Source of the DNA: Pseudomonas bijieensis
GTDB lineage: Bacteria > Pseudomonadota > Gammaproteobacteria > Pseudomonadales > Pseudomonadaceae
Length of the DNA stretch: 64,000 nt
Direction of reading: 5' to 3'
Assembly (NCBI RefSeq): GCF_013347965.1
Contig: NZ_CP048810.1
Coordinates: 6,633,501-6,697,500 of the forward strand
The notes under the pieces were generated by a model. The model did not search any database and had not been told where the DNA came from. It worked only from the letters and a program-made list of their open reading frames with translations. The translations under genes were made by a program, and so were the position numbers. Within the stretch, counting starts at the first letter, position 1; the number at the start of each line of letters is the position of its first letter. Below are positions 1 to 64,000 of the stretch, piece by piece.

Positions 1-143
1 AAATTCACGCCGCTGGCGTATTGGCCGATCAGGTCGCGCTCCAGCAACGTCACCGAGCGCCCGCGCTGGCGCAGGAAAAACGCCGAAGCCGACCCCATGA
101 TGCCGCCGCCGATAATCAGTACATCGCTTTTTTCCGGTTTCAT
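1..143 (-). CDS. FAD-dependent D-amino-acid-oxidase-like oxidoreductase (N-terminal part only)
   Basis: Only the first 47 codons are inside the window; the gene runs off the left edge. The start reads MKPEKSDVLIIGGGIMGSA, with the GGGxMG dinucleotide-binding fingerprint of the DAO family. The visible part closely resembles the N-terminus of the beta-type subunit at 12607-13761, including FFLRQRG, LLER and IGQYASGVN, so the two are paralogues. The ATG overlaps the stop of the RidA gene by an ATGA, so the genes are co-transcribed. A DAO-type enzyme releases an imine, which fits a RidA neighbour. The substrate cannot be read from the sequence. Confidence 0.85.
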   Translation of the reverse strand, partial: MKPEKSDVLIIGGGIMGSASAFFLRQRGRSVTLLERDLIGQYASGVN

Positions 144-538
144 GATGTGCTCTCACTGCCCGCCAGCGCTTCGATTTCAATCAAGTACCCATGGTGCAAG
201 GCCGGGACGGGCACCACCGCGCGCGCAGGTCGGTGTTCGCCCAGATAACGGGCGTAGATCCGGTCGAAAGCCGGCCAGTGTTCGATGCCGACGACATAGA
301 CCGTTACTTTCAGCAGGTCGCTGGGACGACGGCCTGCCACGCGGAGAATCGCCATCAGGTTATCCAGGGCGATGGCGGCTTGTACCTCGAACGGTTGGTC
401 GACACTGTGGCTGCCATCGGCGCGTACCGGCAGTTGTCCGGATACGTACAAAACGCCTTGGTGCGAGACCGCCTGGGTGTAATGTCCGCCCGCAGCGGCC
501 GCCTGGGTGGTCTGGATCAACTCGATTTCACCAGCCAT
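140..538 (-). CDS. RidA family enamine/imine deaminase
   Basis: A 132-residue protein of normal RidA (YjgF/YER057c/UK114) length. The family carboxylate-binding arginine is Arg106 in PARAVV and the acidic residue is Glu121 in LIEIEA. The start is the ATG at 538; a longer upstream reading exists but has no RidA homology. It overlaps the preceding aldolase-like gene by 11 bases and the next flavoprotein by 4. RidA enzymes hydrolyse reactive enamines and imines released by PLP enzymes and amino-acid oxidases. It sits between one of each, so a role in clearing the imine of this pathway is a reasonable inference. Confidence 0.88.
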   Translation of the reverse strand: MAGEIELIQTTQAAAAGGHYTQAVSHQGVLYVSGQLPVRADGSHSVDQPFEVQAAIALDNLMAILRVAGRRPSDLLKVTVYVVGIEHWPAFDRIYARYLGEHRPARAVVPVPALHHGYLIEIEALAGSESTS

Positions 539-1664
539 GCAGACGACTCCAGGTGTGCACCGCACCCGAGGCATCGCAGGCGCTGTATTCAGGGAACTGC
601 GCACCCGTGGCGCAGGCGTGATTGGGCAGGATGCGCAGGCGACTGCCGATGGGGAAACGCTCGGTGATAGCGACCTCCCCGGGACTGGAAAGGGTGACGA
701 TGCCGTGTTCCTGGTTGGCGTTGGAGAGCAGGGCGCCCTCGATCCAGTCGCCGGCTTCGCTGCACACTTGTCCATAGCCGAAATCCCGTTGCTGGCGCTG
801 TGTACCCCGGTCCCGGCTCATGGCCATCCAGCCGGCATCGATGATGATCCAGCCTTTGTCCGGCTGATGACCGATGACGGTGGTCAGCACGCTCAGCGCC
901 AATTCATCCGCCCGGCAAACGCCGATGTTGTGCATCACCAGGTCGAAGAACACATAGACGCCAGCGCGCACTTCTGTGACGCCCTCCAGGCTCTGCGCCG
1001 AAAGTGCCGTGGGTGTGGAACCGATGCTGACCTGGGGGCAGGCCAGCCCGGCTGCGCGGATGCGTTGGGCGGCGCTGACGCAGATGTAGCGCTCTTGTTC
1101 GGCCAGGGCTTGTAGCGCTTGGGACGTGTTGAGTTCGTAGCTGGATCCGGCGTGGGTCATGACGCCACAAAGCTGCATGCCGCCTTCACGGAGTCGCCGG
1201 GCGATGTCGACAAGCGCATCGTCTTCGACGCGCACGCCGGAGCGATGGCCATCGCAATCGATCTCGATCCAGACCTCGAAACGTTCGTCGTGCTGCCTGC
1301 CGAAATCGACGATGGCCTGCGTCGCCGCCAGACTGTCGGTCAAGATGCTCAATCGACAGCCCTTGCGCCGGAGTGTCAGGGCCTGGGCCAGTTTGCCGGG
1401 TGCCATGGACACGGCATAAAAGATGTCGTGGATGCCTGCGGCGAAGCAATGCTCTGCCTCCTTGAGGGTGGACACGGTGATTGCGCTGGCGCCTGCCTCG
1501 ATCTGCGCCTGGACCACCGGCAGGCATTTGCTGGTCTTGATGTGCGGGCGCAAACGCACCCCCAAGGCGTCCATGCGGTGTTGCATGCGCTGGATATTGC
1601 GCTGCATTCGCGGCACATCAATGAGCGCGACCGGGGTATCGAGGCAAGCGATTGAGGCTGGCAT
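528..1664 (-). CDS. D-threonine aldolase / D-serine dehydratase family PLP enzyme
   Basis: A 378-residue fold-type III PLP protein (alanine racemase N-terminal barrel plus metal-binding C-terminal domain). The PLP lysine is Lys43 in RPHIKTSK and the family metal ligands are His349 and Cys351 in NHAC. Known relatives cleave or dehydrate beta-hydroxy-D-amino acids such as D-threonine, D-serine and D-3-hydroxyaspartate using PLP and a divalent metal. First gene of a minus-strand operon with RidA and a DAO-like oxidase, divergent from the LysR gene at 1760. The exact substrate is not determinable; D-threonine aldolase and D-serine dehydratase are both possible. Confidence 0.85.
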   Translation of the reverse strand: MPASIACLDTPVALIDVPRMQRNIQRMQHRMDALGVRLRPHIKTSKCLPVVQAQIEAGASAITVSTLKEAEHCFAAGIHDIFYAVSMAPGKLAQALTLRRKGCRLSILTDSLAATQAIVDFGRQHDERFEVWIEIDCDGHRSGVRVEDDALVDIARRLREGGMQLCGVMTHAGSSYELNTSQALQALAEQERYICVSAAQRIRAAGLACPQVSIGSTPTALSAQSLEGVTEVRAGVYVFFDLVMHNIGVCRADELALSVLTTVIGHQPDKGWIIIDAGWMAMSRDRGTQRQQRDFGYGQVCSEAGDWIEGALLSNANQEHGIVTLSSPGEVAITERFPIGSRLRILPNHACATGAQFPEYSACDASGAVHTWSRLHGW

Positions 1665-1741
1665 GAACAGGACTCGGTGGTTGGAGACAGGCTCGACTCT
1701 ACTCAGTCATCGTAAAGTCGTGGTTCAATGTGGCGTCATCA

Positions 1742-1764
1742 ATCATTAAGTTGAACTGAATGAT
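1742..1764. promoter_or_regulatory. Candidate LysR box (ATCATT-N11-AATGAT) over the LysR start codon
   Basis: A perfect 6-bp inverted repeat with exactly 11 bases between arms matches the classical T-N11-A pattern of LysR-type operators. It lies in the 95-bp divergent intergenic region and covers the ATG at 1760, which would suit negative autoregulation. Seen in sequence; function inferred. Confidence 0.4.
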
Positions 1765-2644
1765 CAGCCTCGAAGACCTGCGTATGGCCGTGACCCTGGC
1801 GCGTTCTGAATCCCTGAGCGCTGCCGCCAGGGCGCTCAATGTCTCGCCGCCCGCACTGTCCATGCGCTTGCGCAAACTGGAGACGCTGCTCGGCCTGACC
1901 CTGGCCAATCGCGATGCCCGGCGCCTGAGCCTGACCGCCGATGGTGAGCGCTTTTCCCGGCAGAGTGCGCTGTTGCTGGATCAATTGGAGGCGCTGCCCG
2001 AGTCGTTCAAACAGCAGGATGATCGGCTGGTCGGCACCCTCAGGCTGGCGGCGCCGTTTGGGTATGGACGACAACACATCGCGCCACTATTGGCTCGTTT
2101 TGCCAGGTTGCATCCGCAGCTGTGCCTGCATCTGGATCTGCGGGAAACGCCCTGGCCCGACCGTCATGACAGCGACGCGGTGATTCACATCGGCACCCTC
2201 AGCGACAGCCTCTGGGTTGCCCGGCCTCTTACGCAGAACGATCGGTGGTTGTGTGCGAGTCCTGCGTACTTGGAGCAGCACGGCACGCCTTTATCGCCTG
2301 AGCAACTCGCCGAACACCGCTGCATTTGCATTCGTGAGAACGATGAAGATGTCACGCTGTGGCACTTGCGCAACGAGCACGGGCGCAAGACCCTGCGGAT
2401 CAAACCGGCTTTATTGAGCAACGACGGCAGCGTGGCCCGGCGCTGGGCGGAGCAAGGCCTGGGTTTGGTCCTGCGTTCGCAGTGGGACGTCAGTAAAGCC
2501 ATCGCCGACGGTCGCCTGGTGCGGGTGCTCGCCGATTGGCAATTCGACAGCGCCCCGATCAACCTGCTGGTGCCCTCGCGCAAACTGCGCAGCGCGCGGG
2601 TACAGGCATTGGTGAGCTTTCTTGAGGCTGAGTTGAAAGCTTGA
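1760..2644 (+). CDS. LysR family transcriptional regulator
   Basis: A 294-residue protein with an N-terminal winged helix-turn-helix (about residues 1-60, including SLSAAARALNVSPPALSMRL) and the LysR effector-binding domain after it. Length is normal. It is divergent from the D-threonine-aldolase/RidA/oxidase operon and probably controls it, as LysR regulators usually act on the neighbouring divergent genes. A T-N11-A inverted repeat overlaps its own start codon. The effector is unknown; an amino acid or derivative handled by the divergent operon is the simplest guess. Confidence 0.92.
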   Translation: MISLEDLRMAVTLARSESLSAAARALNVSPPALSMRLRKLETLLGLTLANRDARRLSLTADGERFSRQSALLLDQLEALPESFKQQDDRLVGTLRLAAPFGYGRQHIAPLLARFARLHPQLCLHLDLRETPWPDRHDSDAVIHIGTLSDSLWVARPLTQNDRWLCASPAYLEQHGTPLSPEQLAEHRCICIRENDEDVTLWHLRNEHGRKTLRIKPALLSNDGSVARRWAEQGLGLVLRSQWDVSKAIADGRLVRVLADWQFDSAPINLLVPSRKLRSARVQALVSFLEAELKA

Positions 2645-2668
2645 ATAAAGGGCTCTTGTCTTAGACCC

Positions 2669-3180
2669 GCCGCTATCGCGAGCAGGCTCGCTCCCACAGG
2701 GGATTTGTGGTGGATACCAGTCTTGCGGACCAACCCAAGACTAATGTGGGAGCGGGCTTGCTCGCGAATACAGCAGCACATTCAACATCACTGCAAGCTG
2801 TCCCGTCGCCATCGCGAGCAGGCTCGCTCCCACAGGGGATTTGTGGTGGATACCGGTCTTGCGGACCAACCCAAGACTAATGTGGGAGCGGGCTTGCTCG
2901 CGAATACAGCGGCACATTCAACATCACTGCAAGCTGTCCCGCCGCTATCGCGAGCAGGCTCGCTCCCACAGGGGATTTGTGGTGGATACCGGTCTTGCGG
3001 ACCAACCCAAGACTAATGTGGGAGCGGGCTTGCTCGCGAATACAGCAGCACATTCAACATCACTGCAAGCTGTCCCGCCGCTATCGCGAGCAGGCTCGCT
3101 CCCACAATGGATCTGTGGCGAACACCAATCATGCGACTGCCCAAGATCCCCTGTGGGAGCGAGCCTGCTCGCGATGGCGG
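2669..3180. repeat. Tandem REPIN array A, 136-bp period
   Basis: Four REP doublets lie in tandem. The segment beginning ATCGCGAGCAGGCTCGCTCC occurs at 2675, 2811, 2947 and 3083, exactly 136 bp apart. Each unit holds one REP (..GAGCAGGCTCGCTCCCACA) and an inverted partner (TGTGGGAGCGGGCTTGCTCGCG). The first three units are nearly identical; the fourth has a diverged spacer. Translated ORFs through the array repeat the same peptide and are artefacts. Confidence 0.93.
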
Positions 3181-3506
3181 CAGCCCATTCACCCGGGATG
3201 CTGAAGCTGCTGCGCCAAGCGTAGATTCTGCCGCAAACGACCCTTTGCAGACCCGTTTGGCGCACCATAACTGCCCGCAAGACCACGGAAACACGGGCGC
3301 AGCGCCCACGCCTGGAGCATCCCGCAAAGTCTGCTGAGCGAGCCCTGCAAAACGGTGGTTTGTACCAAGCGGCCGGTATTTTTAACGATTTATCCACGGT
3401 CTCATGGTGTTGTAATGAAAACGTGATGCAGCGTTGCAGCGAAGCTTCACGAACAGCATCAATGTTTGCCTCGGCATGTCTTCAACAACAATCCAGGACC
3501 GCACTC
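3181..3506. other. Intergenic leader before the catabolic operon, no gene seen
   Basis: About 325 bases between the REPIN array and the first operon gene. No coding pattern, convincing RNA hairpin or sigma-54 promoter was found. It must contain the promoter for the operon starting at 3507, but I cannot place the -35/-10 elements with confidence. Confidence 0.5.
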
Positions 3507-4175
3507 ATGAGCTTTCTTCGACCCAAGTACATCACCTTCGACTGCTACGGCACGTTGACCAATTTCCAGATGGGCAGCATGACCCGCGAGCTGTTCGCCG
3601 ACCGTGTCGATGCCGGGCAGATGGACCAGTTCGTCAAGGATTTCTCCGCTTATCGCCTGGACCAGGTGATGGGTGAATGGCGGCCCTATGATGAAATCAT
3701 CAAGACCTCTCTGATGCGGGTCTGCAAGCGTTGGGGCGTCGAGTATCGTGGCGAAGGCCAGCTCTATTACGACGCCGTTCCAACCTGGGGCCCCCACGCC
3801 GATGTACCGGCGGGCCTGTCGAAAATCGCCGACAAGATCCCCCTGGTGATTTTTTCCAACGCGATGGACGAGCAGATCATGTCCAACGTCGACAAGCTCG
3901 GCGCGCCTTTCCATAAAGTCTTCACCGCCCAGCAGGCCCAGGTCTACAAGCCGCGCCTGGCCGCCTTTGAATTCATGCTCGATAACCTCGGCTGCGGGCC
4001 GGAGGATGTTCTGCATGTGTCGTCGAGCTTCCGCTACGACCTGATGTCGGCCCACGACATGAAGATCAAGCACAAAGCTTTTGTGGCCCGTGGTCACGAA
4101 CAACCGGCCAATGCCGTGTATGGCTACCACCAGATCCCGGACATCGGCGGGTTGGCCGCGCTGGTCGGGCTCTGA
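3507..4175 (+). CDS. Haloacid dehalogenase type II-like hydrolase (HAD superfamily)
   Basis: A 222-residue HAD protein. Motif I is FDCYGT with nucleophile Asp12, as in (S)-2-haloacid dehalogenases; Ser117-Asn118 lie in IFSNAM, Lys148 in VYKPR and the late acidic motif at Asp178. The ATG at 3507 places motif I at the usual distance from the N-terminus. It leads an operon with a flavin oxidase, ABC importer and dehydrogenase. Type II members hydrolyse 2-haloacids, but in amine-catabolic operons like this the real substrate is often unknown, so dehalogenation is not assured. Confidence 0.85.
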   Translation: MSFLRPKYITFDCYGTLTNFQMGSMTRELFADRVDAGQMDQFVKDFSAYRLDQVMGEWRPYDEIIKTSLMRVCKRWGVEYRGEGQLYYDAVPTWGPHADVPAGLSKIADKIPLVIFSNAMDEQIMSNVDKLGAPFHKVFTAQQAQVYKPRLAAFEFMLDNLGCGPEDVLHVSSSFRYDLMSAHDMKIKHKAFVARGHEQPANAVYGYHQIPDIGGLAALVGL

Positions 4176-4210
4176 GTCGAGCGCACTCTTCAAGGCGAAA
4201 GGGGTTAGAC

Positions 4211-5485
4211 ATGGGCAGTGAGTCCTATTGGCTCGACACCGCACCGGCGTTCACCGGTGCCCAGCTCGGCGGATTGCCCGGGCAGGTCGATGTCGCCATC
4301 GTCGGTGGCGGCTTCACCGGGTTGGCCGCGGCGCGGGCCCTGGCCTTGAAGGGGGCCAGCGTGGCGGTGCTGGAAGCGGGCAGGGTGATTGGCGAGGCGT
4401 CAGGGCGCAACGGCGGGCATTGCAGTACCGGCGTGGCCCAGGATTACGCGGCGCTCACCGCCAGCCTCGGCGCCGACAAGGCACGGGCGTATTACCAGGC
4501 CTATGAAAGTGCCGTGCAGAGCGTGGTCTCGCTGGTGGAGCAGGAGGGGATTGCCTGCGACCTCAAGCGTAACGGCAAGCTCAAGCTGGCCGCCAAGCCG
4601 ATGCACTACGAAGGGTTGGCGCGCACCTGTGAATTGATCCGCAAGGAAGTCGATGCCGAGGTCGAGTTACTGTCGGCCCAGGAGACGCGGGCGGAAGTCA
4701 ATTCGGCGCAGTTTCACGGTGGCCTGTTGCAGCGCAACGGTGTGCAGATGCACATCGGGCGTTTCGGTGTAGGCCTGGCCGAAGCCGCTGCCCGTCACGG
4801 TGCGTTGATTTTCCAAGGGGTGGCGGTGCAGGACTGGAAGGCCAGTGCCGGCGGTTATCGAGTCAACACCAGCAAGGGCACGTTGCAGGCCTCGCAGATC
4901 CTGTTGGCGACAGGCGCCTGTCAGCAGGGCGGCCTGGGTTGGTACCGGCGGCGGATCGTACCGGTGGGCAGTTTCGTGGTCGCCACCGAGGTGTTGCCTC
5001 AGGCGCTGATCGACAGCTTGCTGCCGGCGCGGCGCTCTTATGTCACCAGCCGGATGATCGGTAACTACTTTCGCCTGACCCCGGACAATCGCCTGCTGTT
5101 TGGCGGCCGCGCGCGGTTTGCCATGTCCGACAGCGTTTCCGACGCCAAGAGCGGCAAGGTGCTGCAAGCGGCGATGGTGCAGATGTTCCCGCAGTTGGCG
5201 AACACCCGGATCGACTATTGCTGGGGCGGTCTGGTGGACATGACGTCCGATCGCCTGCCCCGGGCCGGCCAGCATGGCGGGGTTTATCACTCCATGGGCT
5301 ACAGCGGTCATGGTGTGCAGATGTCGGTGCACATGGGGCAGGTCATGGCCGAGGTCATGGCCGGCAAGGTCGAGGCCAACCCTTGGCGTGAGCTCGACTG
5401 GCCGGCCATCCCCGGGCACTTCGGCAAGCCCTGGTTCCTGCCGCTGGTAGGCGCGTATTACCGCCTGCAGGACTACCTGCACTGA
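4211..5485 (+). CDS. FAD-dependent amine/amino-acid oxidase (DAO family)
   Basis: A 424-residue flavoprotein with the FAD motif VAIVGGGFTGLAAARAL (about residues 28-44), the SGRNGGHCS flavin-attachment-region motif near 64-72, and a C-terminal YSGHGVQ motif typical of gamma-glutamylputrescine oxidase and related DAO enzymes. It probably oxidises a secondary or primary amine with FAD, releasing aldehyde or keto acid. It starts 35 bases after the HAD gene and is followed by the ABC binding protein. It is distinct from the beta subunit at 12607, so the operon holds two DAO-type flavoproteins. Confidence 0.87.
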   Translation: MGSESYWLDTAPAFTGAQLGGLPGQVDVAIVGGGFTGLAAARALALKGASVAVLEAGRVIGEASGRNGGHCSTGVAQDYAALTASLGADKARAYYQAYESAVQSVVSLVEQEGIACDLKRNGKLKLAAKPMHYEGLARTCELIRKEVDAEVELLSAQETRAEVNSAQFHGGLLQRNGVQMHIGRFGVGLAEAAARHGALIFQGVAVQDWKASAGGYRVNTSKGTLQASQILLATGACQQGGLGWYRRRIVPVGSFVVATEVLPQALIDSLLPARRSYVTSRMIGNYFRLTPDNRLLFGGRARFAMSDSVSDAKSGKVLQAAMVQMFPQLANTRIDYCWGGLVDMTSDRLPRAGQHGGVYHSMGYSGHGVQMSVHMGQVMAEVMAGKVEANPWRELDWPAIPGHFGKPWFLPLVGAYYRLQDYLH

Positions 5486-5570
5486 GTTGCAGGGTGTTGT
5501 TTGGCGTTTCAACACATTGCGTCAATCGTGCGCAATCGAGCCCTATCATTTTCCGAAAGGTAGAACTGAC

Positions 5571-7214
5571 ATGAGTGACAATAAAAACGGCATCAAAGAC
5601 CAGTTGATCACCGGTACAGAAAGTCTGCGTGTTTTCGAAGGGCTCAATCGCGGCATGTCACGTCGGCATGCCTTGCAAATGCTCGGGCTGGCGGGCGTGG
5701 CCGCAGCCGGTGCCGGCAGTCTGTTCGGCGCTGCCGGCAAGCTGCTGGCCGATGAACAGGCAAACCCCGGCAAAGGCAAGCCCGGCGGGCGTATCCGCGT
5801 GGCGGGTATCTCCAGTTCCACCGCCGATACCCTGGACCCGGCCAAAGGCTCATCGTCCACGGACTACGTGCGCCACTACATGTTCTACAACGGCTTGACG
5901 CGTTTCGACAGCCACATGGTGCCGCAACTGGAACTGGCCGAGCGCATCGACACCAGCGACGCCACGCTCTGGGTGATTACCCTGCGCAAGGAAGTGACCT
6001 TCCACAACGGCAAGGGCCTCACCGCCGCCGACGTGGTGTTTTCCCTGCTGCGCCACAAGGACCCGATCACCGGTTCCAAGGTCCTGCCGCTGGCCGAGCA
6101 GTTTGCCGAGGTCAAGGCCAACGGTACCCATGAAGTGCAGATACGCCTGAGCGGGCCGAATGCCGAGTTGCCTTCGATCCTGGCCATTTCCCATCTGCTT
6201 ATCGTCCCCGAGGGCACCAGCGATTTCAGCCAGGGCATCGGCACCGGTCCGTTCAAGGTCAAGGAATTCAAGCCCGGGGTACGTTCGATTGGTGCGCGCA
6301 ATACCAACTACTGGAAGCCTGGCCTGCCGTACCTGGACGAGATCGAATTCATCGGTATCGGTGACGAGCCATCGCGGGTCAACGCATTGCTGTCGGGCGA
6401 TGTGCAGATCATCAACGAGGTCAACCCGCGCTCGACCACGCGCATCAAGGACAGCACCACCCATCGCGTGGTGGATTCGCCATCGGGCAACTACACCGAC
6501 CTGATCATTCGCCAGGACCAGATGCCTGGCCAGAGCCCGGAGTTCACCGAGGCCATGAAGCTGCTGCTGGACCGGGAACAGGTCAAGTCGGCGATCTTCC
6601 GGGGTTTCGCCAGGGTCGGCAACGACCACCCGATCGCCCCCGGCGCACGCTTCTACAATGCCGATCTGCCGCAGCGGACCTACGATCCGGAAAAGGCCCG
6701 TTTCCTGTTGAAGAAGGCCGGCATGGAAAGCATCAGCATGCCGGTGATGTGCTCGCCGGCCGCCACCGGCTCGGTCGACGTTGCCGTGTTGCTGCAGCAA
6801 TCGGCCAAGGAGGCCGGGCTCAAGCTCAACGTCAACCGCCTGCCCAGCGATGGCTACTGGTCCAACCACTGGGCCAAGCACCCGCTGAGCTTCGGCAACA
6901 TCAACCCGCGGCCCAACGCCGACATGCTGTTCTCGCAGTTCTTCCAATCCACGGCGCCATGGAACGAATCCGGCTGGAAAAACGAACAGTTCGACCAGTT
7001 GCTGATACAGGCCCGGGGTGAAACCGACGAGGCCAAGCGCGGCAAGATGTACGCGGACATGCAGACCCTGGTGCATGAGCACAGCGGCATCGGCATCCCG
7101 GTGTTCATCAGCAACATCGATGGCGTCGACCAGCGTGTCAAAGGTTATGGCACCAACCCGCTGGGCGGTTTCATGGGCTATATGTTCGCTGAGCAAGTCT
7201 GGCTTGACGCGTGA
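5571..7214 (+). CDS. ABC transporter substrate-binding protein, family 5 (dipeptide/opine type), Tat-exported
   Basis: A 547-residue periplasmic binding protein of the DppA/OppA class. A twin-arginine motif SRRHAL (Arg31-Arg32) is followed by an alanine-rich hydrophobic stretch ending near residue 60, so Tat export is likely. The start is the ATG at 5571, after the AAGG at 5558-5561; an upstream in-frame reading would bury the signal. It is followed by two permeases and a fused ATPase, forming a complete importer. Family 5 proteins bind peptides, opines, nickel or glycosides. The adjacent opine-oxidase-like subunits favour an opine or N-substituted amino acid. Confidence 0.9.
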   Translation: MSDNKNGIKDQLITGTESLRVFEGLNRGMSRRHALQMLGLAGVAAAGAGSLFGAAGKLLADEQANPGKGKPGGRIRVAGISSSTADTLDPAKGSSSTDYVRHYMFYNGLTRFDSHMVPQLELAERIDTSDATLWVITLRKEVTFHNGKGLTAADVVFSLLRHKDPITGSKVLPLAEQFAEVKANGTHEVQIRLSGPNAELPSILAISHLLIVPEGTSDFSQGIGTGPFKVKEFKPGVRSIGARNTNYWKPGLPYLDEIEFIGIGDEPSRVNALLSGDVQIINEVNPRSTTRIKDSTTHRVVDSPSGNYTDLIIRQDQMPGQSPEFTEAMKLLLDREQVKSAIFRGFARVGNDHPIAPGARFYNADLPQRTYDPEKARFLLKKAGMESISMPVMCSPAATGSVDVAVLLQQSAKEAGLKLNVNRLPSDGYWSNHWAKHPLSFGNINPRPNADMLFSQFFQSTAPWNESGWKNEQFDQLLIQARGETDEAKRGKMYADMQTLVHEHSGIGIPVFISNIDGVDQRVKGYGTNPLGGFMGYMFAEQVWLDA

Positions 7215-7257
7215 TGAGCGCGCTCTTGCGACGTGACATGGCACAAGGGGTAGGGTG

Positions 7258-8214
7258 ATGAATAGCAACACACTGTGGTTGATCGGCCGACGCCTGGGCG
7301 CGGCGATCGTGACCCTGTTGATCGTCTCGATGGTGGTGTTCGCCATCACGGCGGTGTTGCCGGGCGACGCGGCGCAACAGTCCCTTGGACAGTTCGCCAC
7401 GCCTGAGCAAGTGGCGGCCCTGCGGGTGAAGATGGGCCTGGACCAACCGGGTGTGTTGCGCTACCTGCACTGGTTGACCAGCCTGCTCAGCGGCGACCTG
7501 GGCGTGTCGGTCTCCAATGCTGTCCCGGTCACCGAGCTGATGGCGGGCAGGGTGCCCAGCACGCTGATGCTGGCGGCCGCCACGGCGCTGGTATCGGTGC
7601 CGCTGGCCCTGATCCTGGGCATCGGTTCGGCGATGGGGCGAGGTGGACGCATCGACGGCTTCATGAGTTTCTTTACCCTGATGATGGTGGCCGTGCCGGA
7701 ATTTCTGGTCGCCACCCTGGCAGTGCTGATCTTCGCGGTGAACCTGGGCTGGCTTTCCGCGCTGTCCTATTCCAGTGAGATCACCTCGCCGCTGCAATTC
7801 ATGCGCACCTATGCCTTGCCGGTCATGACGCTGTGCTGCGTGATCGTCGCGCAAATGGCGCGCATGACCCGGGCGGCAGTGATCGATCAACTGGACAGTC
7901 CTTACGTGGAAATGGCCCGTCTCAAAGGCGTGAGTCCGGTACGGGTGGTGCTGCGCCACGCCTTGCCCAACGCCATCGGGCCGATCGCCAACGCCATCGC
8001 CTTGAGCCTCTCCTACCTGCTGGGCGGGGTGGTGATCGTCGAGACGATTTTCAACTATCCCGGTATCGCCAGCCTGATGGTCGACGCCGTGACGAACCGC
8101 GACATGGCGCTGGTCCAGGCCTGCACCATGCTGTTTTGCACGGCGTACCTGACGTTGGTGCTGATTGCCGATCTGTGCGCGATCCTTTCCAACCCGAGGC
8201 TGAGAAACCAATGA
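7258..8214 (+). CDS. ABC transporter permease, DppB type
   Basis: An inner-membrane permease of about 318 residues with six predicted hydrophobic segments and a BPD_transp_1 core. The cytoplasmic EAA-like loop contains MARLKGVSPVRVVLRHALPN, which contacts the ATPase. GTG at 7255 and ATG at 7258 are both possible starts; I prefer the ATG. Its stop overlaps the next permease start by an ATGA, showing translational coupling. It forms the importer with the upstream binding protein, the DppC-type permease and the fused ATPase. Confidence 0.92.
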   Translation: MNSNTLWLIGRRLGAAIVTLLIVSMVVFAITAVLPGDAAQQSLGQFATPEQVAALRVKMGLDQPGVLRYLHWLTSLLSGDLGVSVSNAVPVTELMAGRVPSTLMLAAATALVSVPLALILGIGSAMGRGGRIDGFMSFFTLMMVAVPEFLVATLAVLIFAVNLGWLSALSYSSEITSPLQFMRTYALPVMTLCCVIVAQMARMTRAAVIDQLDSPYVEMARLKGVSPVRVVLRHALPNAIGPIANAIALSLSYLLGGVVIVETIFNYPGIASLMVDAVTNRDMALVQACTMLFCTAYLTLVLIADLCAILSNPRLRNQ

Positions 8215-9086
8215 ACAATCCCATTGTGAAACCCCCGACCGCGGCGGTCGCTCTGGCGTTGGGCAAAGATGCTCACGGCTCGTCCTGGCTTGGACTGGTC
8301 GGCGCCGCACTGTGTGCAACCTGGTTGCTGGTGGCGATCTTCGGCCCGTGGCTGGCACCGCACCCGGTGGGCGAAGTGGTCTCCGACACGGTTTTCGGCA
8401 GCCTCAGCTCCGCTTATCCGCTGGGCACCGATTACCTGGGCCGCGACATGCTCAGTCGGATTCTGGTCGGCGCACAGTTCACCGTGGGCCTGGCATTGAT
8501 AGCCGCAGTGTTGTCCAGTGGGCTTGGGACCAGCTGCGCATTGCTGTCGGTGGTTTCACCGAAATGGCTGGACGAGCTGATCAGTCGCCTGATGGACGCC
8601 TTCATTTCGATCCCGAGCAAGATGCTGGCGTTGATCATGGTCTCGGCGTTCGGTTCGTCGGTGACGTTGCTGGTGTGTACGGCCGTGCTGAGTTACACGC
8701 CGGGCGCGTTCCGGATTGCGCGCAGCATGGCGGTGAACATCGAGGCCCTGGAATACGTGCAAGTGGCCCGCACCCGGGGCGAACGGCGGCTGTACATCGC
8801 TTGCGTGGAAATTTTGCCGAACATGCTCAACCCGGTGCTGGCTGACCTGGGCCTGCGTTTTGGCTTCATCGTATTGCTGCTCAGCGGCATGAGCTTCCTC
8901 GGCCTCGGTGTGCAACCGCCGGACGCCGACCTGGGTTCGCTGGTGCGGGAAAACATCGGCGGCCTCAACCAGGGCGCGCCGGCCATCGTGATTCCGGCCC
9001 TGGCCATCGGCACCCTGACCATCGGCGTCAATCTGTTTATCGACCGCCTGTCTTCACGGCGCAGTCGACGTACGGGAGGCCATTGA
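8211..9086 (+). CDS. ABC transporter permease, DppC type
   Basis: A 291-residue second permease of the peptide-type importer. The N-terminus has the short OppC_N-like segment (WLGLVGAALCATWLLVAIFG), then the YPLGTDYLGRDMLSRIL motif characteristic of DppC/OppC. The EAA-type loop is VQVARTRGERRLYIACVEIL. The ATG at 8211 overlaps the previous stop. One base separates its stop from the ATPase start. The longer in-frame reading back to 7833 runs antiparallel to DppB homology and is not real. Confidence 0.92.
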   Translation: MNNPIVKPPTAAVALALGKDAHGSSWLGLVGAALCATWLLVAIFGPWLAPHPVGEVVSDTVFGSLSSAYPLGTDYLGRDMLSRILVGAQFTVGLALIAAVLSSGLGTSCALLSVVSPKWLDELISRLMDAFISIPSKMLALIMVSAFGSSVTLLVCTAVLSYTPGAFRIARSMAVNIEALEYVQVARTRGERRLYIACVEILPNMLNPVLADLGLRFGFIVLLLSGMSFLGLGVQPPDADLGSLVRENIGGLNQGAPAIVIPALAIGTLTIGVNLFIDRLSSRRSRRTGGH

Positions 9087-9087
9087 G

Positions 9088-10932
9088 ATGAGCGAATTGA
9101 TCCGAGTCGAGAACCTGCGCGTGGTCGCCTGTGGCGAGCGCAGCGAGGTGGAGATCGTCAAGGGCGTGAGTTTCTCCCTGGAGAAAGGTGAAGTGCTGGC
9201 GCTGATTGGCGAGTCCGGCTCCGGCAAGACCACCATCGCCCTGGCATTGCTCGGTTATGCCCGGCGCGGTTGCCGCCTGGCCGGTGGCGTGGTGCAGATC
9301 GGCGAGCACGACATGCTGGCGTTGAGCGAAGGCGAGTTGCAAGGCCTGCGTGGCAACCGGGTGTCGTACATCGCCCAGAGCGCGGCGGCGGCGTTCAATC
9401 CGGCCAAGAGGATCATCGACCAAGTGGTGGAAGGTGCGCTGATCCACGGCCTGGGCAATCGGGCGACGCTCGAAGCCAAGGCCATCGAACTGTTTCGCGA
9501 CCTGGCGCTGCCAAACCCCGAGCGCATCGGCCGGCGCTATCCCCATCAAGTCTCCGGTGGACAGTTGCAACGGGTGATGGCGGCCATGGCGCTGATCAGC
9601 GATCCGCTGCTGGTGGTGCTCGATGAGCCGACCACGGCCCTTGATGTGACCACCCAGATCGACGTGCTGCGGGCCTTCAAGCGTGTGGTGCGCGAGCGGG
9701 GTGCGACGGCGGTCTACGTCTCCCACGACCTGGCCGTCGTGGCACAGATGGCCGACCAGATCGTGGTACTCAACGGCGGGCAGATCTTCGAACACAGCGC
9801 CACTGCGCCGCTGCTCAAGGGCCCGGCCCACGCCTACACCCGCAGCCTGTTGGCGGCGGCGCGGCCGGACACGACGATTCGCCCGCCCTGCGGTGTGGCC
9901 GAAGACACGCCGCTGCTGACCATCCAGGGTTTGACCGCCGGCTACGGCAACAAGGATCAGCACGGCATGCCGGCGATCCGGGTGCTGGAAGGCATCGACC
10001 TGACCGTGCGCAGGGGCCAGGCCATCGGCGTGATCGGCGAATCGGGTTCAGGCAAATCGACCCTGGCGCGGGTGGTGGCGGGGCTGTTGAGCCCGGCCCT
10101 TGGCGGGCTGACCTTCGATGGCCAGCCACTGGGGGGCAGCCTGTCCGAACGCACGGACGAACAGTTCCGGCGTATCCAGATGGTGTTCCAGAACGCCGAC
10201 ACCGCGCTGAACCCGATGCACAGCATCAGCACCATCCTGAGCCGGCCGCTGAAGATGTATTTCGGCCTCAAGGGTGCGGCGCTGCGCGAGCGTATCGGCG
10301 AGTTGCTCGACCTGGTGCGTCTGCCACGGGAGTTGGCCGAGCGCCGCCCGAGCGAGCTCTCCGGCGGACAGAAGCAACGGGTCAACCTGGCCCGGGCGCT
10401 GGCGGCCAAACCGGATCTGATTCTCTGCGATGAAGTGACCTCGGCGCTGGATACCGTGGTCGGCGCGGCGATCCTTGAACTGCTGCGCGACCTGCGCCAG
10501 CAACTGGGGGTGTCCTACCTGTTCATCAGCCACGACATCTCCACGGTGCGGGCGCTGTGCGACGACATCGTGGTGATGTACAGCGGCCACAAGGTCCAGG
10601 CGGGCCCCCGGCAATCGTTCGCCCAGGCGCCGTTCCATCCCTACACCGACCTGCTGATCCACTCGGTGCCGGAGCTGCGCCAGGGCTGGTTGGAAACCTG
10701 TGGCGCCACGACCTGCGGCAACCTGCCAGCGTTGGGGGCCAGGGCCGATGTGCCGGGCTTGTGCACCTTCCTCAACCGCTGCCCGGTGCGGGTCGATGGC
10801 CTGTGCAACCACAGCGCGCCGCCTCGGCGAACCATCGATGGCGGCAGTGAAGTGCTCTGTCATCACGACAGCGCCGAGCTGCTCAAGAGCCAACAGGACT
10901 CAAACAGCATGATCGTGGGAGCCTACGCATGA
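9088..10932 (+). CDS. Fused double ABC ATPase (DppD-DppF type)
   Basis: A 614-residue protein with two complete ATPase domains. Domain 1 has Walker A GESGSGKT at 41-48, signature SGGQLQ and Walker B LLVVLDEP. Domain 2 has Walker A GESGSGKS near 317-324, signature LSGGQKQ and Walker B LILCDEVTSALD. The C-terminal oligopeptide-transporter tail holds a cysteine cluster (CTFLNRCPV..LC). The fusion replaces the usual separate DppD and DppF and energises the importer from 5571. It overlaps the 2Fe-2S subunit start by four bases, tying uptake to oxidation in one transcript. Confidence 0.93.
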   Translation: MSELIRVENLRVVACGERSEVEIVKGVSFSLEKGEVLALIGESGSGKTTIALALLGYARRGCRLAGGVVQIGEHDMLALSEGELQGLRGNRVSYIAQSAAAAFNPAKRIIDQVVEGALIHGLGNRATLEAKAIELFRDLALPNPERIGRRYPHQVSGGQLQRVMAAMALISDPLLVVLDEPTTALDVTTQIDVLRAFKRVVRERGATAVYVSHDLAVVAQMADQIVVLNGGQIFEHSATAPLLKGPAHAYTRSLLAAARPDTTIRPPCGVAEDTPLLTIQGLTAGYGNKDQHGMPAIRVLEGIDLTVRRGQAIGVIGESGSGKSTLARVVAGLLSPALGGLTFDGQPLGGSLSERTDEQFRRIQMVFQNADTALNPMHSISTILSRPLKMYFGLKGAALRERIGELLDLVRLPRELAERRPSELSGGQKQRVNLARALAAKPDLILCDEVTSALDTVVGAAILELLRDLRQQLGVSYLFISHDISTVRALCDDIVVMYSGHKVQAGPRQSFAQAPFHPYTDLLIHSVPELRQGWLETCGATTCGNLPALGARADVPGLCTFLNRCPVRVDGLCNHSAPPRRTIDGGSEVLCHHDSAELLKSQQDSNSMIVGAYA

Positions 10933-11237
10933 ATGCGCGTTTCGTGAGGTTGGCCGAACAGGGCCGGCCCATCGTCAAATTGACAGTCGATGGTGTTCCC
11001 ATCGAGGCGTTGCAGGGCGACACGCTGATGGTCGCGTTGCTGACCCATGGCCCGGCGTTGCGCCAGTCGGAATTCGATCCGGGTAGCCGCGCTGGCTTCT
11101 GCCTGATGGGCGCCTGCCAGGATTGCTGGGTCTGGACTCGCAGCGGCGAACGCCTGCGGGCCTGCTCCAATGAAGTACGCGAAGGGCTGGACATCATCAC
11201 TCAACAACCGGAGGCGATATGGCCACTGCGCGGCTGA
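10929..11237 (+). CDS. 2Fe-2S subunit (gamma) of opine oxidase / D-hydroxyproline dehydrogenase type enzyme
   Basis: A 102-residue ferredoxin-like protein. Cys58, Cys63, Cys66 and Cys79 (FCLMGACQDCW then RACS) form the CxxxxCxxC..C set of the small iron-sulfur subunit found with heteromeric flavin dehydrogenases such as D-hydroxyproline dehydrogenase, opine oxidase and HcnA-type enzymes. It overlaps the ATPase gene by 4 bases and the alpha subunit by 19. It presumably relays electrons between the flavin subunits or towards the respiratory chain. Gene order gamma-alpha-beta supports one complex. Confidence 0.88.
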   Translation: MNARFVRLAEQGRPIVKLTVDGVPIEALQGDTLMVALLTHGPALRQSEFDPGSRAGFCLMGACQDCWVWTRSGERLRACSNEVREGLDIITQQPEAIWPLRG

Positions 11238-12610
11238 ACACCCATCGAGTCGTCATCGTCGGCGCCGGACCGGCCGGCGTCCGGTGTGCCCAGACCTTGG
11301 TGGCGGCGGGCTTCAAACCGATCCTGATCGACGAAAATCGTCGCGATGGCGGGCAGATCTACCGGCGTCAACCTGAAGGGTTCACCCGCAGCTACACGAC
11401 GTTGTACGGCACCGAGGCGGACAAGGCCCGGGACCTGCACGAAAGCTTCGACCGCCTGCGCCCGCAGATCGACTACCGTCCCGACACCCTGGCGTGGAAC
11501 CTGACGCCCGGGCAGTTGTGCTGTGTCAGCCAGGGGCTGCACACAACGGTGGACTATGACGCGCTGATCCTTTGCACGGGTGCCACCGACCGCCTCATGC
11601 CCATCGAAGGTTGGCAGCTGGGCGGCACCTACAGCCTCGGCGGGGCGCAGATTGCACTCAAGGCCCAGGCGGTTTCCATCGGCCACCGCGTGGTGTTCAT
11701 GGGCAGCGGGCCGTTGCTGTACCTCGTTGCCAGTCAATACGTCAAAGCCGGGGCCACTGTTGCCGCGGTGCTGGACACCTCGCCCCTGGGCTTGCGGATC
11801 AAAGCCTTGCCCAAACTCATGGCGCGCCCGGGATTGCTGTTTACCGGCATGAAGCTGCTGGCCCAGCTGTATCGGGCGAAGATCCCGGTGCACCTGGGCA
11901 TTTCGCCGCTGCAAGTGCTCGGTGAGGCGGTCACCGGTGTCAGTGGCGTACGAGTACGCACCGCGAACGGGGAAACCTTGACGGTGGCGTGCGACGCGGT
12001 GGCGCTGGGTTATCACTTGCGGCCGGAAACCCAACTGGCTGACCTGGCAGGCTGTCGCATGCGTTTCGACGAGGCCTCAGGGCAATGGTGGTTGGAGGTG
12101 GACGAAGAGGGCCGGACCTCGGTCAGCGGTGTCTACGCCGCCGGCGATGGTTCGAAGATCCGTGGCGCCGATGCCGCCGAGCATGCCGGGCGCCTGGTTG
12201 CCCTGGCGTTGTTGCGCGATCTGCAACTGCCGGTGGACGCCGCACAGGTCGCCGAGCAGCGCCAGGCGCTCAAAGTCATGGATGACTTTCGCCTCGGCCT
12301 GGCCCAGGCATTTCCCTGGCCCGCCGCGCAAGCCAAGGCCTTGCCGGACGAGGCCATCGTCTGCCGTTGCGAAATGATCAGCGCCGGCGAGTTGCGTCGC
12401 ACGGTCAGCGAAAAGGGCGCCTGTGAAGTCAATCGGGCCAAGGCTTTCAGCCGGGTCGGCATGGGCCGTTGCCAGGGGCGCTATTGCTCCCAGGCCGGTG
12501 CCGAAGTGATTGCCGCGGCAGCGGGTGTCCCTGTGCAGGAGGTGGGACGCCAGCGCGGTCAGGCACCGGTCAAACCGCTTTCGATGCTCACTCGGGAGGT
12601 GGCGCCATGA
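11219..12610 (+). CDS. Alpha subunit, FAD/NAD(P)-type oxidoreductase with C-terminal BFD-like 2Fe-2S domain
   Basis: A 463-residue flavoprotein with an N-terminal GAGPAG motif (15-20), a second nucleotide fold in the middle (VVFMGSGPLLY) and a C-terminal bacterioferredoxin-associated-ferredoxin-like domain with Cys382, Cys384, Cys418 and Cys423 (CRC, then GRCQGRYC). This layout is that of opine oxidase subunit A, HcnB and D-hydroxyproline dehydrogenase alpha. It overlaps the gamma gene by 19 bases and the beta gene by 4, so the three are translated together. The substrate is not readable, but the complex probably oxidises a secondary amine. Confidence 0.9.
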   Translation: MATARLNTHRVVIVGAGPAGVRCAQTLVAAGFKPILIDENRRDGGQIYRRQPEGFTRSYTTLYGTEADKARDLHESFDRLRPQIDYRPDTLAWNLTPGQLCCVSQGLHTTVDYDALILCTGATDRLMPIEGWQLGGTYSLGGAQIALKAQAVSIGHRVVFMGSGPLLYLVASQYVKAGATVAAVLDTSPLGLRIKALPKLMARPGLLFTGMKLLAQLYRAKIPVHLGISPLQVLGEAVTGVSGVRVRTANGETLTVACDAVALGYHLRPETQLADLAGCRMRFDEASGQWWLEVDEEGRTSVSGVYAAGDGSKIRGADAAEHAGRLVALALLRDLQLPVDAAQVAEQRQALKVMDDFRLGLAQAFPWPAAQAKALPDEAIVCRCEMISAGELRRTVSEKGACEVNRAKAFSRVGMGRCQGRYCSQAGAEVIAAAAGVPVQEVGRQRGQAPVKPLSMLTREVAP

Positions 12611-13761
12611 CGCTGAATAAAGCCGACGTAGTAATTGTCGGGGGTGGCTTGATGGGCTCGGCGGCGGCGTTTTTTCTGCGGCAGCGCGGGCAGTCGGTGA
12701 TCCTGCTGGAGCGTGACCAGATCGGTCAGTACGCCAGCGGCGTGAATTTCGGCAACGTGCGGCGCCAGGGGCGGTTCCTCGGGCAACTGGAACTGGCGAA
12801 CCGTTCCTGGGCGCTGTGGAAACGCCTGCCGGAGCTGATCGACGACGATCTGGAGTTCATCGCCAGCGGGCATATGCGCGTGTGCTATCGCGAGGATGAA
12901 ATCCCCGAGCTCGAAGCTTATGCGGCGGCACCGGAGGCGGCGCAGCTGGACTTGCAGATCTATCGCGGCAGCGAGCTGCATGCGCGTTTTCCGTTTCTCG
13001 GCAAGGACGTCAAGGGCGGCTCCTATGCACCCCACGACGGTCACGCCAACCCGCGCCTGGCGGCCCCGGCGTTTGCCCGGGCGGCCCGACGCCTCGGTGC
13101 GCGCATCGAGGAGCGGACTGAGGTGGCGGAGGTGCAGAAGGTCGGTGATGGATTCAGCATCAGCACCACCGACGGTCGCCAGTTCAGCGCCGGCCAACTG
13201 TTGATTACCGCAGGCGCCTGGGGCCAGAAGCTTTCGGCTCAGTTCGGCGAGCCGGTGCCCCTGGAGACCAACGGCCCACAAATGGCCGTCACCGAACCGG
13301 TGCCTTATGCCTTGCCGACGGTGATCGGGGTGTACACCAAGATTCCCGAGGAGGTGATCTATTTCCGCCAGATCCCCCGGGGCAATATCGTCATCGGCGG
13401 TGGCTATCGCAGCAAGCCGGACATGCTCAACCGCCGGGCCTATGTCGAGCCGCGCAGCATCCTCAATCAACTGGACCAGATGCGCCGGTTGCTGCCGGGT
13501 GTCGGCAATCTCAACATCATTCGCGTGTGGAGCGGCATCGAAGGCTACCTGCCCGATTCCCTGCCGGTAATGGGCCCCAGTGGCAACGTCGACGGTTTGT
13601 ACTATGCCTTCGGTTTCTGTGGTCATGGCTTCCAGCTCGGCCCGGGCGTTGGCGATGTGATGGCTGAACTGATCAGCACCGGCAGCACTCGAACTTCCAT
13701 CGAGCCGTTCTCCATCCGCCGGTTCGCCCTTTCCGCCGAGCAACGGAGCAAGGCCTCATGA
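12607..13761 (+). CDS. Beta subunit, DAO-family FAD-dependent oxidoreductase
   Basis: A 384-residue DAO-type flavoprotein with VVIVGGGLMGSAAAFFL at the N-terminus and a C-terminal GFCGHGFQLGP motif. The start is the ATG at 12607, overlapping the alpha stop; an upstream extension would run through alpha. In opine oxidase and hydroxyproline dehydrogenase complexes this subunit holds the substrate and FAD. It is a clear paralogue of the truncated oxidase at the left edge of the window. It overlaps the following ArgE-like gene by four bases. Confidence 0.9.
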   Translation: MTLNKADVVIVGGGLMGSAAAFFLRQRGQSVILLERDQIGQYASGVNFGNVRRQGRFLGQLELANRSWALWKRLPELIDDDLEFIASGHMRVCYREDEIPELEAYAAAPEAAQLDLQIYRGSELHARFPFLGKDVKGGSYAPHDGHANPRLAAPAFARAARRLGARIEERTEVAEVQKVGDGFSISTTDGRQFSAGQLLITAGAWGQKLSAQFGEPVPLETNGPQMAVTEPVPYALPTVIGVYTKIPEEVIYFRQIPRGNIVIGGGYRSKPDMLNRRAYVEPRSILNQLDQMRRLLPGVGNLNIIRVWSGIEGYLPDSLPVMGPSGNVDGLYYAFGFCGHGFQLGPGVGDVMAELISTGSTRTSIEPFSIRRFALSAEQRSKAS

Positions 13762-14915
13762 AACCCCGCGTGCTAGCCATTTTCGAACGCCTGCTGGCGT
13801 TTGAAACGGTCTCCTCAGAATCGAACCTGGCCCTGATCGAATACGTGCGCGAGCTGTTGCTGAGCAAGGGCATCGAGTCGCTGATCGTCAAGGATGAAAG
13901 CGGCAAGAAGGCCAACCTGTTCGCCAGCACCGGCCCGCGTGAATTGCCTGGGATCCTGCTGTCCGGGCACACCGACGTGGTGCCCGCGGCGGGGCAGGCC
14001 TGGACCGTCCCGGCGTTCCAGGCGACCGTGCGGGACGGGCGGGTCTATGGGCGTGGCAGTTGCGACATGAAGGGTTTCATCGCACTGGCCATCGACGCCA
14101 TGCTCGATGCCGCCGACCATCCCTTGAACCGGCCACTGCAACTGGCGCTCTCCCACGACGAGGAGATCGGTTGCGTCGGTGTGCGTCGCTTGCTCGACGT
14201 GCTGCACCTGGCGCCGGTGCGGCCGTTTCTGTGCGTGATCGGCGAGCCGACCAACATGCAGTTCGTGCTTGGCCACAAGGGCAAGGGGTCCTATCGCACT
14301 TACTGTCGTGGCCTGGAGGCGCATTCGTCATTGGCGCCGCGCTCGGTCAATGCGATTCACGTGGCCTGCGATTTCATCGCCGCGCTGCGCCAGAGCCAAC
14401 AGCAATTGCAGGCGCAGGGCGCCCAGGACGCGGATTACGACGTGCCCTACAGCACCGTGCATGTCGGGCAGATCGTCGGCGGCAAGGCACTGAACATCGT
14501 GCCGAACCTGTGCACCCTGGATTTCGAAGTGCGCAACTTGCCGGCCGATAACCTGGACTTGTTCCTGGAACAACTGCGTGAGCAGGCCGAAGCGATCGTG
14601 CGTGAAGCCAAGAAACTCTCCAGCGTCGCGGACATCGAGATCGAAACCCTGAACGTCTACCCGGGTCTCGACACCCATCCGAGCGTCGAGGCGGTGCGCT
14701 TCCTGAAAAACTTCGCCGCCCCCGACACCGGCACTGCCAAGGTCTCTTTCGGCACCGAAGGCGGCCTGTTCAAGCAGCGCCTGGATGTGCCCGTGGTGGT
14801 CTGCGGACCGGGCTCCATCGAACAGGCGCACAAGCCTGACGAGTTCATCGAAATCAGCCAGATGGAGGCGGGGGAGCGGTTTTTGGACGGGTTGCTGGGT
14901 TCCTTGAAAATCTAA
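13758..14915 (+). CDS. argE: ArgE-like M20 amidohydrolase (acetylornithine deacetylase family)
   Basis: A 385-residue M20 metallohydrolase. Metal-site residues visible are His71 and Asp73 (GHTDVVP), Asp103 (GRGSCDMKG) and the catalytic Glu135/Glu136 (HDEEIGC). It fits acetylornithine deacetylase, which removes an N-acyl group from ornithine, but being the last gene of a catabolic operon and coupled to an opine-type dehydrogenase it is more likely to act on a catabolic N-acyl amino acid. A REP doublet lies just after it. The symbol reflects family, not proven biosynthetic role. Confidence 0.85.
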   Translation: MKPRVLAIFERLLAFETVSSESNLALIEYVRELLLSKGIESLIVKDESGKKANLFASTGPRELPGILLSGHTDVVPAAGQAWTVPAFQATVRDGRVYGRGSCDMKGFIALAIDAMLDAADHPLNRPLQLALSHDEEIGCVGVRRLLDVLHLAPVRPFLCVIGEPTNMQFVLGHKGKGSYRTYCRGLEAHSSLAPRSVNAIHVACDFIAALRQSQQQLQAQGAQDADYDVPYSTVHVGQIVGGKALNIVPNLCTLDFEVRNLPADNLDLFLEQLREQAEAIVREAKKLSSVADIEIETLNVYPGLDTHPSVEAVRFLKNFAAPDTGTAKVSFGTEGGLFKQRLDVPVVVCGPGSIEQAHKPDEFIEISQMEAGERFLDGLLGSLKI

Positions 14916-14948
14916 GCCATACACTGAACAAAATGTGGGAGTACGCCT

Positions 14949-15040
14949 GTGGGAGCAAAGCTTGCTCGCGATGAACGATGACACGGTCTTGATCAATGTC
15001 GCCTGATGCACCGCAATCGCGAGCAAGCTTTGCTCCCACA
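14949..15040. repeat. REPIN (inverted pair of REP sequences)
   Basis: GTGGGAGCAAAGCTTGCTCG and its inverted partner ending GCTTTGCTCCCAC lie about 50 bases apart between the ArgE-like gene and the semialdehyde dehydrogenase. A partial TGTGGGAG occurs just upstream at 14934. The two REP arms carry the same AAAGCTTG variant, as expected for one mobilised unit. Confidence 0.9.
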
Positions 15041-15185
15041 GGGTTTGGTGTTTAGCCTGGGGCCTCGGTAGAGCCTGCCGTCCCACCTCGAAACTTCAGC
15101 ATCCAACACTGCCCAAACCCCGCTTTCAGCATCCTGCCCCGTGGCATCTCCTTAGACTGGAATCACCTCGGAACAGGACGCGACC

Positions 15186-16643
15186 ATGCTCAAGAATCAA
15201 TTGAAAGACCCCAGCCTGTTGGCAGAACTCGCTTACGTCGACGGTCAGTGGATCGGCGCCGACAATGCGGCCACCCTGGATGTCATCGACCCGGCGACCG
15301 GTGAAGTGCTGGCCCGGGTACCGGCCATGCAAGGCGTGGAAACCCGCCGCGCCATCGAGGCCGCCGAGCGTGCCTGGCCGGCCTGGCGCGCGCGTCCGGC
15401 GGCTGAGCGTGCGGTGCTGCTGGAGCGTTGGTACCAGGCCATGATCGACAACCTCGACGACCTGGCGCTGATCATGACTCGGGAACAGGGCAAGCCGCTG
15501 AGCGAAGCCAAAGGCGAGATCCGCTATGGAGCCGGCTTCGCCAAATGGTTTGCCGAAGAAGCCCGCCGGGTTTATGGCGAAACCATTCCGGCGCCCAGTG
15601 GTGACCGTCGCTTGCTCACGCTCAAGCAACCGGTGGGCGTCTGCGCCGCGATCACCCCGTGGAATTTCCCCAATGCAATGATCACTCGCAAATGCGCACC
15701 CGCCCTGGCGGCGGGTTGCCCGGTCATTGTCAAACCCTCCGACCTGACGCCTTTGTCAGCCTTGGCCTTGGCCGTTCTGGCTGAGCGGGTCGGGATTCCG
15801 GCCGGGGTGTTCAACGTTGTCACCGGCCTGCCGGCCGGCATCGGCGAAGAACTGACCGGCAACCCGACGGTGCGCAAGATTTCCTTTACCGGTTCCACCG
15901 CAGTCGGGCGGCTGCTGATGCGCCAGAGCGCCGAACACATCAAGCGCCTGAGCCTGGAACTGGGCGGCAACGCACCGTTCATCGTGTTCGACGACGCTGA
16001 CCTGGAGCAGGCGGTGGCCGGAATCATGCTCAGCAAGTTCCGCAACGCCGGCCAGACCTGCGTCTGCGCCAACCGCATCCTGGTGCAGGACGGCATCTAC
16101 GAGCGCTTCGCCGCGCGGCTGGTGGAAGAGGTGGGCAAGCTCAAGGTCGGCAATGGCCTGGAGGCTGACGTGACGATCGGCCCGCTGATCAACCCGGCCG
16201 CCGTCAGCAAAGTCGCCCGGCACATCGACGATGCGTTGAGCCAGGGCGCGCGCCTGCTCTGTGGCGGTGTTCCCGAGGGCGACAGCCAGTTCGTCCAGCC
16301 CACGGTGCTGGGTGAGGCCCACGCCGGGATGTTGCTGGCCAACGAAGAAACCTTCGGCCCGGTCGCGCCGCTGATGCGCTTTACTACCGAGGAGCAGGCC
16401 CTGGCCCTGGCCAATGCCACGCCGTATGGCCTGGGCGCTTACTACTTCACCCAGGACCTGCGTCGTTCATGGCGCTTCGGCGAGGCGCTGGAGTTCGGCA
16501 TGGTCGGGCTCAACACCGGGCTGATCTCCATGGAAGTCGCCCCGTTCGGCGGTATCAAACAGTCGGGCCTGGGACGCGAGGGCAGCAAATATGGCCTGGA
16601 CGAGTACCTTGAAGTCAAAGCCTTCCATATCGGTGGGCTGTGA
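15186..16643 (+). CDS. gabD: NAD(P)-dependent succinate-semialdehyde dehydrogenase
   Basis: A 485-residue aldehyde dehydrogenase of GabD size. Catalytic Cys292 in GQTCVCAN is followed by Cys294, as in bacterial GabD; the general base is Glu258 in LELGGNAPF, and ITPWNFP is the cofactor-binding segment. It would oxidise succinate semialdehyde or a similar omega-semialdehyde to the acid. It lies 270 bases after the ArgE-like gene across a REP doublet, so it may have its own promoter, and 40 bases before the tartrate/malate dehydrogenase. It is probably a lower-pathway enzyme for the catabolic operon. Confidence 0.9.
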   Translation: MLKNQLKDPSLLAELAYVDGQWIGADNAATLDVIDPATGEVLARVPAMQGVETRRAIEAAERAWPAWRARPAAERAVLLERWYQAMIDNLDDLALIMTREQGKPLSEAKGEIRYGAGFAKWFAEEARRVYGETIPAPSGDRRLLTLKQPVGVCAAITPWNFPNAMITRKCAPALAAGCPVIVKPSDLTPLSALALAVLAERVGIPAGVFNVVTGLPAGIGEELTGNPTVRKISFTGSTAVGRLLMRQSAEHIKRLSLELGGNAPFIVFDDADLEQAVAGIMLSKFRNAGQTCVCANRILVQDGIYERFAARLVEEVGKLKVGNGLEADVTIGPLINPAAVSKVARHIDDALSQGARLLCGGVPEGDSQFVQPTVLGEAHAGMLLANEETFGPVAPLMRFTTEEQALALANATPYGLGAYYFTQDLRRSWRFGEALEFGMVGLNTGLISMEVAPFGGIKQSGLGREGSKYGLDEYLEVKAFHIGGL

Positions 16644-16683
16644 TGCGGCCAGCGTTTGAACAGACATTAGGGAGCCATGATTG

Positions 16684-17763
16684 ATGAGCAAACCATTTCG
16701 CATCGCCGCCATCGCCGGCGACGGTATCGGCAAGGAAGTCCTGCCGGAAGGGCTGCGAGTCCTGGAGCAGGCCGCGAAAAAGTGGCAGTTGTCGCTGGAC
16801 ATCGAAGTGCTCGATTGGGCCCACTGCGATTACTACCTGGAGCACGGGCAAATGATGCCCGCCGACTGGTTCGAACAGCTCAAGGGCTTCGACGCGATCT
16901 ACTTCGGTGCCGTGGGCTGGCCGGACAAGGTGCCGGATCACATCTCCCTGTGGGGCTCGTTGCTCAAGTTTCGTCGTGACTTCGACCAATACGTGAACAT
17001 TCGTCCGGTGCGCCTGTTCCCGGGTGTGCCGTGTCCGTTGGCCGGGCGCGAAGCGGGGGACATCGACTTCGTGGTGATCCGTGAGAACACCGAGGGCGAA
17101 TATTCGTCGGTCGGCGGCAAGATGTTCGAAGGCACCGAACATGAGTTCGTGCTGCAGGAGTCGGTGTTCACCCGGCGCGGGGTCGACCGGATCCTCAAGT
17201 TCGCCTTCGACCTGGCCCAGACTCGACCGCGCAAACGCCTGACGGCGGCGACCAAGTCCAACGGCATCTCCATCAGCATGCCGTATTGGGACGAGCGCAC
17301 GGCGTTGATGGCCGCGCAGTACCCGGATGTGCAGTGGGACAAGCAACACATCGACATCCTCTGCGCGCGCTTCGTGTTGCAGCCGGATCGTTTCGATGTG
17401 GTGGTGGCGTCGAACCTGTTCGGCGACATCCTCTCCGACCTGGGCCCGGCCTGCGCCGGCACCATCGGCATCGCCCCATCGGCCAACCTCGATCCGTTGC
17501 GGCGCTTCCCGTCGCTGTTCGAACCGGTGCATGGTTCGGCCCCGGATATCTATGGGCAGAACATCGCCAACCCGATCGCGATGATCTGGTCCGGTGCGTT
17601 GATGCTGGACTTTCTGGGTAACGGCGATGAGCGTTATCGCGCGGCCCATGACGGGATTCTCAAGGCCATCGAGCGGGTGATTGCCCAAGGGCCTATCACC
17701 CCCGACCTGGGTGGGCAGGGCTCGACCCAGGATGTTGGCCGGGCCATCGCCGACGCGCTCTGA
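16684..17763 (+). CDS. Tartrate dehydrogenase / D-malate dehydrogenase (decarboxylating)
   Basis: A 359-residue beta-decarboxylating dehydrogenase of the isopropylmalate/isocitrate family. It has AIAGDGIGKEV at the N-terminus, RENTEGEYS for substrate binding and the metal-site aspartates in the FGDILSDLGP and EPVHGSAPDIYGQ segments. The sequence fits the TTU/DmlA group, which converts D-malate to pyruvate or oxidises tartrate using NAD. ATG at 16684 is preferred over the TTG one codon earlier. A strong terminator hairpin follows at 17808, ending this transcription unit. Confidence 0.88.
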   Translation: MSKPFRIAAIAGDGIGKEVLPEGLRVLEQAAKKWQLSLDIEVLDWAHCDYYLEHGQMMPADWFEQLKGFDAIYFGAVGWPDKVPDHISLWGSLLKFRRDFDQYVNIRPVRLFPGVPCPLAGREAGDIDFVVIRENTEGEYSSVGGKMFEGTEHEFVLQESVFTRRGVDRILKFAFDLAQTRPRKRLTAATKSNGISISMPYWDERTALMAAQYPDVQWDKQHIDILCARFVLQPDRFDVVVASNLFGDILSDLGPACAGTIGIAPSANLDPLRRFPSLFEPVHGSAPDIYGQNIANPIAMIWSGALMLDFLGNGDERYRAAHDGILKAIERVIAQGPITPDLGGQGSTQDVGRAIADAL

Positions 17764-17807
17764 GATTTAGCCAGGCACGGACGCCTGCCTCACCTGTGAC
17801 CCCCTTT

Positions 17808-17835
17808 GCCCGCTCACACTGCGGGCTTTTTTTTT
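17808..17835 (+). terminator. Rho-independent terminator
   Basis: Stem GCCCGC / GCGGGC with a 7-base loop, followed by nine T residues, 45 bases after the stop of the tartrate/malate dehydrogenase. It marks the end of the plus-strand catabolic genes. Confidence 0.9.
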
Positions 17836-17867
17836 GCCGCCAGCTTCCCATCCACCCCAACTCCCCT

Positions 17868-18300
17868 GTGGGAGCGGGCTTGCTCGCGAAAGCGGTGGGT
17901 CAGCTTGCGATGCTGTTGGATGTACCGCCGTCATCGCGAGCAAGCCAGCTCCCACATTTGATCAGGGGTGTCCTTCGGCTTTGCGGCTAGCGCAGGTCCA
18001 CTGTGGGAGCGAGCCTGCTCGCGATAGCGGTGGATCAGCTTGCGATGATGTTGGATGTGCCGCCGTCATCGCGAGCAGGCTCGCTCCCACATTTGATCTG
18101 GGACGCCCTTCGGTTTTGCGGCTGGCGCAGGTCCCCTGTGGGAGCGAGCCTGCTCGCGATAGCGTTGGGTCTGCTTGCGATGGTGTTGGATGTGCCGCCG
18201 TCTTCGCGAGCAGGCTCGCTCCTACATTTGATCTGGGACGCCCTTCGGTTTTGCGGCTGGCGCAGGTCCCCTGTGGGAGCGAGCCTGCTCGCGATAGCGG
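17868..18300. repeat. Tandem REPIN array B, 135-bp period
   Basis: GTGGGAGCG occurs at 17868, 18003, 18138 and 18273, exactly 135 bp apart. Each of three full units has a forward REP, an inverted REP and a spacer ending in CTTCGGTTTTGCGGCTGGCG; the fourth is a half unit. The spacer differs from that of array A at 2669-3180, so the two arrays formed independently although their periods match. It lies between two convergent transcription units. Confidence 0.93.
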
Positions 18301-18320
18301 TGTGACTGTCGTACGCCGGA

Positions 18321-19034
18321 TTATTTGACGACGTAGACCTTGCGTACATAGACGCTGCTCTTCCAGGCACACGGCGCATTCAGGGGCACGAACACCGTAT
18401 CGCCAGTGTTGACCGTCAGGTTGCTGCCATCGGCGGCTTGCAGGGTGACGCTGCCTTCGAGCAGGTGCATCAATTCGTGCAGTTTGTGCGGTCGTGACCG
18501 GCGGGTGTAGGGCGTCGAGTCCCAGATGCCGATGCGCAGGTTGCTAGCCTCTTCGACAAACAGATTGTGGGAACGACATTGCGGTGGCGGGCTCAGCAGG
18601 ATCTCGTCGTCGGGTGGCGCAGAGGGTGAGAGCAGGGTGTGGGCGGGGAGCGCCGTGAGCCCGGGATGAGGTTCTTCGACCAGTTGGGTGTCGGCGCAGA
18701 AGGCCCAGAGCGACCCGGGCTGCGCTTCGACCTTAAGCGCCGTCCCTCGACCGATCACCGTGCTTTCACCCGGCGTGAGCTGCAGCGTCTGCCCCTGACT
18801 GCGCAGGGTTACCGCGCCGGCATGCACCACGATCGTCTCACTGAAGGGATATTCATCGACGCTGAACCGTCCACTCGCGCGGACCACGCCGGCCGCCATG
18901 CCATCCGCCCCGGCATAGGCAATGAGTCGGTCGAATGGATCCTTGGCTGCCAGTGAGCCCGGCGTGAATGGGGTTGAAGCTAGGCCGCCATCGGCGTGTG
19001 CCAACAGCACTGGGGTGGGTTCGAGCATGAACAT
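18321..19034 (-). CDS. Bicupin-type cupin domain protein
   Basis: About 237 residues with two cupin-like halves. The second half has RPHKLHELMHLLEGSVTLQA and DTVFVPLNAPCAWKS, which match the two cupin motifs, including the histidines and glutamate for a metal. The first half is more diverged (PGESTVIGRG). The start may be ATG 19034 (preceded by GGAG) or 19028. It follows a GNAT gene by 38 bases and is probably co-transcribed. Function is unknown; such cupins often act as small-molecule sensors or isomerases. Confidence 0.75.
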   Translation of the reverse strand: MFMLEPTPVLLAHADGGLASTPFTPGSLAAKDPFDRLIAYAGADGMAAGVVRASGRFSVDEYPFSETIVVHAGAVTLRSQGQTLQLTPGESTVIGRGTALKVEAQPGSLWAFCADTQLVEEPHPGLTALPAHTLLSPSAPPDDEILLSPPPQCRSHNLFVEEASNLRIGIWDSTPYTRRSRPHKLHELMHLLEGSVTLQAADGSNLTVNTGDTVFVPLNAPCAWKSSVYVRKVYVVK

Positions 19035-19072
19035 GATTCTCCGGGGAAGCGTTGAAAAGAATGTGGTTCGTT

Positions 19073-19930
19073 TCAGCCAATGGCCTGGGTCACCGGCGCA
19101 AATTGCCGAACCGCGCCGGTAGCCTGCGGCGGCGTGCCCCGTGCCATTTGGGCGACGGTGTCGACCTGCTTGAGCCCGACCTCTTCCAGCCAAGGGGCCA
19201 GGCCACTGTTCGAGGGGATGTCGATGCGAACGAATGCGTCCGGCACTTCGGCCAGCAGCACGGCGATCAGGTGTCGGGCCTGTTCCAGGTTCTGGGCGAT
19301 GACCGGGCCAATGCAGCGGCCACGGCCGAAGGGGCGCAGCAGGGCGAAGGCGCACAGGTGACCGTCGCGCTCGATACCCACTGAATGTTCAACGACGTCG
19401 AACAGGTCATTGAGTACGACAGTGCGCTCCAGCCCGCTCCCGGCATTGGCCAGTTCGATCAACTCGGCGCGGTCGGCTTCGCCCAGCACGCGGCAGCTTT
19501 CGCCGGCGGCCAGTTCCTGCGGGGCCGGCACTTGCGCGTGCCCTTGATGCTGCTGGATATGCCCAAAATCGACGAATCCCTGGCTGGCATACAGCGGGGC
19601 ACCGGCCAGCGTCGCGTTGAGAATGGCGGTGCGCGATCCGCAGGCCTCGATGGCCAGTTCCATCAGTTTGCGACCGATGCCCTGGCCCTGGTACTTGTCG
19701 TCGACGATCACCAGGCCAATGGTGGCGTAGTTCCCCTGGGCGCAGGTGAACGCCGTTCCGATCAAACGGCCCTGGTCTTCCACGACAAACCCCTGGGCGA
19801 CGCGCTGCAACATCGCCCAGTCTTCCAGGCGATGGGGCCATTTCAACTGCACGGACAAGGCATGGGCCGCAGGCACGTCGGTGGCGGTCATGGCGCGATA
19901 GAAGTAAGTAGGGCGTTGCGAAATGGACAT
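19073..19930 (-). CDS. GNAT family N-acetyltransferase with two GNAT-like halves
   Basis: A 285-residue protein. The N-terminal domain has the acetyl-CoA pyrophosphate-binding motif QGQGIG at 81-86 after the beta-strand IGLVIVDDKY. The C-terminal half (about 150-285) looks like a second, degenerate GNAT fold, as in YitH/HsdR-type acetyltransferases. It would move an acetyl group from acetyl-CoA to an amine; the acceptor is unknown. It precedes the cupin gene on the same strand. A possible role is acetylating a product of the neighbouring amine pathways, but that is inference. Confidence 0.82.
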   Translation of the reverse strand: MSISQRPTYFYRAMTATDVPAAHALSVQLKWPHRLEDWAMLQRVAQGFVVEDQGRLIGTAFTCAQGNYATIGLVIVDDKYQGQGIGRKLMELAIEACGSRTAILNATLAGAPLYASQGFVDFGHIQQHQGHAQVPAPQELAAGESCRVLGEADRAELIELANAGSGLERTVVLNDLFDVVEHSVGIERDGHLCAFALLRPFGRGRCIGPVIAQNLEQARHLIAVLLAEVPDAFVRIDIPSNSGLAPWLEEVGLKQVDTVAQMARGTPPQATGAVRQFAPVTQAIG

Positions 19931-20155
19931 GGCAGATCACCATAAAATAAGGGACAAAATCGGGTGGATTTGTGCGCTGAAAGTCTGTGTATCTCACCTG
20001 CAACCGGGCCTGGCAAGCGTGGCAAATCGATTCGGTATCTTCCGTAAGCAACGGCTCTGCCGGCCACATTTCTTGCTCAAATCAGACGTTTGGCCAGCAG
20101 TAAATACCGGCGCGGTTTTTCGCCGTTCAGATCGAAACCAACGGCCACCGAGGGC

Positions 20156-21082
20156 TCAATAGCTGCGCTCACGGTCAACCAACCCAAGCATCGATTCGCC
20201 TCGTTGATGCCGGCGAATATTCTCCAGCAACACGCCAAATGCACTCTCGGGTTGGGTCATCGCTGCGATATGCGGGGTCAGCAGTATCTGCGGGTGATGC
20301 CAGAAAGGATGCTCCGGCGCTGCCGGTTCCTGTTCCAGCACGTCGAGCACTGCGGCGCTGAGTTGGCCGTCGGCGAGTGCTTCAAGCAGATCCGCTTCCA
20401 CCAGATGCCCACCCCGGCCCATGTTGACCAGCGCCGCACCCTTGGGCAGTTGCTGGAATAGCTGGCGGTCGAGGATCCCTCGGGTCTGCTCGGTCAACGG
20501 CAGGACGCACAGGACAATGTCGCACTGGCCGAGAAAGGCCGGCAATTGCTCGTCGCCGGCAAAGCACGCGACCCCATCGAGGCGATGCTCGCTGCGGGCC
20601 CAACCCGACAAGGCAAAGCCAAAGGTCTTCAAGGTGGCGAGTATCTGCCGCGCCTGCAAACCCAGGCCCATGACGCCCACCCGGCGCTGGTGCGCGGGCA
20701 CCAGGCGATGTGCCTGCCAGCAGCGTTCGGCCTGTTGCTGGCGATAGCGCAACATGTCCCGGTGCAGGCTGAGCACGGCGAAACTGGCGTACTCGCACAT
20801 GCCCTGGCTGATGCCCGGGTCGAGCAGGCGCACCACCGGCAGCGTTGTTGGCAAGCGACCGAGGTCGAGCTGATCGACACCGGCTGACAGGGCGAACAGC
20901 ACCTGCAGATTCGGCAACAGCGTTTCGAGCTCGTCCGGGGCCTGCCAGGCTGCCAGGTACTGGATATCCCGCGGGTCGCCAATGTCTGGCCAGGCACGCC
21001 ATTCGATGTCCGGCGCGTGTTCGGCGAACAGGCGCCGCCAGTGTTCGCCGCGTACCGGGTCAGCTTTATAGAGCAGGGCCAT
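20156..21082 (-). CDS. ghrA: GhrA-type glyoxylate/hydroxypyruvate reductase (2-hydroxyacid dehydrogenase)
   Basis: A 308-residue D-2-hydroxyacid dehydrogenase. The nucleotide motif is GLGLQA (139-144), and the catalytic triad is Arg223 in NMGRGGH, Glu252 in EQEP and His271 in TPHIAA. The LSAGVD segment near 65-70 binds substrate. GhrA enzymes reduce glyoxylate and hydroxypyruvate with NADPH. It is divergent from the GabT-type aminotransferase across 275 bases, and glyoxylate could be an aminotransferase-derived keto acid. A 225-base gap without a gene separates it from the GNAT gene. Confidence 0.88.
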   Translation of the reverse strand: MALLYKADPVRGEHWRRLFAEHAPDIEWRAWPDIGDPRDIQYLAAWQAPDELETLLPNLQVLFALSAGVDQLDLGRLPTTLPVVRLLDPGISQGMCEYASFAVLSLHRDMLRYRQQQAERCWQAHRLVPAHQRRVGVMGLGLQARQILATLKTFGFALSGWARSEHRLDGVACFAGDEQLPAFLGQCDIVLCVLPLTEQTRGILDRQLFQQLPKGAALVNMGRGGHLVEADLLEALADGQLSAAVLDVLEQEPAAPEHPFWHHPQILLTPHIAAMTQPESAFGVLLENIRRHQRGESMLGLVDRERSY

Positions 21083-21357
21083 GGGTCACTTCTCGCCTGA
21101 AATCAAGGAGCTCCTAGCATGCCTCAACGCCAGAGCAGGATCTGTCGAAAGGGCTTGCCTAGCAGCATCAGGCTGCGTTGCAAGGCGCCTCCTGCGGCAG
21201 ATTCCATGGGAGTGGAATGCCTCTGGAGGATTCTGCTGTTTGCCGGGGTGTAAACAGTCGATCCGGATTTCTCAGCGGCCAAGTTCGGCTTAGACAATCG
21301 CGTCGAACCCTTAACCTGTGAACACACCGCAACCGCTTCCTGGGGGCGAGGCTCACG

Positions 21358-22662
21358 ATGGGAAATGCCATGAACAGTAAAGTCGAAGAAACTCCAAGTC
21401 TGCTCCGTCAGCGTGATCGATTCGTGCCACGTGGCCTGGTCACCGCTCACCCGTTGGTCATCGACAGGGCCCAGGGCTCGGAGTTGTGGGATGTGGACGG
21501 CAAGCGCTACCTGGACTTCGTCGGCGGCATCGGTGTGTTGAACATCGGCCACAATCATCCCAAGGTCGTCGCTGCGGTGCAGGCCCAGTTGCAGAAAGTC
21601 TCCCATGCCTGCTTCCAGGTGGTGGCCTACAAGCCTTACCTGGACTTGGCCCAGCGCCTGTGCGAGATGATCGGCGGCCAGGAGCACTACAAAGCAGCCT
21701 TTTTCACCTCCGGCGCCGAGGCGGTGGAAAATGCCGTGAAGATCGCCCGTGCCCACACCAACCGCTCGGCGGTGATCGCCTTTCGCGGTGGCTTCCATGG
21801 CCGGACCTTGCTCGGCACCACGCTGACCGGCATGAGCCAACCGTATAAACAGAATTTCGGTCCGTTCGCGCCGGAGGTCTTCCACACCCCGTACCCGAAT
21901 GCCTATCGCGGTGTCACCAGCGCGATGGCGTTGCAGGCGCTGGACGAGCTGTTGGCCACCCAAGTGGCGCCCGAGCGGGTCGCGGCGATCATCATCGAGC
22001 CGGTGCAGGGCGATGGCGGTTTCCTGGCAGCACCCGCCGAATTTTTGCAGGGCCTGCGCGCATTGACGCAAAAGCATGGCATTGTGTTGATTCTCGATGA
22101 AATCCAGACCGGTTTCGGCCGCACCGGCAAATGGTTCGGTTTCCAGCACGCGGGCATTCAGCCGGACCTGGTCACGGTCGCCAAGAGCCTGGCCGGTGGC
22201 TTGCCGCTGTCGGGTGTGGTCGGCAAGGCCGAGATCATGGACGCACCGCTGCCCGGTGGCCTGGGCGGCACCTACGGTGGTAACGCGCTGTCGTGCGCGG
22301 CGGCGTTGGCGGTGATCGAGGCATACGAGCAAGAGCAACTGCTGGCCCGTGGCGAAGTTCTGGGTGAGCGTCTGCGCCAGGGCCTGTTGCGCCTGCAAGC
22401 GCGCTACCCGCAGATTGGCGATGTGCGCGGCAGCGGTTTCATGTTGGCGATCGAATTGGTCAAGCATGACGAGGCACGCACCCCGGACGCCGACCTGAAC
22501 CAACGCCTGATCGACGAAGCCCGCGCCGGTGGCTTGCTGGTCATCAAGTGCGGGGTGTACCGCAACGTCTTGCGCTTCCTGGCACCGTTGGTCACCAGCG
22601 AAGCACAGATCGACGAAGCGTTGCAGATTCTCGACGCCGCACTGGCCCGGGTCGTGGGCTGA
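21358..22662 (+). CDS. gabT: GabT-type omega-aminotransferase (4-aminobutyrate aminotransferase)
   Basis: A 434-residue class III PLP aminotransferase. The PLP lysine is Lys276 in VTVAKSLAGG, the aspartate is in LILDEIQTGFGRTG, and the TSGAEAVENA loop holds the phosphate. Sequence fits GABA aminotransferase, giving succinate semialdehyde, the substrate of the dehydrogenase at 15186. The ATG at 21358 has GAGG six bases upstream; 21370 is an alternative. A HAD gene and an Lrp regulator follow on the same strand. It may use related omega-amino acids such as 5-aminovalerate. Confidence 0.88.
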   Translation: MGNAMNSKVEETPSLLRQRDRFVPRGLVTAHPLVIDRAQGSELWDVDGKRYLDFVGGIGVLNIGHNHPKVVAAVQAQLQKVSHACFQVVAYKPYLDLAQRLCEMIGGQEHYKAAFFTSGAEAVENAVKIARAHTNRSAVIAFRGGFHGRTLLGTTLTGMSQPYKQNFGPFAPEVFHTPYPNAYRGVTSAMALQALDELLATQVAPERVAAIIIEPVQGDGGFLAAPAEFLQGLRALTQKHGIVLILDEIQTGFGRTGKWFGFQHAGIQPDLVTVAKSLAGGLPLSGVVGKAEIMDAPLPGGLGGTYGGNALSCAAALAVIEAYEQEQLLARGEVLGERLRQGLLRLQARYPQIGDVRGSGFMLAIELVKHDEARTPDADLNQRLIDEARAGGLLVIKCGVYRNVLRFLAPLVTSEAQIDEALQILDAALARVVG

Positions 22663-22669
22663 AACGCCT

Positions 22670-22703
22670 GGCATGGGCGTTTGCCAAGGCAAGCGCCCAT
22701 GCC
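22670..22703. other. Perfect 10-bp hairpin between gabT and the HAD gene
   Basis: GGCATGGGCG and its exact complement CGCCCATGCC are separated by 14 bases. There is no T-run, so this is not a typical intrinsic terminator; it may slow decay of or attenuate the gabT transcript. Function inferred. Confidence 0.5.
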
Positions 22704-22746
22704 ACTAATGGAGCGCGAGTGATGGACATCATCGGAGGCTTTACCC

Positions 22747-23403
22747 ATGAGGCTGACTGAATATCGAGCGTTGTTGATCGACTGCGATGAGGTTCTGGTG
22801 GATCGCGACGCTGGCGTCTGGACGGCCTTGCAGCCGCTATTGGAAAACCATGTCGACTCACCGGACAAGACCCGGGTTCTGGCCGAGTTCGACGAGGTGC
22901 TGCGGGCCCTGTATCCGCGCTTCGGCGAGCTGGGCTTCAGTGGGTTGCTGTGTTTCGCTCACCGCCAGTTGGCTGAACGCTGGAAGCTCAAGGTCAGTTG
23001 GGAGGAGGGCATGAGCTTTGCTCGTTCGGCCGCCGGCTGGACGCTGTTCGAGGATGCGCCAGGGGCGATGCTCTACCTGCGCAAGTTCTATCGCCTGCTG
23101 GTGCAGGGGGATCGTGATGCCGAGGACCGGGGTGCCCTGTGCGAGCGCCTGGGCATCGAGCCGGATGATTTCATTTCCCTGGCGAGCGACCCGTTGCAGG
23201 ATCGCGATTGGTTGCTGGCCAACGATCTGGATGCCGAAGCTATCCTACAGATAACCCGTCCTGGCGCCCGTCCACGGGAGGTCGGGGCGGTTTGCCTGAT
23301 CTGCCGAAGCAGCGAAAACCCGTCCACGCCCTGTGCGGCGGACTATTGCATCAACAGCATGGCTGATCTGGTGGCTCAGCATCAGCTGTCCTTACGACGC
23401 TGA
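22747..23403 (+). CDS. HAD-like hydrolase, function unknown
   Basis: A 218-residue protein whose N-terminus holds a HAD motif I (LIDCDEVLVDRD; Asp13 and Asp15 in the DxD positions). The rest is divergent: motifs II and III are not clear, and the C-terminus is cysteine-rich (VCLICRSS..PCAADYC). It starts 84 bases after gabT and ends 45 bases before an Lrp regulator, so it is likely part of this unit. Phosphatase activity is possible but the substrate cannot be inferred. Confidence 0.7.
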   Translation: MRLTEYRALLIDCDEVLVDRDAGVWTALQPLLENHVDSPDKTRVLAEFDEVLRALYPRFGELGFSGLLCFAHRQLAERWKLKVSWEEGMSFARSAAGWTLFEDAPGAMLYLRKFYRLLVQGDRDAEDRGALCERLGIEPDDFISLASDPLQDRDWLLANDLDAEAILQITRPGARPREVGAVCLICRSSENPSTPCAADYCINSMADLVAQHQLSLRR

Positions 23404-23448
23404 TTTTGTTAGAAGATTGTCTTACGAACGGCAGGCAAGAGGTATGCG

Positions 23449-23937
23449 ATGGAAGGTTTAGCGAAACTGGACCGGATCGACATCAGCATTTTGGTAGAGC
23501 TTCAAAAAGACGGTCGCATGACCAACGTCAGCCTGGCCGATGCCGTGGGCTTGTCCGCCAGCCCATGCCTGCAACGGGTCAAACGGCTGGAGTCGTTGGG
23601 GTACATCTCCAGCTACAAGGCCCATCTGAACCTGGCCAAGATCACCGACTCGGTGACGGTCTTCACCGAAGTCACCCTGAGCGACCACAAACGCGAGGAC
23701 TTCGCCAAGTTCGAATCCAACATCCGCCTGGTGGATGAAGTACTCGAATGCCACCTGATCAGCGGCGGCTACGACTACCTGGTGCGGTTCATGACCCGCA
23801 GCATCCAGGACTATCAGGACGTGATGGAAAGCCTGTTGGACAAGAACATCGGCATCTCCAAGTACTTTAGCTACATCGTCATCAAGTCACCGGTGCGCAA
23901 GGACGAGATTCCGTTGCGCAAGTTGTTGCGGCATTGA
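23449..23937 (+). CDS. Lrp/AsnC family transcriptional regulator
   Basis: A 162-residue regulator of normal Lrp size. The N-terminal helix-turn-helix covers about residues 8-55 (LDRIDISILVELQKDGRMTN, then VGLSASPCLQRVKRLESLG) and the RAM effector domain follows. Lrp/AsnC proteins sense amino acids and often control nearby catabolic genes, so gabT and the HAD gene are likely targets. A half REP interrupted by the IS110 element lies just downstream. Confidence 0.9.
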   Translation: MEGLAKLDRIDISILVELQKDGRMTNVSLADAVGLSASPCLQRVKRLESLGYISSYKAHLNLAKITDSVTVFTEVTLSDHKREDFAKFESNIRLVDEVLECHLISGGYDYLVRFMTRSIQDYQDVMESLLDKNIGISKYFSYIVIKSPVRKDEIPLRKLLRH

Positions 23938-23962
23938 AGCCGAGACCTATCCAGGAACAACT

Positions 23963-23979
23963 GTGGGAGCAAGCTCGCT
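23963..23979. repeat. Left half of a REP palindrome split by the IS110 element
   Basis: GTGGGAGCAAGCTCGCT at 23963-23979 is cut off here. Its missing arm (CTCCCAC) is found at 25144-25150, immediately after the IS110 element. Joining the two at a shared CT gives a complete REP palindrome. A nearly identical uninterrupted site is present at 61592-61610. Confidence 0.8.
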
Positions 23980-23984
23980 TGTAT

Positions 23985-24170
23985 GTTTAGACTTGAAGGG
24001 GTGGGCGGGACTAAAAGCTCGATTCCGACTCTAGCCAGTACGGACCGTGGGAGACTTCTCGTTCCGCCCTTTCTACCTAAAGCGCCGATAAGGAATTCAT
24101 CGGTAAAACCGACGATAGAGGCAAGCCAGCGCAAAGGTAGACCCCGACAAGCACCTAAACCCTAGCTCCG
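23985..24170 (+). ncRNA. Putative IS110 bridge RNA (target- and donor-binding loops)
   Basis: Located in the left-end noncoding region, where IS621-group elements encode bridge RNA. AAGCTCG at 24015-24021 is identical to the target bases left of the CT core. GTGGGAG at 24047-24053 is the reverse complement of the core plus right target, CTCCCAC. A 7-bp stem with one bulge (TCCGACT 24024-24030 / AGTACGGA 24037-24044) closes the loop between them. A second hairpin CCGAT/ATCGG lies at 24085-24103. Weaker donor guides may be ATAGA at 24115 and ACAAG at 24147. This is inference from sequence plus the published IS621 mechanism. Confidence 0.55.
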
Positions 24171-24180
24171 AGGATTCGTC

Positions 24181-25140
24181 ATGACAATCCTTAACTCACC
24201 AACGGTTATTGGTATCGATGTAGCGAAGGCCGAAATCGTCGTTTACCGCGAAGACCTGAAAATCACTCAAGCCATCGCCAACCACCGCGAAGCTCTTGGC
24301 CGGTGGCTCAAAACGCTACCAGCCCAAAGCTCGATTGCGCTGGAAGCCACCAGCTTTTATCACCTGGACACAGCTGAGCTGGCCCATGGAATGGGGTTTC
24401 ATGTTTACGTTGTGGATCCTTATCGGGTGGCCCATTACCGTGAAAGTATTGGGCTGCGGGCTAAAACTGATCCTTGTGATGCGCGTTTGCTGGCTCGGTA
24501 TCTAACGAACGAGCAAGCAAGGCTGCGTATCTGGAGCCCACCTCCAGAAGCCTACAAAGTGTTAAAAAACCTGCTTAGAAAACGTGCGGCACTCATCAAG
24601 GCCCGCGTCAGTATCGTGCTGAGTTTTTCGAACGAACCGTGTCTGAAGGACATCTTGGCCCGGCAGTTGGAGGTCTTCAAAGAGTCCGATCAGGCCATTC
24701 AGAAACTAATGCGTGAGGCCAGCCAAGCGGCAGGGATCACTGAAAACATCAACCGCTGCAAAGCCATCGAAGGGATTGGTGAACTGACGGCCATTGGCTT
24801 GGCGACCGCATTCATGCGCGGTCACTTTGTCAGTGGCGATGCATTCATTGCTTTCTTGGGGATGGATTTGCGTCCAAAAGATTCAGGAAGAAGCACAGTC
24901 CTCGTCACTTGAGCAAAAAGGGACGGGGAGCTACGACGCCTGGCGCACAACGCCGCGATGGCGGCCTGTCGGTCTCCTGCCTGGAAACCTTACTATGAGG
25001 CCTTCTTGGCACGAGGCCTGGCCAGAACTCAGGCCTTGGTTATCCTCGCCCGCAAGTTGTGTCGGGTAGCATTCGCCCTGATGAAAAATCAGAGCGAATA
25101 CCAACCAAATTCACGGTTGCAGGGTTCCCCTGCAACATAG
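24181..25140 (+). pseudogene. IS110 family transposase, disrupted by compensating indels
   Basis: The first 243 codons carry the full DEDD catalytic set, Asp13 (GIDVAK), Glu55 (ALEATS), Asp97 and Asp100 (KTDPCDA), and most of the C-terminal domain up to FLGMDLRPKDSGR. A stop at 24910 then interrupts the frame, while GELRRLAHNAAM and FALMKNQSEYQP resume in the same frame to 25140. The bases between read RHLSKKG in a shifted frame, so one small deletion near 24886 and a second near 24922 best explain it. The serine-containing region is hit, so this copy is probably inactive unless rescued in trans. Confidence 0.82.
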
Positions 25141-25196
25141 AATCTCCCACACCTGATCTCTGGTGTACGCAACCCCTGTGTCCACCGCCAACCCTT

Positions 25197-25284
25197 GTGG
25201 GAGCGAGCCTGCTCGCGATGGCGGCGGATCAGAAACATGGATGCTGGCTGACACTCCGTTATCGCGAGCAGGTTCGCTCCCACA
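25197..25284. repeat. REPIN (inverted REP pair)
   Basis: GTGGGAGCGAGCCTGCTCGC and an inverted partner ending GGTTCGCTCCCAC flank a short unique spacer. It is 50 bases right of the IS110 element and just downstream of the alpha/beta hydrolase gene. Confidence 0.9.
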
Positions 25285-25311
25285 GGGGATGCCTGGTGGC
25301 GGGGGCTTGCT

Positions 25312-26265
25312 TTATTCCTGGAGGAACTTCAGCAGATCCTGGTTGAGACGGTCCTTGTGCGTCTCGGTCAAGCCATGCGGCGCGCCAGGGTAGACGATCA
25401 GTCGAGCGCCCTTGATCAGCGCAGCCGAGGCCCGACCCGAAGCATCGATGGGCACGATCTGGTCGTCATCGCCATGAATCACCAGGGTTGGCACGTCGAA
25501 CTTCTTCAAATCACCGCGAAAGTCGGTAGCCGAGAATGCCGCGATCGAGTCATAGGTATTCTTGCTGCCACCTTGCATACCCTGCACCCAGAACGACTGG
25601 ATCAGCCCTTGGGATGGCTTGGCACCCTTGCGGTTGTAGCCGTAGAACGGACCTGAGGCGATGTCCAGGTACAGCTGCGAACGGTTCTCCAGGGACGCCT
25701 TGCGCAGGCCATCGAACACCTCGATAGGCAAGCCGCCGGGGTTGCTTTGCGTCTTGAGCATCAACGGTGGGACAGAAGAGACCAGGACGGCTTTCTTCAC
25801 TCGGGCGGTACCGTGCCGGCCGATGTAACGTGCCACTTCACCGCCTCCCGTGGAGAAGCCCACCAGCGTGACGTCCTTCAGGTCCAGGGCTTCAATCACC
25901 GCCGCCAGGTCGTCGGCGTAGTGATCCATGTCGTTGCCTTCCCAAGGCTGGCTGGAGCGCCCGTGACCGCGACGGTCATGGGCTACCACGCGATAACCCT
26001 TCGAGGCGAGGAACATCATCTGGCCTTCCCAGCTGTCGGAGTCCAGCGGCCAGCCGTGGCTGAAGGTCACGACCTGGCCATCGCGCGGGCCCCAGTCCTT
26101 GTAGTACAGCTGGACGCCATCCTTGGTGGTGATGTAGCTGGCGGACTGGACCACGCTGCCGACAGCAGATGCGCTGGCAGGGGCCTGGACAGGCGACGCG
26201 GCCTCGGCGCTGAGGGTGGCCAATGCCAGGGTCGCGACAGCGAGGGTGCGGTTGAATGTGTTCAT
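25312..26265 (-). CDS. Secreted alpha/beta hydrolase (non-heme chloroperoxidase/esterase type)
   Basis: A 317-residue protein with an N-terminal Sec signal peptide (about residues 1-23, ending AEAA) and an alpha/beta hydrolase domain. The catalytic triad is Ser138 in GFSTG, an aspartate at about 267 in HGDDDQ and His297 in [15 protein letters not shown] is the oxyanion-hole segment. It matches the cofactor-free chloroperoxidase/esterase group, here probably periplasmic. ATG 26265 is chosen because it has GGAGAGAG upstream. No operon partner is apparent, and the physiological substrate is unknown. Confidence 0.87.
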
Positions 26266-26430
26266 CGTTTCTCTCTCCATAAGGTCGGTTTGATCTGCGG
26301 CGATCGTCGTCGATCGCGTTGGTGGGCAGATTAGAGAGAGAGGTCGAGGACGAGAACGGCGCGGGTATCGATAGCAACTATCAGAAAATTCGAATAGCTG
26401 CGTTTCGCTTCGGTTGCGGTGAACCAGCCG

Positions 26431-26664
26431 TCAACCCAAAGAAGGCATCGGCCCCAGCGAGTGCAAGACCCACATGACCGCCGCCACCGCTGCCAGCACT
26501 GCGACCACAATGCTGATCAGTACCCATTTCAGGATTTTCCGCCCTTTCGACGGCTGGGACCTTGGCGCATGTGCCTCTACCGTGTAGTGAATTTCCCCGG
26601 CGCATCGAGGGCAAGCAGCGGTGTCGTAAGGGAGGAGAGAGCCGCATTGATCACAGTTTGTCAT
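26431..26664 (-). CDS. Small zinc-ribbon membrane protein
   Basis: A 77-residue protein. Cys4, Cys7, Cys18 and Cys21 (CDQC..CPRC) form a zinc ribbon, followed by a basic linker and one transmembrane segment (about 45-68, KWVLISIVVAVLAAVAAVMW). The zinc ribbon would be cytoplasmic with a short periplasmic tail. It lies alone between the secreted hydrolase and the protein at 26745. Function is unknown; similar zinc-ribbon tail-anchored proteins are common in Pseudomonas but uncharacterised. Confidence 0.7.
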   Translation of the reverse strand: MTNCDQCGSLLPYDTAACPRCAGEIHYTVEAHAPRSQPSKGRKILKWVLISIVVAVLAAVAAVMWVLHSLGPMPSLG

Positions 26665-26744
26665 GTCGTCACTTCGAGGCTCAAAGGAGGGGTAGCCCTG
26701 TATGGGCTTGTAGAAGCGGACCGAAAGTGTGTGGCGTCGGTTGC

Positions 26745-27545
26745 TTAATATTTGTAGACGATGCCCAGCCTGCCCATGATTTCCAAGGCGTTGACCAGGC
26801 CCAGACCGTTCATGGGCAGGCAGGCGAAGGCCTGGTATTCGTCGAAGTGCGTGCCAATGGCCAACAACTTCAAGTCATGGGCCTGCAGTTGGACATTGAA
26901 ATACTGCAGTAGCGCACGCTCCCAATCGTTGGCGCGATTGATGGTGTCGATGGTTTTACGTTCAGGCGCAGGGATTTCAATGCCCAGTTGCCGCAACGGG
27001 GCGAGGGCATTGACCGCATCGACTCCGTAGGACGACCACTCCTTCCATTCGAACTCCGCCAATTGATTGGCCTCGGTGAGCGCTGCCGCGACTTGCGTCC
27101 AAGCCCAATCCCATTGCCCGGTAGGCGCGGGGATGGCCTGAATGAGCGCCTGCGCGAGGTCCTCGTCGAACAGGCAATCGAACAGATCGGCCAGGGTATC
27201 GGCCAAATCGGGCTGCGACCCTTGTCCCTGGGTGTCGAGGTCGTGGCTCAAGCGCTGCCACAGACTGCCCAGCTCGTCCCAGTCCTCGTCGTCCATGTCG
27301 TCATCGATCACCTGGGCCTTATGGCCGCGCAGGTAGTCGTCCAGCCGCGTCTTGCGCACACGTACGCTGCCCTCGACGAGATCGACGTCATAGCTGCGGT
27401 AATCCAGGTAGTTGGTCTGGAAAACGATGCGGTCAGGAAATACCTCATGGGCGAGGCTTTCCTCTGCATCAAAATACGACGCGCCTTCGAAGTCGCCATG
27501 GGCGGCGATGATGCGTTGGAACGACAGTGGGTCGATTGGATTCAT
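26745..27545 (-). CDS. Uncharacterised acidic protein
   Basis: A 266-residue soluble protein with no signal peptide or membrane segment. It has an acidic cluster near 83-90 (IDDDMDDEDWDEL) and a conserved-looking C-terminus (HFDEYQAFACLPMNGLGLVN). It resembles Pseudomonas hypothetical proteins that may belong to a DUF family, but I cannot name it with confidence. The start at 27545 was chosen because the upstream 39 residues look non-coding. It is divergent from the binding-protein gene at 27754. Confidence 0.65.
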   Translation of the reverse strand: MNPIDPLSFQRIIAAHGDFEGASYFDAEESLAHEVFPDRIVFQTNYLDYRSYDVDLVEGSVRVRKTRLDDYLRGHKAQVIDDDMDDEDWDELGSLWQRLSHDLDTQGQGSQPDLADTLADLFDCLFDEDLAQALIQAIPAPTGQWDWAWTQVAAALTEANQLAEFEWKEWSSYGVDAVNALAPLRQLGIEIPAPERKTIDTINRANDWERALLQYFNVQLQAHDLKLLAIGTHFDEYQAFACLPMNGLGLVNALEIMGRLGIVYKY

Positions 27546-27753
27546 AGGGGCTGGGTCACAGGGAGGAAGGAAAGCGCCGCGCACGCTGGCCGATATCCGG
27601 TTCGCGCTGATCGTACACCAACGCTTGGAGGCTGCTAAGGGGAGGAATGTGGACTGCGTCAACTGTCGGGTGTGTGTTTGGGTCTATGCTTACCTTGTCC
27701 TTTGAGTCAGGCCCACCTATGTACGAACACCGAACAATCCGCAGGGAGCACAA

Positions 27754-28503
27754 GTGAGACATTCGATACCGGCTGCAGCGTTGCTCTGTCTATTGCTCGG
27801 CACGGTTGATGCCAGGGCCGAGGAGTATCAGGTCGTCACCGAAGAGTGGGCACCGTACAACTACCAGGAAAACAATCAGCTCACCGGCATGACCACCGAG
27901 ATCGTCCGGGCCATCATGACGCTGACCGGGAGTGATTTCGAGGTGCTGCTGCAGCCCAGCATGCGGGCCACGCAGATACTGAAGCACCGGCCCAAGACCA
28001 TTATGTACTCCCTGTTCCGAACGCCAGAGCGCGAGCCGCTGTACAAATGGGTCGGACCGATCGTGGAAGAGTCCATCCACCCCTATCAACTGGCCAATAC
28101 GCCTCCGGTGAACTCCCTGGAACAACTGCTGCACGCCCCGCAGATCACCACCCGCCACGCCGGCCTGGTGCCCCAGATGCTGCAGTCGCTGGGCTTCAAT
28201 AACCTGGACAAGAGTGCAACCGAGAGCAAGTTGCTCTACCGCATGCTGCTTGCCGGACGCACCGGCATCATCATCGGCGACACCGATGCGGGAGTGGCCT
28301 ACTACAGCCGCCAATTGAACATCGCGCCGGGCACTTTGCGGCGGATTCCTATCGAGCTGTACCGCTCATCGCTGTACATCGCCTTCAGTCCTGACAGTGA
28401 AGATGAAGTGGTGGCGGCGTGGTCACGTGCGTTGGAGCAGTTGCGCCGTTCCGGGGAGTTGGAGCGGATTCAGCGGCGGTATGAGGAGGCGGCTGGGCGG
28501 TGA
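27754..28503 (+). CDS. Periplasmic family 3 solute-binding protein
   Basis: A 249-residue protein with a Sec signal peptide (about 1-22, ending DARA) and the family 3 (PAAT) binding-protein fold, seen in EEWAPYNYQENNQLTGMTTEIV near the N-terminus. It starts with GTG at 27754 preceded by GGGAG. It has no transport genes beside it, so it may be an orphan binding protein or a sensor-type protein, as is common in Pseudomonas. The ligand is not determinable. Confidence 0.8.
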   Translation: MRHSIPAAALLCLLLGTVDARAEEYQVVTEEWAPYNYQENNQLTGMTTEIVRAIMTLTGSDFEVLLQPSMRATQILKHRPKTIMYSLFRTPEREPLYKWVGPIVEESIHPYQLANTPPVNSLEQLLHAPQITTRHAGLVPQMLQSLGFNNLDKSATESKLLYRMLLAGRTGIIIGDTDAGVAYYSRQLNIAPGTLRRIPIELYRSSLYIAFSPDSEDEVVAAWSRALEQLRRSGELERIQRRYEEAAGR

Positions 28504-28545
28504 GGAGAGATAGGAAGCTTGCTCCCGTAAGTCGTACCAGGCTTT

Positions 28546-28797
28546 TTACCGCTCTTGATAGTACTCGGCTCTACGCTTGGCATTTTCCCGCTGCACTTCT
28601 TCATGATGCTCGCGTGCTTCCCGCGCTCTCTCTTCATGGCGCTTTTGGTGTTTCCTGTCTTCGGCTCTGTCCATTTCCTGCTGGCGTTCCCAATGGCGCC
28701 TGTTTGCCTCTTGATAGTCCTTGTTTCGGTCACTGGCAAATGCACCCGCTGAGGTGAAGCCAATCCAGGTCAGTACAAAAATGGCAGCCATTTTCAT
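28546..28797 (-). CDS. Small exported charged helical protein
   Basis: An 83-residue protein with a signal peptide (residues 1-21, MKMAAIFVLTWIGFTSAGAF then AS). The mature part is almost all charged or polar (Arg, Glu, Lys, His, Gln), suggesting a long amphipathic helix or coiled coil, such as REERAREAREHHEEVQR. It resembles no family I can name. It lies between the binding protein and the siderophore receptor. Function unknown; a periplasmic metal-binding role is only a guess from the histidines and acidic residues. Confidence 0.6.
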   Translation of the reverse strand: MKMAAIFVLTWIGFTSAGAFASDRNKDYQEANRRHWERQQEMDRAEDRKHQKRHEERAREAREHHEEVQRENAKRRAEYYQER

Positions 28798-28880
28798 GTG
28801 ATTGTGTCTCTAGCGGGGATGGGGGCGTTTACGGCTTCCGGTAGACCATAAGAATGATCGTAAGTGCATGCGTTCGGCGC

Positions 28881-28910
28881 AAAGGGGGCGTTCCGAGTCA
28901 TGCCCCCTTT
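28881..28910. terminator. Bidirectional terminator-like hairpin
   Basis: AAAGGGGGC and GCCCCCTTT form a 9-bp stem with a 12-base loop, placed between the stop of the siderophore receptor (minus strand) and the small charged protein gene. T-runs are short, so strength is uncertain. Confidence 0.6.
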
Positions 28911-28921
28911 TGCCTGGTTTT

Positions 28922-31089
28922 TTAGAAACTGTACTTGGCGGTCAGCATCATATTGCGTGGGTTGCCGTAGGAGTCACCGCCATAGCTCACGGAGTTGGCG
29001 ATGGTCGAGTAGTACTGGCGGTCGAAGATGTTGTTGGCATTGACCTGCAAGTCCAGGTTCTCGCTGACCCTATAGCCGGCCATCAGGTCCGTGATGGCGT
29101 AGCTGCCCTGTTCGAGACGGTATTTACCGCCATCAGCCAACGAGATGTCGTTGTACATGCGGCTCTGCCAGGAGACGTTGCCGCCCACACGAAGTTTTTC
29201 CAGCGGGCCCTGAAAGTGGTAACTGGTGGTCAACTTGAACAGATGCTCAGGCGTGTCGGTGTCGAACTGCTTGTTCACGTTCTGTGGGTTGGCGGCATCC
29301 TTGATGGTGTGTGTGCGCGCGTAGGTATAGCCACCGCCGACTTGCCAGTTTTCGGTCAACGCGCCTTGCAGTTCGAAGTCGATACCCTGGCTGCGAATCT
29401 CGCCGGAGGCTTCATAACAGGTTGCCTGTGGGCAGTTTGCCGTAAACAGTTGTACGGCGCGGTTTTCCTGGTCAACGCGGAACAGCGCCAGGCTCGCATT
29501 CAGTGCGCCGTCGAAATATTCGCCCTTGATGCCGATCTCGTAGTTCTTGCCAATGATCGGCGTGACCGGGTTGCCGGAGGTATTCTTTTCCCGCTGCGGC
29601 GTGAAGATGTCGCTGTAGCTGACGTAGACCGAGTGATGGTCGTCCAGGTCATAGATCAAGCCAGCGTAACGGGTGACGTTACGGGTGACCTTGTAGTCGC
29701 CTTCGCCATCGCGGTTATCGTAGTCGTACCAGTCCAGGCGTCCGCCGAGGATCAACTTCAACGGGTCGGCCAGGCTCAGGCGTGTGGTGAGATAGACGCC
29801 GTCCTGAGTGGTCACCTCACGCTGGTTATCTGTGTGGACGAAGTCCGGTTTACCCGCATTGATCGGCCAATGGTGTCGTACGGGCTGTAGTTGTGGGTGG
29901 TCATGTCGTAGATGCGCTTGCTGGCGCCCACCACCAGTTCATGGGTACGCCCGAACGCCTCGAAGGGCCCACTGGCAAAGGCGTCTACGCCGGCCTGGTT
30001 TTCATCGAAGTCGGCCTGGTAAACCGTGCGGGCCAGTGTGTTGTTGACCCAGCGCGATTGATAGGAGCCGGAGAACAACGCGTTCTGTTCGGAGTAGTTG
30101 GCGTTGACCTGAAGGTTCCAGTCGTTGGCCAGGCGATGACGGACTTCGGCGAACAGCGTGTTGATCTCCTGATCCTTGTTCTCCCAATCCGTACCCGGGT
30201 TGTAGGAGCGCGGCAAGTCAAGATGATGGCCGTCCTGGCCGATCATCGAAGAGCCCCAGAAGTAATTGGTCTTGTCCTTCTGATGAGAAAAACCCAGGGT
30301 CAGGGTGGTGTCTTCGCTCAGATCCGCTTCGGTGACCGCATAGAACAGCCCGTGATCCTCCTCAACGTTGTCGATGAAGCTGTTGGCATCGCGATAAGAA
30401 GTCACGACCCGGCCGCGCAGCGTGCCGCTGTCGTTGAGTGGGCTGGAGGCATCGACCTCGCCGCGATAATCGTCCCAACTGCCGGCGGCACCGGTCAGGG
30501 TGACTTTCTGCTCGGCCAATGGCCGCTTGCGTATCAGGTTGATGGCAGCCGATGGGTTGCCTGCCCCCGTCACCAGGCCGGTGGCACCGCGCACCACCTC
30601 GACTCGATCAAACATCGCCAAGTTAGGCTGGGAACCGACGTTAACGCCGTCGTAGCCGCTCGGGATGCCGTCATACATCAAGTTGTCGATTTCAAAACCG
30701 CGCGCCTTGTAAGTCTGCCGGCCAGGACCGCTGGAAAAGTCCAGGAACAAGCCGGGCGTCGCCTTGACCACGTCGTTGATGCTGGTCATCGTCTGGTCGT
30801 CCATGCGCTGACGCGTAATCACGGTGACGGCCTGCGGAGTTTCACGCATCGTCAGCGGGAGTTTGGTCGCGGTCGACATTGCGCCGGTGGTGTAGGACTC
30901 GGTGCCTTCCGTGGTACTCCCCAGTTGGCCACTACCGGTGACCTCGGTCGCGCCTAGCTCCAAGACGGCTGGAGGGGCGCCGCTGCTGTCATAGGCAAAG
31001 GCCGGAGCCAGGGTGGCCATGCAGATAGCCATGGCCAAAAGATCGCGGGCAGGGTTGAAGTAACGCGGTGGGGTGGCACAAATCGACAT
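28922..31089 (-). pseudogene. TonB-dependent siderophore receptor, single frameshift
   Basis: Two overlapping readings make one receptor. The first 425 residues start at 31089 with a signal peptide (about 1-32) and the plug domain (VTVITRQRMDDQTMTSINDV; VEVVRGATGLVTGAGNPSA). The frame is lost at about 29863-29870 (ATTGGCCGATC) where one base seems missing, and the barrel continues in the other frame to a canonical ending in KYSF. The two halves together are of FhuE/FpvA-type size. A Fur-like operator lies upstream. It is either a genuine pseudogene or a sequencing error. Confidence 0.82.
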
Positions 31090-31103
31090 GAACCGATCCT
31101 GAT

Positions 31104-31132
31104 ATGCTAATGATTGTGAGAATGATTAGCAT
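31104..31132. promoter_or_regulatory. Fur-like iron box
   Basis: An AT-rich inverted repeat ATGCTAAT...ATTAGCAT (31104-31111 and 31125-31132) with inner GAATGAT-type hexamers lies 15 bases upstream of the siderophore receptor start. It fits the repeated NATNAT pattern of Pseudomonas Fur sites and predicts iron repression. Confidence 0.65.
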
Positions 31133-31293
31133 TAAGTATCACAGGATTTGTCCGGACGATAAAGCTTGTTGCGGCTGGACTACGTTTTGGGAGAAGAGGA
31201 TTGCGTGACGGTATGAACAGGTTGTCTGGGCAGTGAGGTCGCAGAATCGCGAGAGCCGACTGCACAATTTTTCACGCTCTGCGCAAACTGAAA

Positions 31294-31668
31294 TTAGTTG
31301 CCTCGGCCACCACCAAACGACCATTCATCGTTGGCCGTAGTGGTGATCACTACCATTACATCCTCGGCATTGAGACCTGGCGCATGTCTCAGTTTCTCCA
31401 CCAGATCGCGGTAGAAACGCTGTTTCGTCTCGATGCTTCGAGGACGGCCGGCGGTAATCGTGATCAGCACAAAGTCATGGCTACGGGGCCCACCCAGGTA
31501 GTCTGGATCAAATATCAGCTCGCCCACTTCATGCTGGTGAATGACTTGGAAACGATCGGCCTTCGGCACCTCGAAGCTATCAACCAAGGCGTCATGCAAG
31601 CCTTGGGACAATGCCTGTAAATACTCGGCTGACTTCCCTCGGTGCAATGAAATACGTGAAAACGGCAT
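31294..31668 (-). CDS. Tautomerase superfamily protein
   Basis: A 124-residue protein starting MPFSRI, so processing exposes the catalytic Pro1 used by 4-oxalocrotonate tautomerase relatives. The C-terminal half (HDFVLITITAGR; VMVVITTTANDEWSFGGG) matches the larger tautomerase/MIF-like subgroup. The ATG at 31668 is required to place Pro at position 2. It is divergent from a LysR gene, which probably controls it. The substrate is unknown; a keto-enol acid is likely by family. Confidence 0.85.
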   Translation of the reverse strand: MPFSRISLHRGKSAEYLQALSQGLHDALVDSFEVPKADRFQVIHQHEVGELIFDPDYLGGPRSHDFVLITITAGRPRSIETKQRFYRDLVEKLRHAPGLNAEDVMVVITTTANDEWSFGGGRGN

Positions 31669-31706
31669 GATGTTTTTCCTCTGATTGGTTAATCGACAGG
31701 GACAAA

Positions 31707-31745
31707 CTATCAAGTCGCGATGGTTCCGAATATTAGATTTGATAG
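31707..31745. promoter_or_regulatory. Possible LysR operator (CTATCAA...TTGATAG)
   Basis: Perfect 7-bp inverted repeat with arms at 31707-31713 and 31739-31745 in the divergent region between the tautomerase and the LysR gene. Spacing between arms is 25 bp, longer than a single T-N11-A site, so this may be two operators. Confidence 0.3.
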
Positions 31746-31764
31746 AGTGGATCATCCCAAATTA

Positions 31765-32652
31765 ATGGACTATCCCATGCGTCGTCCGACCTTCGATCTT
31801 GATGTATTGCGCACTTTCGTCACCGGCGTGGAGTTCAATAGCTTTGCCAAAGCGGCGGATCGTCTCGGTCGATCGACTTCCGCCGTGAGTGCTCAATTGA
31901 AGAAACTCGAGGAGCAGATCGGTACTCCGGTATTGGTCAAATCCGGTCGAGGGTTAGTCTTGACGCCCATAGGTGAATCATTGCTCAGCCATGCCCGGCG
32001 TTTGCTGGAATTGAACGATGGCATTTTCCAGACCCTGCATGAAAGCCAAGCCGCTGGGACAATTCGCTTCGGGCTTCAAGAAGACTTCGGGGAACATTTA
32101 CTGAGCGAGATCCTCCGACGCTTTGTCCAGACTTACCCGATGGTAACTCTCGAAGTCAGGATCGCGCGTAACGCCGAACTGCTTGCGTTGGTCGAAAGTG
32201 CCGGCCTGGACTTAGCCCTGACATGGGACACAGGGCACACCTCGCCCTATGCCACGCGACTGGGCGAAACACAGATGTACTGGATCGGGCTTCGTGACAC
32301 ACCGTCACTGACCCACCTTGCTGACTCTCCGCTGCCATTGATCATGTTCGACGCGCCTTGCGTGTTGCGTAGCGCTGCCACACAGGCACTGGATGCCGCG
32401 CAAATTCCCTGGCGAATCGCCCTGACCAGCCCCAGCGTTGGTGGTCTCTGGGCGGCTGTCGCGGCAGGCTTGGGCCTGACGCTGCGAACCCGCATTGGGC
32501 TGCCGAGTCATCTCGCCGTCATGTCCGGCTTGCCGACCGTACCAAGCCTTGGCTATGTGCTTCACAGCAGCGGAGAAGAGCCGACACCCGCCATCAAACA
32601 ACTGGCTGCGTTGATCAAAACGAGTCTGCAGGAGCAGACGTTCGGTTTGTAA
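31765..32652 (+). CDS. LysR family transcriptional regulator
   Basis: A LysR protein of 295 residues from ATG 31765. The helix-turn-helix is near residues 20-60 (NSFAKAADRLGRSTSAVSAQLKKLE) and a normal effector domain follows. ATG 31777 is an alternative; neither has a strong ribosome-binding site. It is divergent from the tautomerase gene and probably regulates it. The 269 bases to the next convergent gene hold no recognised gene. Confidence 0.9.
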   Translation: MDYPMRRPTFDLDVLRTFVTGVEFNSFAKAADRLGRSTSAVSAQLKKLEEQIGTPVLVKSGRGLVLTPIGESLLSHARRLLELNDGIFQTLHESQAAGTIRFGLQEDFGEHLLSEILRRFVQTYPMVTLEVRIARNAELLALVESAGLDLALTWDTGHTSPYATRLGETQMYWIGLRDTPSLTHLADSPLPLIMFDAPCVLRSAATQALDAAQIPWRIALTSPSVGGLWAAVAAGLGLTLRTRIGLPSHLAVMSGLPTVPSLGYVLHSSGEEPTPAIKQLAALIKTSLQEQTFGL

Positions 32653-32921
32653 CCGTGCGAGGCTTTTTCACAACTGGAGCTGCTGCTCTGAACGCTGCTG
32701 GCGGTAAGCCAAACCCCCGTGCGTAATTACGGCTCAATTACGTAGCGCTTTCACAACCAACCCCGAACGCCGCATGGGTGACACTTTTGGCATTGGCGAC
32801 CATGAGTGTCCGCGCCTGAAGCAGGCGAACCCTTTTCTGATACTCGCATGGTTGCCGAGTATGCCAAGGCATTGGGGCTGGACGTTGGGCTGCGGCGAGC
32901 CCCTTTCATTTAGTGACCAGC

Positions 32922-33623
32922 TTAACGCTGATAAGCCAAAAGCCGGCGCTCAGCCAATCGGAATACACCCACCAACGCGCACGCCAGCGACATGTAGAGC
33001 AGGGCGGCGATGCCATAGGCCTGGAAGGTCTTGAAGGTGGCGGCGTTAACATCTGCCGCGATTTTAAGGATGTCAGGAACGGTCGCGGTAAAGGCGATGG
33101 CCGTGGCGTGCAGGACGAAGATCACTTCGTTGCTGTAGGCCGGAAGTGCCCGGCGCAGCATGCTCGGTATCAACACCAGAATGAACAATTGGCTGCGGGT
33201 CATGCCCAGGGCCAGCGCCGCCTCGATCTCACCGCGTGGGGTGGTGCGCAGTACGCCGGCGAGAATCTCGATGGTGTAGGCGCAGGTGTTCAAGGCCAGC
33301 GCCAGGATCACGCAATGCATGCCGTCACGAAAAAACCACCACAGGCTCGGCGACTCCCTGACCAGGCTCAGGCTTGCCAGGCCGCTGTAGATGATCAGCA
33401 GTTGCACGAACAGCGGCGTGCCGCGAAACACCAGGGTGTAAAGCTGTACAGGCAGCGCCAGCCAACGATTGCCGTAGGTGCGAACCAGCGCCAGGGGGAT
33501 CGCCGCGGCCAGGCCGATAACGGCGGACGTCACTAACAGCCACAAGGTGACGGACAAACCACTCCAGCGATAACCGTCGGACCAGAGGAAGTTCGGCCCG
33601 AACTCTTTGAGTATCTCGATCAT
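32922..33623 (-). CDS. Amino-acid ABC transporter permease, HisM type
   Basis: A 233-residue inner-membrane permease of the polar amino acid uptake family. It has several hydrophobic segments and the cytoplasmic EAA-like loop GEIEAALALGMTRSQLFILVLIP. It overlaps the HisQ-type permease by an ATGA. It is the last gene of the fructosamine operon; no ATPase gene follows. It must form the heterodimeric channel with the next gene and borrow an ATPase encoded elsewhere. Confidence 0.9.
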   Translation of the reverse strand: MIEILKEFGPNFLWSDGYRWSGLSVTLWLLVTSAVIGLAAAIPLALVRTYGNRWLALPVQLYTLVFRGTPLFVQLLIIYSGLASLSLVRESPSLWWFFRDGMHCVILALALNTCAYTIEILAGVLRTTPRGEIEAALALGMTRSQLFILVLIPSMLRRALPAYSNEVIFVLHATAIAFTATVPDILKIAADVNAATFKTFQAYGIAALLYMSLACALVGVFRLAERRLLAYQR

Positions 33624-34309
33624 GACACGCTCCGCCGCGGTTCGATGCTGTAGCGCCGTTCAAGGTGCTTGAGGGCCAGGCTGGAGAGGATTGCAAAGGC
33701 CAGGAAGATCGTCGCAATCACCAGGTAGAAGAACATCTGCCTTGAGGTCGCGTTGCCCGCTTGTTTGGCGACCTGAACCATGTCATTGAGGCCCAGCAGC
33801 GATATCAGGCCGGCACTTTTCAAGAGCACTTGCCAGATGTTGCCGATGCCAGGCAATGCGAACCGCATCATCTGCGGCAGGCGGATGCGCCGCAGTACCT
33901 GCCAATGACTCATGCCATAAGCCCGGGCCGCTTCCAGTTGGCCGAACGGAATCGCCTGGAAGGCGCCACGAAAGGTTTCGGCGCAATAGGCACCGTAAAT
34001 GAAGCCTAAGGTGCCGATCGCAGTGCCGTAAGGGTTCAACTGCCACGACTCGCGGCCGAACGCGTCTGCCACCTGGTTGAGTCCGATCTGCGCGCTGTAA
34101 TAGATCAGCAGCATCAGAACCAGGTCCGGCACACTGCGCACCAGCGTGGTGTAGACCGTTGCGACCAGCCGTAGCGGCGCCACTGGCGAGAGTTTCGCCA
34201 AGGCCCCGAGCAGGCCAAGCACGATGGCGACGCAGGCGGCCCACGTGGCCACTTGGACGGTCAACCACGCACCCTGGAAAATGAGATAGCCGTACCCTTC
34301 GAGAAACAT
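33620..34309 (-). CDS. Amino-acid ABC transporter permease, HisQ type
   Basis: A 229-residue permease partner of the HisM-type protein. It shows the family motif TLVRSVPDLVLMLLIYY and the EAA loop GQLEAARAYGMSHWQVLRRIRLP. It ends with four-base overlap with the HisM-type gene and starts 24 bases after the binding-protein stop. Together with the HisJ-like protein it imports the fructosamine-type substrate inferred for the operon. Confidence 0.9.
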   Translation of the reverse strand: MFLEGYGYLIFQGAWLTVQVATWAACVAIVLGLLGALAKLSPVAPLRLVATVYTTLVRSVPDLVLMLLIYYSAQIGLNQVADAFGRESWQLNPYGTAIGTLGFIYGAYCAETFRGAFQAIPFGQLEAARAYGMSHWQVLRRIRLPQMMRFALPGIGNIWQVLLKSAGLISLLGLNDMVQVAKQAGNATSRQMFFYLVIATIFLAFAILSSLALKHLERRYSIEPRRSVS

Positions 34310-34333
34310 GCTTTCGGGCTCCGCGCGGGTGGT

Positions 34334-35104
34334 TTATTTCGGCGAAATGTCGAAGTCGAAGTACTTTCTGGCGATGCGCTCATAGGTGCCGTTGCGGTGC
34401 AGCCGTTCGAGCGCCTGATTGATTTCTCCGGCCAGCGCGGTATCGTTTTTACGCAAACCGATGCCGGTGCCCGGACCGAAGATCTCCGGTGACTTGACCA
34501 CCTCGCCGGCATAGCCGAAGCCCTTGCCCATCGGCTTTTTCAGTAGGCCTTCGGAGACGGCGATGGCATCGTCGAACGCCGCATCCAGCCGACCGTTGAT
34601 CAAGTCCGAATAGGTCAGGTCACTGCTTTGATAAGGCACCACTTCCACACCCTTAAGGCCCCACATCCGCTTGGCATAGGTTTCGAACACGCTGCCTTGT
34701 TGCACGCCGATGCGCTTGCCGCGCAAGGATTCGGCCGTGGGTTGCAACTGGCTGCCTTGCGGGGCCACCAGGCGTGCCGGGGTGTCGTACAGGGTGTTGG
34801 AGAAGGCGATTTCGGCTTTGCGGGCTTCAGTGATCGAGAGGGCGGAGAGTATCCCGTCGAATTTCCTGCCCTTGAGGGCCGAGATCATGCCATCGAAGGC
34901 GTTTTCGACCCAGACGCAACGGCGTTGCAACTCGCTGCACAGGCTTTCGCCCAGCTCGATATCGAAACCTGTCAGCGAGCCGTCCGGTCGCTTGGACTCA
35001 AAGGGCGGGTAGGTGGGGTCGACCCCGAAACGCAGCTCTTCGCTGGCGCCCCAGGTCATCAGCGGGCTGGCCACAAGCAACAAACCGATCAGACATTTTT
35101 TCAT
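34334..35104 (-). CDS. Amino-acid-type ABC substrate-binding protein (HisJ-like)
   Basis: A 256-residue periplasmic protein with a Sec signal (MKKCLIGLLLVASPLMTWGA, cleaved near 20) and a family 3 binding domain (PTYPPFESKRPDGSLTGFDI and the ALKGRKFDGILSALS segment). ATG 35104 restores the signal peptide; the longer reading would remove it. Together with two PAAT permeases and FrlB/FrlD it probably binds a glycated amino acid such as fructoselysine, fructose-asparagine or deoxyfructosyl-glutamate. Confidence 0.88.
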   Translation of the reverse strand: MKKCLIGLLLVASPLMTWGASEELRFGVDPTYPPFESKRPDGSLTGFDIELGESLCSELQRRCVWVENAFDGMISALKGRKFDGILSALSITEARKAEIAFSNTLYDTPARLVAPQGSQLQPTAESLRGKRIGVQQGSVFETYAKRMWGLKGVEVVPYQSSDLTYSDLINGRLDAAFDDAIAVSEGLLKKPMGKGFGYAGEVVKSPEIFGPGTGIGLRKNDTALAGEINQALERLHRNGTYERIARKYFDFDISPK

Positions 35105-35166
35105 CGACAGGGTATCCACGATAGGTTGGTAGAACCGTCCCGGAAAGGGGGGCGGGGCAGCACGCA

Positions 35167-36021
35167 TCAGCCTTGATTGTTCAAGGCGTGTTTCAGTTCT
35201 TCGGCGCGTTGGGTGTCTACGGTTCGTCCATGGCCAAAGCCACCGTCCCAGCCGCACACCTGGCCGGCATGATCGACGCCCCGTGCAAGGCACCCGGCGA
35301 GGCTGTGCCGGGCTTGCCATGCCAACAGGAACGCGGCGATAAAGCCGTCGCCGGCGCCCATGCTGTCGACGAACGCGCAGGGCCTCGCGGCCTGTTCATA
35401 CACACCCTGTGCATCGACTGCGAGAGCGCCTTGGGCGCCACGGGTGATGACTACCGTCGCCGGGCCCATCGCCCGCATCGAATCCGCCAGTTCACGCGCT
35501 TCGCTTGACGACAGATCGGCCGACGAAAAAAAAGCGATGTCCACTTGCTGGATCAGCGCCTGCCAATCGAACTCGACCCAGTTGTCCGAGAAGTCGAATG
35601 ACAGGCAGCCACTGGCCTGGCGAATCTTCGCCAGTTGGCTTTCAAGACCGCTGTAGAGGCTGCTGTGTGCCAGCGGGAATTGCGCGAGATAGGCCAGGTC
35701 GTCAGCATCGAGTCGCAGTTGACGACACACGCCCGGATCGCTGCCAAGAAACACCCGTTCGCCCGCGATACTGTCGACACACGCCCAGCCATTGGCCCCC
35801 ATCAGCGTTCTGCAGCGCGATGCATCGACGCCTTCCTGTTGCAGGCAATCGAGCAGGTACTGGCCGTGCCGGTCATCACCAACGCAGCCCAGGTAGGCAC
35901 TGCGAGCACCCAGCCGGGCGGCAAATACCGAGACGTTGAGTGCATTGCCACCGGGGTATTCGATGTTCCGGTCCAGGTACACATCCAGGGTGTTGTCGCC
36001 GACCGCGATCAGGCTGGCCAT
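35167..36021 (-). CDS. frlD: FrlD-like fructosamine 6-kinase (PfkB family)
   Basis: A 284-residue ribokinase-type sugar kinase with the N-terminal PGGNALNVSVFAARLG motif and the C-terminal catalytic DSMGAGDGF signature. It matches FrlD, which phosphorylates fructoselysine at C6. ATG 36021 begins two bases after the upstream stop; a GTG at 36042 is possible but would overlap FrlB further. Next to FrlB it makes a two-step kinase-deglycase pathway yielding glucose 6-phosphate and an amino acid. The exact Amadori substrate is unproven. Confidence 0.82.
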   Translation of the reverse strand: MASLIAVGDNTLDVYLDRNIEYPGGNALNVSVFAARLGARSAYLGCVGDDRHGQYLLDCLQQEGVDASRCRTLMGANGWACVDSIAGERVFLGSDPGVCRQLRLDADDLAYLAQFPLAHSSLYSGLESQLAKIRQASGCLSFDFSDNWVEFDWQALIQQVDIAFFSSADLSSSEARELADSMRAMGPATVVITRGAQGALAVDAQGVYEQAARPCAFVDSMGAGDGFIAAFLLAWQARHSLAGCLARGVDHAGQVCGWDGGFGHGRTVDTQRAEELKHALNNQG

Positions 36022-36023
36022 GC

Positions 36024-37037
36024 TCAGTACTCCGTTTTCCACATGTAGCGGCGCGTTGTCAGCGGCTGCTGGTGCCAGACGGCGAGATGCGCGGCAATGC
36101 GCTCCACGGCGATGCCGACGATGTACGGCGCGACAATGGCGCGGATCTCTGGATCGATGCCTTCCATCGGGAAGTCCTTGGCGTCATAGACCATGACCCG
36201 TCCGGTGTACCGCTGGCAGAAGCGCACGACGCGCTCCATTTGTGCGCGACTGGGGTCTTCGCCTAGCAGCAGGAGCAGGGGAGTGGTCGCGTCGATGGCT
36301 TCGAACGGGCCATGGAAAAACTCGGCAGCTTCCACTGGCAGGCAATGCAGCCACTGGCTTTCCATCACCACGCAGACGCCGAATACGTAGGCGGTGGTGA
36401 ACATCGGACCCGAGGCGAGGAAGTACATCACGCGATCATCTTTATACAAGCTTGCCTCTTCGATGGCGCGCCGGTCGTTATTGATCGCCGCATCGGCGAG
36501 TGCCTGTGGCAGTGCCTTGAGCGAGCGAGTGAGCTTGTCCAGCAACGGCCAGCCTTCGCGCTTGGCCAGGATCCCGCCGACCAATGCCTGGAGGATCATG
36601 AAGCAGCCGAAGTACGCCTCATCGGTACGTCCCAGCAGGAAGCAATGTTGAACAGCCTGGGCCAGCGGCAGCTCGGCGGTTTGTGTCACGCCTACGGTGA
36701 GGCAGGGTTTGTCTCGCAGGAAATGGGCGGCGGCGATGGTCTCCTGGGTGGTCCCGGACTTGGAGGCGAGGACCACCAAGGTGCGTTCATCCAGGCGCGG
36801 CGGGTCGATATCCATGAACTCGGCCGGGAAGTAACGGCGCACTTCCAGTGTATGGCTGTAGCGCTCGAGCCAGTATTGCAAGCCGAGCATGATGCGGTTG
36901 GGAGCACCGCAGCTGACGAAGTAGATGCGGTCGATCCGCGTGGCCAGTTCTTGGCCAAACTGCTGGGCGTCGTCGACGATTTGCACGGATTGCTGCAAGG
37001 AAGTGATGAATCCTTCCCGATTGAACTGGATCGCCAT
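36024..37037 (-). CDS. frlB: FrlB-like fructosamine 6-phosphate deglycase (SIS domain)
   Basis: A 337-residue SIS-domain protein related to GlmS isomerase, with sugar-phosphate motif LASKSGTTQET (about 93-103), VSCGAPNR near 42-49 and the EFFHGPFEAI segment near the second site. FrlB cleaves 6-phosphofructose-amine adducts to glucose 6-phosphate plus the amino acid. It is the first gene of the operon and is divergent from the HutC-type regulator. FraB and related deglycases share this domain, so the amino acid released could be lysine, asparagine, glutamate or another. Confidence 0.82.
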   Translation of the reverse strand: MAIQFNREGFITSLQQSVQIVDDAQQFGQELATRIDRIYFVSCGAPNRIMLGLQYWLERYSHTLEVRRYFPAEFMDIDPPRLDERTLVVLASKSGTTQETIAAAHFLRDKPCLTVGVTQTAELPLAQAVQHCFLLGRTDEAYFGCFMILQALVGGILAKREGWPLLDKLTRSLKALPQALADAAINNDRRAIEEASLYKDDRVMYFLASGPMFTTAYVFGVCVVMESQWLHCLPVEAAEFFHGPFEAIDATTPLLLLLGEDPSRAQMERVVRFCQRYTGRVMVYDAKDFPMEGIDPEIRAIVAPYIVGIAVERIAAHLAVWHQQPLTTRRYMWKTEY

Positions 37038-37092
37038 GTGAGCTCCTGGAGGCTTTGTTGCGGTGGCTCATGTGACTGTTCATGATCACCGT

Positions 37093-37151
37093 TTAGACCA
37101 AAAGCTATACCATGAAAAATACCAATACAAGGCTTTTTCTCCATGGTCTAA
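37093..37151. promoter_or_regulatory. HutC/GntR-type operator half-sites
   Basis: TTAGACCA at 37093-37100 and its exact complement TGGTCTAA at 37144-37151 frame the divergent promoter region, with a related TATACCA at 37106-37112. TGGTCTAGACCA-like sites are used by GntR/HutC regulators such as DasR and NagR, the same class as the protein at 37289. Placement supports joint control of both directions. Confidence 0.5.
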
Positions 37152-37288
37152 TGGGCTGCCTGAGCGGTTTTCAAGGTATGCACCGGGCCGTTTTTTTGTT
37201 CTCATGATCAAGCTGGCGGGTTTGCGACGGTTTTCCGGTGGTCATTGTTGCAATGCCGCGGCAGAAAAAATAATCCAGGATGTAGACC

Positions 37289-38080
37289 ATGAAAGTTCTT
37301 CCTTCCAAGTCCTCCGATGTGGCCCTCCTGGCGCCTGAACGCAAGCAGGTCGCCTGGCAGGCCGTCCAGGCGCTGCTGGAAATGCTGGAGCGTCCGGAGT
37401 TCGGACCGACTGAGCGAATTCCGGCGGAACGGGACCTGGCCGAGCACTTGGGCATCAGCCGGATGACACTGCGAAAGGCTCTGCAAACGTTGATCGACCG
37501 TGGAGTCCTGGAGCGCCGGGGCAATCGCGGCACCTTTGTGACCGCGCCAGGCGTCGAGCGGCCCCTCAATACCGTGGCCCGCAAAGGTATCGCCGAAGTG
37601 GTGGAGCAAGCTGGGGCCAGGCCTGGCAGTAAATTGCTCTACTTCGAACAAACCCAGGCCAGTGCCCGCGTGGCGAAACTGCTGAAGATCCAGGAAGGCG
37701 ACACGTTGCTGACCATCAGGCGCCTGCGCACTGTGGATCAAAAGCCATTCTGCATCGAGACCAGCTACATCCCGGCCGCCCGTGCACCGGAACTGGTGGC
37801 GGGAGACCTGGTCGAGGGGGCCTCGTTGTATGCGTTGTTGTTATCGCGCTACCAGATAGAAATGGAGAGCGACGAGGGCACGCTGAGCATCGCTACGATG
37901 AACGACCAGGAGGCGCGCTTGCTCGAGGTCGAGCCCGGGACGGCGGCGCTGGTCTACCGGGGTGTGATCTTTGATCGTCAAGGGCAGCCGGTGGAATACC
38001 TGGTCTCGATCAACCACCCCCAACGTGTGGTATTCAAGCTGGCGGACAGTCGGGTCAATAGTTTCCATACGGATCTTTAG
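37289..38080 (+). CDS. GntR/HutC family regulator of the fructosamine operon
   Basis: A 263-residue regulator. The N-terminal GntR winged helix (about 22-85) contains the recognition segment DLAEHLGISRMTLRKALQTL, followed by a UTRA effector domain (about 95-245). It is divergent from FrlB, and TGGTCTAA-type half-sites lie between. This matches FrlR/FraR-type local control, likely relieved by the phosphorylated Amadori intermediate, although the effector is inferred. Confidence 0.88.
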   Translation: MKVLPSKSSDVALLAPERKQVAWQAVQALLEMLERPEFGPTERIPAERDLAEHLGISRMTLRKALQTLIDRGVLERRGNRGTFVTAPGVERPLNTVARKGIAEVVEQAGARPGSKLLYFEQTQASARVAKLLKIQEGDTLLTIRRLRTVDQKPFCIETSYIPAARAPELVAGDLVEGASLYALLLSRYQIEMESDEGTLSIATMNDQEARLLEVEPGTAALVYRGVIFDRQGQPVEYLVSINHPQRVVFKLADSRVNSFHTDL

Positions 38081-38173
38081 TCCAGGACCGGATGCTCGAT
38101 CTGTTCGCTTATTTGTGTAGCGAATCGCCGCTGATCCCTGATCAGGCTCGCGGCGAAATGTTTAGTCTTGGCG

Positions 38174-39100
38174 CTACTTGTAATGTTGTTCGAACACCGC
38201 CAACTGCTCAGGCTTGATCAACTGAAAGGGCACCCAGACGTCCGTTTCCACCGGTTCTCCCTTGATCATCTTGAGCGCTGCTTGTACCGCGCTGTTCGCC
38301 TGGGCCTTGGGATCCTGGAATACCGAGGCGACCAGCATCCCGCGCTTGATTGCCGCCAGGCCGTCAGGCAAGCCGTCGATGCCGACGATCGCAATCTCGC
38401 CCTTGGCTTTGCCGGCCTGCTGCAAGGCCATGGCCGCACCGATGGCCATCTCGTCGTTGTTGGCGACGATGGCGTCGAAACGGCTGCCCGCCAATAGCCA
38501 GTTACTGGTCAGGTCCATCCCTTTGTTGCGCTGCCACTCGGCACTCTGTTGCTCGACAATCTTGATCCCGGGATAATCCTTGAGCACCTGTTTGACGCCT
38601 TCGGTGCGGTCGTGGGTGGCGTTTTGCGCCAGGTCGCCCATGATGATCGCCAGGTTGCCCTTGCCTCCGAGTTTTTCGGCCAGGTAGCGCATTTGCAGCT
38701 GTCCGGCCTCAATGTCATTGGACGCCACCGTGACGACGCCTTTGGGCAGGGTGCGCTCGTCCGGGTGACGGTTGACGTAGACCAGCGGCGTCTTCGCTTC
38801 GACCGCCGCGCGGGTGATGTTGGCCGTGGCGGAGGTGTCCACCGGCAGGACAATGACCGCATCCACTTTCTGGTTGATAAAGCCCTGGACCTGGTTGAGT
38901 TGGCGCACCACATCGCCCTGGGCGTCCTCGAACTGGATCTGCACGTTTTCCTTTTTCGCGGCCGCGTCCAGGCCGTTACGCACGTAGGTCATGAAGTTGT
39001 CGTCGACCCTGGCGATGCTGACGCCGATGCGATAGTCGGCGACGGCCCACTGGCTCAAGAGCAACAGCAGGGTGGCGAAAAGCAGTTTGCAACGACGCAT
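38174..39100 (-). CDS. Sugar ABC substrate-binding protein (RbsB/MocB type)
   Basis: A 308-residue periplasmic binding protein with a Sec signal (about 1-21, ending AVA) and a type 1 binding fold typical of ribose, inositol and rhizopine proteins (IGVSIARVDDNFMTYVRNGL; FINQKVDAVIVLPVDTSA; NNDEMAIGAAMALQQAG). It is the last gene of the operon with the isomerase and MocA-like dehydrogenase. No permease or ATPase is next to it, so transport genes must be elsewhere. A myo-inositol, rhizopine or similar polyol ligand is the best guess. Confidence 0.83.
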   Translation of the reverse strand: MRRCKLLFATLLLLLSQWAVADYRIGVSIARVDDNFMTYVRNGLDAAAKKENVQIQFEDAQGDVVRQLNQVQGFINQKVDAVIVLPVDTSATANITRAAVEAKTPLVYVNRHPDERTLPKGVVTVASNDIEAGQLQMRYLAEKLGGKGNLAIIMGDLAQNATHDRTEGVKQVLKDYPGIKIVEQQSAEWQRNKGMDLTSNWLLAGSRFDAIVANNDEMAIGAAMALQQAGKAKGEIAIVGIDGLPDGLAAIKRGMLVASVFQDPKAQANSAVQAALKMIKGEPVETDVWVPFQLIKPEQLAVFEQHYK

Positions 39101-39193
39101 GATGGTTTTCCTTTTGTTGTTATGAGTTGAAACGTCATCAATAGGTAAAAATGTGCATCGCGTTCCGAGTGATATCCGTGCAACGCGCTGACG

Positions 39194-39985
39194 TCATCCA
39201 TCAAGCGTGAAGGCCTGCTTGAAACGCTCGAGGGCGACTTCGCCGTCACCGCTGGCCCAGCCTTCGAGGCCGACGACACCGCTGTATCCTATGCCGAACA
39301 AAGCCCTGGCAATGGCGCGATAGTGGATTTCACCGGTGCCGGGTTCCATGCGGCCAGGCACGTCGGCGACCTGGATTTCGCCGATGGCGCTGGCGGCGCG
39401 CTGGATCAGTTCGATCAGGTTTCCTTCGCCGATCTGTGCGTGATAGAGGTCCAGGTTCATCTTCAGGTGCGGGCTGCCCACGGCCTCGATCAGCGCCAGG
39501 GTATCTTCAGCGCGGGCGAACGGCGTACCGGGGTGATCGACTTCGGTGTTGAGGTTTTCCAGCAGGAATACCCGACCCGCGTCTTCGCCCAGGCGAGCGA
39601 TTTTTTCCAGCGTCTTGCAGGCACTCAGCCACATGCGACCGGTAGTCTGGGCAACGGGCTTGACCGGCAAGCCCTGATCCCCCAGGCCCGTGCCATGCAG
39701 GTTCAGGCTTGGGCAACCCAATCGAGCGGCGACGGCCAAGGATTCCTGGGCGCTGCCGAGCAGTTGCTGGATACCCTCGGGATCGGTCAGGTTGCCCGAG
39801 ATATAGCCGGTCATGGAGGTGAAATCCGCGCCAGTCGCTACGAGGGCCTGGATGTCTTTGGTCGTCCAGTTCCATATCTCGACGCTGAAGCCCAGCGCGT
39901 GGATGCGTTTGACCCGCTCGGCAAAGGGCAGGTCGAGAAAGGCCATCTCGGCGCTGACCGCCAGCTTGAACGGTATGAAACTCAT
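39194..39985 (-). CDS. Xylose-isomerase-like TIM-barrel protein (hydroxypyruvate isomerase / MocC type)
   Basis: A 263-residue AP2Ec-type TIM barrel. Metal-site acidic and histidine residues lie in VFLLENLNTEVDHP, LKMNLDLYHAQ, EIQVADVPGR and VGLEGW, as in Hyi and the IolE/IolI/MocC group. ATG at 39985 overlaps the MocA-like stop by an ATGA. It could isomerise a keto-polyol or dehydrate a keto-inositol. Exact reaction unclear; Hyi (hydroxypyruvate to tartronate semialdehyde) is the main alternative. Confidence 0.82.
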   Translation of the reverse strand: MSFIPFKLAVSAEMAFLDLPFAERVKRIHALGFSVEIWNWTTKDIQALVATGADFTSMTGYISGNLTDPEGIQQLLGSAQESLAVAARLGCPSLNLHGTGLGDQGLPVKPVAQTTGRMWLSACKTLEKIARLGEDAGRVFLLENLNTEVDHPGTPFARAEDTLALIEAVGSPHLKMNLDLYHAQIGEGNLIELIQRAASAIGEIQVADVPGRMEPGTGEIHYRAIARALFGIGYSGVVGLEGWASGDGEVALERFKQAFTLDG

Positions 39986-41004
39986 GAACGGGCTCCTTGC
40001 ACGCGCACCGGTGTGCCCTGTTGGAAGGACTCGATGCAAGCGCGGGCGATGGCCAGTGCCGCTCGGGCATCTTCGCCGCTGGCCAGGGGTTTTTCGCCGC
40101 TGCGCACGCAACTGACGAAATGGTTGAGCTCGGCCACATAAGCATCACGCAGCAAGTCGGTGTCCATGCGCTGGGTGTCGGCCTGGACCCCATTGGCCAG
40201 GTAGCGCAGCAGGTCCGAGTCGTTGACGTTGCCCATGGTCAGCATGCCCGCGCTGCCGAACACTTCGCCCCGGACATCGTAGCCATAGACTGCCTGGAAA
40301 TTGGCCTCGGCCGTGGCGATGGCGCCATTGTCGAAACGGATCGTGACCACCGCCGTGTCGAGAAATCCTTTGTCCTTGTAGGCCGGTGCGATCAGCGCAT
40401 CGGCCATCACAAAAACTTCAATCGCCTCGGCGCCGGGGTTCAGGTAGCGCAGGGTATCGAAGTCATGGATCAGGGTTTCCAGGAAGATCACCCATTGTGG
40501 TGAGGCGGCCGGGTTGTTCAGCGCCGGGTCGCGGGTCAATGAGCGCAGCAGTTGTGGCGTACCGATCCGGCCGGCAACCACGTCCAGATGAGCTGTGCGG
40601 AAGCTTTTGGCAAAGCGGCGGTTGAAGCCGACCTGGAGGGTCACCCGTGCATCGGCAGCCGCGGCGATGGCGCGGTCAGCTTCGTCCAGGGTGATCGCCA
40701 TCGGTTTTTCACAGAACACGCCTTTGCCGGCCCGGGCCGCACTGATCACCAGCTCGGCATGGCTGCGTGCCGGGGCGGCAATCAGCACAGCGTCGATATC
40801 CGGATCATCGAGCAATTGCTGTGGATCGGTATAGACCTTCTGCACGTCCAGTTCTGCCGCCAGGCGCGCGGCTTGGCCGGGGGTAGGGTCGGCGATGGCG
40901 GCGAGGCATGCGCCAGGGATGTGCCGGGCAGCGCTCAGGCCGTGAAAACTGCCCATGCGGCCGGCGCCGATGAGGCCAAGGCGGATGATCTTGGATGTGC
41001 TCAT
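39982..41004 (-). CDS. Gfo/Idh/MocA family inositol 2-dehydrogenase-like oxidoreductase
   Basis: A 340-residue NAD(P)-dependent dehydrogenase with the N-terminal GLIGAGRMGSFH nucleotide fold and the family EKPMA motif (FCEKPMAITLD). It resembles IolG/MocA, which oxidise myo-inositol or rhizopine-derived polyols. ATG 41004 has GGGAG 8 bases upstream. It is the first gene of the operon and is preceded by a sigma-54 promoter at 41071-41086. The neighbouring isomerase and binding protein support polyol catabolism, but the exact substrate is unproven. Confidence 0.87.
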   Translation of the reverse strand: MSTSKIIRLGLIGAGRMGSFHGLSAARHIPGACLAAIADPTPGQAARLAAELDVQKVYTDPQQLLDDPDIDAVLIAAPARSHAELVISAARAGKGVFCEKPMAITLDEADRAIAAAADARVTLQVGFNRRFAKSFRTAHLDVVAGRIGTPQLLRSLTRDPALNNPAASPQWVIFLETLIHDFDTLRYLNPGAEAIEVFVMADALIAPAYKDKGFLDTAVVTIRFDNGAIATAEANFQAVYGYDVRGEVFGSAGMLTMGNVNDSDLLRYLANGVQADTQRMDTDLLRDAYVAELNHFVSCVRSGEKPLASGEDARAALAIARACIESFQQGTPVRVQGARS

Positions 41005-41070
41005 GAACATGACTCCCTTTATTGTTTTTACGACTCGGCGATAAGAACGTCCTCGTCTGGATAGGTGGGG

Positions 41071-41086
41071 AGCAAGCGCTGTGCCA
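41071..41086 (-). promoter_or_regulatory. Sigma-54 (-24/-12) promoter for the moc-like operon
   Basis: On the minus strand the sequence TGGCACAGCGCTTGCT matches the sigma-54 consensus TGGCAC-N5-TTGCW exactly, with GG and GC separated by ten bases. It lies 67 bases upstream of the MocA-like start and faces the sigma-54 activator gene at 41202. An RpoN-dependent promoter driven by that activator is a strong inference. Confidence 0.8.
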
Positions 41087-41201
41087 AAAATTAAGCTATT
41101 GATATTCAAGGTGTTTTATTCTGAATGGTTCGAATATGTGTTCATTTTGATTACATGTCTATACTGGCATGTCAAAAATATAAACACGTGGTCGGATAAT
41201 A

Positions 41202-43193
41202 ATGAATGAGCAACCGGCGGCATTGAGCGAAGAAGACCGCGATTACCTCACCACGCTCGGCCCTGCGTCGTTGAACGAAGGGCCAAGCACCGTGCTGGAT
41301 GAGGCCTGGCGAGCGTGCTTGCAGGGAGCTATCGATCGCCCTGTCGGAGTCAGGCGGGTGATCTGGCAGTCCTGGTTGCGCAGCGTCCATGCCGGCCTCG
41401 ATCCGGAAGATGGCGAGTACCGTTTTGTCGCGCCCGCCGACCTGACCGCGACACTGGCCGCCAACCGGGTGCTGATCGCCGCTGCGGCGCAGGTCATGCG
41501 CGGTTTGCTCGCCTATAACCCCCGGGGCCATATCAACCTGACCGATGCCGAAGGCACGACTTTGCATTTCTGTGGCCTGGACCTCACCCCCATAGGCAGT
41601 CGACTGCTGGAGTCGGTCCAAGGCACCAATTGCACCGGGCTGGCGATCGTCGAAGACCGTTTGGTCTATGTGCTGGCCGAGGAGAACTTCGGGCTTGGCC
41701 TGCGCCAGCGCCGCATGCATTGCGCCGCCGCGCCAATCCGGGATGCCCACGGCCGGACGCTGGGTATGTTGACCCTGACGGCGGAGCCAGGCTGGTTTCA
41801 TTTCCATACGCTGGGCACTGTCCAGGCCGCGGCCGAGGCGGTCTCGAGGCAGATGGCGCTGCAAGCCTTGCTGCAAGAGCAGCAAACAGTCCTCGAGGTG
41901 CTCAACGAGGGCTTGGTGGTATTGGATGAACAGGGCTGCATCAAGGCGCTCAACCATTACGCCCGACAATTGTTCCGCGTGGGCCATGACCTGCTCGGCA
42001 AGCCGTTCAAGAGCCTGGGGCAGAGCGAATTGACCGAGGCCGTCCTGCTTGCCAGCGGGGAGGGCGTGCGGGACCTGGATTGCACCTTTGAACTGCACGA
42101 CCGCAGCCATCTGGCGTGCCTGGTGTCGGTCTGCCCGCTGGAGCAGGGCGGGCGGATTGTTTCGCTGCGCGAGAACCGCCGCATCCGGGAAATCACCCGG
42201 CGGATCATTGGCACCCAGGCCAGCTACACCTTTGAAACCATCCAGGGCCGCTCACAGGCGATTCAGGATGCAATGCACCTGGCCCGGATTGCCAGTCGCA
42301 GTGATTCGACCACGCTGATCCTCGGCGAGAGCGGCACGGGCAAGGAACTGTTCGCCCAGGCGATCCATAATGCCAGCGACCGTTGTGGTGGTCCTTTTGT
42401 GGCAGTCAACTGCGGAGCCATTCCCCGTGACCTGGTGCAGAGCGAACTGTTCGGTCATGTCGAAGGCGCTTTCACCGGATCGGCTCGCGGTGGCTCGGCA
42501 GGCAAGTTCGAATTGGCCGATGGCGGGACGATCTTCCTCGACGAAATCGGTGACATGTCCTTTGATGCACAGGTCAGCTTGCTGCGCGTCCTGCAGGAGG
42601 GTGAGGTGACGCGAGTAGGGGCGAAAAAATCGCTGCGGGTCAACGTTCGTATCATCGCCGCCACTCACCGCAATCTGAGTCAGGCGGTGGCCGAGGGGGC
42701 CTTTCGTGAGGATCTTTACTACCGGCTCAACGTGCTGAACCTGACGGTGCCGCCCCTGCGGATGCGTCGCGAGGACGTGCCGTTGCTGGCGCGGCATTTT
42801 CTCGCACGTTGTGCCCGGTCGCTCCGCAAGACCATGCACGACCTTTCCCCGGCGGCGTTGGATATCCTTAGCGCTTATCACTGGCCGGGTAACGTTCGCG
42901 AGCTGGAAAACGTCATTGAGCGGGCGACCAACCTGGCGATGAGCGAACTGATCCAACCGAACGATCTTGCGTTGGAGATCAGGCAGCGAGGGCGACCCTC
43001 GACGTGGGGAAGTTCCCCTGAGCCTCGGATGGCCCCCGACCTCGGCACCCATGAAATGAATGCAATCATCGCTGCCCTCACCGAAACCCGCGGAAACATC
43101 CGTCTGGCAGCTCAGCGGTTGAATGTGTCGCGTGGCGGGCTGTACAACAAAATGAGTCGGTTTGGACTCAAGGTCGATGCGTTCCGTGTTTAG
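41202..43193 (+). CDS. Sigma-54-dependent AcoR-like transcriptional activator
   Basis: A 663-residue enhancer-binding protein. A GAF-type sensory region (about 80-220) is followed by a PAS-like part, then the AAA+ domain with Walker A GESGTGKE (375-382), a GAFTGS loop (422-427, serine instead of the usual final alanine) and Walker B GGTIFLDE, and a C-terminal Fis-type helix-turn-helix (about 615-660, [21 protein letters not shown]). It is divergent from the moc-like operon and its sigma-54 promoter, so it very probably activates it. The effector is likely the imported polyol or an intermediate. Confidence 0.93.
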
Positions 43194-43202
43194 CAGGCGG
43201 CC

Positions 43203-44180
43203 TCACGGCTTCCAGATTTCGACATCCTGGGCATTTACCGCGTTGGGTAGCAAACCTGCGGCAAAAAAGGCGTTGGCAATTTTCTGCTGTTCGCTCAACT
43301 GATCGGCTGTCACCGGCTGTACCTGATAACTGCGATGGGTGTTGGCGGCCTCGACTGTCTCCACGTCGAGGTTGCCCCACAACGGCCCCAGGACCTGGGC
43401 TGCGTCTCGAGGATGGTTCTTGACCCAGGTCCCGGCTTCCTGCAGTTGCTCGTAAACGAGTTTGAGCACCTCAGGATGTGCTTTCGCGTAAGCAGTGCCG
43501 GTCAGGTAGTAGCGCTTGTAGCTGGCCAGGCCGCTGCCGTCGGCCAGGGTCCGCGTTGGCAGTTGACGCTGCACGCCGCTGAGGAAGGGTTCCCAGGTGA
43601 CCCAGGCGTCAACTTTCTGGTTTTCGAACGCTGCCCGGCCATCGGCGGGGGACAGGTACGCCGGTTGTATGTCGGAGAACTTCAGGCCGGCCTTGTCCAG
43701 TGCCGCGATCAGCAAATAATGGGCGCCGGCCGCCTTGGTGACGGCGACTTTCTTGCCTTTCAAGTCCGCCAACTGTCGCAACGGCGAATCCTGGCGCACG
43801 ACGATGGCTTGGGCTGAAGGTGAGGGGGCTTCTTGGGCAAAGTAAGTCAGCCTGGCCTGGGCGGCCTGGGCAAAAAACGGCACGGTATCGGCCACATCGG
43901 CACTGACATCGACATTGCCGACATTCAACGCTTCCAGCAATGGCAAACCGCTGGGAAACTCGTGCCAGCTCACATCGATATTCGCCTCGGCGAGGGCTTT
44001 GTCCAGCTTGCCTTGGGTTTTCAGCAGCGTGATCAGGGTCGATGATTTCTGATAGCCGATACGCAGGGTTTCTCGTGCCTGGGCCGGCAGGGCGAGAGTC
44101 GACAAGACCAGCACCGCGACCAGGCTGGCCAGGGCGGGGCGGCGCAATAGCGCCCCGGAATGCTTGATGAGTTTTGACAT
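43203..44180 (-). CDS. Aliphatic sulfonate-type ABC substrate-binding protein (SsuA-like)
   Basis: A 325-residue periplasmic protein with a Sec signal (about 1-35) and an NMT1/SsuA fold (ETLRIGYQKSSTLITLLKTQG; AWVTWEPFLSG). Such proteins bind taurine, alkanesulfonates or sulfate esters. It is the last gene of the TonB/amine-oxidase operon, 110 bases after the second TonB receptor, and converges with the sigma-54 activator with only nine bases between. It has no own permease or ATPase; the ssuC gene at 63108 could serve it. Confidence 0.87.
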   Translation of the reverse strand: MSKLIKHSGALLRRPALASLVAVLVLSTLALPAQARETLRIGYQKSSTLITLLKTQGKLDKALAEANIDVSWHEFPSGLPLLEALNVGNVDVSADVADTVPFFAQAAQARLTYFAQEAPSPSAQAIVVRQDSPLRQLADLKGKKVAVTKAAGAHYLLIAALDKAGLKFSDIQPAYLSPADGRAAFENQKVDAWVTWEPFLSGVQRQLPTRTLADGSGLASYKRYYLTGTAYAKAHPEVLKLVYEQLQEAGTWVKNHPRDAAQVLGPLWGNLDVETVEAANTHRSYQVQPVTADQLSEQQKIANAFFAAGLLPNAVNAQDVEIWKP

Positions 44181-44290
44181 GGCATGCTCGATATTGGCTA
44201 AGGAATGGGTAACCGCTTGACGAAGCTTATTGTTCTAAAAACCAATTTATAAATACTTTTTGAGTATTAGCTTAGGCGGCTTTGCCGGTA

Positions 44291-46774
44291 TCAAAACGCG
44301 TATTGCAGACGGGTGTAGTAGTAACCGCCGGTGAAGCCGAAGGGCGAATAGCTGCCCCAGTTATCGCCGAACGAAGAGTTGCTGACACCGATATGGTCGG
44401 GGTACTTGTCGAACAGGTTCTGCGCGCCGACGGCCACGGTCAGTTGTTTGTCGATTGCATAAGCCACGTCGAGGTCGGTGATCCATTTGGCCGAATACTC
44501 GCGATCCAGGCTCGGATCGCTCGAGCTGTTGACCTCGGTGTAGGTGCCATAACGGGTCAGGCGCAGGTTGACGTCGAAGTCGTTGATCGCCCAGTCGGCA
44601 GAGAAAATCATCTTGCTGCTGGGGGAGGTCTTGGTAATCAGTGCTCGGGACTGGCGGCCGAGCAACTGGAAGTCGCCTAGGGCGCTCAATTGCGAAGGGG
44701 TGTCGTTGACGCTGAGGATTTTCGTGTGGTTGTAGTTCAGGGCCGCGGTCCACCTCACTGAGCCATAACGGTCCAGGTTCTGCCGATAATTACCCACCAC
44801 ATCGACCCCGGACGTCCGGGTGTTGGCGCCGTTGGTGAAGTACTGCGCACCGGCGGTGGCTGGCACGCCAATGCTGTCGAGCAGGGCGGCGACGCCCGGT
44901 CCCTGAAAACGTTCGCTGAGCACCAGACGGTCGCGCAGGTTGATGACGTAGCCGTCCACGGTCAGGCTCAGGTCTTCGCTGGGCGTCAGGGCGAAACCAA
45001 GGCTGAAGTTGGTCGAGCGTTCGGGTTTCAACGACTCAGCTCCGAGCGCCTGGGCGCCGGCCGAATCCACCGGCAGAATCACGTAGTTGTACGACTGATA
45101 GACACCATTGATGGTGTCGAAACCGGTCGAGCGCGCGGTGAAGATCTGATTGGCCAGTGACGGTGCGCGAAAGCCGTTACTGAGGGTGCCGCGTACCGAG
45201 AACATCGGGTTGAATTCGTAGCGGGTGCTGAGCTTGCCACTGCGGGTGCCGCCAACGCCTTCGTTGTAATGCTCGTAGCGTGCGGCAACGCCGAGGTACC
45301 ACTGCTCGACGGGGTAAAAGCCCAGGTCGATGTAGCTGGCAACGCTGTTGCGGCTGACTTTCTGCGCGTCTTCGGGGGTAATGCCGTTGGTGACCTGGGC
45401 TCCGGGATCGGGGCGTTCGCCGGCCCGTGGATGGCCGACCGGGAACACATAGCCGCCATCGATGTAGGAGGCCTCGGAGCCGGCGCGGGTTTCGTAGCTT
45501 TCACGTCGGTGCTCGAAACCGAAGGCCACGTCCAGGGGTTTTGCCAGGCCGATTTCGTAGCTGTTTTTCAGGTCGAGGTTGCTGGTCAACTGATCGGCGA
45601 TGTAGATGCCGGAGGTGAACTTGTTCGGCGTGTTTTCCCCCAGTGACGGGTTCTGGTTGTTGTAGGTGCGTTGCTTGGCGTAGTTGCGCCCGTACGTGCT
45701 GCTCAGGTCCCATGCCCAGCCGCCGAAGTCCTCGCCCTTGGCGCCGAACGCTGACTGGAAGTCGGTTTCGTTGACCAGCCAATAAGGGCTGTAGCCGTCA
45801 GGGTAGCCGTTGGGTCCGGTGGTAATGGTGTTACGGCCATTGGGCAGGCGGAAATTCTGCCCGTCGTTGTTCTCCCGGGTGGCCAATGTGGAGAACGAGT
45901 AGAGCGTGACGGCGTCGTTCAGCGGCAGGTCGAGGTTGTAGCCGACATCGGCCAGTTGGCTGCGCGGCAGCCCGTAGCCTTTGTACGTGTGATGGCTGGC
46001 ATCGGCCTCACGCGGGTCGGGCGAGCCGTCGGCCTGCGGGTAGTAATGGGAGGTGTAGCCGTTGCTGCCGGCCTTGTTGTCACGCTCTTGATAGCGGGTG
46101 TCGAACGAGACATTCAGCACCCCGGCTTCACCGATCTGGAAACCATAATTGAGCGCCTCCTGGGCAGTCCCGCGTTTACCGTCGTAGCCCTGGCCCAGGG
46201 TGGTGTCGGAGCTGCCTCCCGTGGTCTGCTTGAGGATGATATTGATCACCCCGGAAATGGCGTCCGAGCCGTACTGCGCCGCCGCGCCGTCGCGCAACAC
46301 CTCGATGTGATCGATGGACGCCACCGGGATCAGGTCGAGGTCGCTGGGGGCTGCGCCGCTATTGATGCCGTTGATGTTCAACGTGGCGCTGGTGTGCCGG
46401 CGCTTGCCGTTGACCAGCACCAGCACATGGGACGCGGTCAGCCCGCGCAGGGTGGCCGAGCGCACCACGCCGCTGGCATCCCAGCCGGCGCGGTCGGGCA
46501 GGTTGAAGGACGGGATGAACTTGCTCAGCGCCTCCAGCAGGCTCGGCTTGCCCACGGCGCGCAATTGTTCACCCGTCACCACATCGATGGGCGTCGGGCT
46601 GGTGGTTACCGTGCGCTCGGTGGCGCCACGGTTACCGGTGACCACCACGGTGTCGAGGGTTGGCGAGCCGTTTTCGGCGGCCTCAAGGTTGAATGAAGCG
46701 AGGCCGCAGGCAATCGACAGCGGCAGCAGTAACGGACGATAGGGCGTGGCACGGCGCGTTTGGCAGTTGAACAT
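44291..46774 (-). CDS. TonB-dependent outer-membrane receptor
   Basis: An 827-residue receptor. The N-terminal signal region ends near 33 (LEAA), a TonB box-like LDTVVVTGNRG follows, then the plug domain (VEVLRDGAAAQYGSDAISGVINI) and a long barrel ending in a C-terminal aromatic motif (TRLQYAF). It imports a small ligand using TonB energy. Its place after amine oxidase and RidA and before an SsuA-like protein suggests an organosulfur or sulfated ligand rather than a siderophore, but that is inference. Confidence 0.9.
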   Translation of the reverse strand: MFNCQTRRATPYRPLLLPLSIACGLASFNLEAAENGSPTLDTVVVTGNRGATERTVTTSPTPIDVVTGEQLRAVGKPSLLEALSKFIPSFNLPDRAGWDASGVVRSATLRGLTASHVLVLVNGKRRHTSATLNINGINSGAAPSDLDLIPVASIDHIEVLRDGAAAQYGSDAISGVINIILKQTTGGSSDTTLGQGYDGKRGTAQEALNYGFQIGEAGVLNVSFDTRYQERDNKAGSNGYTSHYYPQADGSPDPREADASHHTYKGYGLPRSQLADVGYNLDLPLNDAVTLYSFSTLATRENNDGQNFRLPNGRNTITTGPNGYPDGYSPYWLVNETDFQSAFGAKGEDFGGWAWDLSSTYGRNYAKQRTYNNQNPSLGENTPNKFTSGIYIADQLTSNLDLKNSYEIGLAKPLDVAFGFEHRRESYETRAGSEASYIDGGYVFPVGHPRAGERPDPGAQVTNGITPEDAQKVSRNSVASYIDLGFYPVEQWYLGVAARYEHYNEGVGGTRSGKLSTRYEFNPMFSVRGTLSNGFRAPSLANQIFTARSTGFDTINGVYQSYNYVILPVDSAGAQALGAESLKPERSTNFSLGFALTPSEDLSLTVDGYVINLRDRLVLSERFQGPGVAALLDSIGVPATAGAQYFTNGANTRTSGVDVVGNYRQNLDRYGSVRWTAALNYNHTKILSVNDTPSQLSALGDFQLLGRQSRALITKTSPSSKMIFSADWAINDFDVNLRLTRYGTYTEVNSSSDPSLDREYSAKWITDLDVAYAIDKQLTVAVGAQNLFDKYPDHIGVSNSSFGDNWGSYSPFGFTGGYYYTRLQYAF

Positions 46775-46810
46775 AAGCGTGAAGCTCCTGAATGTCGGCT
46801 GAGGTCCGTG

Positions 46811-47308
46811 TCACTTCTTGCGAGCGGCGACGGCTTCGATTTCCACCAGGCCGCCGGGTAGCGGCAAGGCGACCACCTGGACGGCGGTGCGCGCGGGTTT
46901 GTTTGGCTGTTCGACGCTGCCGAAGAACGGCGTATAGCCTTCCTGCAGCCCGGCGAAATCGAGCTTGCCGCCCTTGGCTGGGTCGCCCACCAGGAACACC
47001 CGCAGTTGCACCACATCCCCCAGGTCCAGGCCCTGGCTTTGCAGTACGCCCTTGAGTTTGTTGAGGATCGAGGTGGTCTGGGTCGCGGTATCGCCGTAGG
47101 CGGCAAAAGAGTCTTTCGGCGCTTGCGGGTCGTGCAGGTCAGCGAGCAGGCCGCTGACGAACAGCAAGTCAGTTTGTGCGGGCACCGACACCGCCAGGGA
47201 GATTGGAAAATTGGAGTTGGGCAGGGCGATGCGTTTGATCTCGTCGGCGTGGCTGGTGAAGGCGGTGGCAGTCATGAGAAGTCCTGTGAGCAAGGTCATG
47301 GTTTTCAT
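46811..47308 (-). CDS. Exported RidA family protein
   Basis: A 165-residue RidA (YjgF) protein preceded by a Sec signal peptide (residues 1-21, MKTMTLLTGLLMTATAFTSH then A). The RidA core includes LLFVSGLLADLHDP, the family arginine in PARTAVQVV and LVEIEAVA at the end. It lies 24 bases downstream of the Tat-exported amine oxidase gene. A periplasmic RidA is unusual; it would deaminate imines released by that oxidase in the same compartment. Confidence 0.85.
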   Translation of the reverse strand: MKTMTLLTGLLMTATAFTSHADEIKRIALPNSNFPISLAVSVPAQTDLLFVSGLLADLHDPQAPKDSFAAYGDTATQTTSILNKLKGVLQSQGLDLGDVVQLRVFLVGDPAKGGKLDFAGLQEGYTPFFGSVEQPNKPARTAVQVVALPLPGGLVEIEAVAARKK

Positions 47309-47332
47309 CGGTCAGTCCTTTATCGAAATGAA

Positions 47333-48907
47333 TCAGGCGGCAACGCCCGGTTGCTGGCGCTCGGCATGGCGGCCGATCAGAGAGACGATGCGCCGCGCTG
47401 AATCAGCGGCGGTGTTCTGCCAGATACCGACACCGCCATGGGCGAGGGCGTCGCTGGCCAGGTAGGTGCGGCCTTGGGGTTGGTTGAGGATCTGGTAGGC
47501 CTGCTCGCCGACTTCGTCGTTGACGATCCACGGGCCTTTGCTGAACGGCACCTTGGACCAGTTGATGGCCACCGGTTTCTGCAGCTTGGCGCTGTGGCCG
47601 GGATGCAGCAGTTCGACGGCTTGCCGGGAAGAGGCGAACTGTTCGGCGAGGGACTTCCTGGCGAAGGACTGGGCGGCTTCGCTGGTGTTGTAGGCCGCGA
47701 CCAGGATGCCCTGGTCACTGTTCAGGCGATCGCTGGGATACCACAGCCCCTTGACCTCATGATCCAGGTAAGACAGCCCGCCGAAGATGTTGAAGTCGGT
47801 CTCCCAGAATCGCGGCGACTGCCAGGCCACTTTGTTCGCCTGGTCGCTTTGCGCGCTGAGGATTGCTTGCTTGAAGGGCGTGCTGAAGTTGCTCGGTAGC
47901 CTGGCCAGCAGCGGCAGGGGCACGGTGACGATGGCGTAGTCGGCGCTCAGGGTCTGAGTCTTGCCGGTCTGGCGATCCCGATAGGTGATGCGGCTGCCAA
48001 GCTCTGCGGTCTGGATGTCACTGACTTCGGCATGGAACCGAATCGCGTCCTTGAGCTTCTCGTAAAACGCGAAAGGGATCCGATCCATACCGCCGACCGG
48101 CTGGAACATGGTCGAGGAAAACTCGGGGATTTCATCGAACACCAATGCCCCCCAGAGCTTGGGATTGAGCAGTGTCTGCAACTCCAGCGGTGTGCGGGTA
48201 AGGCCGGTTTGATCGCCTGCACCGGGGATGCGGGTATAGCCCGAGCGCACCGACCCCTTGTATTTGAAGTCGGTGTTGAGGTCGCCATAGACCTTCAGGA
48301 AGTTCAGCAGCGCCTGACGGTCGTCGGCACTCAGGTCCTGGTCCAGGGCCTTGCGGCTGACGGTGCGCGCCAGCAGTTCGGACAATTGTCCTCGAGTGTC
48401 GTTGACTGCCTGGCGCAGCTGGAACGCCGGCTGTCGGGCGTCCGGCAAGGCCAGCGCATTACGGCTGCTGTTGACCAGCACTTGCAGTTCGACGCCCAGT
48501 TCGCGGCAGTAGCCGAGGATCGTCTGGTGATGGCTGGGGATGCGCGCCGGGCCGGCGTTGAAAAACTGCCCGTCATCGAACTCCACGGTCTGGCTGATGC
48601 CGTCGTCGAAATCGACCTTGGTGCCACGCCGCAAGGTCCAGTTGCGTCCGCCAACCCGTTCACGGGCTTCGAGAATCGTCACGGTGAAGCCGGCCTTGCG
48701 CAGTTCGTAGGCGCTGACCAGGCCGGAAATGCCGGCGCCGACCACCACCACGTGTTTGCCCTTGCCACTGTTGCCCAGCTGTAGCGGGGTGAAACTCGCC
48801 GCCACGGCCTGAGGTTTCAGGCCTAGCGCACCGAGGGCGCCGAGGGCGGCGGAATAACCACCGACGGCGGCAATGCGGGAAATCATTTGCCTGCGAGTGA
48901 AAGCCAT
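47333..48907 (-). CDS. Tat-exported flavin monoamine / L-amino-acid oxidase
   Basis: A 524-residue flavoprotein with a twin-arginine signal (TRRQMISR, Arg5-Arg6) and hydrophobic region to about 37. The FAD motif is VVVVGAGISG (53-62) and the FAD ribityl segment is ARERVGGR (81-88), as in monoamine oxidases, L-amino-acid oxidases and tryptophan 2-monooxygenase. It would oxidise an amine or amino acid to an imine and hydrogen peroxide in the periplasm. It sits between the TonB receptor and the exported RidA, so a shared pathway is likely. Substrate unknown. Confidence 0.87.
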   Translation of the reverse strand: MAFTRRQMISRIAAVGGYSAALGALGALGLKPQAVAASFTPLQLGNSGKGKHVVVVGAGISGLVSAYELRKAGFTVTILEARERVGGRNWTLRRGTKVDFDDGISQTVEFDDGQFFNAGPARIPSHHQTILGYCRELGVELQVLVNSSRNALALPDARQPAFQLRQAVNDTRGQLSELLARTVSRKALDQDLSADDRQALLNFLKVYGDLNTDFKYKGSVRSGYTRIPGAGDQTGLTRTPLELQTLLNPKLWGALVFDEIPEFSSTMFQPVGGMDRIPFAFYEKLKDAIRFHAEVSDIQTAELGSRITYRDRQTGKTQTLSADYAIVTVPLPLLARLPSNFSTPFKQAILSAQSDQANKVAWQSPRFWETDFNIFGGLSYLDHEVKGLWYPSDRLNSDQGILVAAYNTSEAAQSFARKSLAEQFASSRQAVELLHPGHSAKLQKPVAINWSKVPFSKGPWIVNDEVGEQAYQILNQPQGRTYLASDALAHGGVGIWQNTAADSARRIVSLIGRHAERQQPGVAA

Positions 48908-48941
48908 GAAGTGCTCCTTGGCATGGTTGCCGATCAGGGGG

Positions 48942-51071
48942 TCAGAGGTCGTAGCGCACAGTCAGCAAGAGGGTTCGCGGATCGTTGATCGAGTAGTAGC
49001 GGGCGCCACTGGAGGGCACGTAGCCGACTGCCTGCGGGTATGCGCGGTCGAGCAGGTTTTTCACTGACAGCGTGGTGGTCCAGTGGCCGTCGCCGGAGAT
49101 GTAGCGGGTGTTGGCGTTCCAGAAGGTCTGCTGGGGAATTTCCTGGACGTCGTCGTTCAACGCGTTGGCGTAGGATTTGGTCTGGAACTGCGCATCGGTG
49201 CCGGCCAGCCAGGTGCCGGGCAATCCGGCCGGGATGGTGTAGTTGAGACCGACACTGGTGTTCCAGCGCGGCGAGTACACCAGTTGCTTGCCATTGGCAT
49301 CGACCCCGGCGCCGCTGGCGTTTTCGAAATCGTCGTACTGGCTTTGCAGGTAGCCGAGATTGAAGGTCAGTTGCAGGTCGTTGGTCAGCGCGCTGAGGGT
49401 TTCCAGTTCGACGCCGTAGGTGTGCGCCTGGCCGACGTTGGTCCGCAGGCTGACCCCCAGCGCCGGGTCGTAGGCGTTGGTCTGCAGGTCCTTGTAGTCG
49501 TTGTAGAACAGCGCAAGGTTGGCGCGCAGGCGGCGGTTGAAGAAGTCGCCTTTGAAGCCGGTTTCCCAAGTGGTCACGTCTTCAGGGGAGAACGCCTGCT
49601 CGGCGGCAGCCTGGGTTGGCGCGCGGTTGTCGTAGCCGCCGGCCTTGAAGCCTTTGGCGACATAGGCGTACTGGTTGAGGTGAGGTGTCCAGGCGTATTC
49701 GAAGCCGAGTTTCGGGCTGGTGGACTGCCAGGATTTGCTCGAGTCGGCGGTGAAGTTGGTGCCGGTGATCTGGCGGTCGGTGGTGACGGCGTAGTTGGTG
49801 TAGTCGAAGTTCTTGTGTTCGCGAGTGAAGCGTAGCCCCGCGATCAGCGACAGTTGCTGCGTGACTTTGTAACTGCCCTGACCATACAACGCATAGCTTT
49901 CGGTATTGGTCGTGCTGTATTGACCCTGGCCGATCACCCGGTTGCGCGCGATCGAGTAGGTCAGGCTGTCGCGCTCGGCATCGAACTTTTCCCGATACAG
50001 GTACAGGCCGGTGCTGAAACTGAAATCGTCGTAATCGCCGTTGAGCTGGAACTCTTGGGTGGCGTAGTCCTGCTTGTAGGTGATCAGGCTGTTCTGAATC
50101 AGGGCGGCCTGGCCCGAGTTGTCATAGTCCACCGGTTGGTTGAACGCGGAATAGGCGGTGACCGATTTGAAGTTCAGATGGTCGTCGATGGCGTAGATCG
50201 CCCGCAGCACCGAGCTGCCCTGGTCGAGACGGTTTTTCGGATTGAGGCTGCTGTAGCTCTTGAACTTGTCGAAGTGCCCGTCGGCATCGAATGGGGTGTA
50301 GCTGGTCGTATCGCCACGGTCGAAGGTTCCGGCCAGGGTCAGTTGCACGTCCCAGGGCGAATCAATGGGATTGAAGCGCAGCTTGCCGCGGTAGGACTGC
50401 AGGTCGACATTGTTCACATCCTTACCGCGGGTGGGATTGGACACGGTGCCGTCGCGGCTCAGGCGAATCGCCGAGAAGCTGCCGAACAAGGTGTTGTCCA
50501 CCAGTGGGCCACTGATCAGCAGGCGAGCGTTCTGGGCGTTGTAGTTGCCGGCGCCGAGTTCGAAGAACCCCCGGGTTTCCTGGGTCGGGTCACGGGTGAT
50601 CACGCGGATCGCGCCGGCGCTGCTGTTGCGCCCGTAAAGCGTACCCTGGGGGCCGCGCAGGACCTCGACGCGTTCGACATCGTTGAAGTCGAGCATCGAG
50701 GAAATCGCCCGTGGGATGTACAGGTCATCGGCGTAGACCGCCACGGCGGCTTCCTGGATCGGGTCGGTTTCGCCGATACCACGAATCCCGTAGGTCTGCG
50801 CGCTGTAGGAGATCGACTGGCGGCTGAGGGTCAGGTTGGGCACTTGCCCGGAGAGATCGCGGATGCTCTTGATCTGCTTGTCTTCCAAGGCGTTTTCGTC
50901 GAACGCGGAGATCGCCAGCGGGGCTTTTTGCAAGTCCTCGCTGCGGTGTTCTGCTGTAACGGTGACAACGGGGAGGGCACCATCCTTGGTGTTTTCTTCG
51001 GCGTGCGCTGACAACCCGAGCAAGGTCAGCGATACGGCCAGCGTCAGACGGTTTTTGGTGATGTCGTGCAT
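48942..51071 (-). CDS. TonB-dependent outer-membrane receptor
   Basis: A 709-residue receptor with a signal peptide (about 1-24, ending SAHA), TonB-box region VVTVTAEHR, plug domain (VERVEVLRGPQGTLYGRNSSAGAI) and a barrel ending in TVRYDL. It is the first gene of a five-gene minus-strand operon. Its leader (51072-51335) contains the 23-nt element and the 33-nt upstream block also present before the SsuD-like gene, implying shared control with sulfonate genes. The ligand is unknown. Confidence 0.9.
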   Translation of the reverse strand: MHDITKNRLTLAVSLTLLGLSAHAEENTKDGALPVVTVTAEHRSEDLQKAPLAISAFDENALEDKQIKSIRDLSGQVPNLTLSRQSISYSAQTYGIRGIGETDPIQEAAVAVYADDLYIPRAISSMLDFNDVERVEVLRGPQGTLYGRNSSAGAIRVITRDPTQETRGFFELGAGNYNAQNARLLISGPLVDNTLFGSFSAIRLSRDGTVSNPTRGKDVNNVDLQSYRGKLRFNPIDSPWDVQLTLAGTFDRGDTTSYTPFDADGHFDKFKSYSSLNPKNRLDQGSSVLRAIYAIDDHLNFKSVTAYSAFNQPVDYDNSGQAALIQNSLITYKQDYATQEFQLNGDYDDFSFSTGLYLYREKFDAERDSLTYSIARNRVIGQGQYSTTNTESYALYGQGSYKVTQQLSLIAGLRFTREHKNFDYTNYAVTTDRQITGTNFTADSSKSWQSTSPKLGFEYAWTPHLNQYAYVAKGFKAGGYDNRAPTQAAAEQAFSPEDVTTWETGFKGDFFNRRLRANLALFYNDYKDLQTNAYDPALGVSLRTNVGQAHTYGVELETLSALTNDLQLTFNLGYLQSQYDDFENASGAGVDANGKQLVYSPRWNTSVGLNYTIPAGLPGTWLAGTDAQFQTKSYANALNDDVQEIPQQTFWNANTRYISGDGHWTTTLSVKNLLDRAYPQAVGYVPSSGARYYSINDPRTLLLTVRYDL

Positions 51072-51243
51072 GGTGAGCCCCAGGTGCGTAGGTGTGGCGT
51101 TGGTGTTTCATTTTTTTTTGGGCAAAGCGTTGCCGCAGTCATGGCTTGAAAGTCATGGCGGAGGTGGCTTGGGCCGGTTCAGGTTTTGGGTGTGGCAATT
51201 GACCGTGGAGTGGTGTCGGCCGGAAAAACGTGCAGTTCCGAAA

Positions 51244-51266
51244 GCCTCCACCTGGTCAGGGGTCGG
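51244..51266 (-). promoter_or_regulatory. Copy (a) of conserved leader element in sulfur-linked genes
   Basis: Minus-strand reading CCGACCCCTGACCAGGTGGA continuing GGC. The pattern CCGACCCC-N3/4-CCNGGYGGAGGC is shared with 62763-62785 and 57075-57098. It lies 172 bases upstream of the TonB receptor start. I do not recognise the element. Confidence 0.5.
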
Positions 51267-51299
51267 TGATGGTTGTAACAGTATTTGTATAATAAGGCG

Positions 51300-51332
51300 C
51301 TGTAAAAGTCCGATTTGTTATAAGTTAATTAT
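51300..51332 (-). promoter_or_regulatory. Conserved upstream block (a), matching 62820-62852
   Basis: 26 of 33 positions agree with the block before the SsuD-like gene, including CCGATTTGTT and TAATTAT. It is 33 bases from element (a), against 34 bases in the other copy. It is probably a promoter or activator site for sulfur-controlled transcription; no factor is proven. Confidence 0.5.
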
Positions 51333-51416
51333 AAAAAATTGACATCAATATTGTTATTAAGATGCGTAATTCTGATGTTGTGCCGATGCGAATGTACCCA
51401 AATCCTGTGGGAGCGA

Positions 51417-51494
51417 GCCTGCTCGCGATGGCGTTGGCACATTCAGCATTGATACAAACTGAACGACCGCTATCGCGAGCAGGCTCGCTCCCAC
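51417..51494. repeat. REPIN (inverted REP pair)
   Basis: GTGGGAGCGAGCCTGCTCGC and an inverted partner ending GCTCGCTCCCAC with a 40-base spacer. It lies between the TonB-receptor leader and the stop of the hydroxyacid dehydrogenase gene. Confidence 0.9.
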
Positions 51495-51529
51495 ATGGGA
51501 TGTACGTCTCCCGCCAGGATTGCCCGGGG

Positions 51530-52489
51530 TCAGTACCCGCGCTGTACATTCGCCAGGTTCTCTGGCGCCAGTCCGGCCAGGAAACGCTCGAGGTTGGCCA
51601 GGAAGCTGTCAGCGATTTCGTAGCGAATGTTGCTGGAGATCGCTGAAGTGTGGGGTGACAGACGTACCCCGGGATGGGTGTAGAACGGGTGGCCGTCGGG
51701 CAGTGGCTCGGGCTCGGTGACATCCAGAGAAGCCAGGCCAATGAGTCCGCTGTCCAGGGCTGCAAGCAACGCCTCCTGGTCAAGCAAACCGCCACGGGCG
51801 ATGTTGATCAGGTGCAGGCCCGGCTTGGCGCTGGCGAGCACCGTGCTATCGACGATATGTCGTGTTGCCTCGGTCAGTGGCGCGGCCAGCACGAGGTGAT
51901 CGGCTCGGGAAAACAGCTCATGGATATCCCGCGCGGCCTCGACTCCCTCGATTTCGAAGGGAGTCTGGCTCTGACGCAGCGCCAGCACGTTGATGCCCAG
52001 GGCGTGGGCCTTGGTCGCCAGGCTACGGCCAATCGCACCAAAACCCAGGATCCCCAACGTACTGCCCTTGAGAGGCGTCAGGGCGGTGAAATTCCATTGC
52101 GCATCGTGCACCCAGATGTCCGGCAGTCGCTTGGCTGCCGCGAAGATCGCTGCCAGGGCGAATTCGGCGATGTTTTCGGCGGCACTGCCCCTGGACGTAC
52201 TCACCACAGGGCCGTCGAACAGCCACCTGGGGTAGAAGTCGATCCCCGAAGACACCACCTGGACCCATTTCAAACCGTAAGGCCAACCCGGCGGCGGCGT
52301 GTCCGGCGCCAGGTAGCCGCGCACATTGATGGGTCGTGCCAGCAACACGCTGGCGGTGGCCGGGAGGTCACTGGGGACGCCGGCCGGTACCTCGAGGACC
52401 TCGGTGCCAGGATGTGTGAGCGCGAGGCGCTGGCGAATCACCTGGTTGAAGTCTTCATCCAATTGGCTGGCGATCACGAGGGTGCTCAT
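51530..52489 (-). CDS. D-2-hydroxyacid dehydrogenase family protein
   Basis: A 319-residue NAD(P)-dependent dehydrogenase with the nucleotide motif GILGFGAIGRSLA, the catalytic arginine in INIARGGLLD, the glutamate in VTEPEPLP and His in LSPHTSA. ATG 52489 overlaps the preceding acyl-CoA-dehydrogenase-like stop by an ATGA. It is the last gene of the sulfur operon and may reduce a keto acid left after desulfurisation. The specific substrate is unknown. Confidence 0.85.
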   Translation of the reverse strand: MSTLVIASQLDEDFNQVIRQRLALTHPGTEVLEVPAGVPSDLPATASVLLARPINVRGYLAPDTPPPGWPYGLKWVQVVSSGIDFYPRWLFDGPVVSTSRGSAAENIAEFALAAIFAAAKRLPDIWVHDAQWNFTALTPLKGSTLGILGFGAIGRSLATKAHALGINVLALRQSQTPFEIEGVEAARDIHELFSRADHLVLAAPLTEATRHIVDSTVLASAKPGLHLINIARGGLLDQEALLAALDSGLIGLASLDVTEPEPLPDGHPFYTHPGVRLSPHTSAISSNIRYEIADSFLANLERFLAGLAPENLANVQRGY

Positions 52490-53673
52490 GGGAGGTCCTT
52501 TTTCTGACGTTGAGCGAACACCGCTTTGCCGACGCCCTGCAGCACGGCATCGTTTTGCGGGGTGTGGATGCGACTGCACAGTACGTCGCGGTAATGCCGT
52601 TGCAGCGGATTGTGCCGCGACAGACCCGGGTTGCCGGAGGCTTCGATGGCGAGCTCGACCGCACGGATCGCGTTGCCTGTCACCAGGTACTTCAATTGCG
52701 CGGCGTGGTGGGCGGGGGTGCGCCCTTCGGCGGCAGCATCGAGCAGGCTGCGGTTGGCGAACAGCAAGGTGTCGATGTGCCCGACGGTTTCCTGGAAGCG
52801 CGGCAGGGTCGACAGCGTGGCACCGAGGTTGGACGGCTTGCGCTGTTCCAGCCAGCTCACGAACCAGTCACGGGCGGCTTGCGCGACGCCGTCGTAGACC
52901 GCCGCGAGCAACACCGCCATCCACAGGAAGCCGTCGCTATCGAGTTCGGGCTGCGGCGCGCTCCAGGGGCTGACGCTGACCGCGTGATCCAGCGGCACCA
53001 GCACGTTGTCGAACAGCACTTCGTGACTGCAGGTGGCGCGCATACCCAAGTGGTCCCAGTCCTCGATGATGCTGATGCCTGGGGTATCCCGGTGGACCAG
53101 CCAAGCGCCCACCAGTGGATCTTCATCGGTGCTGCGGGCCCAGACGTTGAACCATGTCAGGCCATGGCTGCCGGTGGAGTAGATCTTGCGGCCGCTGATT
53201 CGCCAGCCTTCCGAGGTGCGCCTGGCGACAGTCGCTGGCAGCCCGCCACGGGCCGGCGTGCCCAGGTCAGGTTCGACGCGCAAGGCGTTGATCAACGCAC
53301 CGTCGCGCACGGCATCCTGGGCGACGCGCAAGCGCAATGCTTCGGGCCAGGTCCGGCTGTCCTGCAGGCGTGAGTGCTGGAGATATTGCATCACCAGGAT
53401 CAAGGCCGTGGAGGGTTCGCCCTTGGCGACCGCAGCGATGACCTTGCGCGCCTGCACCAGGCTGGCGCCGTCACCGCCGAGCGCCTTCGGTACCGTCAGG
53501 GCCAGCAGGCCGTGCTCGTGCAGCAGCTTGAAGTTGTCCTGGGGGAAGTCGCCGCTCTCGTCATAGACGTGGGCGGTCGCGGCCAATTGTTGACTGAGGC
53601 GTTCGAGCACTGTGTCGAAGTCGGCGACATTAACCGATTGCAACAAGGGTGGACGTAGGGAAGAAAGACTCAT
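52486..53673 (-). CDS. Acyl-CoA dehydrogenase-like flavin monooxygenase (SfnB/DszC type)
   Basis: A 395-residue protein of the acyl-CoA dehydrogenase superfamily with the three domains in order (helical N-terminus, beta-barrel with WRISGRKIYSTGS, and C-terminal helices). It lacks a clear fatty-acyl context and lies with a DszA-like LLM monooxygenase and sulfonate binding proteins. The SfnB/DszC subgroup uses FMNH2 to oxidise organosulfur compounds. It probably hydroxylates sulfur or adjacent carbon, needing a flavin reductase not encoded in this window. Confidence 0.83.
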   Translation of the reverse strand: MSLSSLRPPLLQSVNVADFDTVLERLSQQLAATAHVYDESGDFPQDNFKLLHEHGLLALTVPKALGGDGASLVQARKVIAAVAKGEPSTALILVMQYLQHSRLQDSRTWPEALRLRVAQDAVRDGALINALRVEPDLGTPARGGLPATVARRTSEGWRISGRKIYSTGSHGLTWFNVWARSTDEDPLVGAWLVHRDTPGISIIEDWDHLGMRATCSHEVLFDNVLVPLDHAVSVSPWSAPQPELDSDGFLWMAVLLAAVYDGVAQAARDWFVSWLEQRKPSNLGATLSTLPRFQETVGHIDTLLFANRSLLDAAAEGRTPAHHAAQLKYLVTGNAIRAVELAIEASGNPGLSRHNPLQRHYRDVLCSRIHTPQNDAVLQGVGKAVFAQRQKKDLP

Positions 53674-53731
53674 GGCGGGTTCACTCGATCAAAAAGGTAA
53701 GAGCCAGCTATAACTGCCGTGGCGAGAGGGC

Positions 53732-54724
53732 TCACAGTGGCAGCAGGCGGAAGTTGCGGTCCCACAGCGGACTCACGTCGAGCCGTTCGTTCAACACGCC
53801 GGCAGCGAAGAACAGATCGGCGACTTCCTGTTGCGAGGCGATGGCCTGGTCGTTCACTTCGATGATTTTCGTGGGCTGGCTACGGTTGTTGTACATGTCG
53901 AGGAACACTGCTTTGTCGACGCCCAGCAGTTGCGCCGACTTGGTCGCCCAAGGCTCGGGATTAGTGTTGATCCACTCCCAGGTGCGTGCCTGGCGCTGGA
54001 TGTAGTCCTGGATCGCCTGCTTGCGTAGCGGGTCTTCCAGGGCTGCGGGTCGTGCGGCGATCAGGTAGTTGCCGGACAGGTAGCCCAAGGCTGTCTTGAG
54101 TACCCGGGCGCCACTGCGGAACTTCGCCAGTTGGATGAACACGCCATAGATCACCCAGGCATCCAGCTGGCCACTCTGGAATGCGCTGAAACCGTCCTGG
54201 GGCGTGAGCGCCACCGCGGTGATGTCGTTCATGGTCAGGCCTTGTTCCTTCAGGGCCTTGATCAGGAAATAGTGGGAGGTGGTCGAGCGCACATAGCCGA
54301 CCCGCTTGCCGCGCAACTGTCCGATCGATTCGATAGGCGAATCCTTGGGGATGAGGAATACCTGGTTGTTCACGTCACTTTGCAAGACGGCGATCAGGCG
54401 GGGTTGGCGATGGCTCTGGATGGAAAAGATGGGCGGGATTTCGCTCATGCCACCGACATCCAGACTACCGGAGGCCAGCGCTTCGACGATCAGGTTGCCG
54501 CCGGCGAACTCGGAATATGCGACTTTGTAGGGTGTGTTGCCGGTGCCGGCGTCTTCGACGAAGTAAGAGTCCTGTCCACGGTAGGTGGCGACCTCCAGGG
54601 TCAGGTCCGCAAGGCTCTTGCCTTGCGCGAAAACTCGCGGGGCGAGACTCAGCGAGGACAGCCCCAGCGCGCCCAGGGCGAAGGAACTGGCCGTGAGGAA
54701 CTCGCGACGATTGATCTGTTTCAT
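53732..54724 (-). CDS. ABC substrate-binding protein, sulfonate/NMT1 type, Tat-like signal
   Basis: A 330-residue periplasmic protein with a twin-arginine-like start ([12 protein letters not shown]) and hydrophobic region to about 33, then an SsuA/NMT1-like domain ([41 protein letters not shown]). It overlaps the LLM monooxygenase stop by an ATGA. It is one of three binding proteins of this class between 43 and 57 kb and probably binds an organosulfur compound oxidised by the neighbouring flavin enzymes. Confidence 0.85.
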
Positions 54725-56073
54725 GCCACGGCCTCGCGGGTTGCATCATTCGCTCGGGCCGTCGGTGCATAGCGATTGGTGGGCACCGGTAAGCCCAGGT
54801 TGTCCCGCAGGGTATTGCCGCTGTATTCGCAGCGAAACAAACCGCGTTGCTGCAGGATCGGCACGACCAGTTCAGTGAAATATTGCAGGCCGTCCGGCAG
54901 CAGGGAATTGATGATGAAGCCGTCGGCTGCGCCCTTCTCGAACCAGGCTTGAATGGCGTCGGCCACCTGTTCGGGGGTGCCGACAAAATCGCGCCGTGGC
55001 TGGGAGAAGCGCAGGGCGACTTCGCGCAAGGTCAGGCCTTCGTCGCGGGCCAGCTGTTTGATCCGCTCCGAGCCGCCTTTCTGGCTGTTGGCACCCAGGT
55101 CGCCCAGGTCGGGAAACGGGGCGTCCAACGGGTATTGGCTGAAATCATGGTCATTGAAAGGGCGGCCGAGGGCGACGATTGCGTCTTCGATGCTCACCAG
55201 TGACACCGCTTGCTGGTAGCGGTCTTCGACTTCGGCTTCATCGCGACCCACGATCGGACGGATTCCGGGCAGGATCGACAGTTGTGCCGCATCGCGACCA
55301 AAGCCGTTGGCGCGGCGTTTGAGGTCCTGGTAATAGGCGCGCGCTTCTTCGAAATTTTCGGCACCGACGAAAATCGCATCGGAATTCTCGGCGGCGAAGT
55401 TACGCCCGTCCTCGGAAGTACCGGCCTGGAAAATCACTGGCTGGCCTTGCCGGGAGCGGGCGATGTTGAGCGGGCCCTTCACCGAGAAAAATTCGCCCTT
55501 GTGCTCCAGCGCGTGCAGCTTGCCGGGGGCGAAGAACTCGCCGGTTTTTTTGTCGTAGGTGAAAGCGTCGTCTTCCCAGGAATCCCACAGCCCCTTGACC
55601 ACCGCCACGTGTTCCTTGGCGATCCGGTAGCGCACGGCATGGGGCGGGTGCTCGCTCTTGCCGAAATTATCCGCGGTACCGCTGAGCCACGACGTCACCA
55701 CGTTCCAGCCGGCGCGCCCGCCGCTGATATGGTCCAGCGAGGCGAACTGGCGCGCCACCTGGTAGGGCTCCGTGTAGCTGACGGTGACGGTGGCCACCAG
55801 GCCGATGTTGGATGTCAGCGCCGCCAGGGCCGAGAGGATGGTCAGCGGCTCGAAGCGGTTGAGGTAGTGCGGACTGGATTTTTCATGGATGTGCAGGCTG
55901 TCGGCGATGAACACGAAATCGAACTTGGCGCCTTCGGCCAGGAGTGTCTGTTGCTTGTAGAAACCGAAGTCGGTACTGGCGTTGGGTTGTGCCTGCGGAT
56001 GGCGCCATTCGCCCCAGCCGTGGCCGACGCCGTGGACCATTGCTCCGAGTTTGAGTGGGCGTTGTTTGCTCAT
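54721..56073 (-). CDS. LLM-class FMNH2-dependent monooxygenase (DszA/NtaA type)
   Basis: A 450-residue flavin monooxygenase of the NtaA/SnaA/DszA group, longer than SsuD. It shows [15 protein letters not shown] near 52-66, the [15 protein letters not shown] segment near 113-127 and the [18 protein letters not shown] motif. Relatives oxidise nitrilotriacetate, dibenzothiophene sulfone or dimethyl sulfide. It overlaps a binding-protein gene and is 12 bases after another, so uptake and oxidation are coupled. No flavin reductase is nearby. Confidence 0.87.
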
Positions 56074-56085
56074 GGTTCTGCTCCT

Positions 56086-57039
56086 TTAGCGCGAAGCCTG
56101 GGTGAGGGGGGCACGCAGGGTGTTGAAGCTCTTGTCGAAGCCCTGGGAGACATCGATGTGTCGAGTCAGCAGGCCTTCCTCCTGATAAATGTCAGCGGTT
56201 GTCTGCAGGCCACTGACTACCGCGTCGTCAATGACCACCGGCTGCATGTGGGTCGCGTTGGCTACCGTCAGGTGCACCTCCAGGGGCAAGCCAGTGATTT
56301 TGGCCTGCGCAGCGGCATACTCGTTGGGGTGGTCGTTGCTCCAGCGATAGGCCCGGTCGACCCGGGCGACAAAGTCGTCCAATTGCTGGCGTTTATCGGC
56401 GATGGCCTGGCTGGTGGCGGCGAGATAGAGATGATTGCTCAGCAGGTTGCTGCCGCTGACCAGGACCTTGGCCTGGCTTTGCGCGGTGACGACGGTGGTG
56501 AAGGGGTCCCAGGTCGACCAGGCGTCTGCGGTGCCGTTATCCAGCACCAGCCGGGATTCGCTGGGCAGCAGGAAAACGAACTCCACGTCTGCGGTACTCA
56601 GGCCTGCGCTGCGCAGGGCCTTGATAGCCAAGTAGTGCCCGATGGAGCCTCGTGTGGTGACGATGCGCTTGCCCTTGAGATCGGCGACAGCCTTGATAGG
56701 GGAGTCCTTGGGAACAAGAATGGCAGTCGTGTTGCGTCCTTCGGCGTGGATGATGCTGACGACCTTGAGCGACGCTCCGGCGCCCAGGGCGAACACGTAG
56801 GGAGCATCGCCCAGGGCGCCGATATCCACGGCACCGGCATTCAGCGCCTCGCCCAGTGGCGCGGCGGCGGGGAACTCGGAAAACTGGATATCGTAAGGCA
56901 CGTCCTTGAGCTCGCCGGAGACTTCCAGCAGGGCCTTGATGGTGGACTTCTGATTGGCAACTCGCAGCGGTTGCAAGTCGGTGGCGTGGACCGAGCCAAA
57001 GGCAAGGGTGATTAACAGCAGGGGCAGGGTCAGGCGCAT
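56086..57039 (-). CDS. Sulfonate ABC substrate-binding protein (SsuA-like)
   Basis: A 317-residue SsuA-type protein with a Sec signal (about 1-19, MRLTLPLLLITLAFGSVHA) and the motifs LRVANQKSTIKALLEVSG and DAWSTWDPFTTVV. ATG 57039 restores the signal peptide. It follows the rhodanese gene across a 99-base gap that holds copy (c) of the conserved leader element. It probably delivers an alkanesulfonate or similar compound to the permease at 63108 or another system. Confidence 0.87.
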   Translation of the reverse strand: MRLTLPLLLITLAFGSVHATDLQPLRVANQKSTIKALLEVSGELKDVPYDIQFSEFPAAAPLGEALNAGAVDIGALGDAPYVFALGAGASLKVVSIIHAEGRNTTAILVPKDSPIKAVADLKGKRIVTTRGSIGHYLAIKALRSAGLSTADVEFVFLLPSESRLVLDNGTADAWSTWDPFTTVVTAQSQAKVLVSGSNLLSNHLYLAATSQAIADKRQQLDDFVARVDRAYRWSNDHPNEYAAAQAKITGLPLEVHLTVANATHMQPVVIDDAVVSGLQTTADIYQEEGLLTRHIDVSQGFDKSFNTLRAPLTQASR

Positions 57040-57074
57040 CGCGGGGCTCCAGGCTAAAAGTGTTGCGTTCAGTC

Positions 57075-57098
57075 GCCTCCGCCTGGAGAAGGGGTCGG
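57075..57098 (-). promoter_or_regulatory. Copy (c) of conserved leader element, inside an operon
   Basis: Minus-strand reading CCGACCCCTTCTCCAGGCGG then AGGC; spacer of four rather than three bases. It lies 35 bases upstream of the SsuA-like start, between two operon genes and without the upstream promoter block, which suggests it works in the transcript. Could contain a CTCC/GGAG stem. Confidence 0.5.
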
Positions 57099-57138
57099 CT
57101 GGTGTAGAAGGGGCGATCATCGCGCCCCCCCTGTGCAT

Positions 57139-58722
57139 TCAGATGACGTAAAAACCATGAGTGCCGTCGCGGGCCAGTTGGTCGACGAGGCCATACTCCC
57201 AATCCAGGTACGCCTGCATGGCTTCCCGTGGGCTGTCGGTGCCCTCGTAAGGCCGACGGTAACGGTCGATGCGCGGCGAGGCGAGGCGGGTTTCGCCATG
57301 TTCCAGCGGCAATTGCGCAGCAATCCAGGCAGCGGTGCCGTCGCGCAGCAGGAAAACGGCTTTGCCGGTAATGGCCTCGACCTCGGCGACCGCCAGTCGT
57401 GCCAACTGGCTGCTGCCGCAGGTCAGGACGTAGCGTTGAGCGGGCGAAACCTTGCTCAAGGCTTCGCTCAGTTGCGCGCGCAATACCCACCAGGCACCCG
57501 GGATGTGGCGCTTGACGTAGTTGGCGCTGCTGGTGAAATCCAGCACCACCGTGTCACCCTCGGCCAGCCACTGGGCAAGGGTGTCAGGGCTGATCTCCTC
57601 GGCCTGTGGCGGCACAGGAACGGGAGCTTTCCACGAGCCCTGTTCACTGAAGTGCGCGGGTTGCAAATCATCCAGTACGTACACGTCCCAACCCAATTGC
57701 GCGAGCCAGGAGCCGGTCATATTGGCCCGTACGCCGTCGTCATCGACCAGTACCAGGCGCGCGCCGCGAACACTGGCGAAGTGATCGGTTTCCTGCACCA
57801 GTTGCCCGCCGGGGGTGGAGCGGGAAGCGGGCAGGTGACCGGCCTCGAATTCCTCCGGGGTGCGTACGTCGAACAGGTAGGTGCTGCGTGTCGGCTCCTG
57901 TTGCCAGCGGTGCAAGTCGGCAAGGGTGGCACGACCCACCAGCGCCTTGTCGGCAACGCGGCGAGCATCGCCGGCGGCAATATCTCGATGTTCCTCGCCA
58001 CTGTCGGCGAATCGACGCGACTGGCCGTGCTCCAGCGTTTGGCCGGCCAGGGTCCAGCCGATGGTGCCGTTGCGCAGGGCGGACACCGGGTTGGCGATGC
58101 CCGCATTGATCAGTGACTGGGTGCCGATGATGCTGCGGGTGCGCCCGGCGCAGTTGACGATGATTCGGGTTGACGGATCCGGAGCCAGCGCCCGGGCACG
58201 CAACACCAGTTCCGCCCCCGGTACACTGATGCCGCCGGGAATGCTCATGGTCTGGTATTCGTCGAAGCGCCGGGCATCGAGCACCACCACGTCGGCCTCG
58301 TTGTCGAGCAGCGCCTTGACCTCTTCCGCCGCCAGCGACGGTGTATGGCGCTGGCTTTCCACCAGTTCACCAAAGGCCTTGCTCGGCACATTGACGTCGA
58401 TGAACAGCTCGCCGCCGGCCTTGCGCCAGCCTTCCAGGCCGCCTTCGAGCATGCTCACATTGACGTAACCCAGGCCTTGCAGGCGTTGGCGCGCAATGTC
58501 GGCCAGGCCTTCACCATTGTCATAGACCGTCACCGGGGTATCGCGCCTCGGGATGCGCGAGTAGACCTCGAGTTCCAGCTTCGACAGGGTAATGTTGGCT
58601 GCGAACAATGGATGGCCCTGGGCGAAGGGGGCCTCTTCGCGCACATCGATGAGGGCCAGCTCTTCACGGTTCAGCAACGCCTGGCGAATCTGCGAGTAGG
58701 AGCGGGTACGTACGGTGCTCAT
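57139..58722 (-). CDS. Four-domain rhodanese sulfurtransferase
   Basis: A 527-residue protein with four rhodanese domains: about 1-105, 125-230, 260-355 and 375-470. Only domains 2 and 4 have the catalytic cysteine, Cys191 (VNCAGRTR) and Cys435 (LTCGSSQ). At the same loop, domain 1 has Asp68 (VYDNGEG) and domain 3 has Asp327-329 (VDDDG). It thus looks like two inactive-active rhodanese pairs fused. It overlaps the thiol dioxygenase by four bases. It would carry or transfer sulfane sulfur from the compound degraded here. Confidence 0.88.
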   Translation of the reverse strand: MSTVRTRSYSQIRQALLNREELALIDVREEAPFAQGHPLFAANITLSKLELEVYSRIPRRDTPVTVYDNGEGLADIARQRLQGLGYVNVSMLEGGLEGWRKAGGELFIDVNVPSKAFGELVESQRHTPSLAAEEVKALLDNEADVVVLDARRFDEYQTMSIPGGISVPGAELVLRARALAPDPSTRIIVNCAGRTRSIIGTQSLINAGIANPVSALRNGTIGWTLAGQTLEHGQSRRFADSGEEHRDIAAGDARRVADKALVGRATLADLHRWQQEPTRSTYLFDVRTPEEFEAGHLPASRSTPGGQLVQETDHFASVRGARLVLVDDDGVRANMTGSWLAQLGWDVYVLDDLQPAHFSEQGSWKAPVPVPPQAEEISPDTLAQWLAEGDTVVLDFTSSANYVKRHIPGAWWVLRAQLSEALSKVSPAQRYVLTCGSSQLARLAVAEVEAITGKAVFLLRDGTAAWIAAQLPLEHGETRLASPRIDRYRRPYEGTDSPREAMQAYLDWEYGLVDQLARDGTHGFYVI

Positions 58723-59327
58723 AGGGCTTGGCTCTCTTTGGACAGGTCCCAGATATTGGGGAGGAAGGCGTTGGAATAACCGGAGATGAACAATTTCTCG
58801 CTGCCGTCGGGCTGGTACACCGCGCGGCGTACGGCGCCGATGTTGGCGCCATAGACATGGATGCTGATGGAGACCTGGTCGTCGAAGGCGTTGCTGACCT
58901 GATGGATGTCGCCGATCCGGGGAGAGACGGCTTCGACCTGGCCGGGCAGCAGATGAATCGGCGAACCCTCGGGTGCCAGGCTGCCATCGGGATGGCGAGC
59001 AAAGCCTTGTGAATGCTCTGCACCGCGCAACATGCCGATCAGGCCCCAGACCCGATGGTCATGGATCGGCGTGCGTTGCCCTGGTCCCCAGACAAAACTG
59101 ACGACACTGAAACGCTGCCGCGAATCGGCGTGCAGCAGGTATTGCTGATAGCGCTCTGGGTCTGGCTTGGCGAACGCTTCGGGCAGCCAGTCGTCATGGC
59201 TGACCAGTTGTGCAAGCAACTTGCCGCCGCGATGCAGCAGATCACCCTCGCGGGGATTGCCGTCGATCAGCTCTGCCAGGGCGCCTATGAATGCTCTGAG
59301 TCTCTCCGGGTGTCGGGCCTGGGTCAT
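58719..59327 (-). CDS. Thiol dioxygenase (cysteine dioxygenase family)
   Basis: A 202-residue cupin of the cysteine dioxygenase / 3-mercaptopropionate dioxygenase family. The iron ligands are His89, His91 (PIHDH) and His142 (IGDIHQVSN), with Tyr159 in HVYGAN. It oxidises a thiol to a sulfinate. ATG 59327 has GGA seven bases upstream; an alternative is 59339. It leads the seven-gene sulfur operon, coupled to the rhodanese, and a CysB-like box lies about 80 bases upstream. Substrate may be cysteine or mercaptopropionate. Confidence 0.87.
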   Translation of the reverse strand: MTQARHPERLRAFIGALAELIDGNPREGDLLHRGGKLLAQLVSHDDWLPEAFAKPDPERYQQYLLHADSRQRFSVVSFVWGPGQRTPIHDHRVWGLIGMLRGAEHSQGFARHPDGSLAPEGSPIHLLPGQVEAVSPRIGDIHQVSNAFDDQVSISIHVYGANIGAVRRAVYQPDGSEKLFISGYSNAFLPNIWDLSKESQAL

Positions 59328-59407
59328 GGCGGATTCCATCGTCGTGGTGAAAATTCGATATCAGGATTTAAGCATAATGATTTTTCTTAATATGCTATTT
59401 TTTTATG

Positions 59408-59432
59408 ATTAGGTTATAGCTGAAAAGAATTT
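59408..59432. promoter_or_regulatory. CysB-like box 1
   Basis: ATTAGGTTATAGCTGAAAAG continuing AATTT. It matches 22 of 25 bases at 62998-63022. It lies between the thiol dioxygenase (minus) and LysR gene (plus), so it could serve either. The AT-rich, GAAT-containing form resembles CysB-type sulfur sites, but this is inference. Confidence 0.5.
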
Positions 59433-59568
59433 AGAATCCGTTTGACTAGTGTTAGATGTTATCGATAGGTAGGCCGGGCTATCCAGATTGGCGCAATGGC
59501 ACTATGCTTTTTCGCAGGGCTTTATGCTTTTCAAACATCTTATTGACTGTTCTCTATGTGCGGGCCAA

Positions 59569-60474
59569 ATGAAAATTGACGATATTGACGCCTTTGTCGA
59601 AGTGATTCGTTGCCAGTCCATCAGCCATGCCGCCGAGACGTTGCAACTGACGCAACCGGCGATCACGCGGCGCGTGCAGAACTTCGAGCAGGCCTTGGGG
59701 GTGGAGTTGTTCGACCGTAATACCAAGCCGCTCAAGCCGACATTGATCGGTACGCGGGTCTATGAGCAATGTCGTTTGATCCTGCGGGAGATGGATGCGC
59801 TGCGCGAACTGGTCGCCACCGACGCGCCGCCTACCGGGTTGTTGCGCCTGGGCGTTCCGCAAACGATCGGTGATGTGGTGTTGCTCGATGCCCTCAAGCA
59901 TTTGCGCGTCGAGTATCCCGAACTGCGCGCCCAGGTGGCCACGGGCTGGGGCAGTCAGTTGGTCGGCAAGATCGAGCGCGGCGAGTTGGATGCGGCGGCT
60001 GCATTATTTCCCGCTGGCAAGATTTTTCCCGACAACATTGTTGGCGAGTCGATCGGCAAGATGGAGTTGGTCGTGGTCTGTGCCAAGGCGCAACTGCCCA
60101 AGCGCCCCTGCAAGTTGGCTGATGTCTACCAGAATGGCTGGGTACTCAATCCCGACGGCTGCGGTTTTCGCGCCGGGCTGCAGCGGACCTTGTCGGACCA
60201 GGGCTTGGCCCTGCGGGTCAACCTGGAGACCTTCGGCACTGAATTGCAATTGGGCCTGGTCGCCGATGGCCTGGGCCTTGGCCTGGTGCCGCGTCCGTTG
60301 CTGGAGCGCAGCGCCCACCGTGATCAGCTGGCCGCGATGCCCCTCAAGGACTTCAAGCCAGTGATGGACCTGTGGTTGATCTATCCGCACTTCCTCGGCA
60401 ACCTGCAAGGGCCAGTGGATGCCTTTGGCAAGCTGGTGGCCGGATCGTTGCAGAAGATCAAGAGTGCTGCGTAA
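59569..60474 (+). CDS. LysR family regulator of sulfur genes
   Basis: A 301-residue LysR protein from ATG 59569. The helix-turn-helix is near 12-50 (SISHAAETLQLTQPAITRRVQNFE) and the effector domain follows. The larger upstream reading is poor. It is divergent from the thiol-dioxygenase operon and followed by a class II aldolase. By position and family it probably regulates the sulfur operon. The factor acting at the shared AT-rich boxes could be this protein or CysB. Confidence 0.9.
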   Translation: MKIDDIDAFVEVIRCQSISHAAETLQLTQPAITRRVQNFEQALGVELFDRNTKPLKPTLIGTRVYEQCRLILREMDALRELVATDAPPTGLLRLGVPQTIGDVVLLDALKHLRVEYPELRAQVATGWGSQLVGKIERGELDAAAALFPAGKIFPDNIVGESIGKMELVVVCAKAQLPKRPCKLADVYQNGWVLNPDGCGFRAGLQRTLSDQGLALRVNLETFGTELQLGLVADGLGLGLVPRPLLERSAHRDQLAAMPLKDFKPVMDLWLIYPHFLGNLQGPVDAFGKLVAGSLQKIKSAA

Positions 60475-60600
60475 GGAATACGGACGGCGATCTATAATAA
60501 AAAAAAATAATGATTAGCTTAGATTAAAATGTGCTTTTTATTATTTTTTACCTTCCCCTAGGCTTGCTGGAGATCCCTAGTCCATCCAGGAAGTCTTGTC

Positions 60601-61356
60601 ATGAGCAGCGTCAGCCCGCTATCCAGCGCCTCGAAAAATGTCCGCCAACGCGTCACTCCCGAAGAGTGGGAAGTGCGCGTGAAGCTGGCCGCAGCCTACC
60701 GGCTGGCGGCCTTGTTCAAGTGGACCGATCACATCTACACGCATTTTTCCGCGCGAGTGCCCGGGCCTGAAGAGCATTTCCTGATCAACGCGTTCGGGTT
60801 GTTGTTCGATGAAATTACCGCTTCCAACCTGGTCAAGGTCGACGTCGACGGCACCCTCGTCGACGACCCGACAGGACTTGGCATCAACCACGCCGGCTAT
60901 GTGATCCATAGCGCGATCCATGGTGCGCGGCCTGATCTGCAAGCCGTTCTGCACACCCACACCCGCGATGGCATCGCGGTGTCCGCCCAGCGGGACGGTT
61001 TACTGCCGATCTCCCAGCATTCCATCGCCTTTTCCGGGCGGGTGGCCTACCACGGATATGAAGGCATTGCGCTGGACCTCGACGAGCGTGAACGACTGGT
61101 GGCGGACCTGGGGGACAAGAGCGTGCTGATCCTGCGCAACCATGGGCTACTGACCGCGGGCGTCAGCGTCGAACATGCGTTCCAGCAACTGCAAGGCCTG
61201 GAGCGCGCCTGCAACATCCAGATCGCGGCGCAGGCCGCTGGCAACGCCGAGCTGGTCTTCCCGCCGGCCGACGTCGTAGCCAAGGTCGAGACCCAGGCCG
61301 AGGCGCTCAAGAGAGAGGCGATGGACCGGGGGTTGCGCGGCATTGGAATGCGCTGA
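60601..61356 (+). CDS. Class II aldolase / adducin family protein
   Basis: A 251-residue class II aldolase. Zinc ligands are His118, His120 (LHTHTRDG) and His181 (RNHGLL), with the family glutamate in the N-terminal half. It would perform a retro-aldol or be a sugar-phosphate aldolase. It starts 126 bases after the LysR gene and stands before the REP/LLM region. In the sulfur context it might act on a hydroxy-sulfonate or a sugar, but nothing in the sequence shows this. Confidence 0.83.
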   Translation: MSSVSPLSSASKNVRQRVTPEEWEVRVKLAAAYRLAALFKWTDHIYTHFSARVPGPEEHFLINAFGLLFDEITASNLVKVDVDGTLVDDPTGLGINHAGYVIHSAIHGARPDLQAVLHTHTRDGIAVSAQRDGLLPISQHSIAFSGRVAYHGYEGIALDLDERERLVADLGDKSVLILRNHGLLTAGVSVEHAFQQLQGLERACNIQIAAQAAGNAELVFPPADVVAKVETQAEALKREAMDRGLRGIGMR

Positions 61357-61438
61357 TCCGGCAGTTGGAAAGGACCGATCTGGACTACAAGAACTGAGCC
61401 TATGGGCGAATGTGCTGGAAGTTGCAACCGGCACATTC

Positions 61439-62722
61439 CTATTGTGGGGAGCTTTTTGTGGGAGCGAGCCTGCTCGCGATGGCAGCAGACCAGTCAACAT
61501 CAATACCGACTGATCCGACGCCATCGCGAGCAGGCTCGCTCCCACAGAATATCGATGTGTGAATGTAGATCCGGCGGCAGCCGGAAACATTGTGGGAGCA
61601 AGCTCGCTCCCCGCAATGCCTGTATGGCGCTTTCAGGCCACCTTTTCCGCCGCCTGGCGCTCGCGTTCGGCAACCAATTGCCGGGTCAGGGGGGATCAGG
61701 CGCTTGCCGTAATCGATGGCGTCCTCCAGTGGGTCGAAGCCGCGGATCAGGAAGGTGGTGATGCCCAGGTCGTAGTAGTCGAGCAGCGCTTCTGCCACTT
61801 GTTCCGGGGTGCCCACCAAAGAGGTCGAGTTACCCTGTGCGCCGAGCAGGCCGGCAATGCCGGTCCACAGCCGCTTGTCCAGGCGCGAGCCTTGGGCTGC
61901 CGCTGCCAGCAGGCGTCGCGAGCCTTCGTTCGGTGGTTCCCGGCGCACGAATCCATTCTGTTTGGCCAATGCGCTTGCCTGTTGCAGGATGCGCTCGGCG
62001 CGCTCCCAGGCTTGCTCTTCGGTGTCTGCCAGAATCGGTCGCAACGACAGGCTGAAGCGGATGCTACGACCGTGCCTGGCGGCTTCGGCACGCACCTGGT
62101 GTACCACCTCGCGCACTTGCTCGTAGGTTTCTCCCCACAATGCATAGACGTCCGCATGCTTGCCCGCCACCGCGATGGCGGCCGCTGACGACCCGCCGAA
62201 GTACAGCGGGATATGCGGTTGCTGCGGCGATTTCACGTCCGAGTGTGCGCCTTCGAATTGGTAATACTTGCCTTGATAGTCGAAAGGCTTTTCGCGGGTC
62301 CATTCCTGGCGCAGCACGTCGAGGTATTCATCCGTGCGGGCATAGCGCTCGTCCTTGCCGATGTAGCTACCGTCGGCACGCAGCTCGCGATCATCGCCAC
62401 CGGTGATGATGTGGACGGCGGTGCGCCCGCCATTGAATACGTCCAGCGTATTGAACTGGCGAGCGGCCAGGGTCGGTGCAACGAACCCCGGTCGATGGGC
62501 GATGAGGAACTTCAGGTTTTTCGTCACGCTGGCGGCGTGTGAGGCGATCAGTGTGCTGTCCGGGCTATTGGAATGAAACGCGACCAACGCCCGGTCGAAA
62601 CCGGCCTCCTCGTGGGCCCGGGCCACTTTCTCCACGTACTCGGGTTGCAGGACTGGGCCACTGCGTGGATGGATCTCCGAGGCGTGGTGGCCGCCGATGA
62701 AACCGATAAATTCAACACTCAT
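61439..62722 (-). CDS. ssuD: SsuD-like FMNH2-dependent alkanesulfonate monooxygenase with frameshifted tail
   Basis: From ATG 62722 the protein matches LLM-class sulfonate monooxygenases for about 345 residues (FIGFIGGHHASEIHP; HRPGFVAPTLAARQFNTLDV; AVHIITGGDDREL). A run of six G at 61689-61694 shifts the frame; with five G the end would read LIPLTRQLVAERERQ..KVA and stop at 61633, giving 362 residues. As written, it continues about 60 residues through REP DNA. Either a C-terminal mutation or an assembly error. It would release sulfite from alkanesulfonates; it is divergent from ssuC. Confidence 0.83.
   Translation of the reverse strand: MSVEFIGFIGGHHASEIHPRSGPVLQPEYVEKVARAHEEAGFDRALVAFHSNSPDSTLIASHAASVTKNLKFLIAHRPGFVAPTLAARQFNTLDVFNGGRTAVHIITGGDDRELRADGSYIGKDERYARTDEYLDVLRQEWTREKPFDYQGKYYQFEGAHSDVKSPQQPHIPLYFGGSSAAAIAVAGKHADVYALWGETYEQVREVVHQVRAEAARHGRSIRFSLSLRPILADTEEQAWERAERILQQASALAKQNGFVRREPPNEGSRRLLAAAAQGSRLDKRLWTGIAGLLGAQGNSTSLVGTPEQVAEALLDYYDLGITTFLIRGFDPLEDAIDYGKRLIPPDPAIGCRTRAPGGGKGGLKAPYRHCGERACSHNVSGCRRIYIHTSIFCGSEPARDGVGSVGIDVDWSAAIASRLAPTKSSPQ
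61458..61545. repeat. REPIN downstream of the SsuD-like gene
   Basis: GTGGGAGCGAGCCTGCTCGC and an inverted partner GGCTCGCTCCCAC frame a 45-base spacer. The shifted ssuD-like frame runs through it. Confidence 0.9.
61592..61610. repeat. Single REP identical to the IS110 target, not occupied
   Basis: GTGGGAGCAAGCTCGCTCC is the same 17-base left arm plus CT core as the site split by the IS110 element at 23963-23979. It is intact here. Confidence 0.75.
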
Positions 62723-62762
62723 GGTGGATTCCTTTTCATTTTCACTGAATTGGCGTGATTGA

Positions 62763-62785
62763 GCCTCCACCGGGCGAGGGGTCGG
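62763..62785 (-). promoter_or_regulatory. Copy (b) of conserved leader element
   Basis: Minus-strand reading CCGACCCCTCGCCCGGTGGA then GGC, 40 bases upstream of the SsuD-like start. It shares the CCGACCCC-N3/4-CCNGGYGGAGGC pattern with copies at 51244 and 57075. Unknown function. Confidence 0.5.
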
Positions 62786-62819
62786 TCCGTGACAGCAAAG
62801 TAGGCGTAGAGGGGCAGGC

Positions 62820-62852
62820 CTGTGAAATGCCGATTTGTTCTATAGTAATTAT
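62820..62852 (-). promoter_or_regulatory. Conserved upstream block (b) of the SsuD-like gene
   Basis: 26 of 33 positions match 51300-51332, with CCGATTTGTT and TAATTAT invariant. It lies 34 bases upstream of element (b). Most likely a shared promoter or activator site. Confidence 0.5.
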
Positions 62853-62997
62853 CAAATATTTTAATCAATTATTTATCTTGTTATCAGATATTTGCATTTT
62901 ATAGCGAATGGTCGGTGTGCCCTCCATCGACGCTGCCCGTAGCGAATTATTATGCAAATAATTCATTTGGAGTTTGCTACATCTGATTTTTAAACAT

Positions 62998-63022
62998 ATT
63001 AGGTTATTCCTAAAAAGAATTT
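62998..63022. promoter_or_regulatory. CysB-like box 2
   Basis: ATTAGGTTATTCCTAAAAAG continuing AATTT. It contains the ATTC-N7-GAAT inverted repeat and matches box 1 at 59408-59432 at 22 of 25 positions. It lies 86 bases upstream of the ssuC start, in the divergent region with the SsuD-like gene. Confidence 0.5.
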
Positions 63023-63107
63023 CACTGGGTTTTTTTATGCGAATAGCATGAGTCCGAAGCTGATGCATGGCGCCTCTGGCCATGTTCTATATGAGGAAGG
63101 AAGCCTG

Positions 63108-63992
63108 ATGAGCGACAAGATTTTCGAGACACGGGGCACCAGCAGCTCTTTTTTCGTCGAGAAGACCGTGCGTCTCAACGCAGCGCGGCAAGGTGCGTGG
63201 AGACTGGCTCCCGACTGGTTGCGTCATTGGCGCACGCCAGAGGCGTTGTTGCGCTTGATCAGTCCGATTGTGCTCCTGCTGCTGTGGGAGCTGGCGTCGC
63301 GCTGGGGCCTGATCCCGCCGCGGGTCATTGCCGCGCCGTCGCAGATCGGCGGAACGCTATGGGCCATGATCGTCTCGGGTGAGCTTGGCAGGCATCTGCT
63401 GGTTTCGCTGCAACGGGCGCTCGTGGGGTTGAGCATCGGCGTAACGATCGGTGTGATCGCGGCGCTGATCAGCGGCCTGTCGAAACGCGGCGAGGTGGTC
63501 CTCGATTCGCCGATGCAGATGCTGCGCACCATCCCTTCGCTGGCCCTCGTGCCGCTGTTCATCCTCTGGTTCGGCATTGGCGAGTTCACCAAGATCGCGC
63601 TGATCGTCATCGGCACCACTTTCCCGGTGTACCTGAATCTGTTTGCCGGCATTCGCAATATCGACCCCAAGCTGATCGAGGCCGCCAACACCTTGGGCCT
63701 GAGCCGTCGAGAGCTGATCTGGCACGTGATCCTGCCCGGTTCCTTGCCCTCGTTTTTCGTCGGCCTGCGCTACTCCCTGGGAATTTCCTGGCTGGCCCTG
63801 GTTTTCGTCGAGCAAATCAACACCACCGCCGGCATCGGCTACCTGGCCAGTGATGCGCGAGATTTCATGCGCACCGACGTGATCGTGATTTGCCTGCTGA
63901 TCTACAGCGTCCTCGGCCTGTTGATCGACGGATTGATCCGCACGCTGGAGCGATTTGCCCTGGCCTGGCGCCCAACTTTTGTGAGGAACTGA
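63108..63992 (+). CDS. ssuC: Sulfonate ABC transporter permease (SsuC-like)
   Basis: A 294-residue inner-membrane permease of the SsuC/TauC/NMT1 class. The BPD_transp_1 core includes the EAA-like loop DPKLIEAANTLGLSRRELIW and the motif SPMQMLRTIPSLALVPLFIL. ATG 63108 is preceded by AGGAAGG and is preferred over the upstream ATG at 63048. It is the only sulfonate-class permease in the window, while three binding proteins of that class are encoded. The next gene begins one base after its stop. Confidence 0.9.
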   Translation: MSDKIFETRGTSSSFFVEKTVRLNAARQGAWRLAPDWLRHWRTPEALLRLISPIVLLLLWELASRWGLIPPRVIAAPSQIGGTLWAMIVSGELGRHLLVSLQRALVGLSIGVTIGVIAALISGLSKRGEVVLDSPMQMLRTIPSLALVPLFILWFGIGEFTKIALIVIGTTFPVYLNLFAGIRNIDPKLIEAANTLGLSRRELIWHVILPGSLPSFFVGLRYSLGISWLALVFVEQINTTAGIGYLASDARDFMRTDVIVICLLIYSVLGLLIDGLIRTLERFALAWRPTFVRN

Positions 63993-63993
63993 T

Positions 63994-64000
63994 ATGTCGA
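63994..64000 (+). CDS. Start of next gene, probably the ABC ATPase (SsuB-like)
   Basis: ATGTCGA at the right edge, with GAGGAAC just upstream as ribosome-binding site and one base after the SsuC stop. Only two codons are visible; the ssuC-ssuB gene order of this family suggests an ATPase. Confidence 0.4.

Follow-up and report, generated by a model that had tools for sequence, protein, structure and literature searches.

Natural insertion sites argue for guide-directed insertion of an IS621-like IS110 element into Pseudomonas REP sequences

Bridge RNA in the IS110 family, family-wide covariation of its guides with their targets, and a structure have been published, with the mechanism dated 2024 (accessible parts of PMC11208160 and PMC11208158). 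As far as these parts describe IS621 of E. coli, the element studied here resembles it in having an IS110-type DEDD recombinase, a non-coding left end, a CT core and a REP target, with a left guide equal to the left target and a right guide complementary to the core and right target, the two guides lying in a single loop that surrounds a stem. It differs from IS621 in host, REP, guides, left-end length and stem sequences, and the two recombinases are related but not close. In Pseudomonas putida, all seven copies each of the IS110-family elements ISPpu9 and ISPpu10 lie inside REPs (PMC1525189). The present element is like them, by description, as an IS110-family element found only inside Pseudomonas REPs; the accessible text of that report, however, predates bridge RNAs and names no guides. 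The available text of PMC11187229 describes a seekRNA for ISEc21 and ISPa11, an RNA from the non-coding region that matches each target strand over a short stretch. P. aeruginosa REPs are the target of ISPa11, and the same text places the IS110-type region upstream of the gene, as here, whereas ISPa11 itself is of the IS1111 type, with the region downstream and with sub-terminal inverted repeats. REP insertion by IS110 elements, bridge RNA and seekRNA are known already from these sources, and what is new is a further IS621-like example. Among the titles and abstract openings of open-licence PMC papers, none concerned guide choice among REP variants within Pseudomonas genomes, and none described solo left ends.

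The element lies in a 64,000-nucleotide stretch of the Pseudomonas bijieensis contig NZ_CP048810.1 (the window, to which all coordinates refer), with the following features.
23961..23979, forward strand: left half of the interrupted REP, read from the sequence, with left target AAGCTCG at 23971-23977 and core CT at 23978-23979
23980..25145, forward strand: IS110-group element of 1166 bp (right CT core included), with ends common to seven copies
24181..24912, forward strand: transposase (recombinase) gene, an open reading frame with Pfam PF01548 and PF02371, its frame broken after 243 aa
25109..25143, no strand: hairpin (inverted repeat) at the right end, with 16-nt arms that are 81% complementary
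25144..25150, forward strand: right core CT and right target CCCAC, read from the sequence and identical in 7/7 copies

The original prediction placed an IS110 element at a shared CT inside a perfect REP palindrome. The placement was borne out, since seven copies in the window's genome (G000) confirmed the ends and the core; the palindrome proved slightly less regular. The left flank ends in GTGGGAGCAAGCTCG-CT (core 23978-23979), the element reads TGTATG...ATAGAAT-CT (second core 25144-25145), and CCCACA follows. Collapse at the CT rebuilds the REP as GTGGGAGCAAGCTCGCTCCCAC, which is near-perfect, with 10 of 11 positions paired and one A/C mismatch. As expected of the IS110 group, the non-coding region comprises 201 bases upstream of the start codon and the right end is short. 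Features of the IS1111 group were not seen, as the long non-coding end is upstream and no inverted pair of at least 12 nt linking both ends was among those listed.

The seven copies in G000 share 99-100% identity and identical ends, and each occupies a different REP flank. Their target reads AAGCTCG-CT-CCCACA at six sites and AGGCTCG-CT-CCCACA at one. An open frame of 320 aa is present in one sibling (L005); the other six copies, including the window copy (L001), are interrupted. The copies differ mainly by indels in homopolymer runs, which could be either real or assembly errors. L001 and L002 are identical, so that one frame-broken allele occupies two REPs; movement in trans, conversion and a consistent assembly error are possible sources of this identity. 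Plasmids searched for near matches to the intact sibling yielded none.

Domains PF01548 (DEDD_Tnp_IS110) and PF02371 (Transposase_20) were detected above cut-off in both the window product and L005, the IS110-group combination of a DEDD (RuvC-like) domain and a Tnp domain with a conserved serine. Sequence relatives of the recombinase include the recombinases of ISCro4 (9t56, E 2.2e-22) and IS621 (8wt6, E 9.7e-21), both of solved structure. Residues D13, E55, D97, D100 and S235 were invariant in 12 relatives and are taken, by motif, as the counterparts of D11, E60, D102, D105 and S241 of IS621. The window product ends at residue 243, and a full-length recombinase is probably not made from this copy, which may have moved by means of a sibling copy's protein.

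The left non-coding end contains the segments on which the guide reading depends.
23980..24180, forward strand: left non-coding end, the proposed bridge RNA region, conserved in relatives with variable guide segments
24003..24011, forward strand: outer stem enclosing the target loop, 5' arm (element nt 24-32), which pairs with nt 82-92 at a probability of 0.99-1.0
24015..24021, forward strand: left target guide AAGCTCG, equal to the left target and showing position-specific covariation
24024..24044, forward strand: inner stem-loop TCCG...CGGA between the guides
24047..24053, forward strand: right target guide GTGGGAG, reverse-complementary to CTCCCAC (core and right target together)
24061..24069, forward strand: outer stem, 3' arm (element nt 82-90)

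Both guide identities, as proposed from the letters alone, are exact, and the stem-loop expected between them was found at 24024-24044. When the 201-nt left end was put through 100,000 dinucleotide shuffles, the two 7-mers turned up in the given order 14 times; the covariation and within-genome tests described below are much stronger than this shuffle test. The further expectation that both segments share one internal loop held in part. The outer stem (24003-24011 with 24061-24069) encloses both guides, and the inner stem stands between them, which gives the bridge-RNA arrangement of two target guides in one internal loop addressing both strands around the core. For the window RNA folded alone, the prediction is instead that six bases of the left guide pair with the right-guide region, each with a probability of 0.84-0.99, whereas in the consensus from 33 aligned left ends the left guide is free. 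The left end of the window copy folds only moderately stably for its composition (energy z -1.97). Among 39 distinct arm pairs, outer arms from the same element paired over 10.8 bases on average, against 9.2 when arms were swapped (0 of 2000 swaps reached the observed mean). This swapped-arm measure replaced stem-pair counts on a MAFFT alignment, in which two stem types are offset from each other by about two bases. The flag for guide/stem layout is built in by the search ranges, and weight was placed only on the stem lengths. A search of the window with Rfam 15 at the gathering threshold gave no match, which was not counted against membership among bridge RNAs.

Candidates for the donor side are weaker.
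24115..24119, forward strand: candidate left donor guide ATAGA, equal to five bases of the right end ATAGAAT
24147..24151, forward strand: candidate right donor guide ACAAG, weak, its CAAG being complementary to core CT plus left-end TG

These were described from the start as weak matches, and they cover 4-5 bases only, so that donor pairing, set beside that in the accessible accounts of IS621, is a candidate. The donor ends are almost invariant across relatives and so offer no covariation. The segments CTTG..GGGGT and ACCCC..CAAG (23992-24002 and 24139-24151) pair with a probability near 1 for most bases; in the predicted fold this helix may be what closes the RNA, or a competitor of donor pairing.

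Of 249 Pseudomonas genomes, 51 held a sequence matching the 201-nt left end, and further copies were added. A scan of named genomes confirmed 279 loci, of which 80 were kept. In all, 191 distinct insertions had a readable guide and left target; they represent 31 guide types from Pseudomonas, Halomonas and Natronospira. Another 36 left-end listings, in which no guide could be read, were set aside; these are solo fragments, some of them entered twice. Comparison of guide bases with insertion sites, the check that had been suggested, revealed covariation position by position across the 31 types: left-guide positions 1-7 each followed their own target position (z = 3.2, 3.5, 5.2, 5.4, 4.7, 6.2 and 4.8), and the largest off-diagonal z in the guide/target match matrix was 2.8. 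Matches numbered 183 of 217, compared with 128.3 when targets were swapped in permutations that model no tree (sd 5.5, maximum 151; 0 of 5000 reached the observed count). The commonest target agreed with the guide at 7/7 bases in 15 of the 31 types and at 6/7 in seven more. Across orthologues, the guide predicts the natural insertion site, as it does for bridge RNAs.

At the level of single insertions (189 of the 191, two being dropped for N or length), the seven bases held no mismatch in 94, one in 44, two in 13 and at least three in 38. The natural REP target of IS621 itself differs from its guide by one base in the accessible account, and one-base misses are therefore unsurprising here. The original prediction named relatives inserted away from their guides as evidence that would count against it. 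Such cases exist, namely the 38 insertions with at least three mismatches; they form a minority, and four guide types (31 of 189 insertions) need a register shift of about one base.

The right guide varies little among relatives, and 154 of 168 insertions agree with it over seven bases. All four insertions with GTAGGAG guides are at CTCCTAC; GTGGGAG guides also used seven CTCCTAC sites and one CTCTCAC site, L250 among them. Six insertions of one type disagree on the right, where the guide reading looks misplaced and one mismatch is left by eye. In the outgroups, the elements from Halomonas (L250 and L251) and Natronospira (L258) carry left guides of their own that match over at least seven bases; on the right side L251 and L258 match, but L250 does not.

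Site choice was also compared with the supply of sites within single genomes. Empty REPs with four left variants followed by CTCCCAC were counted in 23 chosen genomes with readable copies; three genomes of shifted register were left out of the background test, as were seven insertions outside the four classes, by which G094 lost all three of its insertions. G000 holds 106 empty AAGCTCG, 777 AGGCTCG, 191 AAGCCCG and 1 AAGCCAG sites (1075 in total), and six of its seven insertions lie in AAGCTCG, the guide's own variant, which makes up about 10% of the counted sites (binomial P 6.2e-6). For 67 insertions in 19 genomes, REP abundance predicts 61.3 mismatches and 28 were observed (the lowest simulated value was 42; 0 of 200,000 simulations reached the observed number), and the best-matching REP class holds 53 of the 67 against 29.4 expected. 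The direction was the same without G379, G000 and G266 (22 mismatches, 39.9 expected); in G379 the background of CCAG sites is undercounted, as some end in CTCCTAC. Mismatches fell below the abundance expectation in 17 of the 19 genomes and above it in G138 and G111. G204 is below expectation, yet both of its copies are one base off the guide. A further idea, that guides mirror whichever REP is commonest in the host, was abandoned, as several genomes, G000 included, carry a minority-variant guide.

The covariation of guide with target and the guide-following choice of sites against REP abundance lead us to favour guide-directed insertion by an IS621-like bridge-RNA element of the IS110 group, with a probability of roughly 93%. 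The same two lines support the earlier proposal that the layout is that of IS621 target guides and that an IS110 element was directed by them into REP DNA. The left non-coding end would act as a bridge RNA, transcribed as in the known family and, by analogy with the 177-nt RNA of IS621, expected to measure roughly 170-180 nt. Within one loop of this RNA, around the CT core of the REP, the left guide would pair with the bottom strand of AAGCTCG, and the top strand of CTCCCAC would be the partner of the right guide. The circular element would then be recombined into the CT core by a DEDD enzyme akin to the IS621 recombinase; RNA binding by this enzyme, a circular intermediate and a donor loop are all supposed from the known family.

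It is very unlikely, in our judgement, that the recombinase protein or the shape of the REP hairpin selects the target and that the guide-like segments are coincidental. Every Pseudomonas target is a palindromic REP, and REP insertion was known before bridge RNAs (accessible text of PMC1525189), both of which would suit such selection; REP variants of the same shape within one genome, however, are used by guide match and not by number, and all seven positions covary in register. The element also keeps its preference when the host changes. Copies in G353 are 98.9-99.0% identical to L005, and AAGCTCG accounts for 929 of 1198 sites there and received eight of nine insertions. Nearly the same element (about 99% identity) has thus chosen the same variant in two hosts of opposite REP make-up (6/7 in G000, 8/9 in G353).

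Copying of the REP into the left end from the flank, by capture or conversion and with no guiding, could be considered because the target and the left guide are same-strand sequence 35 bases apart. The right guide speaks against it, being a reverse complement placed separately behind the inner stem, as do the recurrence of one guide at several unrelated sites, the conservation of the sequence around the guides across types, and the multi-copy genomes examined, in which guides do not change copy by copy with the flank; we regard such copying as extremely improbable. Shared descent of the element and the host REPs as the mere cause of covariation is, in turn, barely conceivable. Guide types are related and the permutations carry no tree, but the background test is conditioned on each host's own REP counts. 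When flanks were compared, one cross-genome pair matched on both sides in the same orientation (L160/L163), and its genomes are outside that test; L179 and L183, both in G379, resemble each other in their flanks and are perhaps not independent; the result holds when G379 is left out. Two further pairs, L007/L152 and L006/L261, lie in opposite orientation in different genomes, apparently in the same intergenic region, and the left flank of one copy corresponds to its partner's right flank.

Besides full copies, 28 solo left ends were found, in which a REP half-site, the CT and a short left end are followed by unrelated chromosome (L094, L097-L103, L105-L107, L109, L112, L133, L136, L146, L174, L185, L187, L190, L192, L193 and others). 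The shared left end measures 22-31 nt in 24 of the 28 and 0, 11, 17 and 36 in the other four by strict prefix count, some of these outlying lengths being due to single changes; the pattern search could show fragments from 16 nt up. Of the 79 loci where the left end was complete and no fewer than 1300 bases were available, two miss the right end, which implies that breaks are concentrated in a short stretch. Relative to the empty site in G011, the solo end in G215 has 16 bases right of the core replaced by 22, with GTGGGCG shared. Seven more solos were aligned to empty orthologous sites, several of them unclearly, and two others did not align across the junction. In these comparisons a short stretch right of the core is replaced, and GTGGG-type bases are shared at some junctions, with none visible at others. 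Solo right ends occur as well: L202, L204 and L216 keep about 10-13 nt before CT-CCCAC, beside REP or other DNA, and elsewhere right ends that lack a left partner retain some 80-110 nt. On the left, the break points are within the 5' arm of the stem of the left end; on the right, some are at the base of the hairpin there.

The replaced stretches, the shared bases at some junctions, the solo right ends and the break positions at hairpins make deletion after full insertion, linked to hairpins or microhomology, the preferred reading of the solo ends. The shortness of the lost flanks is not decisive, because longer deletions would enter genes. Solo left ends had at first been read as possible one-ended insertions, a reading set aside after the comparison with empty sites and the solo right ends. 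That they are aborted guide-directed insertions, and not remnants of full ones, is unlikely; in such an event the first strand exchange would join the target to the left end, replication or repair would then switch back to the chromosome, and a guide-addressed patch of about 25 nt would be left in place of the right half of the REP.

Other altered copies were noted. L042 (682 bp) and L043 (679 bp) in genome G046 retain both ends, including the guides on the left, but have lost most of the transposase gene, and they occupy two different AAGCTCG REPs; they probably represent a non-autonomous derivative moved in trans. The L037/L300 element is bordered at left and right by an identical 16-base sequence, CCCACATTTGGTAGCT, as though it belonged to a tandem arrangement.

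In G000, 1075 competing REPs of four variants differ by one or a few bases, and insertions still mostly follow the guide. This amounts to a natural specificity assay of near single-base resolution that can be read from genomes alone, with the element pair of G000 and G353 as a ready comparison across opposite REP make-up. On closer study, the scars of the solo ends would show the fate of failed or decayed insertions.
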